Virus record (IMG/VR): IMGVR_UViG_3300013104_000048
Coordinates: 1 to 39,071 of that record
Direction: 5' to 3' (one strand)
DNA from: a virus
DNA: 39,071 nt
Part shown: one piece after another, positions 1 to 39,071 of the stretch
Layout of the letters: each line of letters opens with the position of its first letter
Position numbering within the stretch: position 1 is the first letter of the stretch
Notes under the pieces: model-generated
Told to the model about the DNA's origin: nothing
Database searches by the model: none
Seen by the model: the letters and a program-made list of their open reading frames with translations, nothing else
Made by a program: the position numbers and the translations under genes

Positions 1-8
1 CACAAAAA

Positions 9-31
9 AACCACCTTTCGGTGGTTTCACG
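9..31 (-). terminator. Intrinsic terminator downstream of the tRNA-Leu end (host side)
   Basis: On the minus strand the hairpin AAACCACC-GAAA-GGTGGTTT is followed by a T run. It lies about 40 bases after the tRNA CCA end, the usual place for a tRNA-operon terminator. It therefore most likely belongs to the host chromosome beyond the attachment core. Confidence 0.75.
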
Positions 32-68
32 ACACTGCTTATTGCTTTGATTATTCTGCTTTTTCCCA

Positions 69-123
69 TGGTAGCCGGAGTGGGACTTGAACCCACACAG
101 CGCGAACGCCGAGGGATTTTAAA
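69..123. other. Prophage attachment core (att) within tRNA-Leu
   Basis: The tRNA-identical segment runs from the CCA end to the anticodon loop and then stops abruptly, with phage-like sequence following. Such a core of about 50 bases, shared between phage and chromosome, is typical of tyrosine-integrase phages that use tRNA 3' ends. Left of it is a tRNA terminator; right of it are prophage genes. The inference is that 1-68 is host and 124 onward is phage. From 140 to 438 I see no gene. Confidence 0.65.
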
Positions 124-130
124 CCCCTCA
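69..130 (-). tRNA. 3' fragment of tRNA-Leu(UAA)
   Basis: Read on the minus strand, the segment contains the anticodon loop TTTAAAA with the 3' side of its stem (TCCCTC), the long variable arm GGCGTTCGCGCT, a T arm GTGGG-TTCAAGT-CCCAC, half an acceptor stem, and a terminal CCA at 69-71. This matches the 3' two thirds of enterobacterial tRNA-Leu(UAA). Upstream (131-160) there is no D arm or 5' acceptor strand, so the gene is truncated. The last anticodon-stem base at 124 differs from the usual tRNA. It is the remnant left when a phage integrates into a tRNA gene; the intact copy would be at the far prophage end outside this window. Confidence 0.8.
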
Positions 131-438
131 TTTGATTCTTGAAAATCAGATGTTTAGTGTGTTTTTTCCTAACATATCTATCTTTTTGAAGTCAGGTTTG
201 GAGGGGATGTATGATGTTTATGTTAGGAAAGAAATTTCGTTCCATACCTTCATAATCCATTCATCAGAATATTTCTTGTAGATAACTATGCGTAGCTCCT
301 TCCAGTCTGTAAACGCCACGCTTTGACGACCCCATGCAATGTGTCATCATGCACCTGCTATAAATCATAAAGTTTCGGTGCGCACCTCTTTTTCTCCCTA
401 CCCTATACTTTCAGTCTGACAACTGGCTGGAGGTTTCT

Positions 439-1107
439 ATGTGTGGACGTTTTGCACAAGCCCAATCCCGTGAAGAATACCTAGCATACCTCGTCGACGA
501 AGGAGATCGCGATATCGATTATGACCCTGAGCCGATTGGCCGCTATAACGTTGCTCCTGGCACAAAAGTCCTGTTGCTGAGCGAACGCGACGAGCAGTTG
601 CACCTCGATCCGGTATTCTGGGGTTACGCACCAGGGTGGTGGGATAAACCTCCGCTCATAAACGCGCGTGTCGAAACCGCGGCTACTAGCACTATGTTTA
701 AACCTCTCTGGCAGCATGGCCGGGCGATCTGCTTTGCTGATGGATGGTTCGAATGGAAGAAGGAAGGAGACAAGAAGAAGCCCTACTTCATTCACCGGGC
801 TGACGGCCAGCCAATATTCATGGCGGCGATCGGCAGCACGCCATTTGAGCGTGGAGACGAAGCGGAAGGTTTTCTGATAGTGACTTCAGCAGCTGACAAA
901 GGCCTAGTCGATATTCACGACCGCCGGCCACTGGTTCTGTCGCCAGAAGCGGCCCGGGAATGGATGCGCAAGGATATTGGCGGGAAAGAAGCAGAAGAGA
1001 TAGTCGCTGACGGTTCCGTGCCGGCAGACAAGTTTATCTGGCACGCCGTGACGCCTGCGGTTGGAAATACTAAGAATCAAGGAAGACATCTTGTTATGAA
1101 GATATGA
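439..1107 (+). CDS. yedK: HMCES/YedK-type abasic-site processing protein (SRAP family)
   Basis: 222 residues, the length of E. coli YedK. SRAP proteins form a thiazolidine DNA-protein crosslink with abasic sites in single-stranded DNA through the N-terminal cysteine left after Met removal. Here Cys2 follows Met1 (MCGRF), and the other active-site residues fall at the expected positions: Asn75 and Arg77 in INAR, Glu105 in DGWFEW, His160 in DIHDRRP. The ATG has a good GGAGG six bases upstream. The gene lies next to the attachment site and near phage umuDC, which suggests a lysogenic-conversion cassette for damaged DNA. No LexA box is evident in front of it. Assignment to the family is secure; its role in the phage is inferred. 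Confidence 0.92.
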   Translation: MCGRFAQAQSREEYLAYLVDEGDRDIDYDPEPIGRYNVAPGTKVLLLSERDEQLHLDPVFWGYAPGWWDKPPLINARVETAATSTMFKPLWQHGRAICFADGWFEWKKEGDKKKPYFIHRADGQPIFMAAIGSTPFERGDEAEGFLIVTSAADKGLVDIHDRRPLVLSPEAAREWMRKDIGGKEAEEIVADGSVPADKFIWHAVTPAVGNTKNQGRHLVMKI

Positions 1108-1141
1108 TATCTGTTATGTTTAGTATATTAAATTTTGCCAC

Positions 1142-2563
1142 ATGGAAATTAATATGAATAAAAAATTTTGCGGCTTTTATACCCCTAAGCAAGAAAGTTA
1201 CAAGGAAATTTGGAACGACAAGAATACATTGTTCATATTTGACACCAACACTTTGTTAAACTTATACAGATGTGAAGAGCAGACAAAAGATGACATACTG
1301 AGTGTAATGAATGTGTTATCTTCGAGATCATGGTTTCCTTTTCAAGTCTGCCTTGAATATCAACGCAATAGAATTGATGTAATTTCCCAAAGTATAAAAA
1401 GCCTAGAGAAATTAAAAAAAAGCATTACGTCCATGGTTAATACAACAGACAATGCTCTATCTGAAGCCCAAGTCAAGAAACACTTATACTCATCTCTTTC
1501 AGAAGAAGTTTCTTTATTTAAGGAATCTTTATCTACAACTATCAATTCTTTTGTTAAAGATAAAATAGAACCAAGAATAAAATCAAAAGAAAAAATTAAA
1601 ATATCCGATGTAATAAGAAAGAATCTTGATGAGATTATTGGAGATAATTGCGGAGACATTCCAAATCAAGAGACCATTAATGAAATAAACAAAGAGGGTG
1701 CTGAAAGATACTCTAAAAAAACACCACCAGGCTTTATGGACGAAAAAAAAGGAGAAGCAGTAACTCACTATAATGGCGTTGAGTTTAAAGATAAATTTGG
1801 GGATTTATATCTTTGGAAAGAGATTCTAGACATTTCAAAAAAGCATGAGAATTATAATATAATTTTCGTCACCGACGATTCAAAAAAAGACTGGTGGTTT
1901 AGTCATGACAATAAAACTATCGGTCCCAGCGAACCCTTGCAAACAGAGATCTATTTTACAACAAAAATCAAAAGTTTTAGAATGATCAATCACTCAGGTT
2001 TTTTATATGAAGCTGGAAAATATCTCGATAACCTACAAATAAAACCATCTTCTGTTGAAGATATTAAAGAGATTTCCTCTGACACTTTGAGAAAACTCAG
2101 TGAGATTGACTATAGTTCCCTTGTGAGGAATACATTTAAAACATCACCAACTAAACGTATGTTGGTAAGAAAAGGAAAAGGAATAGATGTTCTGAAGCAA
2201 TATTACATTCCTTTCCACTTCAAAAAAGAAAATATAGATAACATCATAGCTGCATATGATCATTTCCGCACTAAGTATGAAGAACTTCAAACTCAGTGCA
2301 TTGAACTTAACGAAATGATACATTTCAATTATGATATAGGTTTAGATAGTGAAGAGGTATATAATCTTCGAATGGCGATTTTAAATGAAATAAAAACCAG
2401 ACTATTAAATCTATCTGATTCCCTTATGCTAATTGCAGAAAAATTAAACGACTCTGATTTATCAGAGACTCAAGAAACATTGGATATTTCACTTTCTAAC
2501 ATATCCGCAGAAACTATAAAAATCAGAAAATTAATATTAGATCTTTCAGAACAATTGCTGTAA
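1142..2563 (+). CDS. PIN-like-domain protein (PIN_8 type), putative nuclease
   Basis: 473 residues. The N-terminal third has the PIN signature: IFDTNTLLN with Asp34, then Glu72 in the segment VCLEYQR, and later IIFVTDDSKKDWW (near residue 240) for the third acidic cluster. The remainder is lysine-rich and helical, with probable coiled coils (residues 80-190 and 380-470). PIN_8 proteins of this layout are common in mobile elements and are suspected RNases or defence effectors; no substrate can be read from sequence. Base composition is clearly more AT-rich than flanking genes, a sign of separate acquisition. Met5 at 1154 is an alternative start, and neither has a strong ribosome site. It converges with umuC, 15 bases apart. 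Confidence 0.7.
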   Translation: MEINMNKKFCGFYTPKQESYKEIWNDKNTLFIFDTNTLLNLYRCEEQTKDDILSVMNVLSSRSWFPFQVCLEYQRNRIDVISQSIKSLEKLKKSITSMVNTTDNALSEAQVKKHLYSSLSEEVSLFKESLSTTINSFVKDKIEPRIKSKEKIKISDVIRKNLDEIIGDNCGDIPNQETINEINKEGAERYSKKTPPGFMDEKKGEAVTHYNGVEFKDKFGDLYLWKEILDISKKHENYNIIFVTDDSKKDWWFSHDNKTIGPSEPLQTEIYFTTKIKSFRMINHSGFLYEAGKYLDNLQIKPSSVEDIKEISSDTLRKLSEIDYSSLVRNTFKTSPTKRMLVRKGKGIDVLKQYYIPFHFKKENIDNIIAAYDHFRTKYEELQTQCIELNEMIHFNYDIGLDSEEVYNLRMAILNEIKTRLLNLSDSLMLIAEKLNDSDLSETQETLDISLSNISAETIKIRKLILDLSEQLL

Positions 2564-2578
2564 TTTTCGAAGAAATAC

Positions 2579-3847
2579 TTATTTAACGATAATTATGTCT
2601 GAAATTCTTGTTGTATAGCGCGGGGATAACTTCTCGCGCTTCATCTGCCACTGCTGCTGAATGCCCTGTCCTGCAAAGTAAAGCGTGCCTTTTCCGTCTT
2701 TCGCGTTCAGGTAATCGAGTACCTCCATAAGCCTTTCGCTACCCGCTCGCGGCGCATTCTCGTCAAACAAGTTAAGCTGAGCCACACCCTGGCTGAAGAA
2801 ATCGCCGAGCATAATGCCGGCTTTCTGGTACCGGTGTCCATCCTGCCAGATTTTGTCCAGGCACTTTACCGCGGCGTTGATAATGTCTCGGCTATCCTGC
2901 GTTGGAGTGAGCAACTTCATTGAGGCGCTATTACCATAATATGGTTCGTTAAGCGCAAAGGGAGAGGTCTTCACGAACGCTGAGATAAAGCGGCAATACT
3001 GGTGCTCACCGCGGAGCTTTTCAGCTCCGCGGGCGGCATAAGAGCAAATAGCCTGGCGCATCTGCTCATAATCGGTAACGCGTTCGCCGAATGACCGGCT
3101 GCAGACGATTTCCTGTTTTGCGGGGGCAAACTCTTCCAGATCAAGACAGGGTTCGCCGCGCAGCTCCCGGACAGTGCGCTCGAGTACCACGTTAAAGTGC
3201 TTCCGGATTATCCACGTACTCTGCTCTGAAAGGTCTAAGGCCGTTTTAATACCCATCGCGTTTAGCTTTTTACTTATTCGGCGACCAACACCCCAGACGT
3301 CCTCTACAGGTACCACAGAAAGCAGCCTGCGCTGGCGATCAACATTCGAGAGGTCAACTACCCCACCCGTCTGCCGCTGCCATTTCTTTGCGGCGTGGTT
3401 GGCCAGCTTTGCTAGTGTTTTTGTCTGCGCAATGCCCACTCCTACCGTCAGGTGTGTGCGCTTCAGAACCGTAGCACGGATTTCTTTCCCGAAGTCAGTC
3501 AGGTCCCGGCAGTTTCGAACGCCAGTCAGGTCGCAAAAAGCTTCGTCAATACTGTAAATTTCGACTCGAGGGCTCATTTCTTCCAGCGTTGTCATAACGC
3601 GATTGGACATGTCAGCATACAACTCGTAGTTGCTGCTGAAGCAGACAACACCGGCGCGCCTGAAAAGCTCTGTCTGCTTAAAGAAGGGCTCGCCCATGCT
3701 AATTCCAGCCGCCTTGGCCTCAGCGCTTCGGGCTATCACACAGCCATCGTTATTCGAGAGAACAACAACCGGTCGGCCTCTTAAATCGGGCCTGAACACC
3801 GTCTCGCATGATGCGTAGAACGAATTCACATCACAGAGCGCGAACAT
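2579..3847 (-). CDS. umuC: UmuC, catalytic subunit of DNA polymerase V
   Basis: 422 residues, the same length as E. coli UmuC and highly similar along its length. It is a Y-family translesion polymerase that works with UmuD'2 and RecA filaments. Visible signatures are the N-terminal [14 protein letters not shown] with the first metal-binding Asp6, the YSIDEAF motif (Asp101/Glu102), the helix-hairpin-helix region near 175-190, and the beta-clamp motif QLNLF near residue 357. The ATG follows the umuD stop by two bases, so the genes form one operon. No frameshift or missing catalytic residue is seen, so it should be functional. Confidence 0.96.
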
Positions 3848-3849
3848 GT

Positions 3850-4269
3850 TTAGCTCGCCGATTTGACGATGAAAGTCACGACGCCGAAAACGTCCAGCGT
3901 GTCTTCGCAGCCAACAACAATAGGATTGTAGGCGCTGTTCATAGGATTGAGTTGCACGGTCGGGCGCAGTTGCAGGCGTTTAACAGTAAACTCCCCTTCC
4001 ACCGCGGCGATGACAATGTCACCGTGCTCAGCAGTCCTGGAGCTGTCCACCACCAGCAGATCTCCGTCGCTGATCCCGGCTTCGATCATAGAATCACCCG
4101 CGGCTTTAACGAAATACGTTGAACTCGGGTGAGCGACAAGTAACTCATTGAGATCGATGCGCTGTTCAACGTAATCAGCCGCGGGGCTTGGGAAACCACA
4201 CTGCACTAAGTCACTGAAAAGCGGGAGAACAATAATTTCTCTCAGTTCTGTAGGTCTGAAGAATTCCAT
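3850..4269 (-). CDS. umuD: UmuD, SOS mutagenesis protein (S24 self-cleaving subunit of Pol V)
   Basis: 139 residues from the ATG at 4269, the exact E. coli UmuD length; this start has AGAGGT upstream and is preferred to an in-frame extension. The self-cleavage site Cys24-Gly25 (VQCG), nucleophile Ser60 (GDSM) and general base Lys97 (FTVKRL) are all at canonical positions. RecA-stimulated cleavage yields UmuD', which joins UmuC. It is the first gene of a umuDC operon with a LexA box immediately upstream, so SOS induction is expected. It should give the lysogen a second, phage-borne Pol V. Confidence 0.96.
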
Positions 4270-4286
4270 TACGCATACCTCTAATA

Positions 4287-4302
4287 CTGTTTTTATATAC
4301 AG
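4287..4302 (-). promoter_or_regulatory. LexA (SOS) box of umuDC
   Basis: The 16-base core read on the minus strand is CTGTATATAAAAACAG, a perfect CTG-N10-CAG LexA site, as I recall the same as at E. coli umuDC, flanked by TA on both sides. It lies 18 bases before the umuD ATG. Confidence 0.93.
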
Positions 4303-4311
4303 TAGTTTCAT

Positions 4312-4574
4312 TTAGGTTTGCGCGCAAGACACCACGGTTCCAGCGACTGAACGAAGCTTCACCGTTTCGTTTGTAAGTTTCTATCTCACTTCAAATTTCG
4401 GCTTTTGTAAATTTTCCTAGCATGCCCCTAACTGTACATAATTAAATCAATCTCAAGCACTAAATTTTATATAAAGCGCTAAAAAAACCAGTAGCCACGT
4501 TTTCTATCCACATCTTAGACCCTGAACGTCCAATATCAGGGGCTGATTTTGACACAAAAATTTTTAAACACATA
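4312..4574. other. Non-coding stretch, no gene seen
   Basis: Between the divergent umuD promoter and the terminator of the next small gene I find no open frame with a plausible start, no tRNA and no clear repeat. The segment is AT-rich toward its right half. Confidence 0.5.
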
Positions 4575-4597
4575 TAAAACGCCCGCGTAATGCGGGC
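4575..4597 (-). terminator. Intrinsic terminator after the 47-residue gene
   Basis: On the minus strand GCCCGC-ATTAC-GCGGGC is followed by GTTTTAT. It sits directly after the stop of the small gene at 4604 and is the likely end of the late transcript that continues past the fibre genes. Confidence 0.75.
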
Positions 4598-4603
4598 TAA
4601 TTA

Positions 4604-4747
4604 TTATTCAGATTCGAGCCCTAACTTTTCGGCCAGTCGATGTAGGGCGCAAACACTGATAACTCCTTCTACGCTGGCGGCAAATTCTTGCCAGTGCTCA
4701 CCTATAAAACCTGTTATAAGCTCTGCCTCTTGCTGCGTAAGTTCCAT
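4604..4747 (-). CDS. Small phage protein of unknown function (47 aa)
   Basis: An open frame of 47 residues that begins MELTQQEAEL, with a strong AAGGAGAT ribosome site and a terminator just after its stop. It is acidic and probably helical, with no membrane segment. It lies downstream of the fibre assembly gene at the end of the late operon, where myophages often carry a small accessory gene. I do not recognise the family. Confidence 0.6.
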   Translation of the reverse strand: MELTQQEAELITGFIGEHWQEFAASVEGVISVCALHRLAEKLGLESE

Positions 4748-4828
4748 AAATATCTCCTTAAAAAGCCAAGGAGATTGTTAATGCAATACCCACACACTTC
4801 AAATAGATATCACAGATCAATTCACCAC

Positions 4829-4853
4829 GATTGATCGTTAGCAGCGATCAATC
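4829..4853 (-). other. Perfect 9-base inverted repeat at the end of the fibre-assembly gene
   Basis: GATTGATCG-N7-CGATCAATC overlaps the stop codon of the fibre assembly gene. A further GATCAAT at 4816 can pair with the same arm, giving alternative hairpins. No T run follows, so it is more likely an RNA-stabilising stem or a leftover terminator arm than an intrinsic terminator. Three GATC (Dam) sites occur within 36 bases. Confidence 0.4.
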
Positions 4854-5375
4854 TAATACGTTACCTGCAACGGGAACGACTGGCCATTCAATATCAGGTG
4901 CGTTTGCTGTTGATACACGGCTCAGTCTGATTCGGTATGTTTTCCATACGCGCAACTGCTCAACCTCTTTCTCTGACGCCATCCCTAAGTCAACGGAATC
5001 CTGAAGGATTGAAATTGTGAGACCCGCATCCTCAATGAGCTGTTTTCGGGTTTGTTCGGCAAGCGTTGTCGCGTCAGGGCGGATGTCGTAAAAAACACCA
5101 TCCACATATTTGTAATTCCCTAACACATTTACCGGCACACTCAGGGGGTCGACCTCATAGACATTGCGGCCTTCTTCCATCCCCATATACGAAACATCCT
5201 GCTCGTAAGCAACGACAATCCCGTCATCATCCAGAGAAACAGCACCTTTCCAGCTGGTTAAGGTTTCGTACCAGTCCCGGCCATGCTTATCATGAAAATA
5301 AAGTCCGGTACGCATTATCCCGCTTACTTCAATGTGTTCGTATTTATAAATAACTGGATTAATAAACGTATCCAT
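4848..5375 (-). CDS. Tail fibre assembly protein (P2 gpG / Mu U family)
   Basis: 175 residues from MDTFINP at 5375, two bases after the fibre stop and preceded by GGGGAT; an in-frame ATG at 5399 would overlap the fibre gene. Caudal fibre-assembly proteins act as chaperones for trimerising the receptor-binding fibre. The C-terminal third is typical of the family: a helical stretch with EQTRKQLIEDAG near residue 110 and VWKTYRIRLSRV near 150, then a short WPVVP motif. Its place directly after the long fibre gene supports the call. Confidence 0.85.
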   Translation of the reverse strand: MDTFINPVIYKYEHIEVSGIMRTGLYFHDKHGRDWYETLTSWKGAVSLDDDGIVVAYEQDVSYMGMEEGRNVYEVDPLSVPVNVLGNYKYVDGVFYDIRPDATTLAEQTRKQLIEDAGLTISILQDSVDLGMASEKEVEQLRVWKTYRIRLSRVSTANAPDIEWPVVPVAGNVLD

Positions 5376-5377
5376 AT

Positions 5378-7378
5378 TTAATCCCCGATATTGACCCATG
5401 CATTAGTTTGTTTATTCAGGTACTGCATTTGACGGAAATAAACGCCGAGCTTTCGGCCATCACTTCTGTTTTCCATCGTGATTCCCGTTACAACGCATCC
5501 TGCAGGTGATTCCCAGTTACCAAACCACGCATCAGTCGGGTTTCTGAGCTGTTGACCACCACGGCGAATACCATTTACCACCCCATAACGCGCATCCGAC
5601 TCTGATTTTGTATACGCCTGACCTGCCGGGGTGTAATTCCCTTTCGGCTGGAAACGCCCGTCACTCTCCGCTTTGGTATATGCATCGCCTTTTCTGGCTA
5701 GTTCGACAACGGCATTACTGGCCTTATGGCGCATGTATGGCCTTGCTGCATCATTGCTCGCAAAGCCCGCATAGCTGGCGCTATCTGCAATGATGAAACG
5801 AGCATCAAAGTTGCTGTAGTTTGTCGGTATTATCTGACCAGTGAATGAAAATGTTGTGGTGTTCCAGTACCCCATAACTTTTGAATTCGCCCACAGGTCG
5901 ACCTGACCATCCTTAGAGCTACGCAGCCCGGAGTCGTTATCACCAATATTTAAAGCGGCAGAGCCAACCGCGCCAACCTGTAGAGGACCGTTAACTATTG
6001 CGGATTTCCCCTGTGTAGGGTTCAGGTTAACCGTGCCGTCAGAGTTTAAAGTAATGCTGTTGTTTGCCCCTTTGTAATTAAGAAGCGTGACGTTAGCATT
6101 CGTTGTTGAACCTGCGCCCACATACCAGTGGTTAGTATTAGAAGAGTCATAACAAATGATATAGCTGGCATAACCCGCCGTTTTCGGCTGTAACCTGATA
6201 GCCTCGCCATCAACATTCATGATGAGCCTACCCGTCATAGTGTCGCTGCTTTTGTTCACCGCACCAATATCAGCCGGGGATGGTTTATTGGCCGCGTCAT
6301 ACTGCTTAACCCATCCAGACCACGTCCCGCTGTAGAGCGTACGAATGTACGAGCGGGAGCTGTTATAAACCCGGTAAATCTGCGTGATACCTGCATGCTT
6401 ATAAACTTCCAGCGAACCGGCGTTAGCCTCTGGATAGTTCCTCCCTGTTTGCGCCTGCGCGTTTGCTGGCTGGTAATACAGTCCCGGCGTGGTGTAGGCA
6501 TTTAAATCCTCAGCATTACCAATCCCCACAGCTTGTCCGTTAAAGATATCCTGCGCGGTAATGTTGATATCCGTACTCAGCCCCCGGCCATTGACCTTAC
6601 GCCCTGACGGCACACGACCGTTTGCATTGTCATTAGCGGCCTTAACAGCTTTCGGTGTCGCTGCGAGCACCTCAGAGGTGCTGTCGGTTGCGCTACTGAG
6701 CTGGACAATACCTTTTTGCGCTGTGGTAGCGTCCTGAGCCGTGTATTTCCCTTTGGCAAGGTCGTATGCAGCCTTAACTGCTTTTGGTGTGGCCGCCAGC
6801 ACCTCAGACGAACTGTCAGTAGCACTACTGAGCTGAACAAGACCTTTACGCACGGTCGTGGCATCCAGAACGCCAATGGCTTCACGCGAATTTTTTTGGG
6901 CCGCCTCTCCTTTTGCCGCTATTTCAGCAAGATTTTTGTCGATACGCAGAAACAGGCCATCGCCGGTTGCCACTTTAAGCTCGATGTTTGCCGTCTCCGA
7001 TACCGCAAGACGGTATTGCAGGCTCACGCTGACACCTTTTTCCGGTTTCTCAATGGCTGCACAGTTCGCAACGGAATAGAGCTCACCGGCATCTGTCAGC
7101 AGGCCGACTTCCCTGACAACAAATCCGCCAACATCAACGGGCAATACCAGTTGCGCGATGAACTGGTTCTCCTGGTCTGGTGAAACCTGCAGCGCCGATA
7201 TCGCATTGCGATAGACTTCACGTACCAGTTTCGTCTGTACCGGATCCGGCTTAACGGCCTGGCCGTTACCATCCCCCACCACAAAATCTTTAATGATGAC
7301 GGGTTTTCCGGTCGTAGAGGACTGCGCTTCCAGCTCCTTGCCCCGGTTGGTCAGTATGCTGTAATACTTCTCAGCCAT
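5378..7378 (-). CDS. Tail fibre protein (P2 gpH-like), receptor-binding
   Basis: 666 residues. Residues 1-140 match the conserved N-terminal baseplate-attachment domain of P2-type fibres (MAEKYYSILTNRG start, GGFVVREVGL near 85). Two 44-residue phage-fibre repeats follow (about 170-260; units with GLVQLSSATDSSSEVLAATP). Then come a pyocin-knob-like segment (about 290-365, PGLYYQ to SGWVKQYDA), a variable shaft, and a C-terminal domain ending WVNIGD as in Mu-type fibres. No invertase gene or crossover site is seen, so phase variation by inversion is not supported. This is the host-range determinant. Confidence 0.88.
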   Translation of the reverse strand: MAEKYYSILTNRGKELEAQSSTTGKPVIIKDFVVGDGNGQAVKPDPVQTKLVREVYRNAISALQVSPDQENQFIAQLVLPVDVGGFVVREVGLLTDAGELYSVANCAAIEKPEKGVSVSLQYRLAVSETANIELKVATGDGLFLRIDKNLAEIAAKGEAAQKNSREAIGVLDATTVRKGLVQLSSATDSSSEVLAATPKAVKAAYDLAKGKYTAQDATTAQKGIVQLSSATDSTSEVLAATPKAVKAANDNANGRVPSGRKVNGRGLSTDINITAQDIFNGQAVGIGNAEDLNAYTTPGLYYQPANAQAQTGRNYPEANAGSLEVYKHAGITQIYRVYNSSRSYIRTLYSGTWSGWVKQYDAANKPSPADIGAVNKSSDTMTGRLIMNVDGEAIRLQPKTAGYASYIICYDSSNTNHWYVGAGSTTNANVTLLNYKGANNSITLNSDGTVNLNPTQGKSAIVNGPLQVGAVGSAALNIGDNDSGLRSSKDGQVDLWANSKVMGYWNTTTFSFTGQIIPTNYSNFDARFIIADSASYAGFASNDAARPYMRHKASNAVVELARKGDAYTKAESDGRFQPKGNYTPAGQAYTKSESDARYGVVNGIRRGGQQLRNPTDAWFGNWESPAGCVVTGITMENRSDGRKLGVYFRQMQYLNKQTNAWVNIGD
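6639..6846 (-). repeat. Two direct repeats (132-base period) in the fibre gene
   Basis: The segments starting at 6639 and 6771 are near-identical over about 74 bases and encode successive phage-fibre repeats. The period equals 44 codons. Such repeats allow fibre shortening or lengthening by recombination. Confidence 0.75.
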
Positions 7379-7380
7379 GG

Positions 7381-7932
7381 TTAAACTCCTGCTTCTATAA
7401 CAACATCAATCCAGGCGGTAACGGCACCGCCGGTGTAATAGGTTCCCTTCGCGCCCAGGTCGGCAATCACATCGATGGTGGTCAGCAGGCTGCGAAGGTT
7501 TTTTGCTTTATCTACCTGCCGGCGTATACGCTGGTACAGGGCCTCATCAATGGCCTGTATGCTGTAGACCTCCACGCGAAAGGTATACGGTGCTTTGCGG
7601 GGCTCATCCTCCCACCACTCCACGACAGTAGTCGGCAGGCTGACGGCACTGAGCGACCGGCGGACCGCACCGGCCGTACCGCGATGCTGATGGACATAGG
7701 CGGCATCCTTAATCACCTGCCGCTTTTCTTCTTCCGTCCAGGCCTCTTCCCAGGAGTCCACAGCAAATTCCCAGGCCAGCCAGGGCAGAAGATGAGCCGG
7801 ACAGGTGTCAGGATTTTTCACCTTACGCACCATGTCGGTATCCAGCGCAACAATCTGCTCTGTGCCAGCCTGCTCCTGTGCCCGCTCCGGATGAATGGCG
7901 GAAGGCGGCAGAAGGGAGCGAAATTTATCCAC
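7381..7932 (-). CDS. Baseplate protein gpI (P2 tail protein I)
   Basis: 183 residues from a GTG start overlapping the end of gpJ, with AAGGGGG upstream. The family signature is visible: a PHPERAQE-type start (PSAIHPERAQEQ), then LPWLAWEFAVDSWEEAW near residues 48-64 and the segment RGTAGAVRRSL near 82. gpI belongs to the wedge region of the P2 baseplate that carries the fibres. The order J-I-H-G is conserved. Confidence 0.92.
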   Translation of the reverse strand: MDKFRSLLPPSAIHPERAQEQAGTEQIVALDTDMVRKVKNPDTCPAHLLPWLAWEFAVDSWEEAWTEEEKRQVIKDAAYVHQHRGTAGAVRRSLSAVSLPTTVVEWWEDEPRKAPYTFRVEVYSIQAIDEALYQRIRRQVDKAKNLRSLLTTIDVIADLGAKGTYYTGGAVTAWIDVVIEAGV

Positions 7933-8839
7933 CGAAGCCCCCTTTACGTGTGATATTTATGGCGCTGCACCACGGGGCCTGTCCTGCAGCCGCTTCCAGA
8001 TCTGCAGTCGGGGTGATCAACTTAACTCTGGATACACCAGGCTGCTGAAGTGCTGAGTAAATAGCGGAGAGTGGTACGATGGCGTTAATGCGATGGGAAA
8101 GAAGTGTGTAGCTCGTCAGCGTGCTGATGGCATTTTCCAGTACCGTCTGCGCATCCGGTCCGTCAGGGATCTCGAGCTCCGCCGTGACGGCATAACTTGC
8201 GATGGTGGCACTTTTCACGCTGACAAAATCGGTGAGCGGCCTGACTTCATCCGCGCTGAGTTTATTCATCACCGCTTCGATCAGGATAAGACCAGCCACG
8301 CCGTTACCGGTTCGCGAAAGCACATACACATCCACCTCGCCAGGGCGGTTGTGCGTTTCTGGCCCATAAGCATCCGCGTCCAGCACATCGTTATCCGCAG
8401 ATTTGGCATGGAAACGATAGGCGTTGCGCGCACCGGCCGTATTCAGCTGTGCCCACGAAAGCTGGATCCGCTCCCGAAAAGCGTTATCGTCCTCATAGAC
8501 AGGATCGACAGGGGGAACCGCATCCGGATCGCCTGGATTAATCACCAGGCGGGAAACGTTAAAACCGGCGCCTAACTGATCGAGATCGGGGCCTCTGGCA
8601 CTGGCAAGAAAAACTGCGCGTACCGCGTCGTTAACCCGCTGGAACGCCAGGGTGAGCTGGTAGGCGTTGATTTCGCCCTGCTTATACGCCGGGTCAGATT
8701 CCACCAGCGCATCAAATTCCGGATCCAGTTCGCGCAGGCGCGCCAGCCAGCGGGTAAAAATGTCTGCGGCATCCGGTACCACGAGGGCATCCGGTACCGC
8801 CAGAGCGGACAGGTTAATTACGTCATAGCTGTTTGCCAT
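7925..8839 (-). CDS. Baseplate assembly protein gpJ (P2/Mu gp47 family)
   Basis: 304 residues from MANSYDVINL at 8839, chosen because it has GGAGG upstream, overlaps gpW by 17 bases as in P2-like phages, and removes an atypical N-terminal extension. The protein has the J signature ARGPDLDQLGAGFNVSR near residues 77-93 and a long beta-rich core. gpJ with gpW forms the baseplate wedge of contractile tails. Its 3' end overlaps gpI by eight bases, implying coupling. Confidence 0.92.
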   Translation of the reverse strand: MANSYDVINLSALAVPDALVVPDAADIFTRWLARLRELDPEFDALVESDPAYKQGEINAYQLTLAFQRVNDAVRAVFLASARGPDLDQLGAGFNVSRLVINPGDPDAVPPVDPVYEDDNAFRERIQLSWAQLNTAGARNAYRFHAKSADNDVLDADAYGPETHNRPGEVDVYVLSRTGNGVAGLILIEAVMNKLSADEVRPLTDFVSVKSATIASYAVTAELEIPDGPDAQTVLENAISTLTSYTLLSHRINAIVPLSAIYSALQQPGVSRVKLITPTADLEAAAGQAPWCSAINITRKGGFGG

Positions 8840-9176
8840 AAATCGGTAAGCCTCCGGTGCTGACAGGAAGATTGTTCTCTTTGTTAATCCCTTCGATATC
8901 CACCACACATCCCGTTTCATCAGCAGGGAAAGAAACCACCACGCGCGTGACCCTCAGCCTGGGTTCCCAGCGTGCCAACGCCGAGGCGGTCGCGGCGATA
9001 ATTCGAAGCCTGGTCAGGTCGTCGCGGGGGTTATCCACCAGCGAAAACAGGTCACTGCCATAATCACGAACCAGCACACGGCTGCCGACGGGCGTGGAGA
9101 GAATATCGCTGACAGACTGGCGCAGATGATCGCTACCGGACAGGCGTTTCCCGGTCCGGCTGTTTACACCGTTCAT
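8823..9176 (-). CDS. Baseplate assembly protein gpW (T4 gp25-like)
   Basis: 117 residues from MNGVNSRTG at 9176, which follows a GGAAAAA stretch; the longer frame would overlap gpD. The gp25/GPW fold is evident: the segment SVSDILSTPVGSRVLVRDYGSDLF (about 20-43) is the classic motif around the EPR-like region that initiates sheath assembly. It lies between D and J, so all wedge genes are contiguous. Confidence 0.9.
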   Translation of the reverse strand: MNGVNSRTGKRLSGSDHLRQSVSDILSTPVGSRVLVRDYGSDLFSLVDNPRDDLTRLRIIAATASALARWEPRLRVTRVVVSFPADETGCVVDIEGINKENNLPVSTGGLPIYGKQL

Positions 9177-9213
9177 ATTGTTTTTCCGTATCTGTTTGCC
9201 GGATGGCGGAGGG

Positions 9214-10332
9214 TTAGCCGAAGTAATCCGGGCCGGTCTTATCCTTGCTGCCGGATTTTTTTGAAGATTTCGCAGGTTTACGAATATCAACCACCAGGTT
9301 GTACGTGTAGCTGAACCCGGCGGGCGTCAGGGAAAACACCAGTGACTCCACTACCCAGGCACGATCTTCCCGCTCGCCAAAACCGGACGTGGAAACGCCG
9401 GATTCTGCCGTAAGCGGGACATGTTTCGGGCGGCACGGTCCCGTCACCGTCATTTTCTGCTCATTGCGCCGGGCCTGCGTTTTTTTCGCTTTTGCCTGCT
9501 GGTCAGCAGTGGCCTTTGCGGGCTGGGTGTAGGGATTCGCCATAGAGGGGCCGTCATGGTCAACTGAGGTAGTTTTGGTCTTGCCGTCAGCCTCATCGTA
9601 ATAACGCACGCCGATTTTGCCCGATGACTTACCGCTGTTGCCGGTCGCTTTCCCCGTCGAACTCCCCCGCTCGCCTTCATTGTATGACCAGTTGGAGACC
9701 TCTTCAGGTGTGATGACCAGTGCGCCTGTCTGCTCACCGGAGGCTTTCGCTGTAGCTCCCTGACGCAGAAACAGCCAGTAACCGCCAGATGGCTTGCTGA
9801 CTGCGTTCCATGTGCGGGCAAGGCGGGTCAGCAAATTGGCGTCGGATTCTGCCACCTGATCAACGTGATCGATATGGATATTGGCGAGCTCTACGGCCAC
9901 TTTCGGTACCAGACCGTTTTCAGTGGCCACAGTTTTAACCAGATCCGCCAGTCGTAGATTATCCCAGCTTCGGGTCTTCTGGCTGAGCACATCACCGGGC
10001 TGTTTCTGTGCGTTCATGGGCGCGGCGGTGGCATAAATCTCGATACGACGTGGCGGACCACTGCTGCCGACGCCGGATACCACGAACCAGCCCTTATCCA
10101 CCAGTTGGTCGTTGAAGCCCAGTGCCACGCGTAGTCGCGCACCTTTTGTCGGTAAAGGGAGCGTTTCCGACAGCAGCGTGATTTTCAGCTCATCCGCTTT
10201 AGCCGTGGCGCCGCCGTAATCGGTCAGCGTCAGCTCTGCCAGGCTTTGCTGCAGCGCGCGGGTAATATCTTTTCCCTCCGCGCTGACGCTGAAAGCAGGA
10301 GCATATTCGGGTTTAACACTCTGTTCGGTCAT
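9214..10332 (-). CDS. Late control/tail hub protein gpD (P2)
   Basis: 372 residues from MTEQSVKPEY at 10332, where the ATG overlaps the end of gpX and GGGAT precedes it. gpD is the T4 gp27-like hub protein connecting tube and spike. Recognisable parts are the N-terminal PAFSVSAEGKDIT, a middle domain with LADLVKTVATENGL (about 115-130), and a lysine/serine-rich C-terminus. The gene lies after X and before W; the P2 order differs, so this is a rearranged tail. Confidence 0.9.
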   Translation of the reverse strand: MTEQSVKPEYAPAFSVSAEGKDITRALQQSLAELTLTDYGGATAKADELKITLLSETLPLPTKGARLRVALGFNDQLVDKGWFVVSGVGSSGPPRRIEIYATAAPMNAQKQPGDVLSQKTRSWDNLRLADLVKTVATENGLVPKVAVELANIHIDHVDQVAESDANLLTRLARTWNAVSKPSGGYWLFLRQGATAKASGEQTGALVITPEEVSNWSYNEGERGSSTGKATGNSGKSSGKIGVRYYDEADGKTKTTSVDHDGPSMANPYTQPAKATADQQAKAKKTQARRNEQKMTVTGPCRPKHVPLTAESGVSTSGFGEREDRAWVVESLVFSLTPAGFSYTYNLVVDIRKPAKSSKKSGSKDKTGPDYFG

Positions 10333-10333
10333 T

Positions 10334-10549
10334 TTAATCCCACAGGCTGAACGCAGAATCCTCAACCGGCGGAGCCAAATCCGGCAGGGTGATAAACAGG
10401 CCAGACGGATAAACAGCACCGACATCGGCCAGCCCCGGATTCGCTTCGAGTACCTGCGTCACAACATAAGAAAGGTTTTCCGTGCCGTAATGCGCCGCAC
10501 ATACAGCATCCAGCACGTCACCGTCACGGGTTTGATATATCGTCTGCAT
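10334..10549 (-). CDS. Tail protein X (LysM-like, P2 gpX)
   Basis: 71 residues, the family's usual size. The start MQTIYQTRDGDVLDAVC and the ANPGLADVGAVYPSG stretch resemble LysM domains and match phage tail protein X. P2 X is needed for tail completion. The coding sequence overlaps U upstream and abuts D downstream. Confidence 0.92.
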   Translation of the reverse strand: MQTIYQTRDGDVLDAVCAAHYGTENLSYVVTQVLEANPGLADVGAVYPSGLFITLPDLAPPVEDSAFSLWD

Positions 10550-10994
10550 AATGTTTCAGCGTCATCGCCCAGTTTTTATTACGGTGGCCGCCGCCAGGCA
10601 GGAATCGACTGGTCGTGTCGGAGAAGTCGATCACCACCCACCAGCCCAGCACATCCCCTTCGCCGCTGACCAGCTGCTGTGGCTTATTCTGATCTGCGAG
10701 GTCGTAGAGATCGTTAACGGCATCCACCCCCTTACGAAAGAACGCATGCGACTCTCCCTCAAGCCGGACGGTGCGCCCGGGCTTGCCGGTATACTGCAAC
10801 AGGTCCTGTTTGCCGATCCGCTCCTGCTCGCTCCATCGCCAGCTGGCCTCGCGGGTCAGTTGGTTGTAAGCCGTGGTGTCGATGGAAAAGGCAAAGTCGC
10901 CCAGCATCATCATCACCCGGGAAGCCTGTGCGCCACGAACCGCGCTGGACCGGGACTGCCCGAAGTCTTCAAAGACGGGAATTATTTCACTCAC
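10524..10994 (-). CDS. Tail protein gpU (P2 family)
   Basis: 156 residues from a GTG that overlaps the tape-measure stop (GTGA). The signature MMMLGDFAFSIDTTAYNQL (about 27-46), a WRWSEQERIG segment and a terminal MTLKHYAD stretch are those of P2 gpU, a tail component acting after tube polymerisation. It is translationally coupled to gpT and gpX. Confidence 0.92.
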   Translation of the reverse strand: MSEIIPVFEDFGQSRSSAVRGAQASRVMMMLGDFAFSIDTTAYNQLTREASWRWSEQERIGKQDLLQYTGKPGRTVRLEGESHAFFRKGVDAVNDLYDLADQNKPQQLVSGEGDVLGWWVVIDFSDTTSRFLPGGGHRNKNWAMTLKHYADDISNP

Positions 10995-12988
10995 CAGATT
11001 TGCCCTCCGTCCAGCATGCTGCTGTCACCCGTAAAAGCCGGGCTGCTTTTTGTCACTGCCTCCACTTCATCAGCAATCCCCCGCTCGTCCTGCCCCGGTG
11101 CACCGTGAATTTCAAACCGGTATTCATATCTACGGTTATCAGTCAGTTGCCGGGGTGGTGGCGCTTTGTCCGCGGAATCCAGCCTCTGCAGTAACATGTC
11201 CCATTCACTGCCACCCTCCTGGCCTGACTTGCCTGCTGGCGGGGCAGGCTCCGGGGCAGGATACCGGGGCAAGGCAATGTCTTGCGGGTAAGGCAGGACA
11301 TCCGCGCGGTTATCCCGGTGGCGTTCATTATCAGTGAACGCCTCCCGCATACCACCAGATTCAGATAGAGGATAAACATCAACATTCACCATCGGATTAA
11401 CCGTTAAAGGCTTGTCTGAAGATCCTGTCAATTTCTCGGCTACGGGCCAGTTGAGGCTTTTTTCAAACGCAGGTAGGGAAGGGAGTCTGTAATTATCCCA
11501 GGCACCCGCAGACTGATCGGATGTTTCACGGCCGGGCTGCGCCGGTGCCCCCTTGTTCTGGTTGATTGCAGAATCCCAGGAGAACTGCGCGCCGCTGCTT
11601 TCCGCCGTCACATATTTATCCAGCGTATTATTGAAAGCGTCCTCGTCATCGCGGAAAAAGCCTCGCGTATCCCGGTACGATTTTTTCACATCGTCCGGCA
11701 GATCCGGTTTTTCCTTCAACTGCTGTTCGAACCACTCTCCCTGACCGTTGCGCTGCGCCGTCATGCGCGCGATATCAACCGAGCCGGTCATCGCCAGCGA
11801 CTTAAGCACGTCCCTCTGATCGCTTCGCTCATCCGGTAAAAGCCAGGACAGTTTTTTTGCCAGCGCGTAGGCCACTTTCCCGACGAAAACAATGCCCTGT
11901 CCGAATGTCAGCACGCCGGGGTAAAGGTCATTGCGCAGGAAGCTGACGATACGCTTGATCCCTCCCCCCTTAAACCACTCCGCCATATCGTCCGTCAGAC
12001 GGCGGATATCCGGTGCCAGCTCGTTACCCAACTGGCCGGAGATTTCCGCCACAGCGGAGGAGAAGACGGTGCGCAGGTTAGTGACGGCGCGATTTCCTGC
12101 CATCGCCCCTTCGGCGCCCTCTTTCGTGACGAGGTTATAGCGCCGCTGTTCGTCCATCAGGTCACGGTAGCTCTTGCCGGACTGCTTGAGCAGCATCAAC
12201 AGTTTGCTGGCCTCACCGCCAAACAGCGAATCCAGTGCAAACGAGGCCTTCGATTCATCCTGAAGGCTGAGCGCACGCTCAACAATTTTTTCGAACTGAG
12301 CCATATCGCTGAGCCCGGCAAAATCACCCGCTTTAAAATCCAGCGTTTCAAACGCATCCTGCAGAGAACCCTGTTTGCCGTTCTGCTTGTACTCACCCGA
12401 CTTATGCAGATACTCCTCAAACAGATCGCCGATATTCTCCCCGTTCATGTCGTACTGTTTCGCGAGGGTGTCCCAGGCATCAAACGTAGGGATATCGACG
12501 CCATAGCTTTTTGCCACGCCAGCGCGTCGGGCCGTTTCTTCGTTGGTGGCCGCCGGAGCAATCAGGGTCCCCAGGGCGGAAGCCACCACGCCACCACCGC
12601 CAATCGCCAGCCCTGGCGCAACCATCCCGCCCAGCTGTCCAGCAATACCGAGCCCACGGCGAAACAGCCCCTTCCCTGCCCCCTTAAATGCTGCCAGCCG
12701 CTGCGCCTTCTGCATCTGCTGATTCAGCTTCTGCTGCTCGGCCTCCGTTTTACGGATTTCACGGGATACATCGCTGTAACGCCGTTTAAGGTCTCCCAGG
12801 CTTTGCCCGGCCAGCTTCGCTCGCTTAATCTCCGCCGCCAGCTTAGTCTGGCCTTTCGTCAGCTTTTCTGACTGCTTCCCGACGTCCTTCAGGCTCTTTT
12901 GCAGGCCGCTCGCTGAACGGCTCCAGGAGCTGTCGATATTGCCGCCAAAGGTAATGACGGCCTTAAGGTTCTGGCTTAATCCGGCCAC
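10991..12988 (-). CDS. Tail tape-measure protein (P2 gpT-like)
   Basis: 665 residues from a GTG inside the end of the E' frame. The N-terminal 110 residues are a long coiled coil (IKRAKLAGQSLGDLKRRYSD). A glycine/alanine-rich hydrophobic segment follows (about 110-145, GQLGGMVAPGLAIGGGG), then helical domains, and a proline-rich C-terminal region. Length sets tail length and P2 gpT is longer (about 800), so this tail should be somewhat shorter. It follows the E/E' chaperone pair as in all such tails. Confidence 0.92.
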   Translation of the reverse strand: MAGLSQNLKAVITFGGNIDSSWSRSASGLQKSLKDVGKQSEKLTKGQTKLAAEIKRAKLAGQSLGDLKRRYSDVSREIRKTEAEQQKLNQQMQKAQRLAAFKGAGKGLFRRGLGIAGQLGGMVAPGLAIGGGGVVASALGTLIAPAATNEETARRAGVAKSYGVDIPTFDAWDTLAKQYDMNGENIGDLFEEYLHKSGEYKQNGKQGSLQDAFETLDFKAGDFAGLSDMAQFEKIVERALSLQDESKASFALDSLFGGEASKLLMLLKQSGKSYRDLMDEQRRYNLVTKEGAEGAMAGNRAVTNLRTVFSSAVAEISGQLGNELAPDIRRLTDDMAEWFKGGGIKRIVSFLRNDLYPGVLTFGQGIVFVGKVAYALAKKLSWLLPDERSDQRDVLKSLAMTGSVDIARMTAQRNGQGEWFEQQLKEKPDLPDDVKKSYRDTRGFFRDDEDAFNNTLDKYVTAESSGAQFSWDSAINQNKGAPAQPGRETSDQSAGAWDNYRLPSLPAFEKSLNWPVAEKLTGSSDKPLTVNPMVNVDVYPLSESGGMREAFTDNERHRDNRADVLPYPQDIALPRYPAPEPAPPAGKSGQEGGSEWDMLLQRLDSADKAPPPRQLTDNRRYEYRFEIHGAPGQDERGIADEVEAVTKSSPAFTGDSSMLDGGQIW

Positions 12989-13094
12989 GGTTTACCGCCT
13001 CCAGTTCGTCGGTGAGAAAATCAGAAAATACGCTGAACGGCATATCCAGGTAATCCGTCATAGGAAAATGCAGACGTCGCCCCAGAAAACGCAT
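12963..13094 (-). CDS. Tail assembly chaperone E' frame (frameshift product of gpE)
   Basis: The -1 frame relative to gpE remains open across the gpE stop and reads LIRAMRFLGRRLHF then a segment to RGRIKPEP, ending at 12963 inside the start of the tape-measure gene. P2-like phages make E+E' by -1 frameshifting; the residues around the gpE stop fit that. The coordinates start at the first in-frame ATG (43 residues), which would be the form made by internal initiation. The fused form would join somewhere after codon TTT AAC of gpE, because the -1 frame has a stop there. Confidence 0.6.
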   Translation of the reverse strand: MRFLGRRLHFPMTDYLDMPFSVFSDFLTDELEAVNRGRIKPEP

Positions 13095-13102
13095 CGCCCG
13101 GA

Positions 13103-13390
13103 TCAGCCCTCTTTCGGACGCTCCCCGGGCGGGAGCATAAAAACGTTAAATGCGTCCAGCAGCTGCGCATAATCCGCCGCCGTCAGCTGCCAGATATCCT
13201 GCTCGCTGAGGTTGCACAGCAGCGCGATCATGCGCGCTTCTTTTTCTTCTTCACTGCCGCGATCTTTGGAAAAGGCGATACGGTCACGCACCAGGGGCTC
13301 ACGCAGCGTCACCTGTTCGAGCAGGCCACCGTTCTCAAAGGAAACAGGGGAATACAGTTTGATAACGCGGGTTTCACCAGGAAAAGACAT
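13103..13390 (-). CDS. Tail assembly chaperone gpE (P2/TAC family)
   Basis: 95 residues from MSFPGETRV at 13390, with GGAG six bases upstream. The segment YSPVSFENGGLLEQVTLREP and the C-terminal ALLCNLSEQDIWQLTAADY are the features of P2-type tail assembly chaperones that coat the tape measure. It lies between tube and tape measure, the invariant site. A -1 frameshift into the next frame is expected for the longer E+E' product. Confidence 0.9.
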   Translation of the reverse strand: MSFPGETRVIKLYSPVSFENGGLLEQVTLREPLVRDRIAFSKDRGSEEEKEARMIALLCNLSEQDIWQLTAADYAQLLDAFNVFMLPPGERPKEG

Positions 13391-13402
13391 GTTTATCTCC
13401 AT

Positions 13403-13425
13403 AAAAAAACGGCCCGCAGGCCCTT
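13403..13425 (-). terminator. Terminator between tube and gpE genes
   Basis: On the minus strand GGCC-TGCG-GGCC with an extra GG shoulder is followed by GTTTTTTT. It separates the sheath/tube pair from the E, T, U block and may set a step-down in expression. Confidence 0.7.
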
Positions 13426-13440
13426 GTAAGTTCTTTTGAA

Positions 13441-13947
13441 TTAAAGGCGTACTTTCGCCGCCAGGCCGGACAGGACATCCACACCATTCACCCGTCGCGC
13501 AAAACGCTCGGTATCAATAGCAAAAAGCTCCCGACCATCTTTGGTCTGGCGGTAATAGCTCACCGCGATTTCCACCGTGATGGCATTTTCCGACAGACTG
13601 TCCTTGCCCCGCGGATCCGGCGTAACGGTCTGCACAAAACCTTCGATCTCCTCGATGGTGCCCAGCGCGGTACCGTTCGCCAGATAGCCCTGATAGGCCG
13701 TAAAGCGCGGGCGGCTGCCGCTGACAAAACCAAAGGCGGTCAGCATGTCCGTGTCCACGCCGTAGAATTTCAGCTGACAGGTCAGCGCCTCCATGCCGTC
13801 ATCCACGGGTGTGGGGGCATCCTGCGCGCCGGTGCGCAGGTCAGTTTTGACAATGGACAGTGTCGGCGGTGTGAATTCATGCGCCCCCTGAATGCGGACC
13901 CCCTGCCGGAAGAAGGTCCAGACGCGTAATGTGTTTTTTTCGCTCAT
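13441..13947 (-). CDS. Major tail tube protein (P2 gpFII)
   Basis: 168 residues, typical size. It forms the inner tube through which DNA passes. Characteristic segments are KNTLRVWTFFRQG at the N-terminus, the middle DGMEALTCQLKFYGVDTDML (about 48-67), and ITVEIAVSYYRQ near 135. Its ATG overlaps the sheath stop (ATGA), so tube and sheath are coupled. Confidence 0.93.
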   Translation of the reverse strand: MSEKNTLRVWTFFRQGVRIQGAHEFTPPTLSIVKTDLRTGAQDAPTPVDDGMEALTCQLKFYGVDTDMLTAFGFVSGSRPRFTAYQGYLANGTALGTIEEIEGFVQTVTPDPRGKDSLSENAITVEIAVSYYRQTKDGRELFAIDTERFARRVNGVDVLSGLAAKVRL

Positions 13948-15413
13948 GCTGCCAGCATCTCCTCAAGCGCATAGTTGTTATTCACCCGGACGCGCAGGCT
14001 GATAAGCTCAGTCGGCGATTTCGGACCAAAGTCATAGTTGATGTACAGCACGCCCGCCGCCATGCTCTCTGCGGTGTTAAGCTCCTCATCCAGCCAGGCG
14101 CGGCCGCCAAAAATGGCACCGAGCCCGACCAGCTGGCGCATATAGGCATTGATGGTGCCGATAATGTCGTCGGCATTCTCCCTGTCCAGCGGGCGGTCAA
14201 CGTACTCCAGCATCGTTTCCTGAATACTGTCCTCGATGACGTCGGCGGTACGGCGAACCGATTCAAAGCGCCACTGCGGGTTGGTACCGCACATGCGGTT
14301 CCCCCAGTGCTTAAACCCGGCACGGCGAATAATGGTGGACACGTTCTGCATGTTGAGCAGGTTCGCGTCGCAGTTTTCATCGCCGAGAATGAACTCGTCG
14401 ATTTGCTCCACCCCGAGGATGTTGTTGATGTCCTGGTTGGATTTGCTCCACCACCAGCCCTTCTCAAAGTCGATACGGGCGCGCAGCCCTGCCGCAAAGG
14501 CAGAATACGGACGATAGATCAGCTGGCCGTCGGCGTTGCTGACCTGAACGCGCGGGCGCAGCAGCTCGGTGCGGGAACCGTAAGACTGACGACGCTGCAC
14601 AACCTCCTGCAGCGTGGCACCGGATTCACAGTCAACATACGCCACCGCCCGCAGCTTGCCGGCAACGGTTTCCAGCGCCTTGCCCACCGCATCATCCTCA
14701 CTGAATCCCGGCGCAATCACGATTCGGGGCTGGTACGTCGTCACGGATTTCGCTGACGACAGCGCCCCAATTCCGGCCAGCACCGCTGCACGTTTCTCCT
14801 CTTCACTGGCCCCTTCCGCCACACGCACCACCACCGTCAGGGCATTTCGCTGGTCGTTGATTTCCATCAGAGATTGTTTCAGCGTGCCTTTTTCACCAAG
14901 ACGCGTAAGCATCGTGGTACCGACAATCGCCACCGGCGTATTGAGCGGAAACGGCTCATCCTCGCCCCCCGCCAGTTGCTGACTGAACGGTGAGACAATA
15001 CCGCTACCGCTTCCCGTTGCGGTCACTTTCGCATCCGCTACCGCCGCCACGGCAGCCGTTACCTCAGCAGGCGTTGCCGTCAGCTTTCCGGTTTCATCGC
15101 AGCCAAGCGTGATGGACAGTTTCGGTCCCGTAGCATCCCATACGGCGGACGTCTCCACCTCCGCAGGATTTTCCGCAACGGGGATACCGGCTACGGCTTC
15201 CACCAGAATCACGTTGCCCGCCCTGCCGGTGATGGTCGCTGTAAAATCCACGACGTTGTCCAGAATGGGGGTCCCCGTGGCCGCACTGGCCGGAGTTCCG
15301 GCGGAAGCATCCGGCGCGGTTCCCACCAGGCCGATAATGGCCGTCTGGATCGTCGTGACCGCGACCGTTCCAGATGTCAGTTCGATCGTTTCCACACCAT
15401 GTAAATTCGCCAT
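13944..15413 (-). CDS. Contractile tail sheath protein (P2 gpFI)
   Basis: 489 residues. The start MANLHGVETIELTSGT, the core FSEDDAVGKALETVAGKLRAVAY (about 235-257), the AAGLRARIDFEKGWWWSKSNQDI segment (about 308-330) and the C-terminal insertion/exchange strands ending NNYALEEMLAA are typical sheath features. Residues 75-140 are a threonine/valine-rich insert that is variable in P2-like sheaths. The gene shows that the virion is a myophage. Confidence 0.95.
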   Translation of the reverse strand: MANLHGVETIELTSGTVAVTTIQTAIIGLVGTAPDASAGTPASAATGTPILDNVVDFTATITGRAGNVILVEAVAGIPVAENPAEVETSAVWDATGPKLSITLGCDETGKLTATPAEVTAAVAAVADAKVTATGSGSGIVSPFSQQLAGGEDEPFPLNTPVAIVGTTMLTRLGEKGTLKQSLMEINDQRNALTVVVRVAEGASEEEKRAAVLAGIGALSSAKSVTTYQPRIVIAPGFSEDDAVGKALETVAGKLRAVAYVDCESGATLQEVVQRRQSYGSRTELLRPRVQVSNADGQLIYRPYSAFAAGLRARIDFEKGWWWSKSNQDINNILGVEQIDEFILGDENCDANLLNMQNVSTIIRRAGFKHWGNRMCGTNPQWRFESVRRTADVIEDSIQETMLEYVDRPLDRENADDIIGTINAYMRQLVGLGAIFGGRAWLDEELNTAESMAAGVLYINYDFGPKSPTELISLRVRVNNNYALEEMLAA

Positions 15414-15430
15414 TCATTTTCTCCAGGCAT

Positions 15431-15452
15431 AAAAAAACCTGCCGCGGCAGGT
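15431..15452 (-). terminator. Terminator between spike and sheath genes
   Basis: The perfect hairpin ACCTGCCGCGGCAGGT (minus strand) is followed by TTTTTTT. It starts at the stop of gpV. The sheath gene has its own GGAG ribosome site after it. Confidence 0.8.
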
Positions 15453-16075
15453 CACATTTTTTGATTGGGGGGATTCGTGGTACCACCGCCGTCACCATTT
15501 TCTTTATGGTTATGGCCGTTGTAGGTTTCGCGGATCCCGCTCATTCTCCCGGTACCGTCCGAAATCTCCTGTGTTGCACCGATATTTCCGGCCACGTTCG
15601 TGTCGGCATTTATCTGCGTTTTCCCCTGAACGGTCAGGGTGTCGGTGATTTCCACCGGGCCGTCCAGCGTGCCTTTCCCGATAATTTTGTAGGTCCCGTT
15701 CTCCGCCAGCGTGATGGTCAGGGCATGCGCCGCCCGGTCATAGCGAATCTCGGTACCGTCGCCGTAGCGGGTGATATGCTCACTGTCGCTGCCCTCCGGC
15801 ACAGGCAGACCGCCGGTATTCCAGCCGGGAAACACCCGGCCATTATTCAGCTCGCCCGCCTCCGAGAGCACCGTGACCGCATCCCCGACCGCATACGGAT
15901 TGGAATCAGCCCGGTTTTCCCCGGAAAAGCCCTGACAAAGCGGCAGCCAGGTGGTGACGATATCGCCCAGATCAACCCGGCATTTCGGTATACCATCATG
16001 CTTAACGGAGTGAATAACCCCACGCCGGACGATATTCGCCAGACGGCGCTGTAAATCGCCCTCGATATCACTCAT
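15452..16075 (-). CDS. Baseplate spike protein gpV (P2, iron-tipped)
   Basis: 207 residues. The N-terminal OB-fold region has the family segment DIVTTWLPLCQGFSG (about 38-52), followed by GDAVTVLSEAGEL. The beta-helical stalk runs from about 105 to 180, and the C-terminus carries GHNHKENG; the His-x-His pair is the residue set that binds the iron ion at the tip of the P2 spike. The trimer punctures the outer membrane. In P2 it lies directly before W and J; here it is separated from them by the tail-tube block. Confidence 0.92.
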   Translation of the reverse strand: MSDIEGDLQRRLANIVRRGVIHSVKHDGIPKCRVDLGDIVTTWLPLCQGFSGENRADSNPYAVGDAVTVLSEAGELNNGRVFPGWNTGGLPVPEGSDSEHITRYGDGTEIRYDRAAHALTITLAENGTYKIIGKGTLDGPVEITDTLTVQGKTQINADTNVAGNIGATQEISDGTGRMSGIRETYNGHNHKENGDGGGTTNPPNQKM

Positions 16076-16622
16076 CGGGTTTTGCCTCGTAAATCAGCTG
16101 ATAGTCATCCACATGTGCCCGACCGATATCCGGTGCCTTACCCAGCCAGGCTGCTTTCAGCGGGGCATTCAGCTGTGCAAACGGATCCGCACCAAAGGCG
16201 GCTGACTGTGTGAAGGAGATTCGCCAGACCAGGTAATCATCCATGCGCGGATCAAACTCATCGCGTGCCGCATCGATAAACACGGCAGGCTCCAGACTGG
16301 TCAGGCCGAACAGCTGGCCGTCAATCCACTGGGTAATGTCCGCTGCCGCCGTGCGCAGGAAAATTTCCGGGCGACTGACACCTGCCCCGGCTGCATCCAC
16401 CACCACGAACAAATCGCAGGACAGATTGACGTTGAGCTGCCCCTCGTTGCCCCCTCCCTGCTCCCAGCCATTAATGGAGAAATAGACTGCTGGGGTGATC
16501 AGTCCGGTAAAGCGGGGGATATTTTTTTCCGGGTACGTATCGGCGTCCCGCACCCACGCAATGTTTTTCAGCGCGCCGGTAACGGCATCGTGATACTGCC
16601 CAAGCAGCAATGGCTCAGCCAT
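16068..16622 (-). CDS. Putative tail terminator (lambda U-position / Mu gp37-like)
   Basis: 184 residues with an alpha/beta pattern and no membrane segment. It begins MAEPLLLGQYHD and overlaps the spike gene by eight bases. The protein is not one I can place by motif; the call rests on position. Gene order here is cement, FII, this upstream neighbour (Z-like), this gene, then tail genes, mirroring lambda D/FI-FII-Z-U. Tail terminators of this size cap the tube and stop polymerisation. Confidence 0.55.
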   Translation of the reverse strand: MAEPLLLGQYHDAVTGALKNIAWVRDADTYPEKNIPRFTGLITPAVYFSINGWEQGGGNEGQLNVNLSCDLFVVVDAAGAGVSRPEIFLRTAAADITQWIDGQLFGLTSLEPAVFIDAARDEFDPRMDDYLVWRISFTQSAAFGADPFAQLNAPLKAAWLGKAPDIGRAHVDDYQLIYEAKPDE

Positions 16623-16630
16623 GGTCCACC

Positions 16631-17293
16631 TCAGACAGAAATACGGGCTTTCACGCGCCCGCGCAGATCGGTTTCAAAGTGATGCATGAAAATCTCCATC
16701 GCCTCCGCAAAGGCGTTATCCTCGATGTAGTTCAGCATCGGCTCATAAATATCGACTTCCGCCTCGCGGGTACGACGGGTATCCGGATCGCGAATAACCA
16801 CCGTTCGCCTGTTTTCCCGACGGGAGCGTGCCACCTCACCGTTTTCAAACGTACGCGGGGAAAGCAGACTGCCTTTTGGTGCAAATCCGGCGTTTTCCGC
16901 CTGACGTCGAGCCTTAATAAATCGCCCGGTGGATTTATCCCGCCGGGAATGATGAGGTCTTACCCGCCCGTTAATTCGCCCTTTCAGATCCTTTACCTTG
17001 AAGGCATTCAGGCCGAACCAGAGACGGAAGTTATCCAGTTTCGACTGAGAACTTCGATCAAGACGAAAGGAAAGCAGACGTCGGCGCACCAGATCCAGGC
17101 TGCGTGGCGCCAGCCCGTCTTTCAGGTCTGCCATCGCTTTTTTACGCAAGGTGGCGGCGGTACGTTTCAGGGCGCGGGAGTACGCCGCCCGAAACTGTTT
17201 ATGGGTGGCACCGATGTGCTCCGCTATCCGCCAGATGGCATCCACATCGATATCGACGGGCAAATCCCGTCGCAGTCTGGACTCACGCGCCAT
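16631..17293 (-). CDS. Putative minor tail/tail-completion protein (lambda Z-like)
   Basis: 220 residues from MARESRLRRD at 17293, with GGAG five bases upstream; the longer frame would overlap FII. It is strongly basic, with arginine-rich stretches (ARRQAEN, SRRENRRT). A helical N-terminus of the kind seen in the Z family (FRAAYSRALKRTAATLRKKA, about 29-48) is present. By synteny with lambda it would be the Z tail-completion protein joining tail to head. The family link is from pattern and position, not full alignment. Confidence 0.6.
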   Translation of the reverse strand: MARESRLRRDLPVDIDVDAIWRIAEHIGATHKQFRAAYSRALKRTAATLRKKAMADLKDGLAPRSLDLVRRRLLSFRLDRSSQSKLDNFRLWFGLNAFKVKDLKGRINGRVRPHHSRRDKSTGRFIKARRQAENAGFAPKGSLLSPRTFENGEVARSRRENRRTVVIRDPDTRRTREAEVDIYEPMLNYIEDNAFAEAMEIFMHHFETDLRGRVKARISV

Positions 17294-17294
17294 A

Positions 17295-17651
17295 TCAGCT
17301 CCACTTATTGATGTCCGGCTGCACCTTACCCGGTGCGCCATACGCCAGCGTGACGCGGGTCCGCCCTTCCTCATCAGCGCCGACGTGCGTCACACGATAA
17401 GCCGTGCCGTTGATTTCCACGCCGTGAAGCTTCTCAAGTCCGGCGATATCTGTTGTCAGCGCACTGAATGCCGGAGAGCGGTCCTGAATTTGTCCCCCGG
17501 CGGGAACGTCAACCGGCGCATCGGGCGTCTCGAAAATCACGGTGACAGGACGCACCTCAGTACCGATAAACAGGACCGCCGGCAGTGCTTCCGCAAATGC
17601 CCGGGAGATCCGGGCATCTGCACGGGCCAGTCGGGCACGAAAGCGGTTCAT
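17295..17651 (-). CDS. Head-tail joining protein (lambda FII-like)
   Basis: 118 residues from MNRFRARLARAD at 17651. The layout matches lambda FII: an N-terminal helix (about 1-20), a VTVIFETPDAP strand pair, a segment on ideal FII positions (AGLEKLHGVEINGTAYRV, about 76-93) and a final VTLAYG. FII attaches to the portal-gpW complex and provides the site for tails. Its ATG shares a base with the cement stop (TGATG), so the two are coupled. Confidence 0.8.
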   Translation of the reverse strand: MNRFRARLARADARISRAFAEALPAVLFIGTEVRPVTVIFETPDAPVDVPAGGQIQDRSPAFSALTTDIAGLEKLHGVEINGTAYRVTHVGADEEGRTRVTLAYGAPGKVQPDINKWS

Positions 17652-17986
17652 CAGTAACCCAGCCGCACCGGAACAGATTCGGCATCCGCCGCCGCCGCCG
17701 CCCAAGCCGTACCCGCCAGAGGGTTCGGTGCTGCCGCCTCCCCCGCTTCTGCTGTCAGCTTACCGTCAGCCAGATAGAGCTTCTGGCCGAGTGTGACCGC
17801 CTCCGCTGCCTTTGGCAGAACGAACACGCCCGTGGTGTGCAGCACGCCCCACAGCCCTGCCGGGATGTCATCGTGAGCGACGCCAACCAGCGCACCTGAA
17901 AGCACGGCGTCACCCGAATGAATATCGGTTGTACCGGTATTCTGAAAATCAAGGGTGTTGCCGTCCTGCTGATAATTTTTCGCCAT
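17651..17986 (-). CDS. Capsid cement protein (DUF2190)
   Basis: 111 residues from MAKNYQQDGNTL at 17986, with GGAGAG upstream. The family opening (DGNTLDFQNTG), a GVAHDDIPAG turn and a KLTAEAG region are those of DUF2190 proteins, which decorate capsids much like lambda D. It comes straight after the capsid gene and is separated from it by two terminators. Confidence 0.85.
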   Translation of the reverse strand: MAKNYQQDGNTLDFQNTGTTDIHSGDAVLSGALVGVAHDDIPAGLWGVLHTTGVFVLPKAAEAVTLGQKLYLADGKLTAEAGEAAAPNPLAGTAWAAAAADAESVPVRLGY

Positions 17987-18000
17987 TTTTCTCTCCAGAC

Positions 18001-18026
18001 AAAAAAGGAGCAGCACGCGCCGCTCC
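18001..18026 (-). terminator. Second terminator hairpin after the capsid gene
   Basis: GGAGCGGC-GCGT-GCTGCTCC (one G-T pair) followed by TTTTTTGTC on the minus strand, just before the cement gene. With the hairpin at 18032 it forms a tandem pair. Confidence 0.6.
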
Positions 18027-18031
18027 GTAAT

Positions 18032-18053
18032 AAAAAAACCGTCAGATGACGGT
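18032..18053 (-). terminator. First terminator after the capsid gene
   Basis: The stem ACCGTC-ATCT-GACGGT followed by seven T on the minus strand starts three bases past the capsid stop. Confidence 0.8.
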
Positions 18054-18055
18054 CG

Positions 18056-20176
18056 TTATTTTTTGGTTACTTTAACCATGCCGCGCCAGTCAAGCGGTGC
18101 CACACCTGCATCGATACGCACCTTAAACGCGGCACCGTCAACGGTGAAGCCCTGCTGCTGCTCCAGATATGGCGTATCGATACCGTCCAGATACGCCACT
18201 TCAATAGTGTCGCGTCCCTGTGCAGCGGTCAGGTAGTAATCCGTCGGGCTGCTGTCATCCAGACGGGCCTCAGAGGCCACCGTCACAAAGTTCTGAATCG
18301 GGTTAACAATACCGCTGTTCGCATCCGCGCCCGGCACGCTTGCAGACTTGATCAGCTGGTTAGCCCGGGACTCAATCGCCACTGGCGTCAGCATGTAGGC
18401 CGGGCGAATATTCAGGCGGCGATCGCCAGATTTTTGCAGCAGCATCGCCTTACGCGCCGTATCCAGACCTTCGATACTCAGGTCGGCGGAGACCAGGTTG
18501 CCGTGGTCAGCGTGGAACAGCGGCTTACCGTCCGACATTTTCGGGTTGCTGGTCAGCACTGCCCACACCAGATCGCCCACGGTGGCACGCGCAGCGAGTC
18601 CCATTGCCTGCGGGATACGGGTCAGCATGTCCAGGTCATCGTTAATGATGGTCTGGCGGTCAATGCTGAAAAGTTCGCCGTAGGTCGCCAGCGCAATTGG
18701 CTCACCGCGATCCTTAATGGTGACATATTTATATTCTGCCCCGGCGCGAACCTTACGAAGCGATGCCAGTGATTCAAGACCGACACGGTGTGCGGTTTTG
18801 AAATCGGTCAGCGTGCCCTTACGGGTCCACTGTTCAAAGGTTTCAGTGGCTTCATCCCAGCCCATCAGCGCCGCTTTGTGTGCCACATCCATCAGGATAT
18901 TGCCGAAATCGCTGCTGCTGTGAGTGAATGCCAGCCCGACCATCGCCTGTGCAGTGCCAGCACCGGAAATACCGATGCCGCGATCGACCAAAGAGGCGCG
19001 CGCCAGTTCGCGCAGGGTGTAACCGTTGTAAGCGTTATCCTTCTCGGCCTGTGCATAGCCTGCACGGGTCATTACCGCAGCGCGAATGGAATCACCGACC
19101 AGATTGCCGTTACCGGCATAAAGATGAATGGCACCCGGACCGGCGCTCGGGGTGGTGCCCGCCGCCAGCGCCTGCAGCAGTTTATCGCGGGCTTTCTCAG
19201 CGTTGCAGGACATATCCGCCAGGCACTCCGCTTTCAGCGTCGCAAAGGTCGGGAACGCCTCAAATACGGCGGAAACGGAATTCACGCGCTCCGCGTTCGC
19301 CGTCTGCATCTGCTGCTGCAGCTGCTGTGCCAGCGCGGTGATATCGATGTTTGCCATCTGCGGCGCGGGCTGTTGTGGTCCGGGCGGGTTAAGGTTTGCC
19401 TGCACCGGCGCGGGCTGCTGTACCGGTGCTGATTGCTGTGGCTGATTCACCGGAGCTTCGGCGCGCGGTGCAAAAAGAGATTTAATCTGTTCTGGCATGT
19501 TCTGGTAATCCTTCAGTTTATTTTCATTCACACAGGCCGCGGCCTGCAGTTCAGGTTCAAGCTTGTCGGCGAAACCTTTCTCCACCGCCTCGGCCCCGTT
19601 AAGCCAGGTCTCCGCTTTCAGCATCGCTTCCAGCTCCTCCTGCCCCAGACCGGTTTTATTCATATAAGCGCTGAGCATCAGGGCTTCGTTACGATCAAGC
19701 CAGGCGGCGTAATCGCGCATATCGTCCGAATCTCCGGCGATGCCTCCCCACGGTTTGTGGACCATGATCCATGCGTTTTCCGGCATGTGCACCGTGGCGC
19801 CGGGCAGGCAGACAATCATTGAGGCCATGCTGGCCGCCACGCCGTCCACCCAGATATCCACTTTCGCTTTCAGCCGGGACAGGGTGTTGTAGATGGCAAA
19901 GCCCTGCATCACATCGCCGCCGGGACTGTGGATATGCAAATCGACAGCGCTGGCGTCAAACACCCCTGCCTCCTTACAGTCAGCGACAAACTGCTGGGCG
20001 GTAATCCCCCAGCCGCCGATCACGTCATAGAGGAAGATTTCAACGCGTCCGGCGGCCAGCGCGCGGATTTCATACCAGCACTGGCCGTTTGCCGCATCGA
20101 CGCCCGCCAGGCTGGCGCGGGGATTAATCATCATCGTCCGGCTCACGCCGGGCATCGTTTGTTTTTGCCGTTGCAT
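18056..20176 (-). CDS. ClpP-like prohead protease / major capsid fusion protein
   Basis: 706 residues from MQRQKQTMPG at 20176, with AAAGGAGC upstream; the gene overlaps the portal stop. Residues 16-235 are a ClpP-type protease: HSPGGDVMQG (83-92), nucleophile Ser116 in VAASMAS, and His140 in IMVHKPWGG. A linker rich in Pro and Gln (about 238-273) follows. The rest, starting MANIDITALAQQ, is a capsid protein resembling Mu gpT-type heads, with a helical delta-like region and then the HK97-like core. The protease should cut the scaffold part away from the shell. Such fusions are known in temperate phages. Confidence 0.9.
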   Translation of the reverse strand: MQRQKQTMPGVSRTMMINPRASLAGVDAANGQCWYEIRALAAGRVEIFLYDVIGGWGITAQQFVADCKEAGVFDASAVDLHIHSPGGDVMQGFAIYNTLSRLKAKVDIWVDGVAASMASMIVCLPGATVHMPENAWIMVHKPWGGIAGDSDDMRDYAAWLDRNEALMLSAYMNKTGLGQEELEAMLKAETWLNGAEAVEKGFADKLEPELQAAACVNENKLKDYQNMPEQIKSLFAPRAEAPVNQPQQSAPVQQPAPVQANLNPPGPQQPAPQMANIDITALAQQLQQQMQTANAERVNSVSAVFEAFPTFATLKAECLADMSCNAEKARDKLLQALAAGTTPSAGPGAIHLYAGNGNLVGDSIRAAVMTRAGYAQAEKDNAYNGYTLRELARASLVDRGIGISGAGTAQAMVGLAFTHSSSDFGNILMDVAHKAALMGWDEATETFEQWTRKGTLTDFKTAHRVGLESLASLRKVRAGAEYKYVTIKDRGEPIALATYGELFSIDRQTIINDDLDMLTRIPQAMGLAARATVGDLVWAVLTSNPKMSDGKPLFHADHGNLVSADLSIEGLDTARKAMLLQKSGDRRLNIRPAYMLTPVAIESRANQLIKSASVPGADANSGIVNPIQNFVTVASEARLDDSSPTDYYLTAAQGRDTIEVAYLDGIDTPYLEQQQGFTVDGAAFKVRIDAGVAPLDWRGMVKVTKK

Positions 20177-21644
20177 CTGGCATCGCTCCTTTGTCGTTGG
20201 CGGCGTCGGAATCAAACACCAGCCCGTGTTGACGGTTAAATTCAGTTTCACGCAGCCGCTGGCGTTTAACCTCCTGAGGATTTTTCCCCCTGGCGCGCGC
20301 CCATTCCGCTTCAGTACCCGCGCCGCCACGCACAATGGCTTTCCACGCGTTGGCCTCTTTGCCTGGATCAATCCAGGGCATCACCGGGCCGAGATAGAGC
20401 GCGTTATAAAGGGAGTTGAGGTCCACATCCGGCGGGACTTCAACACCGCTCAGCAGTGCCATTGCCAGCCATGCGCGATAAACGGGACGGCTGTGCTGGC
20501 CGACAAACCACTGCTGCAGGACGTTGTAGCCTTCGAAGCTCTCCACCAGCTCCTGACGCTGGGAGCTGTAGGTGCCGTTATAGTCCCGGGCAATGCTGGA
20601 ATAGCTCCCGCGAGTGCCTGCAGCCACAGCACGCATCTGCCCGTTACGGAATTCGTAGAGATGAACGTTCGGGCGGTTAGACTCCACCATGCCCAGGTCT
20701 TCGCCGGGCCGGAGTTCGTCGTAAATCATGCCCGGCGCGATATCGTAGTGACGCTGACCACCGGGCGTTGAAAACTCACTTTCATCGCCAAGGGACTGGG
20801 CATCGCCACGCTTGATATAGAACCCCAGCGCAGCGGCAATACGCGCGGCCACGCGCTCGCTCTCTTCATAATCTTTGATGTCTGACAGACGGGTAATGAC
20901 CCCGTGGATCAGGCTAATACCACGCAGCTGATGCAGGCGCTTGCGTTGCGCCAGGTGAAGCATGTTGTCAGCTGAGACGGTTTTGAGTTCAGCGCTGAAC
21001 CGCGTCATGTTCGCCGGGTGGTATTTGTAAACCCGGTACCCGACGGGACGGCCCCAGTCGTTCACGATGATGCCCTGACGAACCTGCTGGCCGGCGGTGC
21101 TGTTCAGGTTAAACGGCACAAAATCTGCCTCCAGCATTTCCAGCGAGAACGGTACAGAGGTGGCATGCTGCAGGCCCGGCACATTCCCCCTGACCAGCTG
21201 CGTGAACACTTCGCCGTCACGTAGTGCTGAACGCAACAGCAGGCGCTCAGCTTCCGGCCGGGTGAACATGCCGGTTACTTCAGGACGCACTGACCATTCC
21301 GCCCAGAGCGCCGAAAGCTGCCCGGCAAATTCGGAATGGAGATTACCTTCCAGGTCGAGAGGCTGGGGTTCAACATGAATGCCGTGAGCCCCAATCACCC
21401 TGTCTTCCATTTTGTCGAACAGGCCGATCACCAGGTCATGGTTTTCATCCAGCCAGCGGGCCTGCTCACGCAGGGACTGACCTGCAGCAAATACCGAGGT
21501 GTCCGCTGACTGGCTTTGTTTTTTCGCCTTGTGCAACCGTGACGGGTTTGCCGCTTCATACGCATTGAGCCGGAGTCTGTCCCGCGCGCGTGCCGCTGCC
21601 CACCCGGGGGAAAGTGCCCCCAGTGTTCTTTCAAGAATGCCCAT
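20124..21644 (-). CDS. Portal protein (lambda gpB family)
   Basis: 506 residues. Family traits are LERTLGALSPGWAAARARDR at the N-terminus, NHDLVIGLFDKMEDRVIG (about 69-85), the segment VARIAAALGFYIK (about 264-275), and a C-terminal region with WVGQ-like motifs (QWFVGQHSRPVYRAWLA, about 386-403). The dodecamer is the DNA gate and binds terminase. It lies between gpW and the capsid gene, as in lambda. Confidence 0.94.
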   Translation of the reverse strand: MGILERTLGALSPGWAAARARDRLRLNAYEAANPSRLHKAKKQSQSADTSVFAAGQSLREQARWLDENHDLVIGLFDKMEDRVIGAHGIHVEPQPLDLEGNLHSEFAGQLSALWAEWSVRPEVTGMFTRPEAERLLLRSALRDGEVFTQLVRGNVPGLQHATSVPFSLEMLEADFVPFNLNSTAGQQVRQGIIVNDWGRPVGYRVYKYHPANMTRFSAELKTVSADNMLHLAQRKRLHQLRGISLIHGVITRLSDIKDYEESERVAARIAAALGFYIKRGDAQSLGDESEFSTPGGQRHYDIAPGMIYDELRPGEDLGMVESNRPNVHLYEFRNGQMRAVAAGTRGSYSSIARDYNGTYSSQRQELVESFEGYNVLQQWFVGQHSRPVYRAWLAMALLSGVEVPPDVDLNSLYNALYLGPVMPWIDPGKEANAWKAIVRGGAGTEAEWARARGKNPQEVKRQRLRETEFNRQHGLVFDSDAANDKGAMPDATAKTNDARREPDDDD

Positions 21645-21652
21645 AAAACGCC

Positions 21653-21868
21653 TTACAAAAAGTTAGCGAGTTTGTACGAACCACCACGGCTGTTAACCGT
21701 GCGCCAGCGACGCTCCCAGTATTCAAGCTCGTCGCGCAGCGCTTTCGGGTCGTGGTTGGTAATGGCGCGACCATTTACGCCGGTAAAGGAAATACTCCTT
21801 CCATCCAGTGAATCCTGATAGGCCTGACGCACCATTAATAACGTTCTCCAGATGTCGTCTTTCGTCAC
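21653..21868 (-). CDS. Head completion protein gpW (lambda)
   Basis: 71 residues, near lambda gpW's 68. It shows the gpW pattern: an amphipathic first helix (KDDIWRTLLMVRQAYQDSLDG), a beta hairpin SISFTGVNGRAITN, and a second helix PKALRDELEYWERRW. gpW stabilises packaged heads and forms the base for FII. It overlaps the terminase gene by four bases. Confidence 0.92.
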   Translation of the reverse strand: MTKDDIWRTLLMVRQAYQDSLDGRSISFTGVNGRAITNHDPKALRDELEYWERRWRTVNSRGGSYKLANFL

Positions 21869-23982
21869 AGCCAGCCTCCCTTGCCGGAAGTTCCCAGCCA
21901 GTTTCCTGACAGTACATTTTCCTTTTCAGTCTCAACCTTGACTGACGGCTGAACGGTTTTGGTTTTTTGCACGGTTATCTCCCGGGGGCGTTCCCCTTCA
22001 TGAATATTTGGGTTGAGATCCTGCAGCTCGGCCCATGCAGGCGGTTTTTCCCAGTCGCGAATTTTTTCGTAGCCGCGCAGAACCGCAACGGCATGGGCAT
22101 AGCAGAACAGGTCAAAGGCTTCGTTGGCACCCTTGCCAGGCTTGCGCCATTTGCCGTCAACACCGCGCTCTTCGTAGGTCAGTTCCTCGTAGAACCATTC
22201 CCCCAGCCAGTCAGGAAAATGGATATAGCCCGCACCGGGGGTTTCACGGTCCAGATTGTTGCTGAGCTGATCCTTGAGCAGGTCGGTCTGCAGCAGATAC
22301 ACCGGCACCTCGCCACGCGCATCGGCCCGACGGTCGCTGCGTTCGGTATTATTTGGATGGGTTTTAGTGATGATTTTCTGGCGCTTTGTGCTGTCGCCCT
22401 TGACCAGGTAAACACGTTTACCCAGGCCGTCACGGCGGCACTGTCGCCAGAATTTATAGGCGTTGTCGGTTACTCCCTCTTCACCGCCGCTGTCGACGGC
22501 CATGGCCAGCACCGGCATACGGCGCGACGGGTCAGACTGAAGCGCATACGTTTTTTCCAGCACATCGGAAACCAGCAGTTGCCAGTCCTCCGGATACGCG
22601 CCGGGATGGATCGGCTCCGCCTCGCCATGCTCATTGGAGCGCAGCGACTGGCGGATGTTGTAGCGATCCACCAGCCAGCGTTCACCGTTTTCGCCATAAC
22701 CGATAATCTGCACGACGAAACGGCGCTTTTTGCCGCCCTGGACGTCAACGGCCGCCAGCAGGAAACGCACTTTGGGCGGGACCAGCCGTTTACCGTAATC
22801 CTCCGCGCGAAGCATCAGCGCATCGGCGCGTCGCTGTTCGCTGGCAGAGCGCGGCAGGTACGGCAGCCCCCAGTCGGTGTTGATCACCGCCTTAAGGGTT
22901 TCTTCGCTGCCGGTCGCTTCATACTCCTGCTCAGCGGTCAGCAGTTTGTACACCAGCTGTGCCCATGTCTGGTACGCGGCTGCCGGGCCTTCCATCCAGA
23001 AAGATGCAATGCGTGAACGCCTTGGCTCACCGGAAATATTGCCGTCACGGTCAATACTCTGACCTTCACGCAACCAGACTCCCACCCCGTTCAGCTCGCG
23101 CTTTTTGTCTGCCGTAATAATGCCGTTGCAATGAGGGCAAAGCAGATGGGCCGCCTCACTGGCTTTTACCGGGTCAGGCTCATCACGGTAGCCGGTCATG
23201 GCCGACATTTCCGGCTGAAAATATTCACCACAATGCGGGCACGGCCAGTACCAGCGACGACGATCGCCACGGTTATACAGTGAAAGTGCGCCTGTTGTTG
23301 GTGGTGCTTCATGGGGAGATTTGCGACGCCATTTACTGTCGCGAATATCCCGACCCGGGGAACACTCCACCAGGGTCATACCGGCAGACATAAACGTCGT
23401 GGTACGTTTGGACGCCAGGGTAAAGCCATCGCCCTCGCCGTCAATGTCCTCAGGGAAGCGGTCATAATCCGTGAGCGCCACACATTTAAAATCTGACGAG
23501 GACATGATGTTGATGGAGGGCCATCCAATCTTGAGATAGTTCCCCGCCAGAAACGTGCGGTCATGCACGTTGTTGTCGTTCCGCAACGGACTCAGGCGTT
23601 TTGCCACCTCCGGACTGACACGGAAGGTTCGTGCCAGACGCTTCTTTGAGTGCTCCCGCGCTTTCTCTTCGGTCATCTGAACGACCAGCATATCCGACGG
23701 ATCGCAGACGATGTTGTACACCACCCAGCCATCCACCAGACCAATGGTTTTCCCCGTTCGTGCCGGACCAACAAATACCACTGCGTCGTATTCACGCATC
23801 GCCAGGCAGTTCATCGGCTCAATCACATAAGGGGCAACGGCAGGATCCCACGGAACCGAGTTACCGGCCCCCATGGGTACGCGCATAAATTTCTGTACTG
23901 CCTCAGCCACAGGCATACGGCGAGGAGCTTTGAGAATGGCGGAAGCGTTACGCCTGACTTCCGCTGCCGTGGCCTGTTGCAT
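21865..23982 (-). CDS. Terminase large subunit (lambda gpA family)
   Basis: 705 residues. The ATPase has a Walker A at about 72-79 (GPARTGKT) and a Walker B-like VALTDYDRF near 166-174. A zinc ribbon is formed by CPHCGEYF and CPHCNGII (about 245-285). The nuclease domain begins near LAAVDVQGG (about 407) with a second acidic cluster at VLAMAVDSGGEE. gpA-type enzymes cut cos sites and translocate DNA into the head, consistent with the cos candidate upstream. Confidence 0.95.
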   Translation of the reverse strand: MQQATAAEVRRNASAILKAPRRMPVAEAVQKFMRVPMGAGNSVPWDPAVAPYVIEPMNCLAMREYDAVVFVGPARTGKTIGLVDGWVVYNIVCDPSDMLVVQMTEEKAREHSKKRLARTFRVSPEVAKRLSPLRNDNNVHDRTFLAGNYLKIGWPSINIMSSSDFKCVALTDYDRFPEDIDGEGDGFTLASKRTTTFMSAGMTLVECSPGRDIRDSKWRRKSPHEAPPTTGALSLYNRGDRRRWYWPCPHCGEYFQPEMSAMTGYRDEPDPVKASEAAHLLCPHCNGIITADKKRELNGVGVWLREGQSIDRDGNISGEPRRSRIASFWMEGPAAAYQTWAQLVYKLLTAEQEYEATGSEETLKAVINTDWGLPYLPRSASEQRRADALMLRAEDYGKRLVPPKVRFLLAAVDVQGGKKRRFVVQIIGYGENGERWLVDRYNIRQSLRSNEHGEAEPIHPGAYPEDWQLLVSDVLEKTYALQSDPSRRMPVLAMAVDSGGEEGVTDNAYKFWRQCRRDGLGKRVYLVKGDSTKRQKIITKTHPNNTERSDRRADARGEVPVYLLQTDLLKDQLSNNLDRETPGAGYIHFPDWLGEWFYEELTYEERGVDGKWRKPGKGANEAFDLFCYAHAVAVLRGYEKIRDWEKPPAWAELQDLNPNIHEGERPREITVQKTKTVQPSVKVETEKENVLSGNWLGTSGKGGWL

Positions 23983-23985
23983 GAC

Positions 23986-24489
23986 TTACTCCTCTTCTGG
24001 CATATCCTCCTGTTCCGGTGAGTCGGCCTGCTCAACTTTGAGGGCGATCTGATCGCGTAGATCGTCAATAACCTGCTGCACCCTGACAACCGCTGCAGGG
24101 GTCATGGCGCAATCGCGCTCAAGAATATCGGGTAACGTTTCCAGCACCTGAACCATTGCTTTCGCCATGGAGGAAAACTCTCTGGTGACTTCGGATGCCG
24201 GGATCAGCTCCCCTGTTTCCTGCTGAAACTTGAGCCGCTCACGCTCCGACTGAAACCAGGCTTTACGATCCGGGGGAAGCATTTTGTCGACGTCCACCAG
24301 CTCGGACGGTGTGGTGCTTGTCAGCAGCTCCCGCAAAATATCGGTGATGGCATAAAGCTTTAGTTTCGGATTGCTGCCGGGGGCGGGTTGCACATTTGCC
24401 AGCTTACCTGCGACCGTCTGACGGTGCAGATCGGTGATGGCGGCCAGCTGAGTGATATTCAGCCGGAAATTTTTCAGTTCGTTATCCAT
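23986..24489 (-). CDS. Terminase small subunit (Nu1-like, DUF1441)
   Basis: 167 residues from the ATG at 24489; a TTG at 24501 is less likely. The N-terminal segment NITQLAAITDLHRQTVAGKLANV (about 7-29) is a winged helix-turn-helix of the Nu1 type. A central helical region and the C-terminal acidic tail EQEDMPEEE follow. It recognises cos and recruits the large subunit, whose gene starts three bases downstream. No strong ribosome site is visible before the ATG, which may keep expression low. Confidence 0.85.
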   Translation of the reverse strand: MDNELKNFRLNITQLAAITDLHRQTVAGKLANVQPAPGSNPKLKLYAITDILRELLTSTTPSELVDVDKMLPPDRKAWFQSERERLKFQQETGELIPASEVTREFSSMAKAMVQVLETLPDILERDCAMTPAAVVRVQQVIDDLRDQIALKVEQADSPEQEDMPEEE

Positions 24490-24602
24490 GATGATGAACA
24501 AAAAATAGGCATTTCGACATCCTGCAAATGATCAGGACTGAAATATCAAGAGGTTAAACGGATGATGATGAAACCCATAAAATGCAAAAAACTAGCCGTT
24601 TT

Positions 24603-24622
24603 CCGCGTGTCGTCGCCCCCTC
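24603..24622 (-). other. Candidate cos (cosN-like) packaging site
   Basis: On the minus strand the segment GGGGCGACGACACGCGG resembles the lambda cosN core (lambda: GGGGCGGCGACCTCGCGG), with one base fewer before CGCGG. It lies about 115-130 bases before the small terminase gene, in the same relative place and orientation as lambda cos before Nu1. A lambda-type terminase follows. The exact overhang cannot be stated from sequence. Confidence 0.5.
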
Positions 24623-24692
24623 GGTGTTCAGATCCGCAAGGAGTACCTTTTTAAACGACATTTATTTTCATTTAATGGTTGGGATTGGCCGC

Positions 24693-24715
24693 AAAAAAGC
24701 CCCGCATGAGCGAGG
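24693..24715 (-). terminator. Terminator after the DUF2513 gene
   Basis: GCCTCGC-TCAT-GCGGGGC (one G-T pair) followed by TTTTTTG on the minus strand. It ends the accessory block before cos. Confidence 0.8.
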
Positions 24716-24741
24716 CGGCAATAAAAAGTTAGAAGTGTTTT

Positions 24742-25149
24742 TTAAGAATTTAGGATGTTGTCTATTTTTTTCTGAACGAAACCATCAAACAATCGCTTTG
24801 ACACATCTACTAACGTTCCGATGCTGGCATCTTTGAAGCCATTTTTGATTGTATTCCACACTTCTTTGTTTCTTAGGGCCTCCAGGAAATCATGCCCATT
24901 TGCTGTCAATCGTAACGGTAACACCCCCCACGAACCACCATCATCAGACCCTTCAAAATAACCGAATCCGTATTTGCCATCTGTTCTGGCTATTAGATTG
25001 CGATCATCTAACAAGCGCATATGGAATAAGAATTCCTCAGTCCTGTAGTCAAAACCGGCTTCCTGAAGTTTTCTTATATTAGTTTGTGGCTCTCCAGAGG
25101 CTTCAAAAGCTTCCAAAAGACCTTTCAGATATTCATGATTTATTTTCAT
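24742..25149 (-). CDS. DUF2513 family protein, unknown function
   Basis: 135 residues, with GAGGGGG five bases before the ATG. It starts MKINHEYLKGLLEAFEASG and has the region DYRTEEFLFHMRLLDDRNLI followed by LTANGHDFLEAL, which is the pattern of DUF2513 proteins: a winged-helix-like domain (about 1-95) and a C-terminal helix. These are frequent in phages and near defence genes; no function is established that I know of. It lies between cos and lysis, a standard accessory site. Confidence 0.75.
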   Translation of the reverse strand: MKINHEYLKGLLEAFEASGEPQTNIRKLQEAGFDYRTEEFLFHMRLLDDRNLIARTDGKYGFGYFEGSDDGGSWGVLPLRLTANGHDFLEALRNKEVWNTIKNGFKDASIGTLVDVSKRLFDGFVQKKIDNILNS

Positions 25150-25305
25150 AAAATCCCCCTCGGATAATCTAGCTTTTCATATGCACACGGTGAATGCCTG
25201 TTGTTATACCTGTGCCTATGAGCGTGTAACGGTGGTCTTAGGCGCTGGCTTGCGTATTACCATTACAAGCGATCATAGAGGTTGCGAATCCATCCCAAGG
25301 AGATG

Positions 25306-25683
25306 TTAGTTATTTTTCTCTTTGAAATAATAACCGATGATAAATCCTAGCGAGGTACCCAGAGCTCCGATGATGACGCTCAAAACTTTATCAAGTTCCA
25401 GTAGTTTAATGCTTGCAACTTCATTGTTGAGACCTTGTGAATGCAGATCTTTCATCCACCCAATGGCAAGTGAGTTATACCAAAGGACAAAACCAAAACA
25501 GCCAGCTATCAAGATGAAGAAGCAGATAAGGAAGGTAATCGTCAGCGTGCTTCTCGTTCTTCCGTCTCTTTGAAGATGGTTAATGGCACTTTCTTCTACA
25601 TCAGAAATTTTTATCTTGTTATGTTGAATCTGCGATTGATTTTGCTTAATTTTTTCGCTGATTTCCTGAATACTAATCGGCAT
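25306..25683 (-). CDS. Small inner-membrane protein, two transmembrane segments
   Basis: 125 residues. An N-terminal soluble coiled-coil-like part (about 1-40; ISEKIKQNQSQIQHNK) is followed by a strong hydrophobic segment (about 47-70, TFLICFFILIAGCFGFVLWY) and a second (about 100-118, VIIGALGTSLGFIIGYYF). It overlaps the gene upstream by 11 bases, so the two form a pair. No family is recognised. A role at the membrane, for example superinfection exclusion, is a guess. Confidence 0.6.
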   Translation of the reverse strand: MPISIQEISEKIKQNQSQIQHNKIKISDVEESAINHLQRDGRTRSTLTITFLICFFILIAGCFGFVLWYNSLAIGWMKDLHSQGLNNEVASIKLLELDKVLSVIIGALGTSLGFIIGYYFKEKNN

Positions 25684-25978
25684 TGTGGTTACCCTCAGAT
25701 GACGCCCCCAATGCCTTAACCACTTGTGTGTAATCTCTCCATATAGATTGGTTATAGTTATGTGAATGAAGAGTTGATTGAAGAATCGGTTCTAGAAGGC
25801 CTCTCAACTGTAAACATATAACCTCCTCTTCCTCTGTCATCCTTTCTTTAAGTGACAAAGACTGATAGATAGTTATCACATTTTGAGAAAGAGAGTTTAG
25901 ATCCTCATTGATCTGATCAGCTGTAGCCCTGAACCTGGCCAGCCTTTCAACTGCTTGTTTTTTATTTAATTTTTCCAT
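25673..25978 (-). CDS. Hypothetical helical protein (101 aa), partner of the membrane gene
   Basis: 101 residues with a GGTGAGGA ribosome site. The sequence is almost wholly helical with heptad-like spacing (ADQINEDLNSLSQNVITIYQSL). It has no membrane segment and no motif that I recognise. The 3' end overlaps the membrane gene, so synthesis is coupled and a complex is plausible. Confidence 0.55.
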   Translation of the reverse strand: MEKLNKKQAVERLARFRATADQINEDLNSLSQNVITIYQSLSLKERMTEEEEVICLQLRGLLEPILQSTLHSHNYNQSIWRDYTQVVKALGASSEGNHNAD

Positions 25979-26489
25979 TCCTCACCTTCAGCGAGATAGA
26001 GCTAATGTGCAAATATACCATGTTCCGTTGCCGTTTTAGTACTATCAGCACTTTCCGCTTGATATTTAGCCTGCTTATAATAGGATCAAAAAATTAGATG
26101 CCCTAACCCTGCCTTATCGACATTGTTCTGCCCCAGAGTCGATGGTAGGTTAACGTTCAACTACAAACTAGCCACATTGCTTATCGAATTAGGAATAGGT
26201 GGTGGCGACGTGTCAACTGTTAGGTTCGCACGAAACGTCATCACCGGAACTGGTACATTACTCTCGGTTCATTCTCTGAAATGATCGGTTGTTGAAACAG
26301 TCAGCAATTTTAACCACGACTTGTTTTCTTCGGCCTCAACGATGATGTAAATGATGTAAATGAACCGACTTGTGATTTCTGAGTGGGATTAGAAAAATTC
26401 AGCATAGACATTCATTAATGATTTTCTGTTGTTAGAGAGCCCCACTATCGCGAGGCTATATAACATAAACTGCTTGCTAAGGGCTGTGG
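25979..26489. other. Non-coding stretch of 0.5 kb, no convincing gene
   Basis: This holds the likely promoter of the helical gene at its left end. A tandem 9-base repeat (gatgtaaat, twice) lies at 26343-26360. A plus-strand frame is open from about 26085 to 26281 but has no start codon or ribosome site. I see no tRNA or terminator. Confidence 0.45.
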
Positions 26490-26756
26490 CTATTTTTTTA
26501 TGTTTTCGAAAGTAGCTTCCACCATTTTCTTTCCAAACTCACCCATATCTTTATACATTACTTTCAAAAAATTAATTGTGTTAGAAGCTGGGCCTTCGAA
26601 TTTCCACTTGCAACCAATGAAACTACAATTGATTAAATTGAAAGGTAACAACCCCTTATATATTATTTCACAATTTTCAAAAACGCACTTTTCATAATGG
26701 TTACCATCCAATTCGACGGTAGTATTATTGAAGGTACTTGAAATGAATTTAATCAT
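26490..26756 (-). CDS. Small pentapeptide-repeat-like protein (88 aa)
   Basis: 88 residues. Residues 8-55 show an alternating F/C pattern (HYEKCVFENCEIIYKG, NCSFIGCKWKFEG) like a short right-handed beta-helix, followed by a helical tail (TINFLKVMYKDMGEFGKKMVEATF). I have seen similar short proteins in enterobacterial genomes without assigned function. Its ATG overlaps the stop of the upstream membrane gene (ATGA), so the two form a pair. Confidence 0.6.
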   Translation of the reverse strand: MIKFISSTFNNTTVELDGNHYEKCVFENCEIIYKGLLPFNLINCSFIGCKWKFEGPASNTINFLKVMYKDMGEFGKKMVEATFENIKK

Positions 26757-27061
26757 GTTAATTCAAAGCCTTGTGTTGTATCAGTATCCTGAACATCATT
26801 ACCGATAATTTTACCATTAGCCTGCATGAACCCTCTGTCATTGCTATAATCGCTTGGAGCGTAAAGTGCAACATGATTGAAATTCAGCGTCAAAAAAAAC
26901 ACTACTACAAGCCCTGCTGGAAATAACATCAAAAACCAAATATATGTACTTTGCTGTGGTTCATTAAGAAAAGGTAATACGAGGTTTGCAGAGACCTCTA
27001 CTATCCCCGCAAAAATACCGATAATCGTTAACGGGTTTTTTATGTGGTTTATCGCGGACAA
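26753..27061 (-). CDS. Two-helix inner-membrane protein (102 aa)
   Basis: 102 residues from a TTG start with GGAGGG upstream. Two hydrophobic segments (about 10-32, PLTIIGIFAGIVEVSANLVL; about 40-63, YIWFLMLFPAGLVVVFFLTL) are followed by a soluble tail with LYAPSDYSNDRG. Similar genes occur in many bacteria and remain uncharacterised. Coupled to the F/C-repeat gene downstream. It is more AT-rich than the virion genes. Confidence 0.6.
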   Translation of the reverse strand: MSAINHIKNPLTIIGIFAGIVEVSANLVLPFLNEPQQSTYIWFLMLFPAGLVVVFFLTLNFNHVALYAPSDYSNDRGFMQANGKIIGNDVQDTDTTQGFELT

Positions 27062-27153
27062 CGTAGATCCCTCCTGAATTCATTTAGGTGGGATTATACC
27101 AGTAACTAATTAAAAGAGCATCATAGGCGTTAAGTAAATGCCTGCTGGAATGC

Positions 27154-27393
27154 CTATCCTTTCTGGATGTTAACGACTATTGGTTGCTGGCAGTTCGCCT
27201 GCCACGCTTTGTTATGCGCCAGGATGTCTTTCTTCGTCTGGCGGTCCAAAACATCCCAATCATGAGCGGTGCCGTAAATGGGTCTAACCCAATCGCAAGC
27301 AGTGTCCACTACCTCAACCCTTTCGGGTCCAGTCTGTGCGCAGCTCGCGATCAACATCGTCATCAGGCATGTGATTAACAGTCTGCTGTACAT
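27154..27393 (-). CDS. Rz1-like outer-membrane spanin lipoprotein
   Basis: 79 residues from MYSRLLITCLMT at 27393. A lipobox LIASC at about 15-19 follows a hydrophobic signal segment, predicting lipidation at Cys19. The mature part is short and has two more cysteines. The start lies in another frame within the Rz-like gene, as is typical of overlapping spanin pairs. It would complex with the Rz-like protein to fuse the membranes at lysis. Confidence 0.75.
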   Translation of the reverse strand: MYSRLLITCLMTMLIASCAQTGPERVEVVDTACDWVRPIYGTAHDWDVLDRQTKKDILAHNKAWQANCQQPIVVNIQKG

Positions 27394-27586
27394 TGCTGGC
27401 CTCTTTCGCGACTTCCGCTTTTCGTTCCGCTGCGGCGACCGCCGTCGCTGCATTCTCTTCTGTGCGCTGCTGTCTGGCTTTTGCCTCTGCCTTACCACTG
27501 CCGCGTATACTTCCAGCAAAAAAACCGCTGAGCGCGACGGCAACCAGCGCACCAAGACCACCCAAAACCATTTCGATGATGCTCAT
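27314..27586 (-). CDS. Rz-like inner-membrane spanin (DUF2681 type)
   Basis: 90 residues from MSIIEMVLGG at 27586, preceded by GAGGTGGCT. One N-terminal membrane helix (about 5-24) is followed by a charged coiled coil (KAEAKARQQRTEENAATAVAAAERKAEV). This is the usual i-spanin build. It overlaps the endolysin stop region and contains the start of the Rz1-like gene. Confidence 0.75.
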   Translation of the reverse strand: MSIIEMVLGGLGALVAVALSGFFAGSIRGSGKAEAKARQQRTEENAATAVAAAERKAEVAKEASNVQQTVNHMPDDDVDRELRTDWTRKG

Positions 27587-27593
27587 AGCCACC

Positions 27594-28223
27594 TCAGACC
27601 AGCACGGATTTCGCCTGGTTAAACAGTGCGCGACGTTTATCCAGACCATGTTGACCGCCGTTGATAAGCAGCGTTACGCGCTCAACATCGCCGGAGTGAA
27701 GCAGGCAACCGCGGGACACATAAAACCACGCAGCGGAACGGGCGGCGTGCTCATCAACCTCAAGCAATTCTGGGTGCGCCACCAGGTCAAGCTTTAGCGC
27801 CTGGCCGCAGCTGCGATAGTTGCTCAGACCGGTGATTTGCTTCAGTCCCCGGCCGCGATATTTCCAGCCATCGCCAGCCACCTGATTACCCAGTTTCTTT
27901 TTGCCCCACTCGCCGCCGTATACAAGATTGGCAATCGCTTTTTGGTTGGCAGGTTGCGTTGCCGTTCTGCCAAGTGCCGCGGCCTGTTGAGGAGTGATAC
28001 GGTGCCTGCCGAACGTTGGCACTAAGTTTTCAGCCGCATAATCCAGACTTTCCACCAGCCGGGTAAATCCTCCGGACTCATGGCCCATCTGGGCGATAAA
28101 CATGGCTTGATCTAGCGGTGCTGTAATGCCGTATTCCTTCATCACCTTGTCAATTTGTGGGAACCAGCGCGCGGCCACTCCGGCACTTATACCTGCCGCT
28201 CTTTGAAATTGTTGTTGATTCAC
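27594..28223 (-). CDS. Endolysin, glycoside hydrolase family 19 (chitinase-like)
   Basis: 209 residues from a GTG with GGAG upstream, overlapping the holin stop by four bases (GTGA). The GH19 catalytic segment AQMGHESGGFTRLVESLDYAAE is at about 46-67; Glu51 is the likely acid. The repeated family motifs GRGLKQITGLSNYR (about 127-141) and a C-terminal NGG turn are present. It degrades peptidoglycan after release by the holin. No signal peptide is visible, so it depends on the holin. Confidence 0.92.
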   Translation of the reverse strand: MNQQQFQRAAGISAGVAARWFPQIDKVMKEYGITAPLDQAMFIAQMGHESGGFTRLVESLDYAAENLVPTFGRHRITPQQAAALGRTATQPANQKAIANLVYGGEWGKKKLGNQVAGDGWKYRGRGLKQITGLSNYRSCGQALKLDLVAHPELLEVDEHAARSAAWFYVSRGCLLHSGDVERVTLLINGGQHGLDKRRALFNQAKSVLV

Positions 28224-28516
28224 GTTGTGCTATCTCCAGTAATACGAGCGATATTGCCGCCCGCACGCCAGATAGCGACGCAGACAACAACGTTGATGAG
28301 TATTTCTCCATAATCGACCTGGACATAATCACCGTGCCAGATACGAAAGGCGGTGTATGCCGGGGCCAGAATTAGCCCATACGCCAGCAGCTCCATAATT
28401 CGGCGGCGACGCATACTGCGCTTACGGAAAAACATCAGGCGGAACGAAATCATGATGCAGGCCAGTGCATTAAGGTGAAGCAATAGCCACGGATAGTTCT
28501 GCAGCAGCCACGTCAT
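28220..28516 (-). CDS. Putative holin (3-TM family)
   Basis: 98 residues with hydrophobic segments at about 5-28, 42-60 and 66-90 and a basic loop FFRKRSMRRRRI between the first two. This resembles the phage holin_3 type. It is sandwiched between a second holin-like gene and the endolysin and is coupled to both by overlaps. Confidence 0.75.
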   Translation of the reverse strand: MTWLLQNYPWLLLHLNALACIMISFRLMFFRKRSMRRRRIMELLAYGLILAPAYTAFRIWHGDYVQVDYGEILINVVVCVAIWRAGGNIARITGDSTT

Positions 28517-28917
28517 TCTTCCCCCTTCACGCCGGGCAGATTGCCTGTTTTTGAGCGGGCAAGAATGCGCAGCAGAATAGTCACGGAAACAGTAGATGCC
28601 GCCAGTGCGCCAATCGCGGGCGATACTTTGATTGTGACTGGCGGACTAAGCTGATTTAGTCCGGCGTTGATAAGGGCGGCGATAATTTCTGAAGCAGTAC
28701 CGGCACAGTAAATGCCACCGATAAAGGAAATGAGAGCAAAAAGAATTTGCTTCCAGATTTTATGGTCCTCAGAACTGAGGATATAAAGCGCCGCCCCTGC
28801 GAGGGAGCAGACCATAACAGCAGGCGTAGCCTCTGGAAAAAGCGTGGCGAATGTAACTCCGGTTGTGCCAGCAGCCACGCCCGCCGTTACCGTTGCAGTT
28901 ATTGGTTCTGCGGACAT
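28513..28917 (-). CDS. Putative holin or holin partner (134 aa)
   Basis: 134 residues with four likely membrane spans (about 6-25, 32-50, 56-78 and 98-118). It starts MSAEPITATVTAGVAAG and carries AALYILSSEDHKIWKQILFAL. The first gene of the lysis cassette, with GAGGGGGC before its ATG. Two small membrane genes before an endolysin commonly mean holin and antiholin; which is which is not clear. Confidence 0.7.
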   Translation of the reverse strand: MSAEPITATVTAGVAAGTTGVTFATLFPEATPAVMVCSLAGAALYILSSEDHKIWKQILFALISFIGGIYCAGTASEIIAALINAGLNQLSPPVTIKVSPAIGALAASTVSVTILLRILARSKTGNLPGVKGEE

Positions 28918-28966
28918 TTAGCCCCCTCTTGTAGCTATTGATCCTCTCAGAATGTTTGAGGGGAAA

Positions 28967-28995
28967 TAAAAAAAGGCCGCCCGTAGGCAGCCTCA
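28967..28995 (-). terminator. Terminator upstream of the lysis genes (tR'-like)
   Basis: GGCTGCC-TACG-GGCGGCC followed by TTTTTTT on the minus strand, before the first holin gene. In lambda the matching terminator is the one overcome by Q. With a Q gene at 30659 this is a good candidate for the Q-dependent stop. Confidence 0.7.
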
Positions 28996-29121
28996 AAACT
29001 ATAAATCCCACCTCTTCTGGCAGGATTACGATGTTTAAGCGGTGTGACGAAGTTAGCACTCTTAACAGAGTACGGTGTTTTTTGCGTACGCGTTAGCATT
29101 TTTTATTGATTTTATTTTTAT

Positions 29122-29127
29122 TATAAT
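29122..29127 (+). promoter_or_regulatory. Likely -10 element for the Ntn-hydrolase unit
   Basis: A perfect TATAAT 41 bases before the ATG at 29168, in a very AT-rich stretch. The -35 position (29099-29104) is only TTTTTT, so a weak or activated promoter is possible. Upstream, ACTCT-TAAC-AGAGT (29058-29071) is an inverted repeat that could bind a regulator. Confidence 0.45.
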
Positions 29128-29167
29128 GCATAAAAATCATGCAATCTTTTTATTGAAGAATGAGACT

Positions 29168-30466
29168 ATGACGGCAGAAATCGCGGTTTATAATAAACTT
29201 GCAGTATCGTTAGCAGCCGATTCCGCTGTGACTATTACAGGCGGTAATACTGTTAAAATCAACAATGGCGCTGAGAAATTATTTGCCTTAAGTAAACACC
29301 ATCCTGTTGGCCTAATGGTTTACGGTGCAGGTAGTTTGTGTGGCGTACCTTGGGAAATGATTATAAAGGAATATAGAAGGCAGCTAGGTGATGTCTGTTA
29401 CGATACTGTTGAGCAGTATGCAGAGAAATTTTGGGATTTCTTGTGCGATAGTAATCACATAATACCAGACGACATTAAAAATAATCACTTAGAGGAAATA
29501 CTTCTTTATAATGTCCTACCCGGGTTGATGCAGCACATTCAAGATTATCCGGTGAAAATGTTTATTGAAGAAAATCAGCGTCATCCTAACACACTTGAGA
29601 CCTATAACATTATTGAAGCTGCTTGTAAGGAGTTCGTTAATAACTTTAATGGAAGCGAATTCTACAAAGGGTTTGATGATAGTGACCTTAGTAAGGCCAT
29701 AGCATTTTCAAAACCAATTGCCAACGAAGCATGCGAGTCAATTTTATATCGTGAAGAAGGTATAGTCATTCCAAATACTTTGATTGACGCACTTTCAACA
29801 ATGTTTGCCCATATTATATGTAGAAAATCTCCCTTCGGAACAAATACCGGACTAGTTATAGCAGGTTATGGTGACAAAGAATATTTTCCAAGTATTTTAG
29901 CTTATGATGTAATAGGTTTTTTCGGTGAGAAGTTAAGATATTCACCAAATATGGACAAAAGTACTAGTGGAGGCGAAAGCGGTGTCACTGCCTATGCACA
30001 AGAAGATGAAGTAAGTGCATTCATGACTGGCATCAGTGGAGAGCTTCAAGAGTATATGTTTCCACAAATTGAAAAGGGCGCGGAAAAAATATTGAGTGAT
30101 GTGGCAGAAAAAATAAAAGCATCCTCATTACCTCCTAAAGAATGCGAGGCGTTAATAACGAGTATTTATGATTTTGCTAAATCTAACTGGTCGACTACTA
30201 CTAGTGACATACGTGAATATATAATTAACAACCATGTAGGTAAGGTTGTTGAAATGATTGAGTTTTTACCAAAACAGGACTTGGGCTACATGGCTGAATC
30301 CTTGGTTAACCTAACAGCTTTCAAGAGAAAGATCTCAAATGACAGTGAAACTGTTGGTGGTCCGATAGATGTTGCTATAATATCAAAAGGAGATGGCTTT
30401 GTTTGGGTGAAACGAAAGCATTATTTTGATAAAGAGCTTAACTATCAGTACTTTAAAAGAAACTAA
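29168..30466 (+). CDS. Proteasome/HslV-like N-terminal-threonine hydrolase (uncharacterised)
   Basis: 432 residues from MTAEIAVYNK; the open frame extends 31 codons upstream, but this start puts Thr2 at the N-terminus after Met removal. Counting Thr as 1, the fold signatures line up with HslV and proteasome beta subunits: Thr1, Asp17 in SLAADSA, Lys36 in GAEKLFAL (Lys33 equivalent), then GLMVYGAG. A helical insert (about 60-220) precedes GLVIAGYGDKEYFP (228-241), which matches the G-D strand of proteasomes, and a long helical C-terminal part ends with a final beta hairpin (GGPIDVAIISKGDGFVWVK). No signal peptide. It is AT-rich, on the opposite strand to its surroundings, with its own promoter and terminator. 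Substrate unknown. Confidence 0.75.
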   Translation: MTAEIAVYNKLAVSLAADSAVTITGGNTVKINNGAEKLFALSKHHPVGLMVYGAGSLCGVPWEMIIKEYRRQLGDVCYDTVEQYAEKFWDFLCDSNHIIPDDIKNNHLEEILLYNVLPGLMQHIQDYPVKMFIEENQRHPNTLETYNIIEAACKEFVNNFNGSEFYKGFDDSDLSKAIAFSKPIANEACESILYREEGIVIPNTLIDALSTMFAHIICRKSPFGTNTGLVIAGYGDKEYFPSILAYDVIGFFGEKLRYSPNMDKSTSGGESGVTAYAQEDEVSAFMTGISGELQEYMFPQIEKGAEKILSDVAEKIKASSLPPKECEALITSIYDFAKSNWSTTTSDIREYIINNHVGKVVEMIEFLPKQDLGYMAESLVNLTAFKRKISNDSETVGGPIDVAIISKGDGFVWVKRKHYFDKELNYQYFKRN

Positions 30467-30477
30467 CGAGGAAAATC

Positions 30478-30633
30478 ATGGCTACGCTGCTCCAATCCAA
30501 CCTTGAGTTAAGAGAATGGCAGAAAAAATTTAACCCTTCTCAACCTGTTAAGACTATAACTCCTACGGCGAAGCGCACCACTGTAGATAAAACCAGTAAT
30601 AAATATCTTCAACAGAGTTTCTTTAGTCGTTAA
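30478..30633 (+). CDS. Small 51-residue partner of the Ntn hydrolase
   Basis: 51 residues starting MATLLQSNLELREWQ and ending QQSFFSR. It begins 11 bases after the hydrolase stop, with AACGAGGA upstream of its ATG, and ends just before a terminator, so the two genes form one unit. It is basic, with a likely N-terminal helix and a disordered middle. I do not recognise it. It may be a substrate, regulator or adaptor of the neighbour. Confidence 0.65.
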   Translation: MATLLQSNLELREWQKKFNPSQPVKTITPTAKRTTVDKTSNKYLQQSFFSR

Positions 30634-30637
30634 CATC

Positions 30638-30660
30638 AAAGGGGGCGTGCCCCCTTTTTT
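30638..30660 (+). terminator. Terminator after the Ntn-hydrolase unit
   Basis: AAAGGGGG-CGTG-CCCCCTTTTTT. On the other strand the same stem ends in only three T, and Q's stop codon lies in it, so it may work in both directions. Confidence 0.85.
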
Positions 30661-31003
30661 AATTTAGCATAGACATAACACCATCTAGATAACCTAAAGT
30701 TGCCTGCAACTTTTTTCGTATTGTACCGTCAGAGCATTTCCGCTTTTTAGCAATACAACGAAGTGAAATTCCAATAACGAAGTGAGCGATAATTAGCTCA
30801 TACTCTTCCGGCTTATATTTTTTTAGACGAGCTACACAACCATCAATCAAGATCCCTTCATCATCATCACACTGCAGACGTGACTTCTTACCGTGCGGCA
30901 GTAAACTTTTGAAACCAGCAGCTATAGGTTGCCAGTCGACACCACTGCTATCAGCTGCAGCCCAGGCACCCCAGCGGTCCATTACCTCGTACATATCACG
31001 CAT
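30659..31003 (-). CDS. Q: Late antiterminator Q
   Basis: 114 residues from MRDMYEV at 31003, with GGAGAG six bases upstream; a TTG at 31015 extends the frame. The sequence is a recognisable phage Q of the RWGAWAA type: DRWGAWAAADSSGVDW (about 8-23), GFKSLLPHGKKSRLQC, DGCVARLKKYKPEEYELIIAHF (about 56-77), and a C-terminal helix-turn-helix region AKKRKCSDGTIRKKL. It lets RNA polymerase run through the terminator before the lysis and virion genes. The Ntn-hydrolase unit now lies between Q and its target region. Confidence 0.93.
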   Translation of the reverse strand: MRDMYEVMDRWGAWAAADSSGVDWQPIAAGFKSLLPHGKKSRLQCDDDEGILIDGCVARLKKYKPEEYELIIAHFVIGISLRCIAKKRKCSDGTIRKKLQATLGYLDGVMSMLN

Positions 31004-31004
31004 T

Positions 31005-31364
31005 TTACTCTCCAATGTTATCGATAATTATCATTCCGGTTTCGCCCCATACTTTTGATCTCCGGGCGTCCCAAATGTGGGAATCATCCTCAAACAAGGC
31101 GTCCAGCAGTGATTTTGTTAAGTTGTCCAGATCGGGCTTTTGCTGATGGGGCTGGCCGACCATAGCCGCGCGCTTTTTCTTACTCCAGCTCTGCGGCATC
31201 GGCAAAACGAAGGTGATATGGGTGCCGTTCTCCGGTACCTGGATGCCATGCAGGTGGGCTTCATCGCAAAACATGCGATAGCGCATCACAGTTGGCCGCT
31301 GCTTCCATTTATCACGGCGTGTCATGCGGGGTTTTCCGACAGGGGTGATGATGTATTTAGGCAT
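31005..31364 (-). CDS. rusA: RusA-like Holliday junction resolvase
   Basis: 119 residues from MPKYIITPVGKPRMTR at 31364, with AGGAGG upstream; this is the usual RusA length and start. The N-terminal GKPRMTRRDKW, central THITFVLPMP, and KPDLDNLTKSLLDALFEDDSHIWD (about 79-102) carry the acidic active-site residues (equivalents of Asp70, Asp72, Asp91). It resolves branched DNA before packaging. The gene sits directly before Q, the standard lambdoid nin position. Confidence 0.93.
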   Translation of the reverse strand: MPKYIITPVGKPRMTRRDKWKQRPTVMRYRMFCDEAHLHGIQVPENGTHITFVLPMPQSWSKKKRAAMVGQPHQQKPDLDNLTKSLLDALFEDDSHIWDARRSKVWGETGMIIIDNIGE

Positions 31365-33075
31365 GCAGCGCCTCCTGTATGCGGGAACCAATCCAGCGCA
31401 TCACCGGTACAGCCATTGAATTGCCGATCGCTTTATATCGAGGACCATCGGCGGCCAGTCGGTAAGCCTGCTCTGCAGTCAGTTCGGGGCGGTGGTGGCG
31501 CAGGTAGGCGTATTCCTCCGCGGTGAGTTGCTTGCGTTTCGTTGTCGGAATCAGGGTGTGATTATCAGGAAAGCCCTGCAGGCGCTCGCACTCCACAGGG
31601 GTCAGACGTCGGACAGCCATACCTTTCATCACTGTCGGGGCAAGATTGGATCCGCTGCAGGCGCTGGTCAGTGTCGGGGCCTGCTCTTCCGCATACCCTA
31701 TTCCTCCGGCTTTTGCTCCCTGCCCTCCCTTGAATGCATAGGCTATCGCAGGATATCCCTGGCCCGGTTTACCGCCACCAGCTGCTAATGGACCTGTTAT
31801 TTGTCTGTCCCCGTCCTGAAACCTGACTTCACCTCTTGTGTTCTCTGCAAAGGAATAGACAATGGCTGGAGGTGCTCCAGCGTTTTGGTTGCTGTCGCTG
31901 CTATTTCCAGCCCTTAAGGTCGGCGAAATCTCAGCTTTAGCATCTTGACCGCTGTCCTTTGAGCTAAATGCTATAACTGCGTTTTCCTGTCCGTGGTTGC
32001 GCCCCAATGTATGGGCCATGTTTCGGAGAGTATCGGGGTCCTGTGTCCCGTGCACCGCAAGCGTCTCATGGTCAGCCCCAGGTTTCGCCCGAAGTACTCC
32101 CACTCCGGTGGTGAAAGATGCGTGCCCGTTGCTGCTGAAAACAATCGGTGCTTCGTGGTTACAGGTCAGCGTGGGCGCTGTATCATCGGTTTTAATTTCA
32201 GCACCACCCTGCCCGTGCGCCATCGCGATAATCGGCGTACCTCTACCGGTACCGTCCTCGCTACCATCGAAGCCCTCTGCTTTCAGGGTATGGCTGATAT
32301 CCCCGGTCACGCACTCTGGGATCAGATGTCCGGCTTGTGCCTGGTTGTCGTCTGCACCACATACTCCAACGCCGTTTGAAGTAAGCGCGGCAACTGCCTT
32401 CGCCTTTTCTCTGCCCGGCGGAGAATTCCGGCGCAGGCCTTCGGACTCAAAAAGAATTTTTGCGGGATCGATATCCCCTCTAGCTGTTGCGACAACAAAC
32501 ACACGTCTGCGTCGTTGGGCCACTCCGAAAAATTGAGCGTCGAGCACTCGCCAAGCAATAGCTCTTTCTGGTCCAAGCACATAACCAGCGTTTGCCCATC
32601 GCTTCCCTGGTGATTCCAGCGCGCAGCTTTCGCCGGCAAGCCCTGCAAGAAAACATCCGAAAGCGTTATCTTTGCTGCTGAATACTCCGGGTACGTTTTC
32701 CCAGACGACGATGACAGGTGATTTTCCCTGTTCACGTCGTTTTTCATCGATAGCATTTACCAGATCCACAAAAGCCAAAGTTAACTGGCCGCGTTCGTCA
32801 GCCAGCCCATTACGTAAACCCGCAATGCTGAACGCCTGGCAAGGGGTTCCCCCCACCAGCACATCGGGCGCGTCAGTTTTTCCGGCACGGATTGCCGCGG
32901 CGATTTGGGTCATGTCGCCCAGATTGGTAATATCCGGCCACCGGTACGCCAGAACAGCGGAGGGGAATTTTTCTATCTCAGCGAACCATGCCGGTCGCCA
33001 GCCCAGGCAATGCCATGCCACGCTGGCGGCCTCGATGCCGCTGCACACTGAGCCGTAACTGACTGGCCTATTCAT
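31357..33075 (-). CDS. DNA (cytosine-5) methyltransferase
   Basis: 572 residues. Motif I near the N-terminus (SVCSGIEAASVAWHCLG), motif IV with PCQ (GGTPCQAFSIAGLRNG, catalytic Cys about 79), motif VI ENV (WENVPGV), motif VIII (QRRRRVFVVA), and motifs IX-X (RLTPVECERLQGFPDN; YKAIGNSMAVPV) are all present. The segment between VIII and IX (about 210-470) is long and low-complexity and should hold target recognition. No restriction enzyme gene is next to it, so it is a solitary enzyme, likely for protection against host restriction. Overlaps rusA and the Ref-like gene. Confidence 0.93.
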   Translation of the reverse strand: MNRPVSYGSVCSGIEAASVAWHCLGWRPAWFAEIEKFPSAVLAYRWPDITNLGDMTQIAAAIRAGKTDAPDVLVGGTPCQAFSIAGLRNGLADERGQLTLAFVDLVNAIDEKRREQGKSPVIVVWENVPGVFSSKDNAFGCFLAGLAGESCALESPGKRWANAGYVLGPERAIAWRVLDAQFFGVAQRRRRVFVVATARGDIDPAKILFESEGLRRNSPPGREKAKAVAALTSNGVGVCGADDNQAQAGHLIPECVTGDISHTLKAEGFDGSEDGTGRGTPIIAMAHGQGGAEIKTDDTAPTLTCNHEAPIVFSSNGHASFTTGVGVLRAKPGADHETLAVHGTQDPDTLRNMAHTLGRNHGQENAVIAFSSKDSGQDAKAEISPTLRAGNSSDSNQNAGAPPAIVYSFAENTRGEVRFQDGDRQITGPLAAGGGKPGQGYPAIAYAFKGGQGAKAGGIGYAEEQAPTLTSACSGSNLAPTVMKGMAVRRLTPVECERLQGFPDNHTLIPTTKRKQLTAEEYAYLRHHRPELTAEQAYRLAADGPRYKAIGNSMAVPVMRWIGSRIQEALHA

Positions 33076-33364
33076 CTGCAGGCTCTCCCAGCAAATAGAG
33101 GACCTGCACCAGCAGCTCTGCTTCGTTGCCGTGCTTCATTTCCCAGGCTCGACGGCCAGCATGAATAGCCACACCATAACCGCCGTTGCGATGGTGCATA
33201 TGGCAAAGCGGAATTGATTTCCGATGTTCAGCGCGCTGGCTTGTGCCCTGACCGGTCCGGATGTGGTGAATTTCAGCTGGCGTTTCGCCCAGGTTCTGGT
33301 TTCTGCAAACGATGCAGCCCAGTGCGGCCACACGTGAAAGATAGATGCTGTCTGCTTTCTTCAT
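33068..33364 (-). CDS. Ref-like recombination-enhancement nuclease (HNH-type)
   Basis: 98 residues. The HNH pattern is clear: CIVCRNQNLGETPAEIHHIRTG (about 17-38) and IPLCHMHHRNGG (about 50-61), followed by a C-terminal helix. Short forms like this belong with the Ref/DUF968 group of lambdoid phages; P1 Ref is a RecA-dependent nuclease. The ribosome site is weak, and the ATG overlaps a short upstream frame (see 33361-33441). It overlaps the methyltransferase start. Confidence 0.8.
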   Translation of the reverse strand: MKKADSIYLSRVAALGCIVCRNQNLGETPAEIHHIRTGQGTSQRAEHRKSIPLCHMHHRNGGYGVAIHAGRRAWEMKHGNEAELLVQVLYLLGEPADE

Positions 33365-33441
33365 GCTGGACCACCAGCATAAGCAGAAACACCGCGCGCT
33401 GACGGGCGGTGTATGTAAGACGGGGTCATTCTTTGCGCCAT
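33361..33441 (-). CDS. Possible 26-residue leader peptide of the Ref-like gene
   Basis: A frame of 26 codons starting MAQRMTPSYIH, with GGAG seven bases upstream, whose stop overlaps the Ref-like ATG (ATGA). The Ref-like gene has no clear ribosome site, so coupling could feed it. The frame is basic and short, and no homology is recognised. It may be chance. Confidence 0.3.
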   Translation of the reverse strand: MAQRMTPSYIHRPSARGVSAYAGGPA

Positions 33442-33503
33442 CACTTTTCTCCGGTGATGGTGCGACAGGCGCTGGTTGTTCAGGCCAGCTTGATTATTAT
33501 AAA

Positions 33504-33671
33504 TCAGTTGTCAGGGTTGCGGAAGCGCTCAGCAATTTGCTGGAGAGATTCACGGGTAATTAGTATTGCTTCGAGCGGTATTGGTATGACGATGAAAGAT
33601 CCATCTTCCTGACTCACCACTTCATAACGTCCAGCAGGGCGAACGGCAGCGATTAATTCTTGCTCATTCAT
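33504..33671 (-). CDS. Small phage protein of unknown function (55 aa)
   Basis: 55 residues, MNEQELIAAV to FRNPDN. A beta-rich middle (GSFIVIPIPL) is flanked by helices. AGGA lies about ten bases before the ATG. It stands between the UmuD-like gene and the Ref-like gene, in the nin-like region where small unknown genes are common. No function is recognised. Confidence 0.55.
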   Translation of the reverse strand: MNEQELIAAVRPAGRYEVVSQEDGSFIVIPIPLEAILITRESLQQIAERFRNPDN

Positions 33672-33851
33672 AACGGAAAATCCTATTCAATTCAGTTCCC
33701 CCCCGACAAGTCGAGGCCGTCCCTTTTCTCCCTGCGCGCTGAACGTAACTTAATCAGTCCCTCTGTAGAACGTTTAATAGGTTAGATAGAACAATTAACG
33801 GTAATTGGTCTGTGTAACCGATCGGCTCTTAATGCACAGGAATCATGACGC

Positions 33852-34175
33852 TTATATCACCGGCCTGTTGTCAGTATCAGTTACTCGGTTCAGGAAATAC
33901 GTTACAACCCCCATCACCGTTGTATCGTCCAAAGCATCCCCCTCTATCGCTTCTCCATCTTGCGTGATAAGCGCCCTACCCTGTACAGATGCAAAGTCCA
34001 GTGCTCCGCAGAACGAAATCAGAACGGTGTCACCAATTTCGGGTTTTCTGGCAACGTTAATAATCGTGTACCCAACTGATGTTTCAATAGTGCGGCAGTT
34101 ACCGTCATTGCCGAAAAGGCTGGTAATGGTGTGCAGCTCCCCTGCGTAGTCTGCTGCCGGTGTTGGAAAGTCCAT
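33852..34175 (-). CDS. UmuD'-like protein lacking the catalytic residues
   Basis: 107 residues from MDFPTPAADY at 34175, with GGAGG upstream. The start aligns with the segment GFPSPAADY that begins UmuD' (after the Cys24-Gly25 cut), and the end MGVVTYFLNRV aligns with the last beta strand of UmuD (FGVVTFIVK). The GDSM motif (Ser60) and the FTVK lysine (Lys97) of UmuD are absent, so self-cleavage is not expected. It may dimerise with UmuD or modulate Pol V, like P1 HumD. It has its own LexA box. The family link is from local alignment with the umuD gene in this window. Confidence 0.7.
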   Translation of the reverse strand: MDFPTPAADYAGELHTITSLFGNDGNCRTIETSVGYTIINVARKPEIGDTVLISFCGALDFASVQGRALITQDGEAIEGDALDDTTVMGVVTYFLNRVTDTDNRPVI

Positions 34176-34198
34176 GATTGCACCTCCTGCATAATTCA

Positions 34199-34214
34199 CT
34201 GTATATTTATACAG
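34199..34214 (-). promoter_or_regulatory. LexA (SOS) box of the UmuD'-like gene
   Basis: CTGTATATTTATACAG, a perfect CTG-N10-CAG, flanked by TA on one side and CA on the other. It lies 24 bases before the ATG. A possible -10, TATAAA (minus strand), overlaps the box. Confidence 0.9.
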
Positions 34215-34250
34215 TAACATCAAAAAAACAAGGGTCAAGAATTTGGGTGC

Positions 34251-34271
34251 AAAAAACCCGCCGAAGCGGGT
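34251..34271 (-). terminator. Terminator after the Ea22 / short membrane peptide genes
   Basis: ACCCGC-TTCG-GCGGGT followed by TTTTT on the minus strand. It ends the early operon from ydaS, so the UmuD'-like gene and the genes beyond need either antitermination or the LexA-controlled promoter. Confidence 0.85.
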
Positions 34272-34281
34272 AAGTGCTTAA

Positions 34282-34362
34282 TCAATAATCAATTCTTCTT
34301 AAAGCTAGCACTACCAGCGCTATTAAAACCACCAGCCAGACTGCGCCTGATAACAGCTCCAT
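34282..34362 (-). CDS. Possible 26-residue membrane peptide coupled to ea22
   Basis: MELLSGAVWL to RRIDY, a frame of 26 residues consisting of one hydrophobic helix with a basic end. Its ATG shares a base with the Ea22 stop (TGATG). A terminator follows 10 bases after its stop. Such tiny membrane peptides are seldom annotated; coding is probable but unproven. Confidence 0.5.
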   Translation of the reverse strand: MELLSGAVWLVVLIALVVLALRRIDY

Positions 34363-34988
34363 CAGGTACACTTTCCCGCCTCCTTTGGTACCGCCTCAGA
34401 GAGAACATTTTCCGCCCAGTCACGGTCGAATCCTGGCATTGCTGGCAAAGCGGCAGCAATATCTGCCGGTAATGCGTCGATGTAATTAAGTGCAGCCCGG
34501 GCCACTTCTACTGTTTCGCTTAACGCTGGCGGGGCTGTGTAAAGTTTAATTACTCGGCACGGGTCAGCATGCGGCGTGATTGGTTTAACCGTAAACAGAT
34601 AGCCACATCCATCTTTCGCGACGTCCCTTAGTTCCTGCTCATCAGTCCACGCCACAGGCTCAGCACTTAATGCTGCTGCAAGCTTATCTGCACGGAATCG
34701 CTCGTTATCAAAGCTGTTGCGCCAGTTTTCACGCTCCTGCTCTGCGGTTTCAAGCTCATCCAGCAGCGCCATAACGGTGGCGGGGTTAGCAGCGGCAATA
34801 AATCGAGCTTTATTTGCTGCCTTTTGCTGCCCGTCAAAACCAGCCCACTTAACGACATCTCCGCAACGATTGTCGCCTGGCGTGTGAACCGCATATGTTT
34901 TTGACTTTGTGTCAATGAAGGCACGCCACTCATCAGCACCAGCCTTCTCCGCCGCTTTACGTAGTGCCTGTTTGTCGATGTTGCTCAT
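34362..34988 (-). CDS. ea22: Ea22-like protein
   Basis: 208 residues from MSNIDKQALRKAAE at 34988, with a GGAGAAAG site upstream. The opening KQALRKAAEKAGADEWRAF, the middle KARFIAAANPATVMALLDELE (about 66-86) and the central coiled coil are those of Ea22/ead proteins, tetrameric proteins linked in lambda to lysogeny and host effects. The precise role is unknown. The start overlaps the zinc-ribbon stop. Confidence 0.85.
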   Translation of the reverse strand: MSNIDKQALRKAAEKAGADEWRAFIDTKSKTYAVHTPGDNRCGDVVKWAGFDGQQKAANKARFIAAANPATVMALLDELETAEQERENWRNSFDNERFRADKLAAALSAEPVAWTDEQELRDVAKDGCGYLFTVKPITPHADPCRVIKLYTAPPALSETVEVARAALNYIDALPADIAAALPAMPGFDRDWAENVLSEAVPKEAGKCT

Positions 34989-35197
34989 TAGGCTTTCTCC
35001 TCCACCAGCTCTTTCCATTTTTTCTCAAGGTCTTTACGGGCCGCTGACTCACCCTCAGGCGGGAACGAAAATCCCGCGCGGCGGCCGGGGCATCCGTTAG
35101 AACAACGAATTTCTGCTGACCCCCAGTTCATTCCCCTACTGCGGATCTTCACAGAGGGCGGCATGCCGCATTCAGGGCATTTTGGTAAATCACTCAT
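34988..35197 (-). CDS. Zinc-ribbon protein (Lar-like), 69 aa
   Basis: 69 residues. Cysteine pairs CPEC (7-10) and CSNGC (31-36) suggest one zinc site, followed by an acidic helix ending VEEKA. Similar to Lar (restriction alleviation) and related small early proteins of lambdoid phages. I am not sure that it is Lar itself. Coupled on both sides by short overlaps. Confidence 0.6.
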   Translation of the reverse strand: MSDLPKCPECGMPPSVKIRSRGMNWGSAEIRCSNGCPGRRAGFSFPPEGESAARKDLEKKWKELVEEKA

Positions 35198-35846
35198 ATC
35201 TCAACCCTGTCAGCAGATGTTTGTGGCGCCGCAGCTCTCGAGCGGCTTTCTGAAGTCGCTGCAGGTTATCCAGCTTCGCTTTGGTACGGCGAATTTCTGT
35301 CGCTATAAAACGGGATGAAGGGATAAGTAGATCATCCGGACGGCAGACGAACGTCGGGATATCCTGAATAATTTCTTCCAGTGTTTTGCTATCTGGCGCT
35401 GACGTTAACTTGATGTCCGCCGCTCTGATCACCTGCTGTTCTGGCTGTATTGCAGGTTCTCCGGCCAGGCTCCATGTGATGTTTTTCCCATCCACATGGC
35501 GCAAAACCAAACCGTCTTTACACATCGCCCCAAGCGAAGCATTCAGGGCGCGAGGGGTTTTACCCAGCTTTTCTGCAATCTGGCAGGCGCTCATAGTCCC
35601 CTGTGCCTGCATCGCAGACAGTACTGCAGCCACCAGCGGCGATGTCTGTTTTGGTCTGATGCGCTTCGGCTTCTGCTCGCGAGCGGTACCAACAGACCAT
35701 GAGCCATCATAAAAATCACATAAGCCCAGATCCTTCTGCTCACGCAAAATTTTGAGCGCTTCCACGGGCTCGACGTCCAGACGGGCAGCAACTTCAAGGT
35801 AAGTAGCCTTGCCCATCGCTTTGAGTGCATCCAGTACGTTTTCCAT
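35190..35846 (-). CDS. DUF1627 family phage protein (two winged-helix domains)
   Basis: 218 residues. MENVLDALKAMGKATYLEVAARLDVEP (about 1-27) and VLSAMQAQGTMSACQIAEKLGKTPRALNASL (about 75-105) look like two wHTH domains. The C-terminal part is a basic coiled coil (RRTKAKLDNLQRLQKAARELRR). DUF1627 proteins are common in this position after the replication gene; their job is not known. Likely DNA binding. Confidence 0.8.
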   Translation of the reverse strand: MENVLDALKAMGKATYLEVAARLDVEPVEALKILREQKDLGLCDFYDGSWSVGTAREQKPKRIRPKQTSPLVAAVLSAMQAQGTMSACQIAEKLGKTPRALNASLGAMCKDGLVLRHVDGKNITWSLAGEPAIQPEQQVIRAADIKLTSAPDSKTLEEIIQDIPTFVCRPDDLLIPSSRFIATEIRRTKAKLDNLQRLQKAARELRRHKHLLTGLRYE

Positions 35847-35865
35847 AAGTTTCTCCTGCTTAATT

Positions 35866-36780
35866 TCAGTTTTGTCTAACCCTGAATCCCGCTTTCACCG
35901 CGGTCTCAGAGTCATTTCTGTAAAGGTCATCGCCAAAGGAACTACGCATCACGCCGGTATGTGTGACAGGCGCCAGTTTCAGTACCAGGTCATCCCATTT
36001 CTCACGCAGCTTTGACGGGCTGAGCACGTTGCGGCACCAGAATGGGTCGCTCTGCACGCGCTTGAACATGTCGCATATCTGGCGATGCGTCCGGCCGTCG
36101 ATAGTGCGCATCAGGCGAATCTCGTTTGCCCATGCGTTCCAGTTTGGCTCTTTGGGGCGAGCAACTTCTCCATCGGTTTCGGCGGCTTTTTCGTACAGGG
36201 TTCGGATCCGGGAAAAAATCCAGCTGGCGCACTGGTGGTCTTCAGGTGTGCCCCATTTTTTCTGGGCAGACGATTTTTTGTCAGGATCATCGCCGTTAGG
36301 AGATTCGTCAGAATTTCCGGACGAAGAGATCTGTTTTAATGATGGATCTGTAGTTACTGACGGATCGTGTCCAGATTCTGAACCCTGAGAACCCCCTTTT
36401 TTACTGATTTCAGGACGTCCAGAACCTGAACATTCGGAATCTGAACGTTCAGGTTTTGGACGTTCAGAAACTGAACCCTGAAATAAAGCGGCGGCCATGC
36501 GTAGCTTTTCAGCATTCAGGGTGTAAAGATTTGTTGCGCTGCGCTGACCATTACGGCGCTCAGTGCGAGTTAACCAGCCTTCAGCCTCAAGCTGGGAAAT
36601 TGCAGTGATCACAGTGCTGCGCCCCGCCCCCAACTGTCTGGCTATAGTGGCTACGGACGGCCAGCACACGCCTTCATCCGAACTGAAGTCGGCCAGGCGC
36701 GCCATGATCAGCAGTTTTATTCCTTTCACGCCCTGTGCGGCACAGCCGTCCCACACCCAGGAGGATAATTTCACGCTCAC
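35866..36780 (-). CDS. Replication initiation protein (lambda O-type)
   Basis: 304 residues from a GTG coupled to the DUF4222 stop (GTGA). Residues 15-80 are a helix-turn-helix domain (SVATIARQLGAGRSTVITAISQLEAEGWL). A polar linker (about 95-175) rich in Ser, Gly and Glu follows. A C-terminal domain with RQICDMFKRVQSDPFWCRNVLSPSKLREKWDDL (about 235-267) is the type that contacts the helicase or its loader. The iteron-like repeats lie in the linker part of the gene. No separate P/DnaC-like loader gene follows. Confidence 0.82.
   Translation of the reverse strand: MSVKLSSWVWDGCAAQGVKGIKLLIMARLADFSSDEGVCWPSVATIARQLGAGRSTVITAISQLEAEGWLTRTERRNGQRSATNLYTLNAEKLRMAAALFQGSVSERPKPERSDSECSGSGRPEISKKGGSQGSESGHDPSVTTDPSLKQISSSGNSDESPNGDDPDKKSSAQKKWGTPEDHQCASWIFSRIRTLYEKAAETDGEVARPKEPNWNAWANEIRLMRTIDGRTHRQICDMFKRVQSDPFWCRNVLSPSKLREKWDDLVLKLAPVTHTGVMRSSFGDDLYRNDSETAVKAGFRVRQN
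36378..36476 (-). repeat. Iteron-like repeats in the initiator gene (candidate origin)
   Basis: CTGAAC occurs at 36378, 36426, 36441 and 36471 (plus strand), with inverted copies GTTCAG at 36447 and 36462; 36441-36452 is the palindrome CTGAACGTTCAG. The cluster lies in the low-complexity linker region of the initiator gene, which is where lambda has its origin inside O. The copies are irregularly spaced. Confidence 0.55.
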
Positions 36781-37034
36781 GACTTCACCTCTGTGAACTT
36801 AATTTCAAACTCCCGGCGCCCTGTTTCACTGTCGCCGGTGTAACCCTCGCGCCGATATGACACGCGGAGCTGGGATGCACGCAAAACCGTCACCATACGT
36901 CCGCGCTCGTCGCGGTACCGCTTCCCTGGAATGATTTCACCGTGGCGATCTAATGGCTCCTGAGCGGGTCGGTTATTCATCGCGTTTTTCATGCGCTCTG
37001 CCAGTGCGCTCGCTAATTCCTGAGAAGTACGCAT
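36777..37034 (-). CDS. DUF4222 family phage protein
   Basis: 85 residues. The second half has the family pattern PGKRYRDERGRMVTVLRASQLRVSYRREGYTG, followed by EFEIKFTEV. It is a small basic early protein, common between ydaT and the replication gene in enterobacterial lambdoid phages. Function unknown. It overlaps the initiator start. Confidence 0.8.
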   Translation of the reverse strand: MRTSQELASALAERMKNAMNNRPAQEPLDRHGEIIPGKRYRDERGRMVTVLRASQLRVSYRREGYTGDSETGRREFEIKFTEVKS

Positions 37035-37050
37035 AGTTGCCTCCTGAACG

Positions 37051-37500
37051 TTATGCAGCCCGATGGCTGTTCATGATTTGAATCTTTACGCCCACCAGCT
37101 GCGCCAGCGCGTCTATCGCTTCCAGAGTTTCTCGCCTGATTACCGGTTGAGGTTTCCCGGTGAATACCGCGTTGGTGGCTTCGATACACTCTTTGTTAAC
37201 CCTTGCCGCCCGGTAGAGCATGCATTCTTTCTGCTCTAGTTCGTTATCAATGGCGGTGCGGATGGCATAGCTCAGCGCTTGCGCCTGTTTCAGGTAGTTC
37301 GGTGTATCGTTGCGGAACGCACGCTGAATAATCTGCTTGTTGTTGTGCAGCCGCCGCGCGTACTCATCCGGATCCGAAACGTCATCCAGTGACTGGAGCA
37401 GATCACCAAAGTGATGCGGGGTTATCAGCTGCGTCACCGTCTTCCAGCCCTTTTCCTGAGCCCAAGACTCCAGCTCAAATGCCAGTTTTTTGATTTCCAT
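37051..37500 (-). CDS. ydaT: YdaT-family protein (Rac YdaT-like)
   Basis: 149 residues. The segment DPDEYARRLHNNKQIIQRAFRNDTPNYLKQAQALSYAI (about 43-80) aligns with the YdaT region around DDSHPEALARNTQKIFRW and the following DTPDAVEKIQALLPAI. E. coli YdaT is toxic when overproduced and may act like a phage CII-type regulator. It lies directly after ydaS, as in Rac. Its overall identity is low, so the function is inferred from position as well. Confidence 0.65.
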   Translation of the reverse strand: MEIKKLAFELESWAQEKGWKTVTQLITPHHFGDLLQSLDDVSDPDEYARRLHNNKQIIQRAFRNDTPNYLKQAQALSYAIRTAIDNELEQKECMLYRAARVNKECIEATNAVFTGKPQPVIRRETLEAIDALAQLVGVKIQIMNSHRAA

Positions 37501-37769
37501 CAGTCAGATTCCTTTTGCGCGCGTGGGATATCCTGAACAGGAATTCCACTGGTAGGGGTTGGATGCAAATCCGGACGTAACTCATGCGGGGTGACACTCC
37601 AGCCGCCAAATTCACAGAGTTTTATCACTCGCTCACTTGGAACTCGGTTTCGGATAATCCAGTTTGCAACTGACTGTGAGGACTTAAAGTTGAATTTACG
37701 GGCGACGGCCGAAACCGAACCAATCGACCTTACTGCCTTTTCAGTTATGTTCTTGTATGAAGTAGTCAT
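37500..37769 (-). CDS. ydaS: YdaS-like / Cro-type regulator
   Basis: 89 residues from MTTSYKNITE at 37769, with AGGAGA upstream. The helix-turn-helix VSAVARKFNFKSSQSVANWIIRNRVP (about 18-43) is the YdaS/Cro form; the C-terminal VTPHELRPDLHP is characteristic. It is the first gene of the operon controlled by the promoter at 37799-37826. In Rac, YdaS is part of the RacR-controlled ydaS-ydaT unit. Confidence 0.85.
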   Translation of the reverse strand: MTTSYKNITEKAVRSIGSVSAVARKFNFKSSQSVANWIIRNRVPSERVIKLCEFGGWSVTPHELRPDLHPTPTSGIPVQDIPRAQKESD

Positions 37770-37798
37770 CGTGTTCTCCTGAATGAGCCAATGACCGC

Positions 37799-37826
37799 AA
37801 TATACTACACAAAGTAGAATATACAA
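37799..37826 (-). promoter_or_regulatory. Promoter of the ydaS operon, with an operator in its spacer
   Basis: Minus strand: -35 TTGTAT (37821-37826), 16-base spacer, -10 TATATT (37799-37804). The spacer holds the operator CTACTTTGTGTAG exactly. Binding there would block RNA polymerase. Confidence 0.7.
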
Positions 37827-37884
37827 CTACAAAAAATAGAAATGACTAAGAACGCGCCGTGCCTTACTCTTCTACCTATGGTAG
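37805..37884. promoter_or_regulatory. Three CTAC-N5-GTAG operators near the repressor start
   Basis: Plus-strand sites: CTACACAAAGTAG (37805-37817), CTACAAAAAATAG (37827-37839) and CTACCTATGGTAG (37872-37884). Centres are about 22 and 45 bases apart, which fits two and four helical turns. The third overlaps Met13 of the repressor frame. They probably bind the RacR-like protein. Confidence 0.7.
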
Positions 37885-38333
37885 AAAAAGCGAATAAACA
37901 TCAAGATTTCGCGAACCGGCTGACCGAAGAAATGCGCAGACAGCGCCGTTCCGTAAAGGATTTAAGCCAGGCTTGCGATGTCACATACGAAATGGCTCGT
38001 CGTTATACGCTGGGCACGGCTAAGCCACGCGATGAGAAACTGCAGAAAATAGCTGACTGGCTAAATGTCCAGGCTGCATGGCTTGACTACGGCGAAGGTG
38101 AGAGTGCGCCAGCTAAGCTTCAAGATACTGAGTTTTCGGGCTTCCAGACGACAGAGTCAGACACCGGCAGTGATGCGGAATTCAGGGAGTTAAGCGAAGA
38201 CGAAAAACGACTAGTTCGTGTGTACCGACAGTTCCCAAGCGCTGAAGCCAAGAACATGCTACTTGCATTCGAAATGCGGTATAAACAGCTTTATGATTTC
38301 TTTTTGAAGTACGCCAACACCCCGCAGAAGTAA
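37842..38333 (+). CDS. racR: RacR-like repressor without peptidase domain
   Basis: 163 residues. A helix-turn-helix lies at about 25-85 (VKDLSQACDVTYEMARRYTLGTAKPRDEKLQKIADWLNV). The rest is short and helical, with LSEDEKRLVRVYRQFPSAEAKNML. No LexA-like S24 domain follows, so RecA-driven cleavage is not expected. E. coli RacR is of similar length (158) and sits in the same racR-ydaS-ydaT order. The start at 37842 lacks a clear ribosome site; Met13 (37878) is an alternative. A terminator follows. Confidence 0.8.
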   Translation: MTKNAPCLTLLPMVEKANKHQDFANRLTEEMRRQRRSVKDLSQACDVTYEMARRYTLGTAKPRDEKLQKIADWLNVQAAWLDYGEGESAPAKLQDTEFSGFQTTESDTGSDAEFRELSEDEKRLVRVYRQFPSAEAKNMLLAFEMRYKQLYDFFLKYANTPQK

Positions 38334-38346
38334 AAAAATCCCATTG

Positions 38347-38371
38347 AACCCGGCACGTGCCGGGTTTTTTT
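38347..38371 (+). terminator. Terminator after the repressor gene
   Basis: CCCGGCACGTGCCGGG followed by seven T, just past the repressor stop. Confidence 0.88.
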
Positions 38372-38384
38372 ACGCCTTTCAACA

Positions 38385-38449
38385 CTACCGTAAGTAGCCA
38401 CACCTTCGTTAATTTCTACTTTTAGTATTGACACATCTACTTTGTGTTG
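38385..38449 (+). promoter_or_regulatory. Second operator cluster (three CTAC-N5-GTAG-like sites)
   Basis: CTACCGTAAGTAG (38385-38397), CTACTTTTAGTAT (38416-38428, one mismatch) and CTACTTTGTGTTG (38437-38449, one mismatch). The last lies in the spacer of the promoter at 38428. The same repressor probably controls both operons. Confidence 0.65.
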
Positions 38450-38455
38450 TATTCT
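38428..38455 (+). promoter_or_regulatory. Promoter of the rightward early operon (PL-like)
   Basis: -35 TTGACA (38428-38433), 16-base spacer, -10 TATTCT (38450-38455). The spacer core TCTACTTTGTGT is identical to that in the ydaS promoter. The start of transcription would give a leader of about 145 bases before the next gene. Confidence 0.75.
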
Positions 38456-38606
38456 CTACTCATCGAAGCACAACAGGTGCGACAGGTAAACGTTCCGCCT
38501 ACCCGGCGATAAGGGTAAAAAAAGCGAACAGGCACGATGCCCACGAAGTAGCCCCCCGGGGCACATGGAGACCGGGATGATTCGCCAGTGTGAAATGGAG
38601 ATAGCC

Positions 38607-38801
38607 ATGGATAAGAAGTTAGAAGCTCTGTTCGAAAAGATTGGATGCTTGGAGCTGGCAGCCAAACGAGGGCTGCAGATCAACGAAGAGATTAAGCCTC
38701 ATTCATCACGAGGCCAGGTCATCTCCGTTGAATACTGTAATGCGACACTAAAGCACTGTGCTCTTTTTCGTCGGTGGATTAACGAGTGCCTCGGATCATG
38801 A
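38607..38801 (+). CDS. Small early protein of unknown function (64 aa)
   Basis: 64 residues from MDKKLEALFEKIGCL, with GGAG six bases upstream; in-frame ATGs at 38577 (with its own GGAG) and 38565 are alternatives. Helical, with three cysteines, no membrane segment. First gene after the operator-controlled promoter. No family is recognised. Its end overlaps the convergent gene by about 23 bases. Confidence 0.55.
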   Translation: MDKKLEALFEKIGCLELAAKRGLQINEEIKPHSSRGQVISVEYCNATLKHCALFRRWINECLGS

Positions 38802-39033
38802 GAATTGATTGCTGTTCAGACAGGCCGTACCCCTGAACAAATACCTCAATCTCTTCTTCTTCGGTCTCGTTCATAAATGTTTCGCCACCGAGGCTGTGGA
38901 AATCACCGGATATGACATGCCCCTTCTCGATGTCATACCCACCGAGCAGCTCAGCGACTGTGAATTCTCCGATTTGGTCACGTATAACGATGTAACCAAT
39001 GCGGTGCTCATGATATACGACGACTCCGCGCAT
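38779..39033 (-). CDS. Small hypothetical protein (84 aa)
   Basis: 84 residues from MRGVVVYHEHRIGYI at 39033, with AAGGAT upstream. Beta-rich N-terminus, acidic middle (FMNETEEEEIEVFV). It points against the early operon. Not recognised. It is near the window edge; what follows is unknown. Confidence 0.5.
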   Translation of the reverse strand: MRGVVVYHEHRIGYIVIRDQIGEFTVAELLGGYDIEKGHVISGDFHSLGGETFMNETEEEEIEVFVQGYGLSEQQSILMIRGTR

Positions 39034-39071
39034 GAAAGTATCCTTCTGGCTGTGTGAGAGCAACCAGAATA

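Follow-up and report, generated by a model that had tools for sequence, protein, structure and literature searches.

Fuchs, Alva and Lupas described 22 new proteasome homologs (Fuchs et al., 2021; PMC8665760). Amongst the families in that study is PMI-4 (Proteasome homolog with Multiple Insertions 4; reference sequence HDY66466.1), which bears long helical inserts after H1/H2 and between H3/H4 and comprised 501 sequences at 90% identity from many bacterial phyla, Euryarchaeota and phages. Neither a function-suggestive genomic context or co-occurrence nor an AAA+ partner was found for the homologs of that study, and the positions of the inserts speak against proteasome-like rings (PMC8665760). 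A monomeric relative, connectase, acts as a specific ligase (PMC8665760). The family of the enzyme studied here has apparently been known since 2021 without a functional clue. We report a conserved small partner gene beside the enzyme gene, missed in the sequence-only reading that preceded this analysis, and this partner provides a first handle on the function of the enzyme family.

The window, i.e., the whole stretch of DNA that was analyzed, is a virus record of 39,071 bases. PHROG matches within it include an O-like replication gene, a Q-like antiterminator, a large terminase, a tail sheath and lysis genes. The unit and its surroundings comprise the following features.

27154-27561, minus strand: Rz-like spanin gene, beyond the endolysin gene (PHROG)
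27594-28223, minus strand: endolysin gene, beyond the holin genes (PHROG)
28220-28516, minus strand: holin gene flanking the slot (PHROG)
28513-28917, minus strand: second holin gene flanking the slot (PHROG)
29033-29104, unstranded: conserved phage block TTTTTGCGTACGCGTTA, on the edge of the slot that faces the lysis genes (sequence comparison)
29122-29127, plus strand: TATAAT hexamer, a perfect match; promoter uncertain
29168-30466, plus strand: predicted proteasome-like N-terminal threonine hydrolase, 432 aa before Met removal; PHROG 5990; fits PMI-4
30478-30633, plus strand: small partner ORF, 51 aa, net charge +6, pI 10.4, MATLLQSNLELREWQKKFNPSQPVKTITPTAKRTTVDKTSNKYLQQSFFSR, with an AGGA ribosome site upstream
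30638-30657, plus strand: intrinsic-terminator-like hairpin closing the two-gene unit
30659-31015, minus strand: Q-like antiterminator gene flanking the slot (PHROG)

The two genes are flanked by Q on one side and by the lysis genes on the other, all of which run on the opposite strand, and the GC content of the enzyme gene is 37%, as against 50-57% across most of the flanking DNA. The sequence-only reading had described an AT-rich gene, opposite in strand to its neighbours and built like a moron, and the composition, the orientation and the moron-like cargo position all agree with it. It had also given the gene a terminator and a -10 element of its own. The former stands, as the terminator-like hairpin, but the latter lacks support: no -35 element was found for the TATAAT hexamer, no sigma-70 site there passed our scan, and the hexamer is not conserved in the closest relatives, so that a promoter claim is unsupported. 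Nor is the unit a self-contained single gene, as had been proposed, since a second conserved gene stands before the terminator.

The TTTTTGCGTACGCGTTA block was considered as a promoter of the cassette and rejected. It is also found upstream of the lysis gene essD in E. coli TOP10 and beside different cargo in Klebsiella phage P7641, which assigns it to the phage; judged by these comparisons, it probably forms part of the region that holds the late promoter in Q-type phages, not of the cassette. The block is present in 895 of 5426 E. coli genomes. It holds a GCGTACGC palindrome, and its counterpart in locus L178 lies near 2534-2611. An Rfam search of the cassette region returned sub-threshold matches only.

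The enzyme frame runs from the ATG at 29168 to the TAA at 30464-30466 and encodes a protein beginning MTAEIAVYNK; conserved residues are given below in the mature numbering, in which the Thr after Met is 1. The protein matched PHROG 5990, which carries no annotated function, over its full length (E 1.4e-146). Searches of Pfam, NCBIfam and PADLOC with the enzyme and the small protein gave nothing usable, and a search of PDB sequences with the single enzyme sequence gave no match. An AlphaFold2 model built from 49 aligned sequences had a mean pLDDT of 88.7 and a pTM of 0.84. By Foldseek, all 41 PDB matches to this model at E <= 0.001 were 20S proteasome subunits (best E 4.5e-7), and the best match in a viral structure library was a phage protein named proteasome beta subunit. 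The enzyme is thus predicted to have a proteasome beta-like fold, with two beta-sheets flanked by helices.

In the model, the elements follow one another as in a proteasome subunit, interrupted by two helical inserts at about 101-218 and 291-365. The first, after H1/H2, consists of helices 101-136, 142-160, 171-191 and 203-218 and lies between H81-94 and the strand at 227-233. The second, between H3 and H4, consists of helices 291-317 and 323-365 and lies between H279-287 and H369-390. Helices 62-73 and 81-94 are present, and there is no helix between the strands over 21-54. Strands 400-406 and 410-415 (GGPIDVAIISKGDGFVWV), past the second insert, belong to the core fold in the model, and we conclude that no C-terminal domain has been added. 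A family profile weakly matched the last strands of Thermoplasma proteasome beta (1pma_B), with E = 0.028; the sequence of those strands, GGMIDVAVITRKDGYVQL, is one that we take to resemble GGPIDVAIISKGDGFVWV.

Conservation was scored over a non-redundant set of 113 relatives, all below 85% identity. Position 1, the nucleophile, is Thr in 112 and Ser in one. D17, S18, K29, K36, G232, G234, V401, G409, W412, K416 and Y418 are invariant in all 113, the two glycines G232 and G234 forming part of the AGYG strand, and no catalytically dead copy occurs amongst these relatives. Such conservation excludes chance as the source of the catalytic features. The predicted catalytic set of Thr1/Ser1, Asp17 and Lys33 is present, with K29 or K36, as placed by sequence position, as the equivalent of Lys33; Thermoplasma proteasome beta has lysines at 29 and 33, presumably in a similar setting. 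The Met that precedes such a Thr is normally removed. At loci L070 and L085 (8001-9287; Gracilimonas, Rhodohalobacter), the protein starts with MSS, and Ser replaces Thr as the predicted N-terminal nucleophile.

These results bear out most of what had been read from the letters of the gene, i.e., a proteasome-like N-terminal threonine hydrolase with Thr directly after Met, Asp17, a lysine at 36 and an AGYG strand. Two outcomes had been named beforehand as contradicting that assignment, a different fold and loss of the Thr1/Asp17/Lys arrangement; we looked for both and neither occurred. A long helical insert and a C-terminal extension had also been proposed, of which the helical insertion holds, as two inserts, but the C-terminus proved to be core strands. 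The enzyme itself is not new: its two helical inserts fit PMI-4, already described in 2021 (PMC8665760). This assignment follows the published description of inserts and distribution, with which the modelled inserts after H1/H2 and between H3/H4, the spread over bacterial phyla, Euryarchaeota and phages, and the hundreds of sequences are all consistent.

The second gene lies between the enzyme gene and the terminator stem. Across the family, we counted ORFs of 30-80 codons that start -25 to +50 bases from the enzyme stop and have a recognised ribosome site, with starts chosen by rule. An ORF of this kind followed the enzyme gene in 69 of the 96 non-redundant relatives with enough sequence, but only 40 of 557 control genes, i.e., other genes of at least 200 aa from the same loci (Fisher p = 3e-42). 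Several of the 27 loci scored as missing do have a comparable small ORF, but without a recognised ribosome site. No other neighbour recurs at a fixed position across the family. The small ORF is under purifying selection: pN was well below pS in 18 of 18 pairs of relatives (0.123 and 0.710, respectively, between the window and locus L130). Moreover, within clades the distances between enzymes are correlated with those between small proteins (Mantel r 0.81-0.90, p <= 0.0006), and the two products differ in charge, with median pI values of 5.1 for the acidic enzymes and 9.8 for the basic small proteins. Taken together, the data demonstrate a two-gene cassette in which the enzyme and the small protein co-diverge.

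Our preferred reading, held tentatively and put at a little short of an even chance, is that of a lysogenic-conversion (moron) cassette of two genes, in which the small protein controls the enzyme and the pair acts against competing phages. The first gene would supply a catalytically intact threonine hydrolase of the PMI-4 type, in which removal of Met would free Thr1. The small, basic and mostly disordered product of the second would take the place of an AAA+ unfoldase, binding and controlling the acidic enzyme. In the lysogen the pair would be held in check; infection by a rival phage might then disturb it, whereupon the enzyme would cut or transfer a target protein and the rival would be blocked. 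The action against phages is our best guess, plausible in view of the cargo position and the spread of the family. Several observations weigh against it: neither protein matched a known defence family in PADLOC at E <= 1, no defence role for the enzyme family was found in the literature searched, the small protein could not be placed confidently on the enzyme, and its clades can barely be aligned.

The last two points come from modelling and comparison of the small proteins. AlphaFold2 models in which the enzyme was fused in frame to the small ORF by read-through, with stop codons replaced by Gly, showed no confident docking, and the small protein had a pLDDT below 50 over most of its length. 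A generic form common to archaea and many bacterial phyla has the pattern S..EFE..[YF]FPKS ... LG..LA.ESL.KIR..L, Bacillota small proteins carry FFNLP, and enterobacterial ones carry ELREWQKKFNPS and, close to the C-terminus, F[S/T/C]x. Profile comparisons between clades gave weak links (best single-pair E 0.016), and for this reason we do not claim a common origin, although a single one for all forms is possible.

The conserved aromatic-proline motif of these proteins (YFPKS / KFNPS / FFNLP) and the second enterobacterial motif near the C-terminus would suit the closest rival to a defence-type explanation, in which the small protein is a dedicated substrate and the enzyme a specific processing enzyme, or a connectase-like ligase, acting at the conserved motif. 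The precedent of connectase as a monomeric, specific ligase and the insert positions that disfavour proteasome-like rings (PMC8665760) point the same way. However, no invariant cleavage motif is common to all clades, the S3/S4 insert of connectase is absent from the enzyme model, and the divergence of the small protein between clades is high for a fixed substrate site. We regard this dedicated-substrate reading as unlikely, at about one chance in four.

Relatives of the enzyme were found in 13 phage records, 10 plasmids, 163 IMG/VR loci and 485 loci in GTDB genomes of bacteria and archaea, ranging over Enterobacteria, Planctomycetota, Cyanobacteria, Bacillota and several archaeal groups. At the level of the family, the enzyme is therefore not phage-specific. 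No ATPase recurs amongst its neighbours across the family, in line with the absence of an ATPase partner noted there, and in cellular genomes the flanking genes vary. Amongst 137 neighbours, PADLOC and Pfam gave mads-type, Fic, methyltransferase and PDC matches; some of the families near the enzyme gene are defence-related, but we claim no enrichment and did not count these matches as evidence.

The lack of a recurring ATPase partner, the 485 relatives in bacterial and archaeal genomes and the finding of just one copy per genome in the 20 genomes tested would also accord with a general stress function that is merely carried by phages, the small protein being an adaptor or activator and the enzyme an ATP-independent protease that clears unfolded or damaged proteins. 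Presence is patchy, however, with the enzyme in 4 of the 296 genomes from one enterobacterial order and 4 of the 58 from one archaeal class, the cargo slots described below are interchangeable, and bacterial and archaeal copies interleave in the enzyme tree, none of which suits housekeeping; we consider this account improbable. In the tree, a Planctomycetota copy groups with a Methanophagales copy, and the Methanobacteriota copies require six changes, as many as with shuffled labels. The pattern suits mobile cargo, although extra changes alone are no proof of transfer.

The preferred reading, of a cassette directed against competing phages, draws on the slots in which the genes are found. In an E. 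coli prophage the cassette likewise sits between Q and the lysis side. Elsewhere a similar Q-side slot holds other genes: in E. coli prophage L173 (1750-3477), a three-gene set of a TIGR04255 protein and two hypothetical proteins, without a Pfam or PADLOC match; and in Klebsiella phage P7641 (L175, 3004-5365), an NA37 (YejK-like) gene and a 405-aa gene on the strand opposite to their neighbours. The 405-aa gene had no Pfam or PADLOC match, and the two form a candidate for another cargo pair. The slot may also be empty. A Rac-like E. coli prophage has the enzyme gene between a repressor-like gene and ydaE, a place that we take to be the site of sieB in K-12 Rac, and relatives have HicAB or other small genes there instead. 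In the streptococcal satellite Javan468 the enzyme gene and the small gene are the last two genes, and in Streptococcus phage Javan85 the enzyme gene is the last gene, at the right end, after the lysin. The interchangeable prophage slots and the right-end position in streptococcal phages and satellites point to a role in phage competition.

The occurrence of the enzyme in phages of several architectures might instead reflect a service to the phage's own infection, early or late, in which the cassette would cut a host defence or regulatory protein (counter-defence or takeover). This we hold to be very improbable: the late genes run on the other strand, the cassette has a terminator of its own and sits by repressors or at right ends, which are places of lysogen-expressed genes, and cellular genomes commonly carry the enzyme. 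A toxin-antitoxin or addiction pair, in which a toxic free enzyme would be neutralised by the small protein and the pair would keep the element in place rather than fight phages, would fit the adjacency of the two genes, the pairing of a basic protein with an acidic enzyme and the presence of HicAB as other cargo of the same prophage slot. The toxin-like gene comes first, however, and copies are single per genome, and we give this reading only a slight chance.

Several other genes of the window were recorded. Near one phage end, 439-1107 (plus strand) encodes an SRAP (SOS response associated peptidase) protein (Pfam E 1.7e-50) and 1142-2563 (plus strand) a protein of 473 aa that contains the PIN-like domain PIN_8 (E 1.8e-55); these two genes (439-2563) are possibly further cargo. 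The phage also carries a UmuC-like error-prone polymerase (IMS, DUF4113; 2579-3847, minus strand) together with a UmuD-like gene of the S24 peptidase type (3850-4311, minus strand). A 572-aa C-5 cytosine methylase is encoded at 31357-33075 (minus strand); its match falls into two stretches, which are separated by an extra segment.

The reading of the cassette as an anti-phage moron has a wider form, which we think rather doubtful, namely that of a widespread pair in which a proteasome-fold enzyme is controlled or fed by a tiny basic protein, not by an ATPase, and serves as mobile immunity carried by phages and satellites as well as by bacteria and archaea. Should the pair work without an ATPase, it would represent another way to gate a proteasome-fold enzyme; if the mobile-immunity reading is true, no proteasome relative would have had such a role before, as far as the literature searched goes.

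Amongst known systems, prophage cargo pairs at interchangeable slots, such as HicAB in the Rac-like slot, resemble the cassette in being compact and in coming and going at the same prophage sites, but have no sequence relation to it. HslV has Thr1, Asp17, the Lys residues and the proteasome fold in common with the enzyme; HslV, however, is compact and paired with the HslU unfoldase, whereas the enzyme has 432 aa with inserts and no recurring ATPase neighbour. PPH is likewise a phage-borne proteasome-like protein, but of about 140 residues and without H2 (PMC8665760), whereas H81-94 and two large inserts are present in the enzyme model. Connectase, an archaeal protein ligase, is similar in its proteasome fold, N-terminal Thr, inserted helices and lack of an unfoldase partner. 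It lacks H1/H2 and has a two-helix insert between S3 and S4 (PMC8665760), whereas the AlphaFold2 model of the enzyme has H1/H2, no S3/S4 insert and inserts elsewhere, and the paired small gene further sets the enzyme apart. PMI-3 has both insert sites in common with the enzyme, but few sequences. PMI-4 agrees with the enzyme in the proteasome-like core, Thr1, Asp17, Lys, both long helical inserts and the lack of an AAA+ partner; as published, it had no suggestive gene context, whereas the enzyme described here is accompanied by a conserved small downstream gene and occupies cargo slots.
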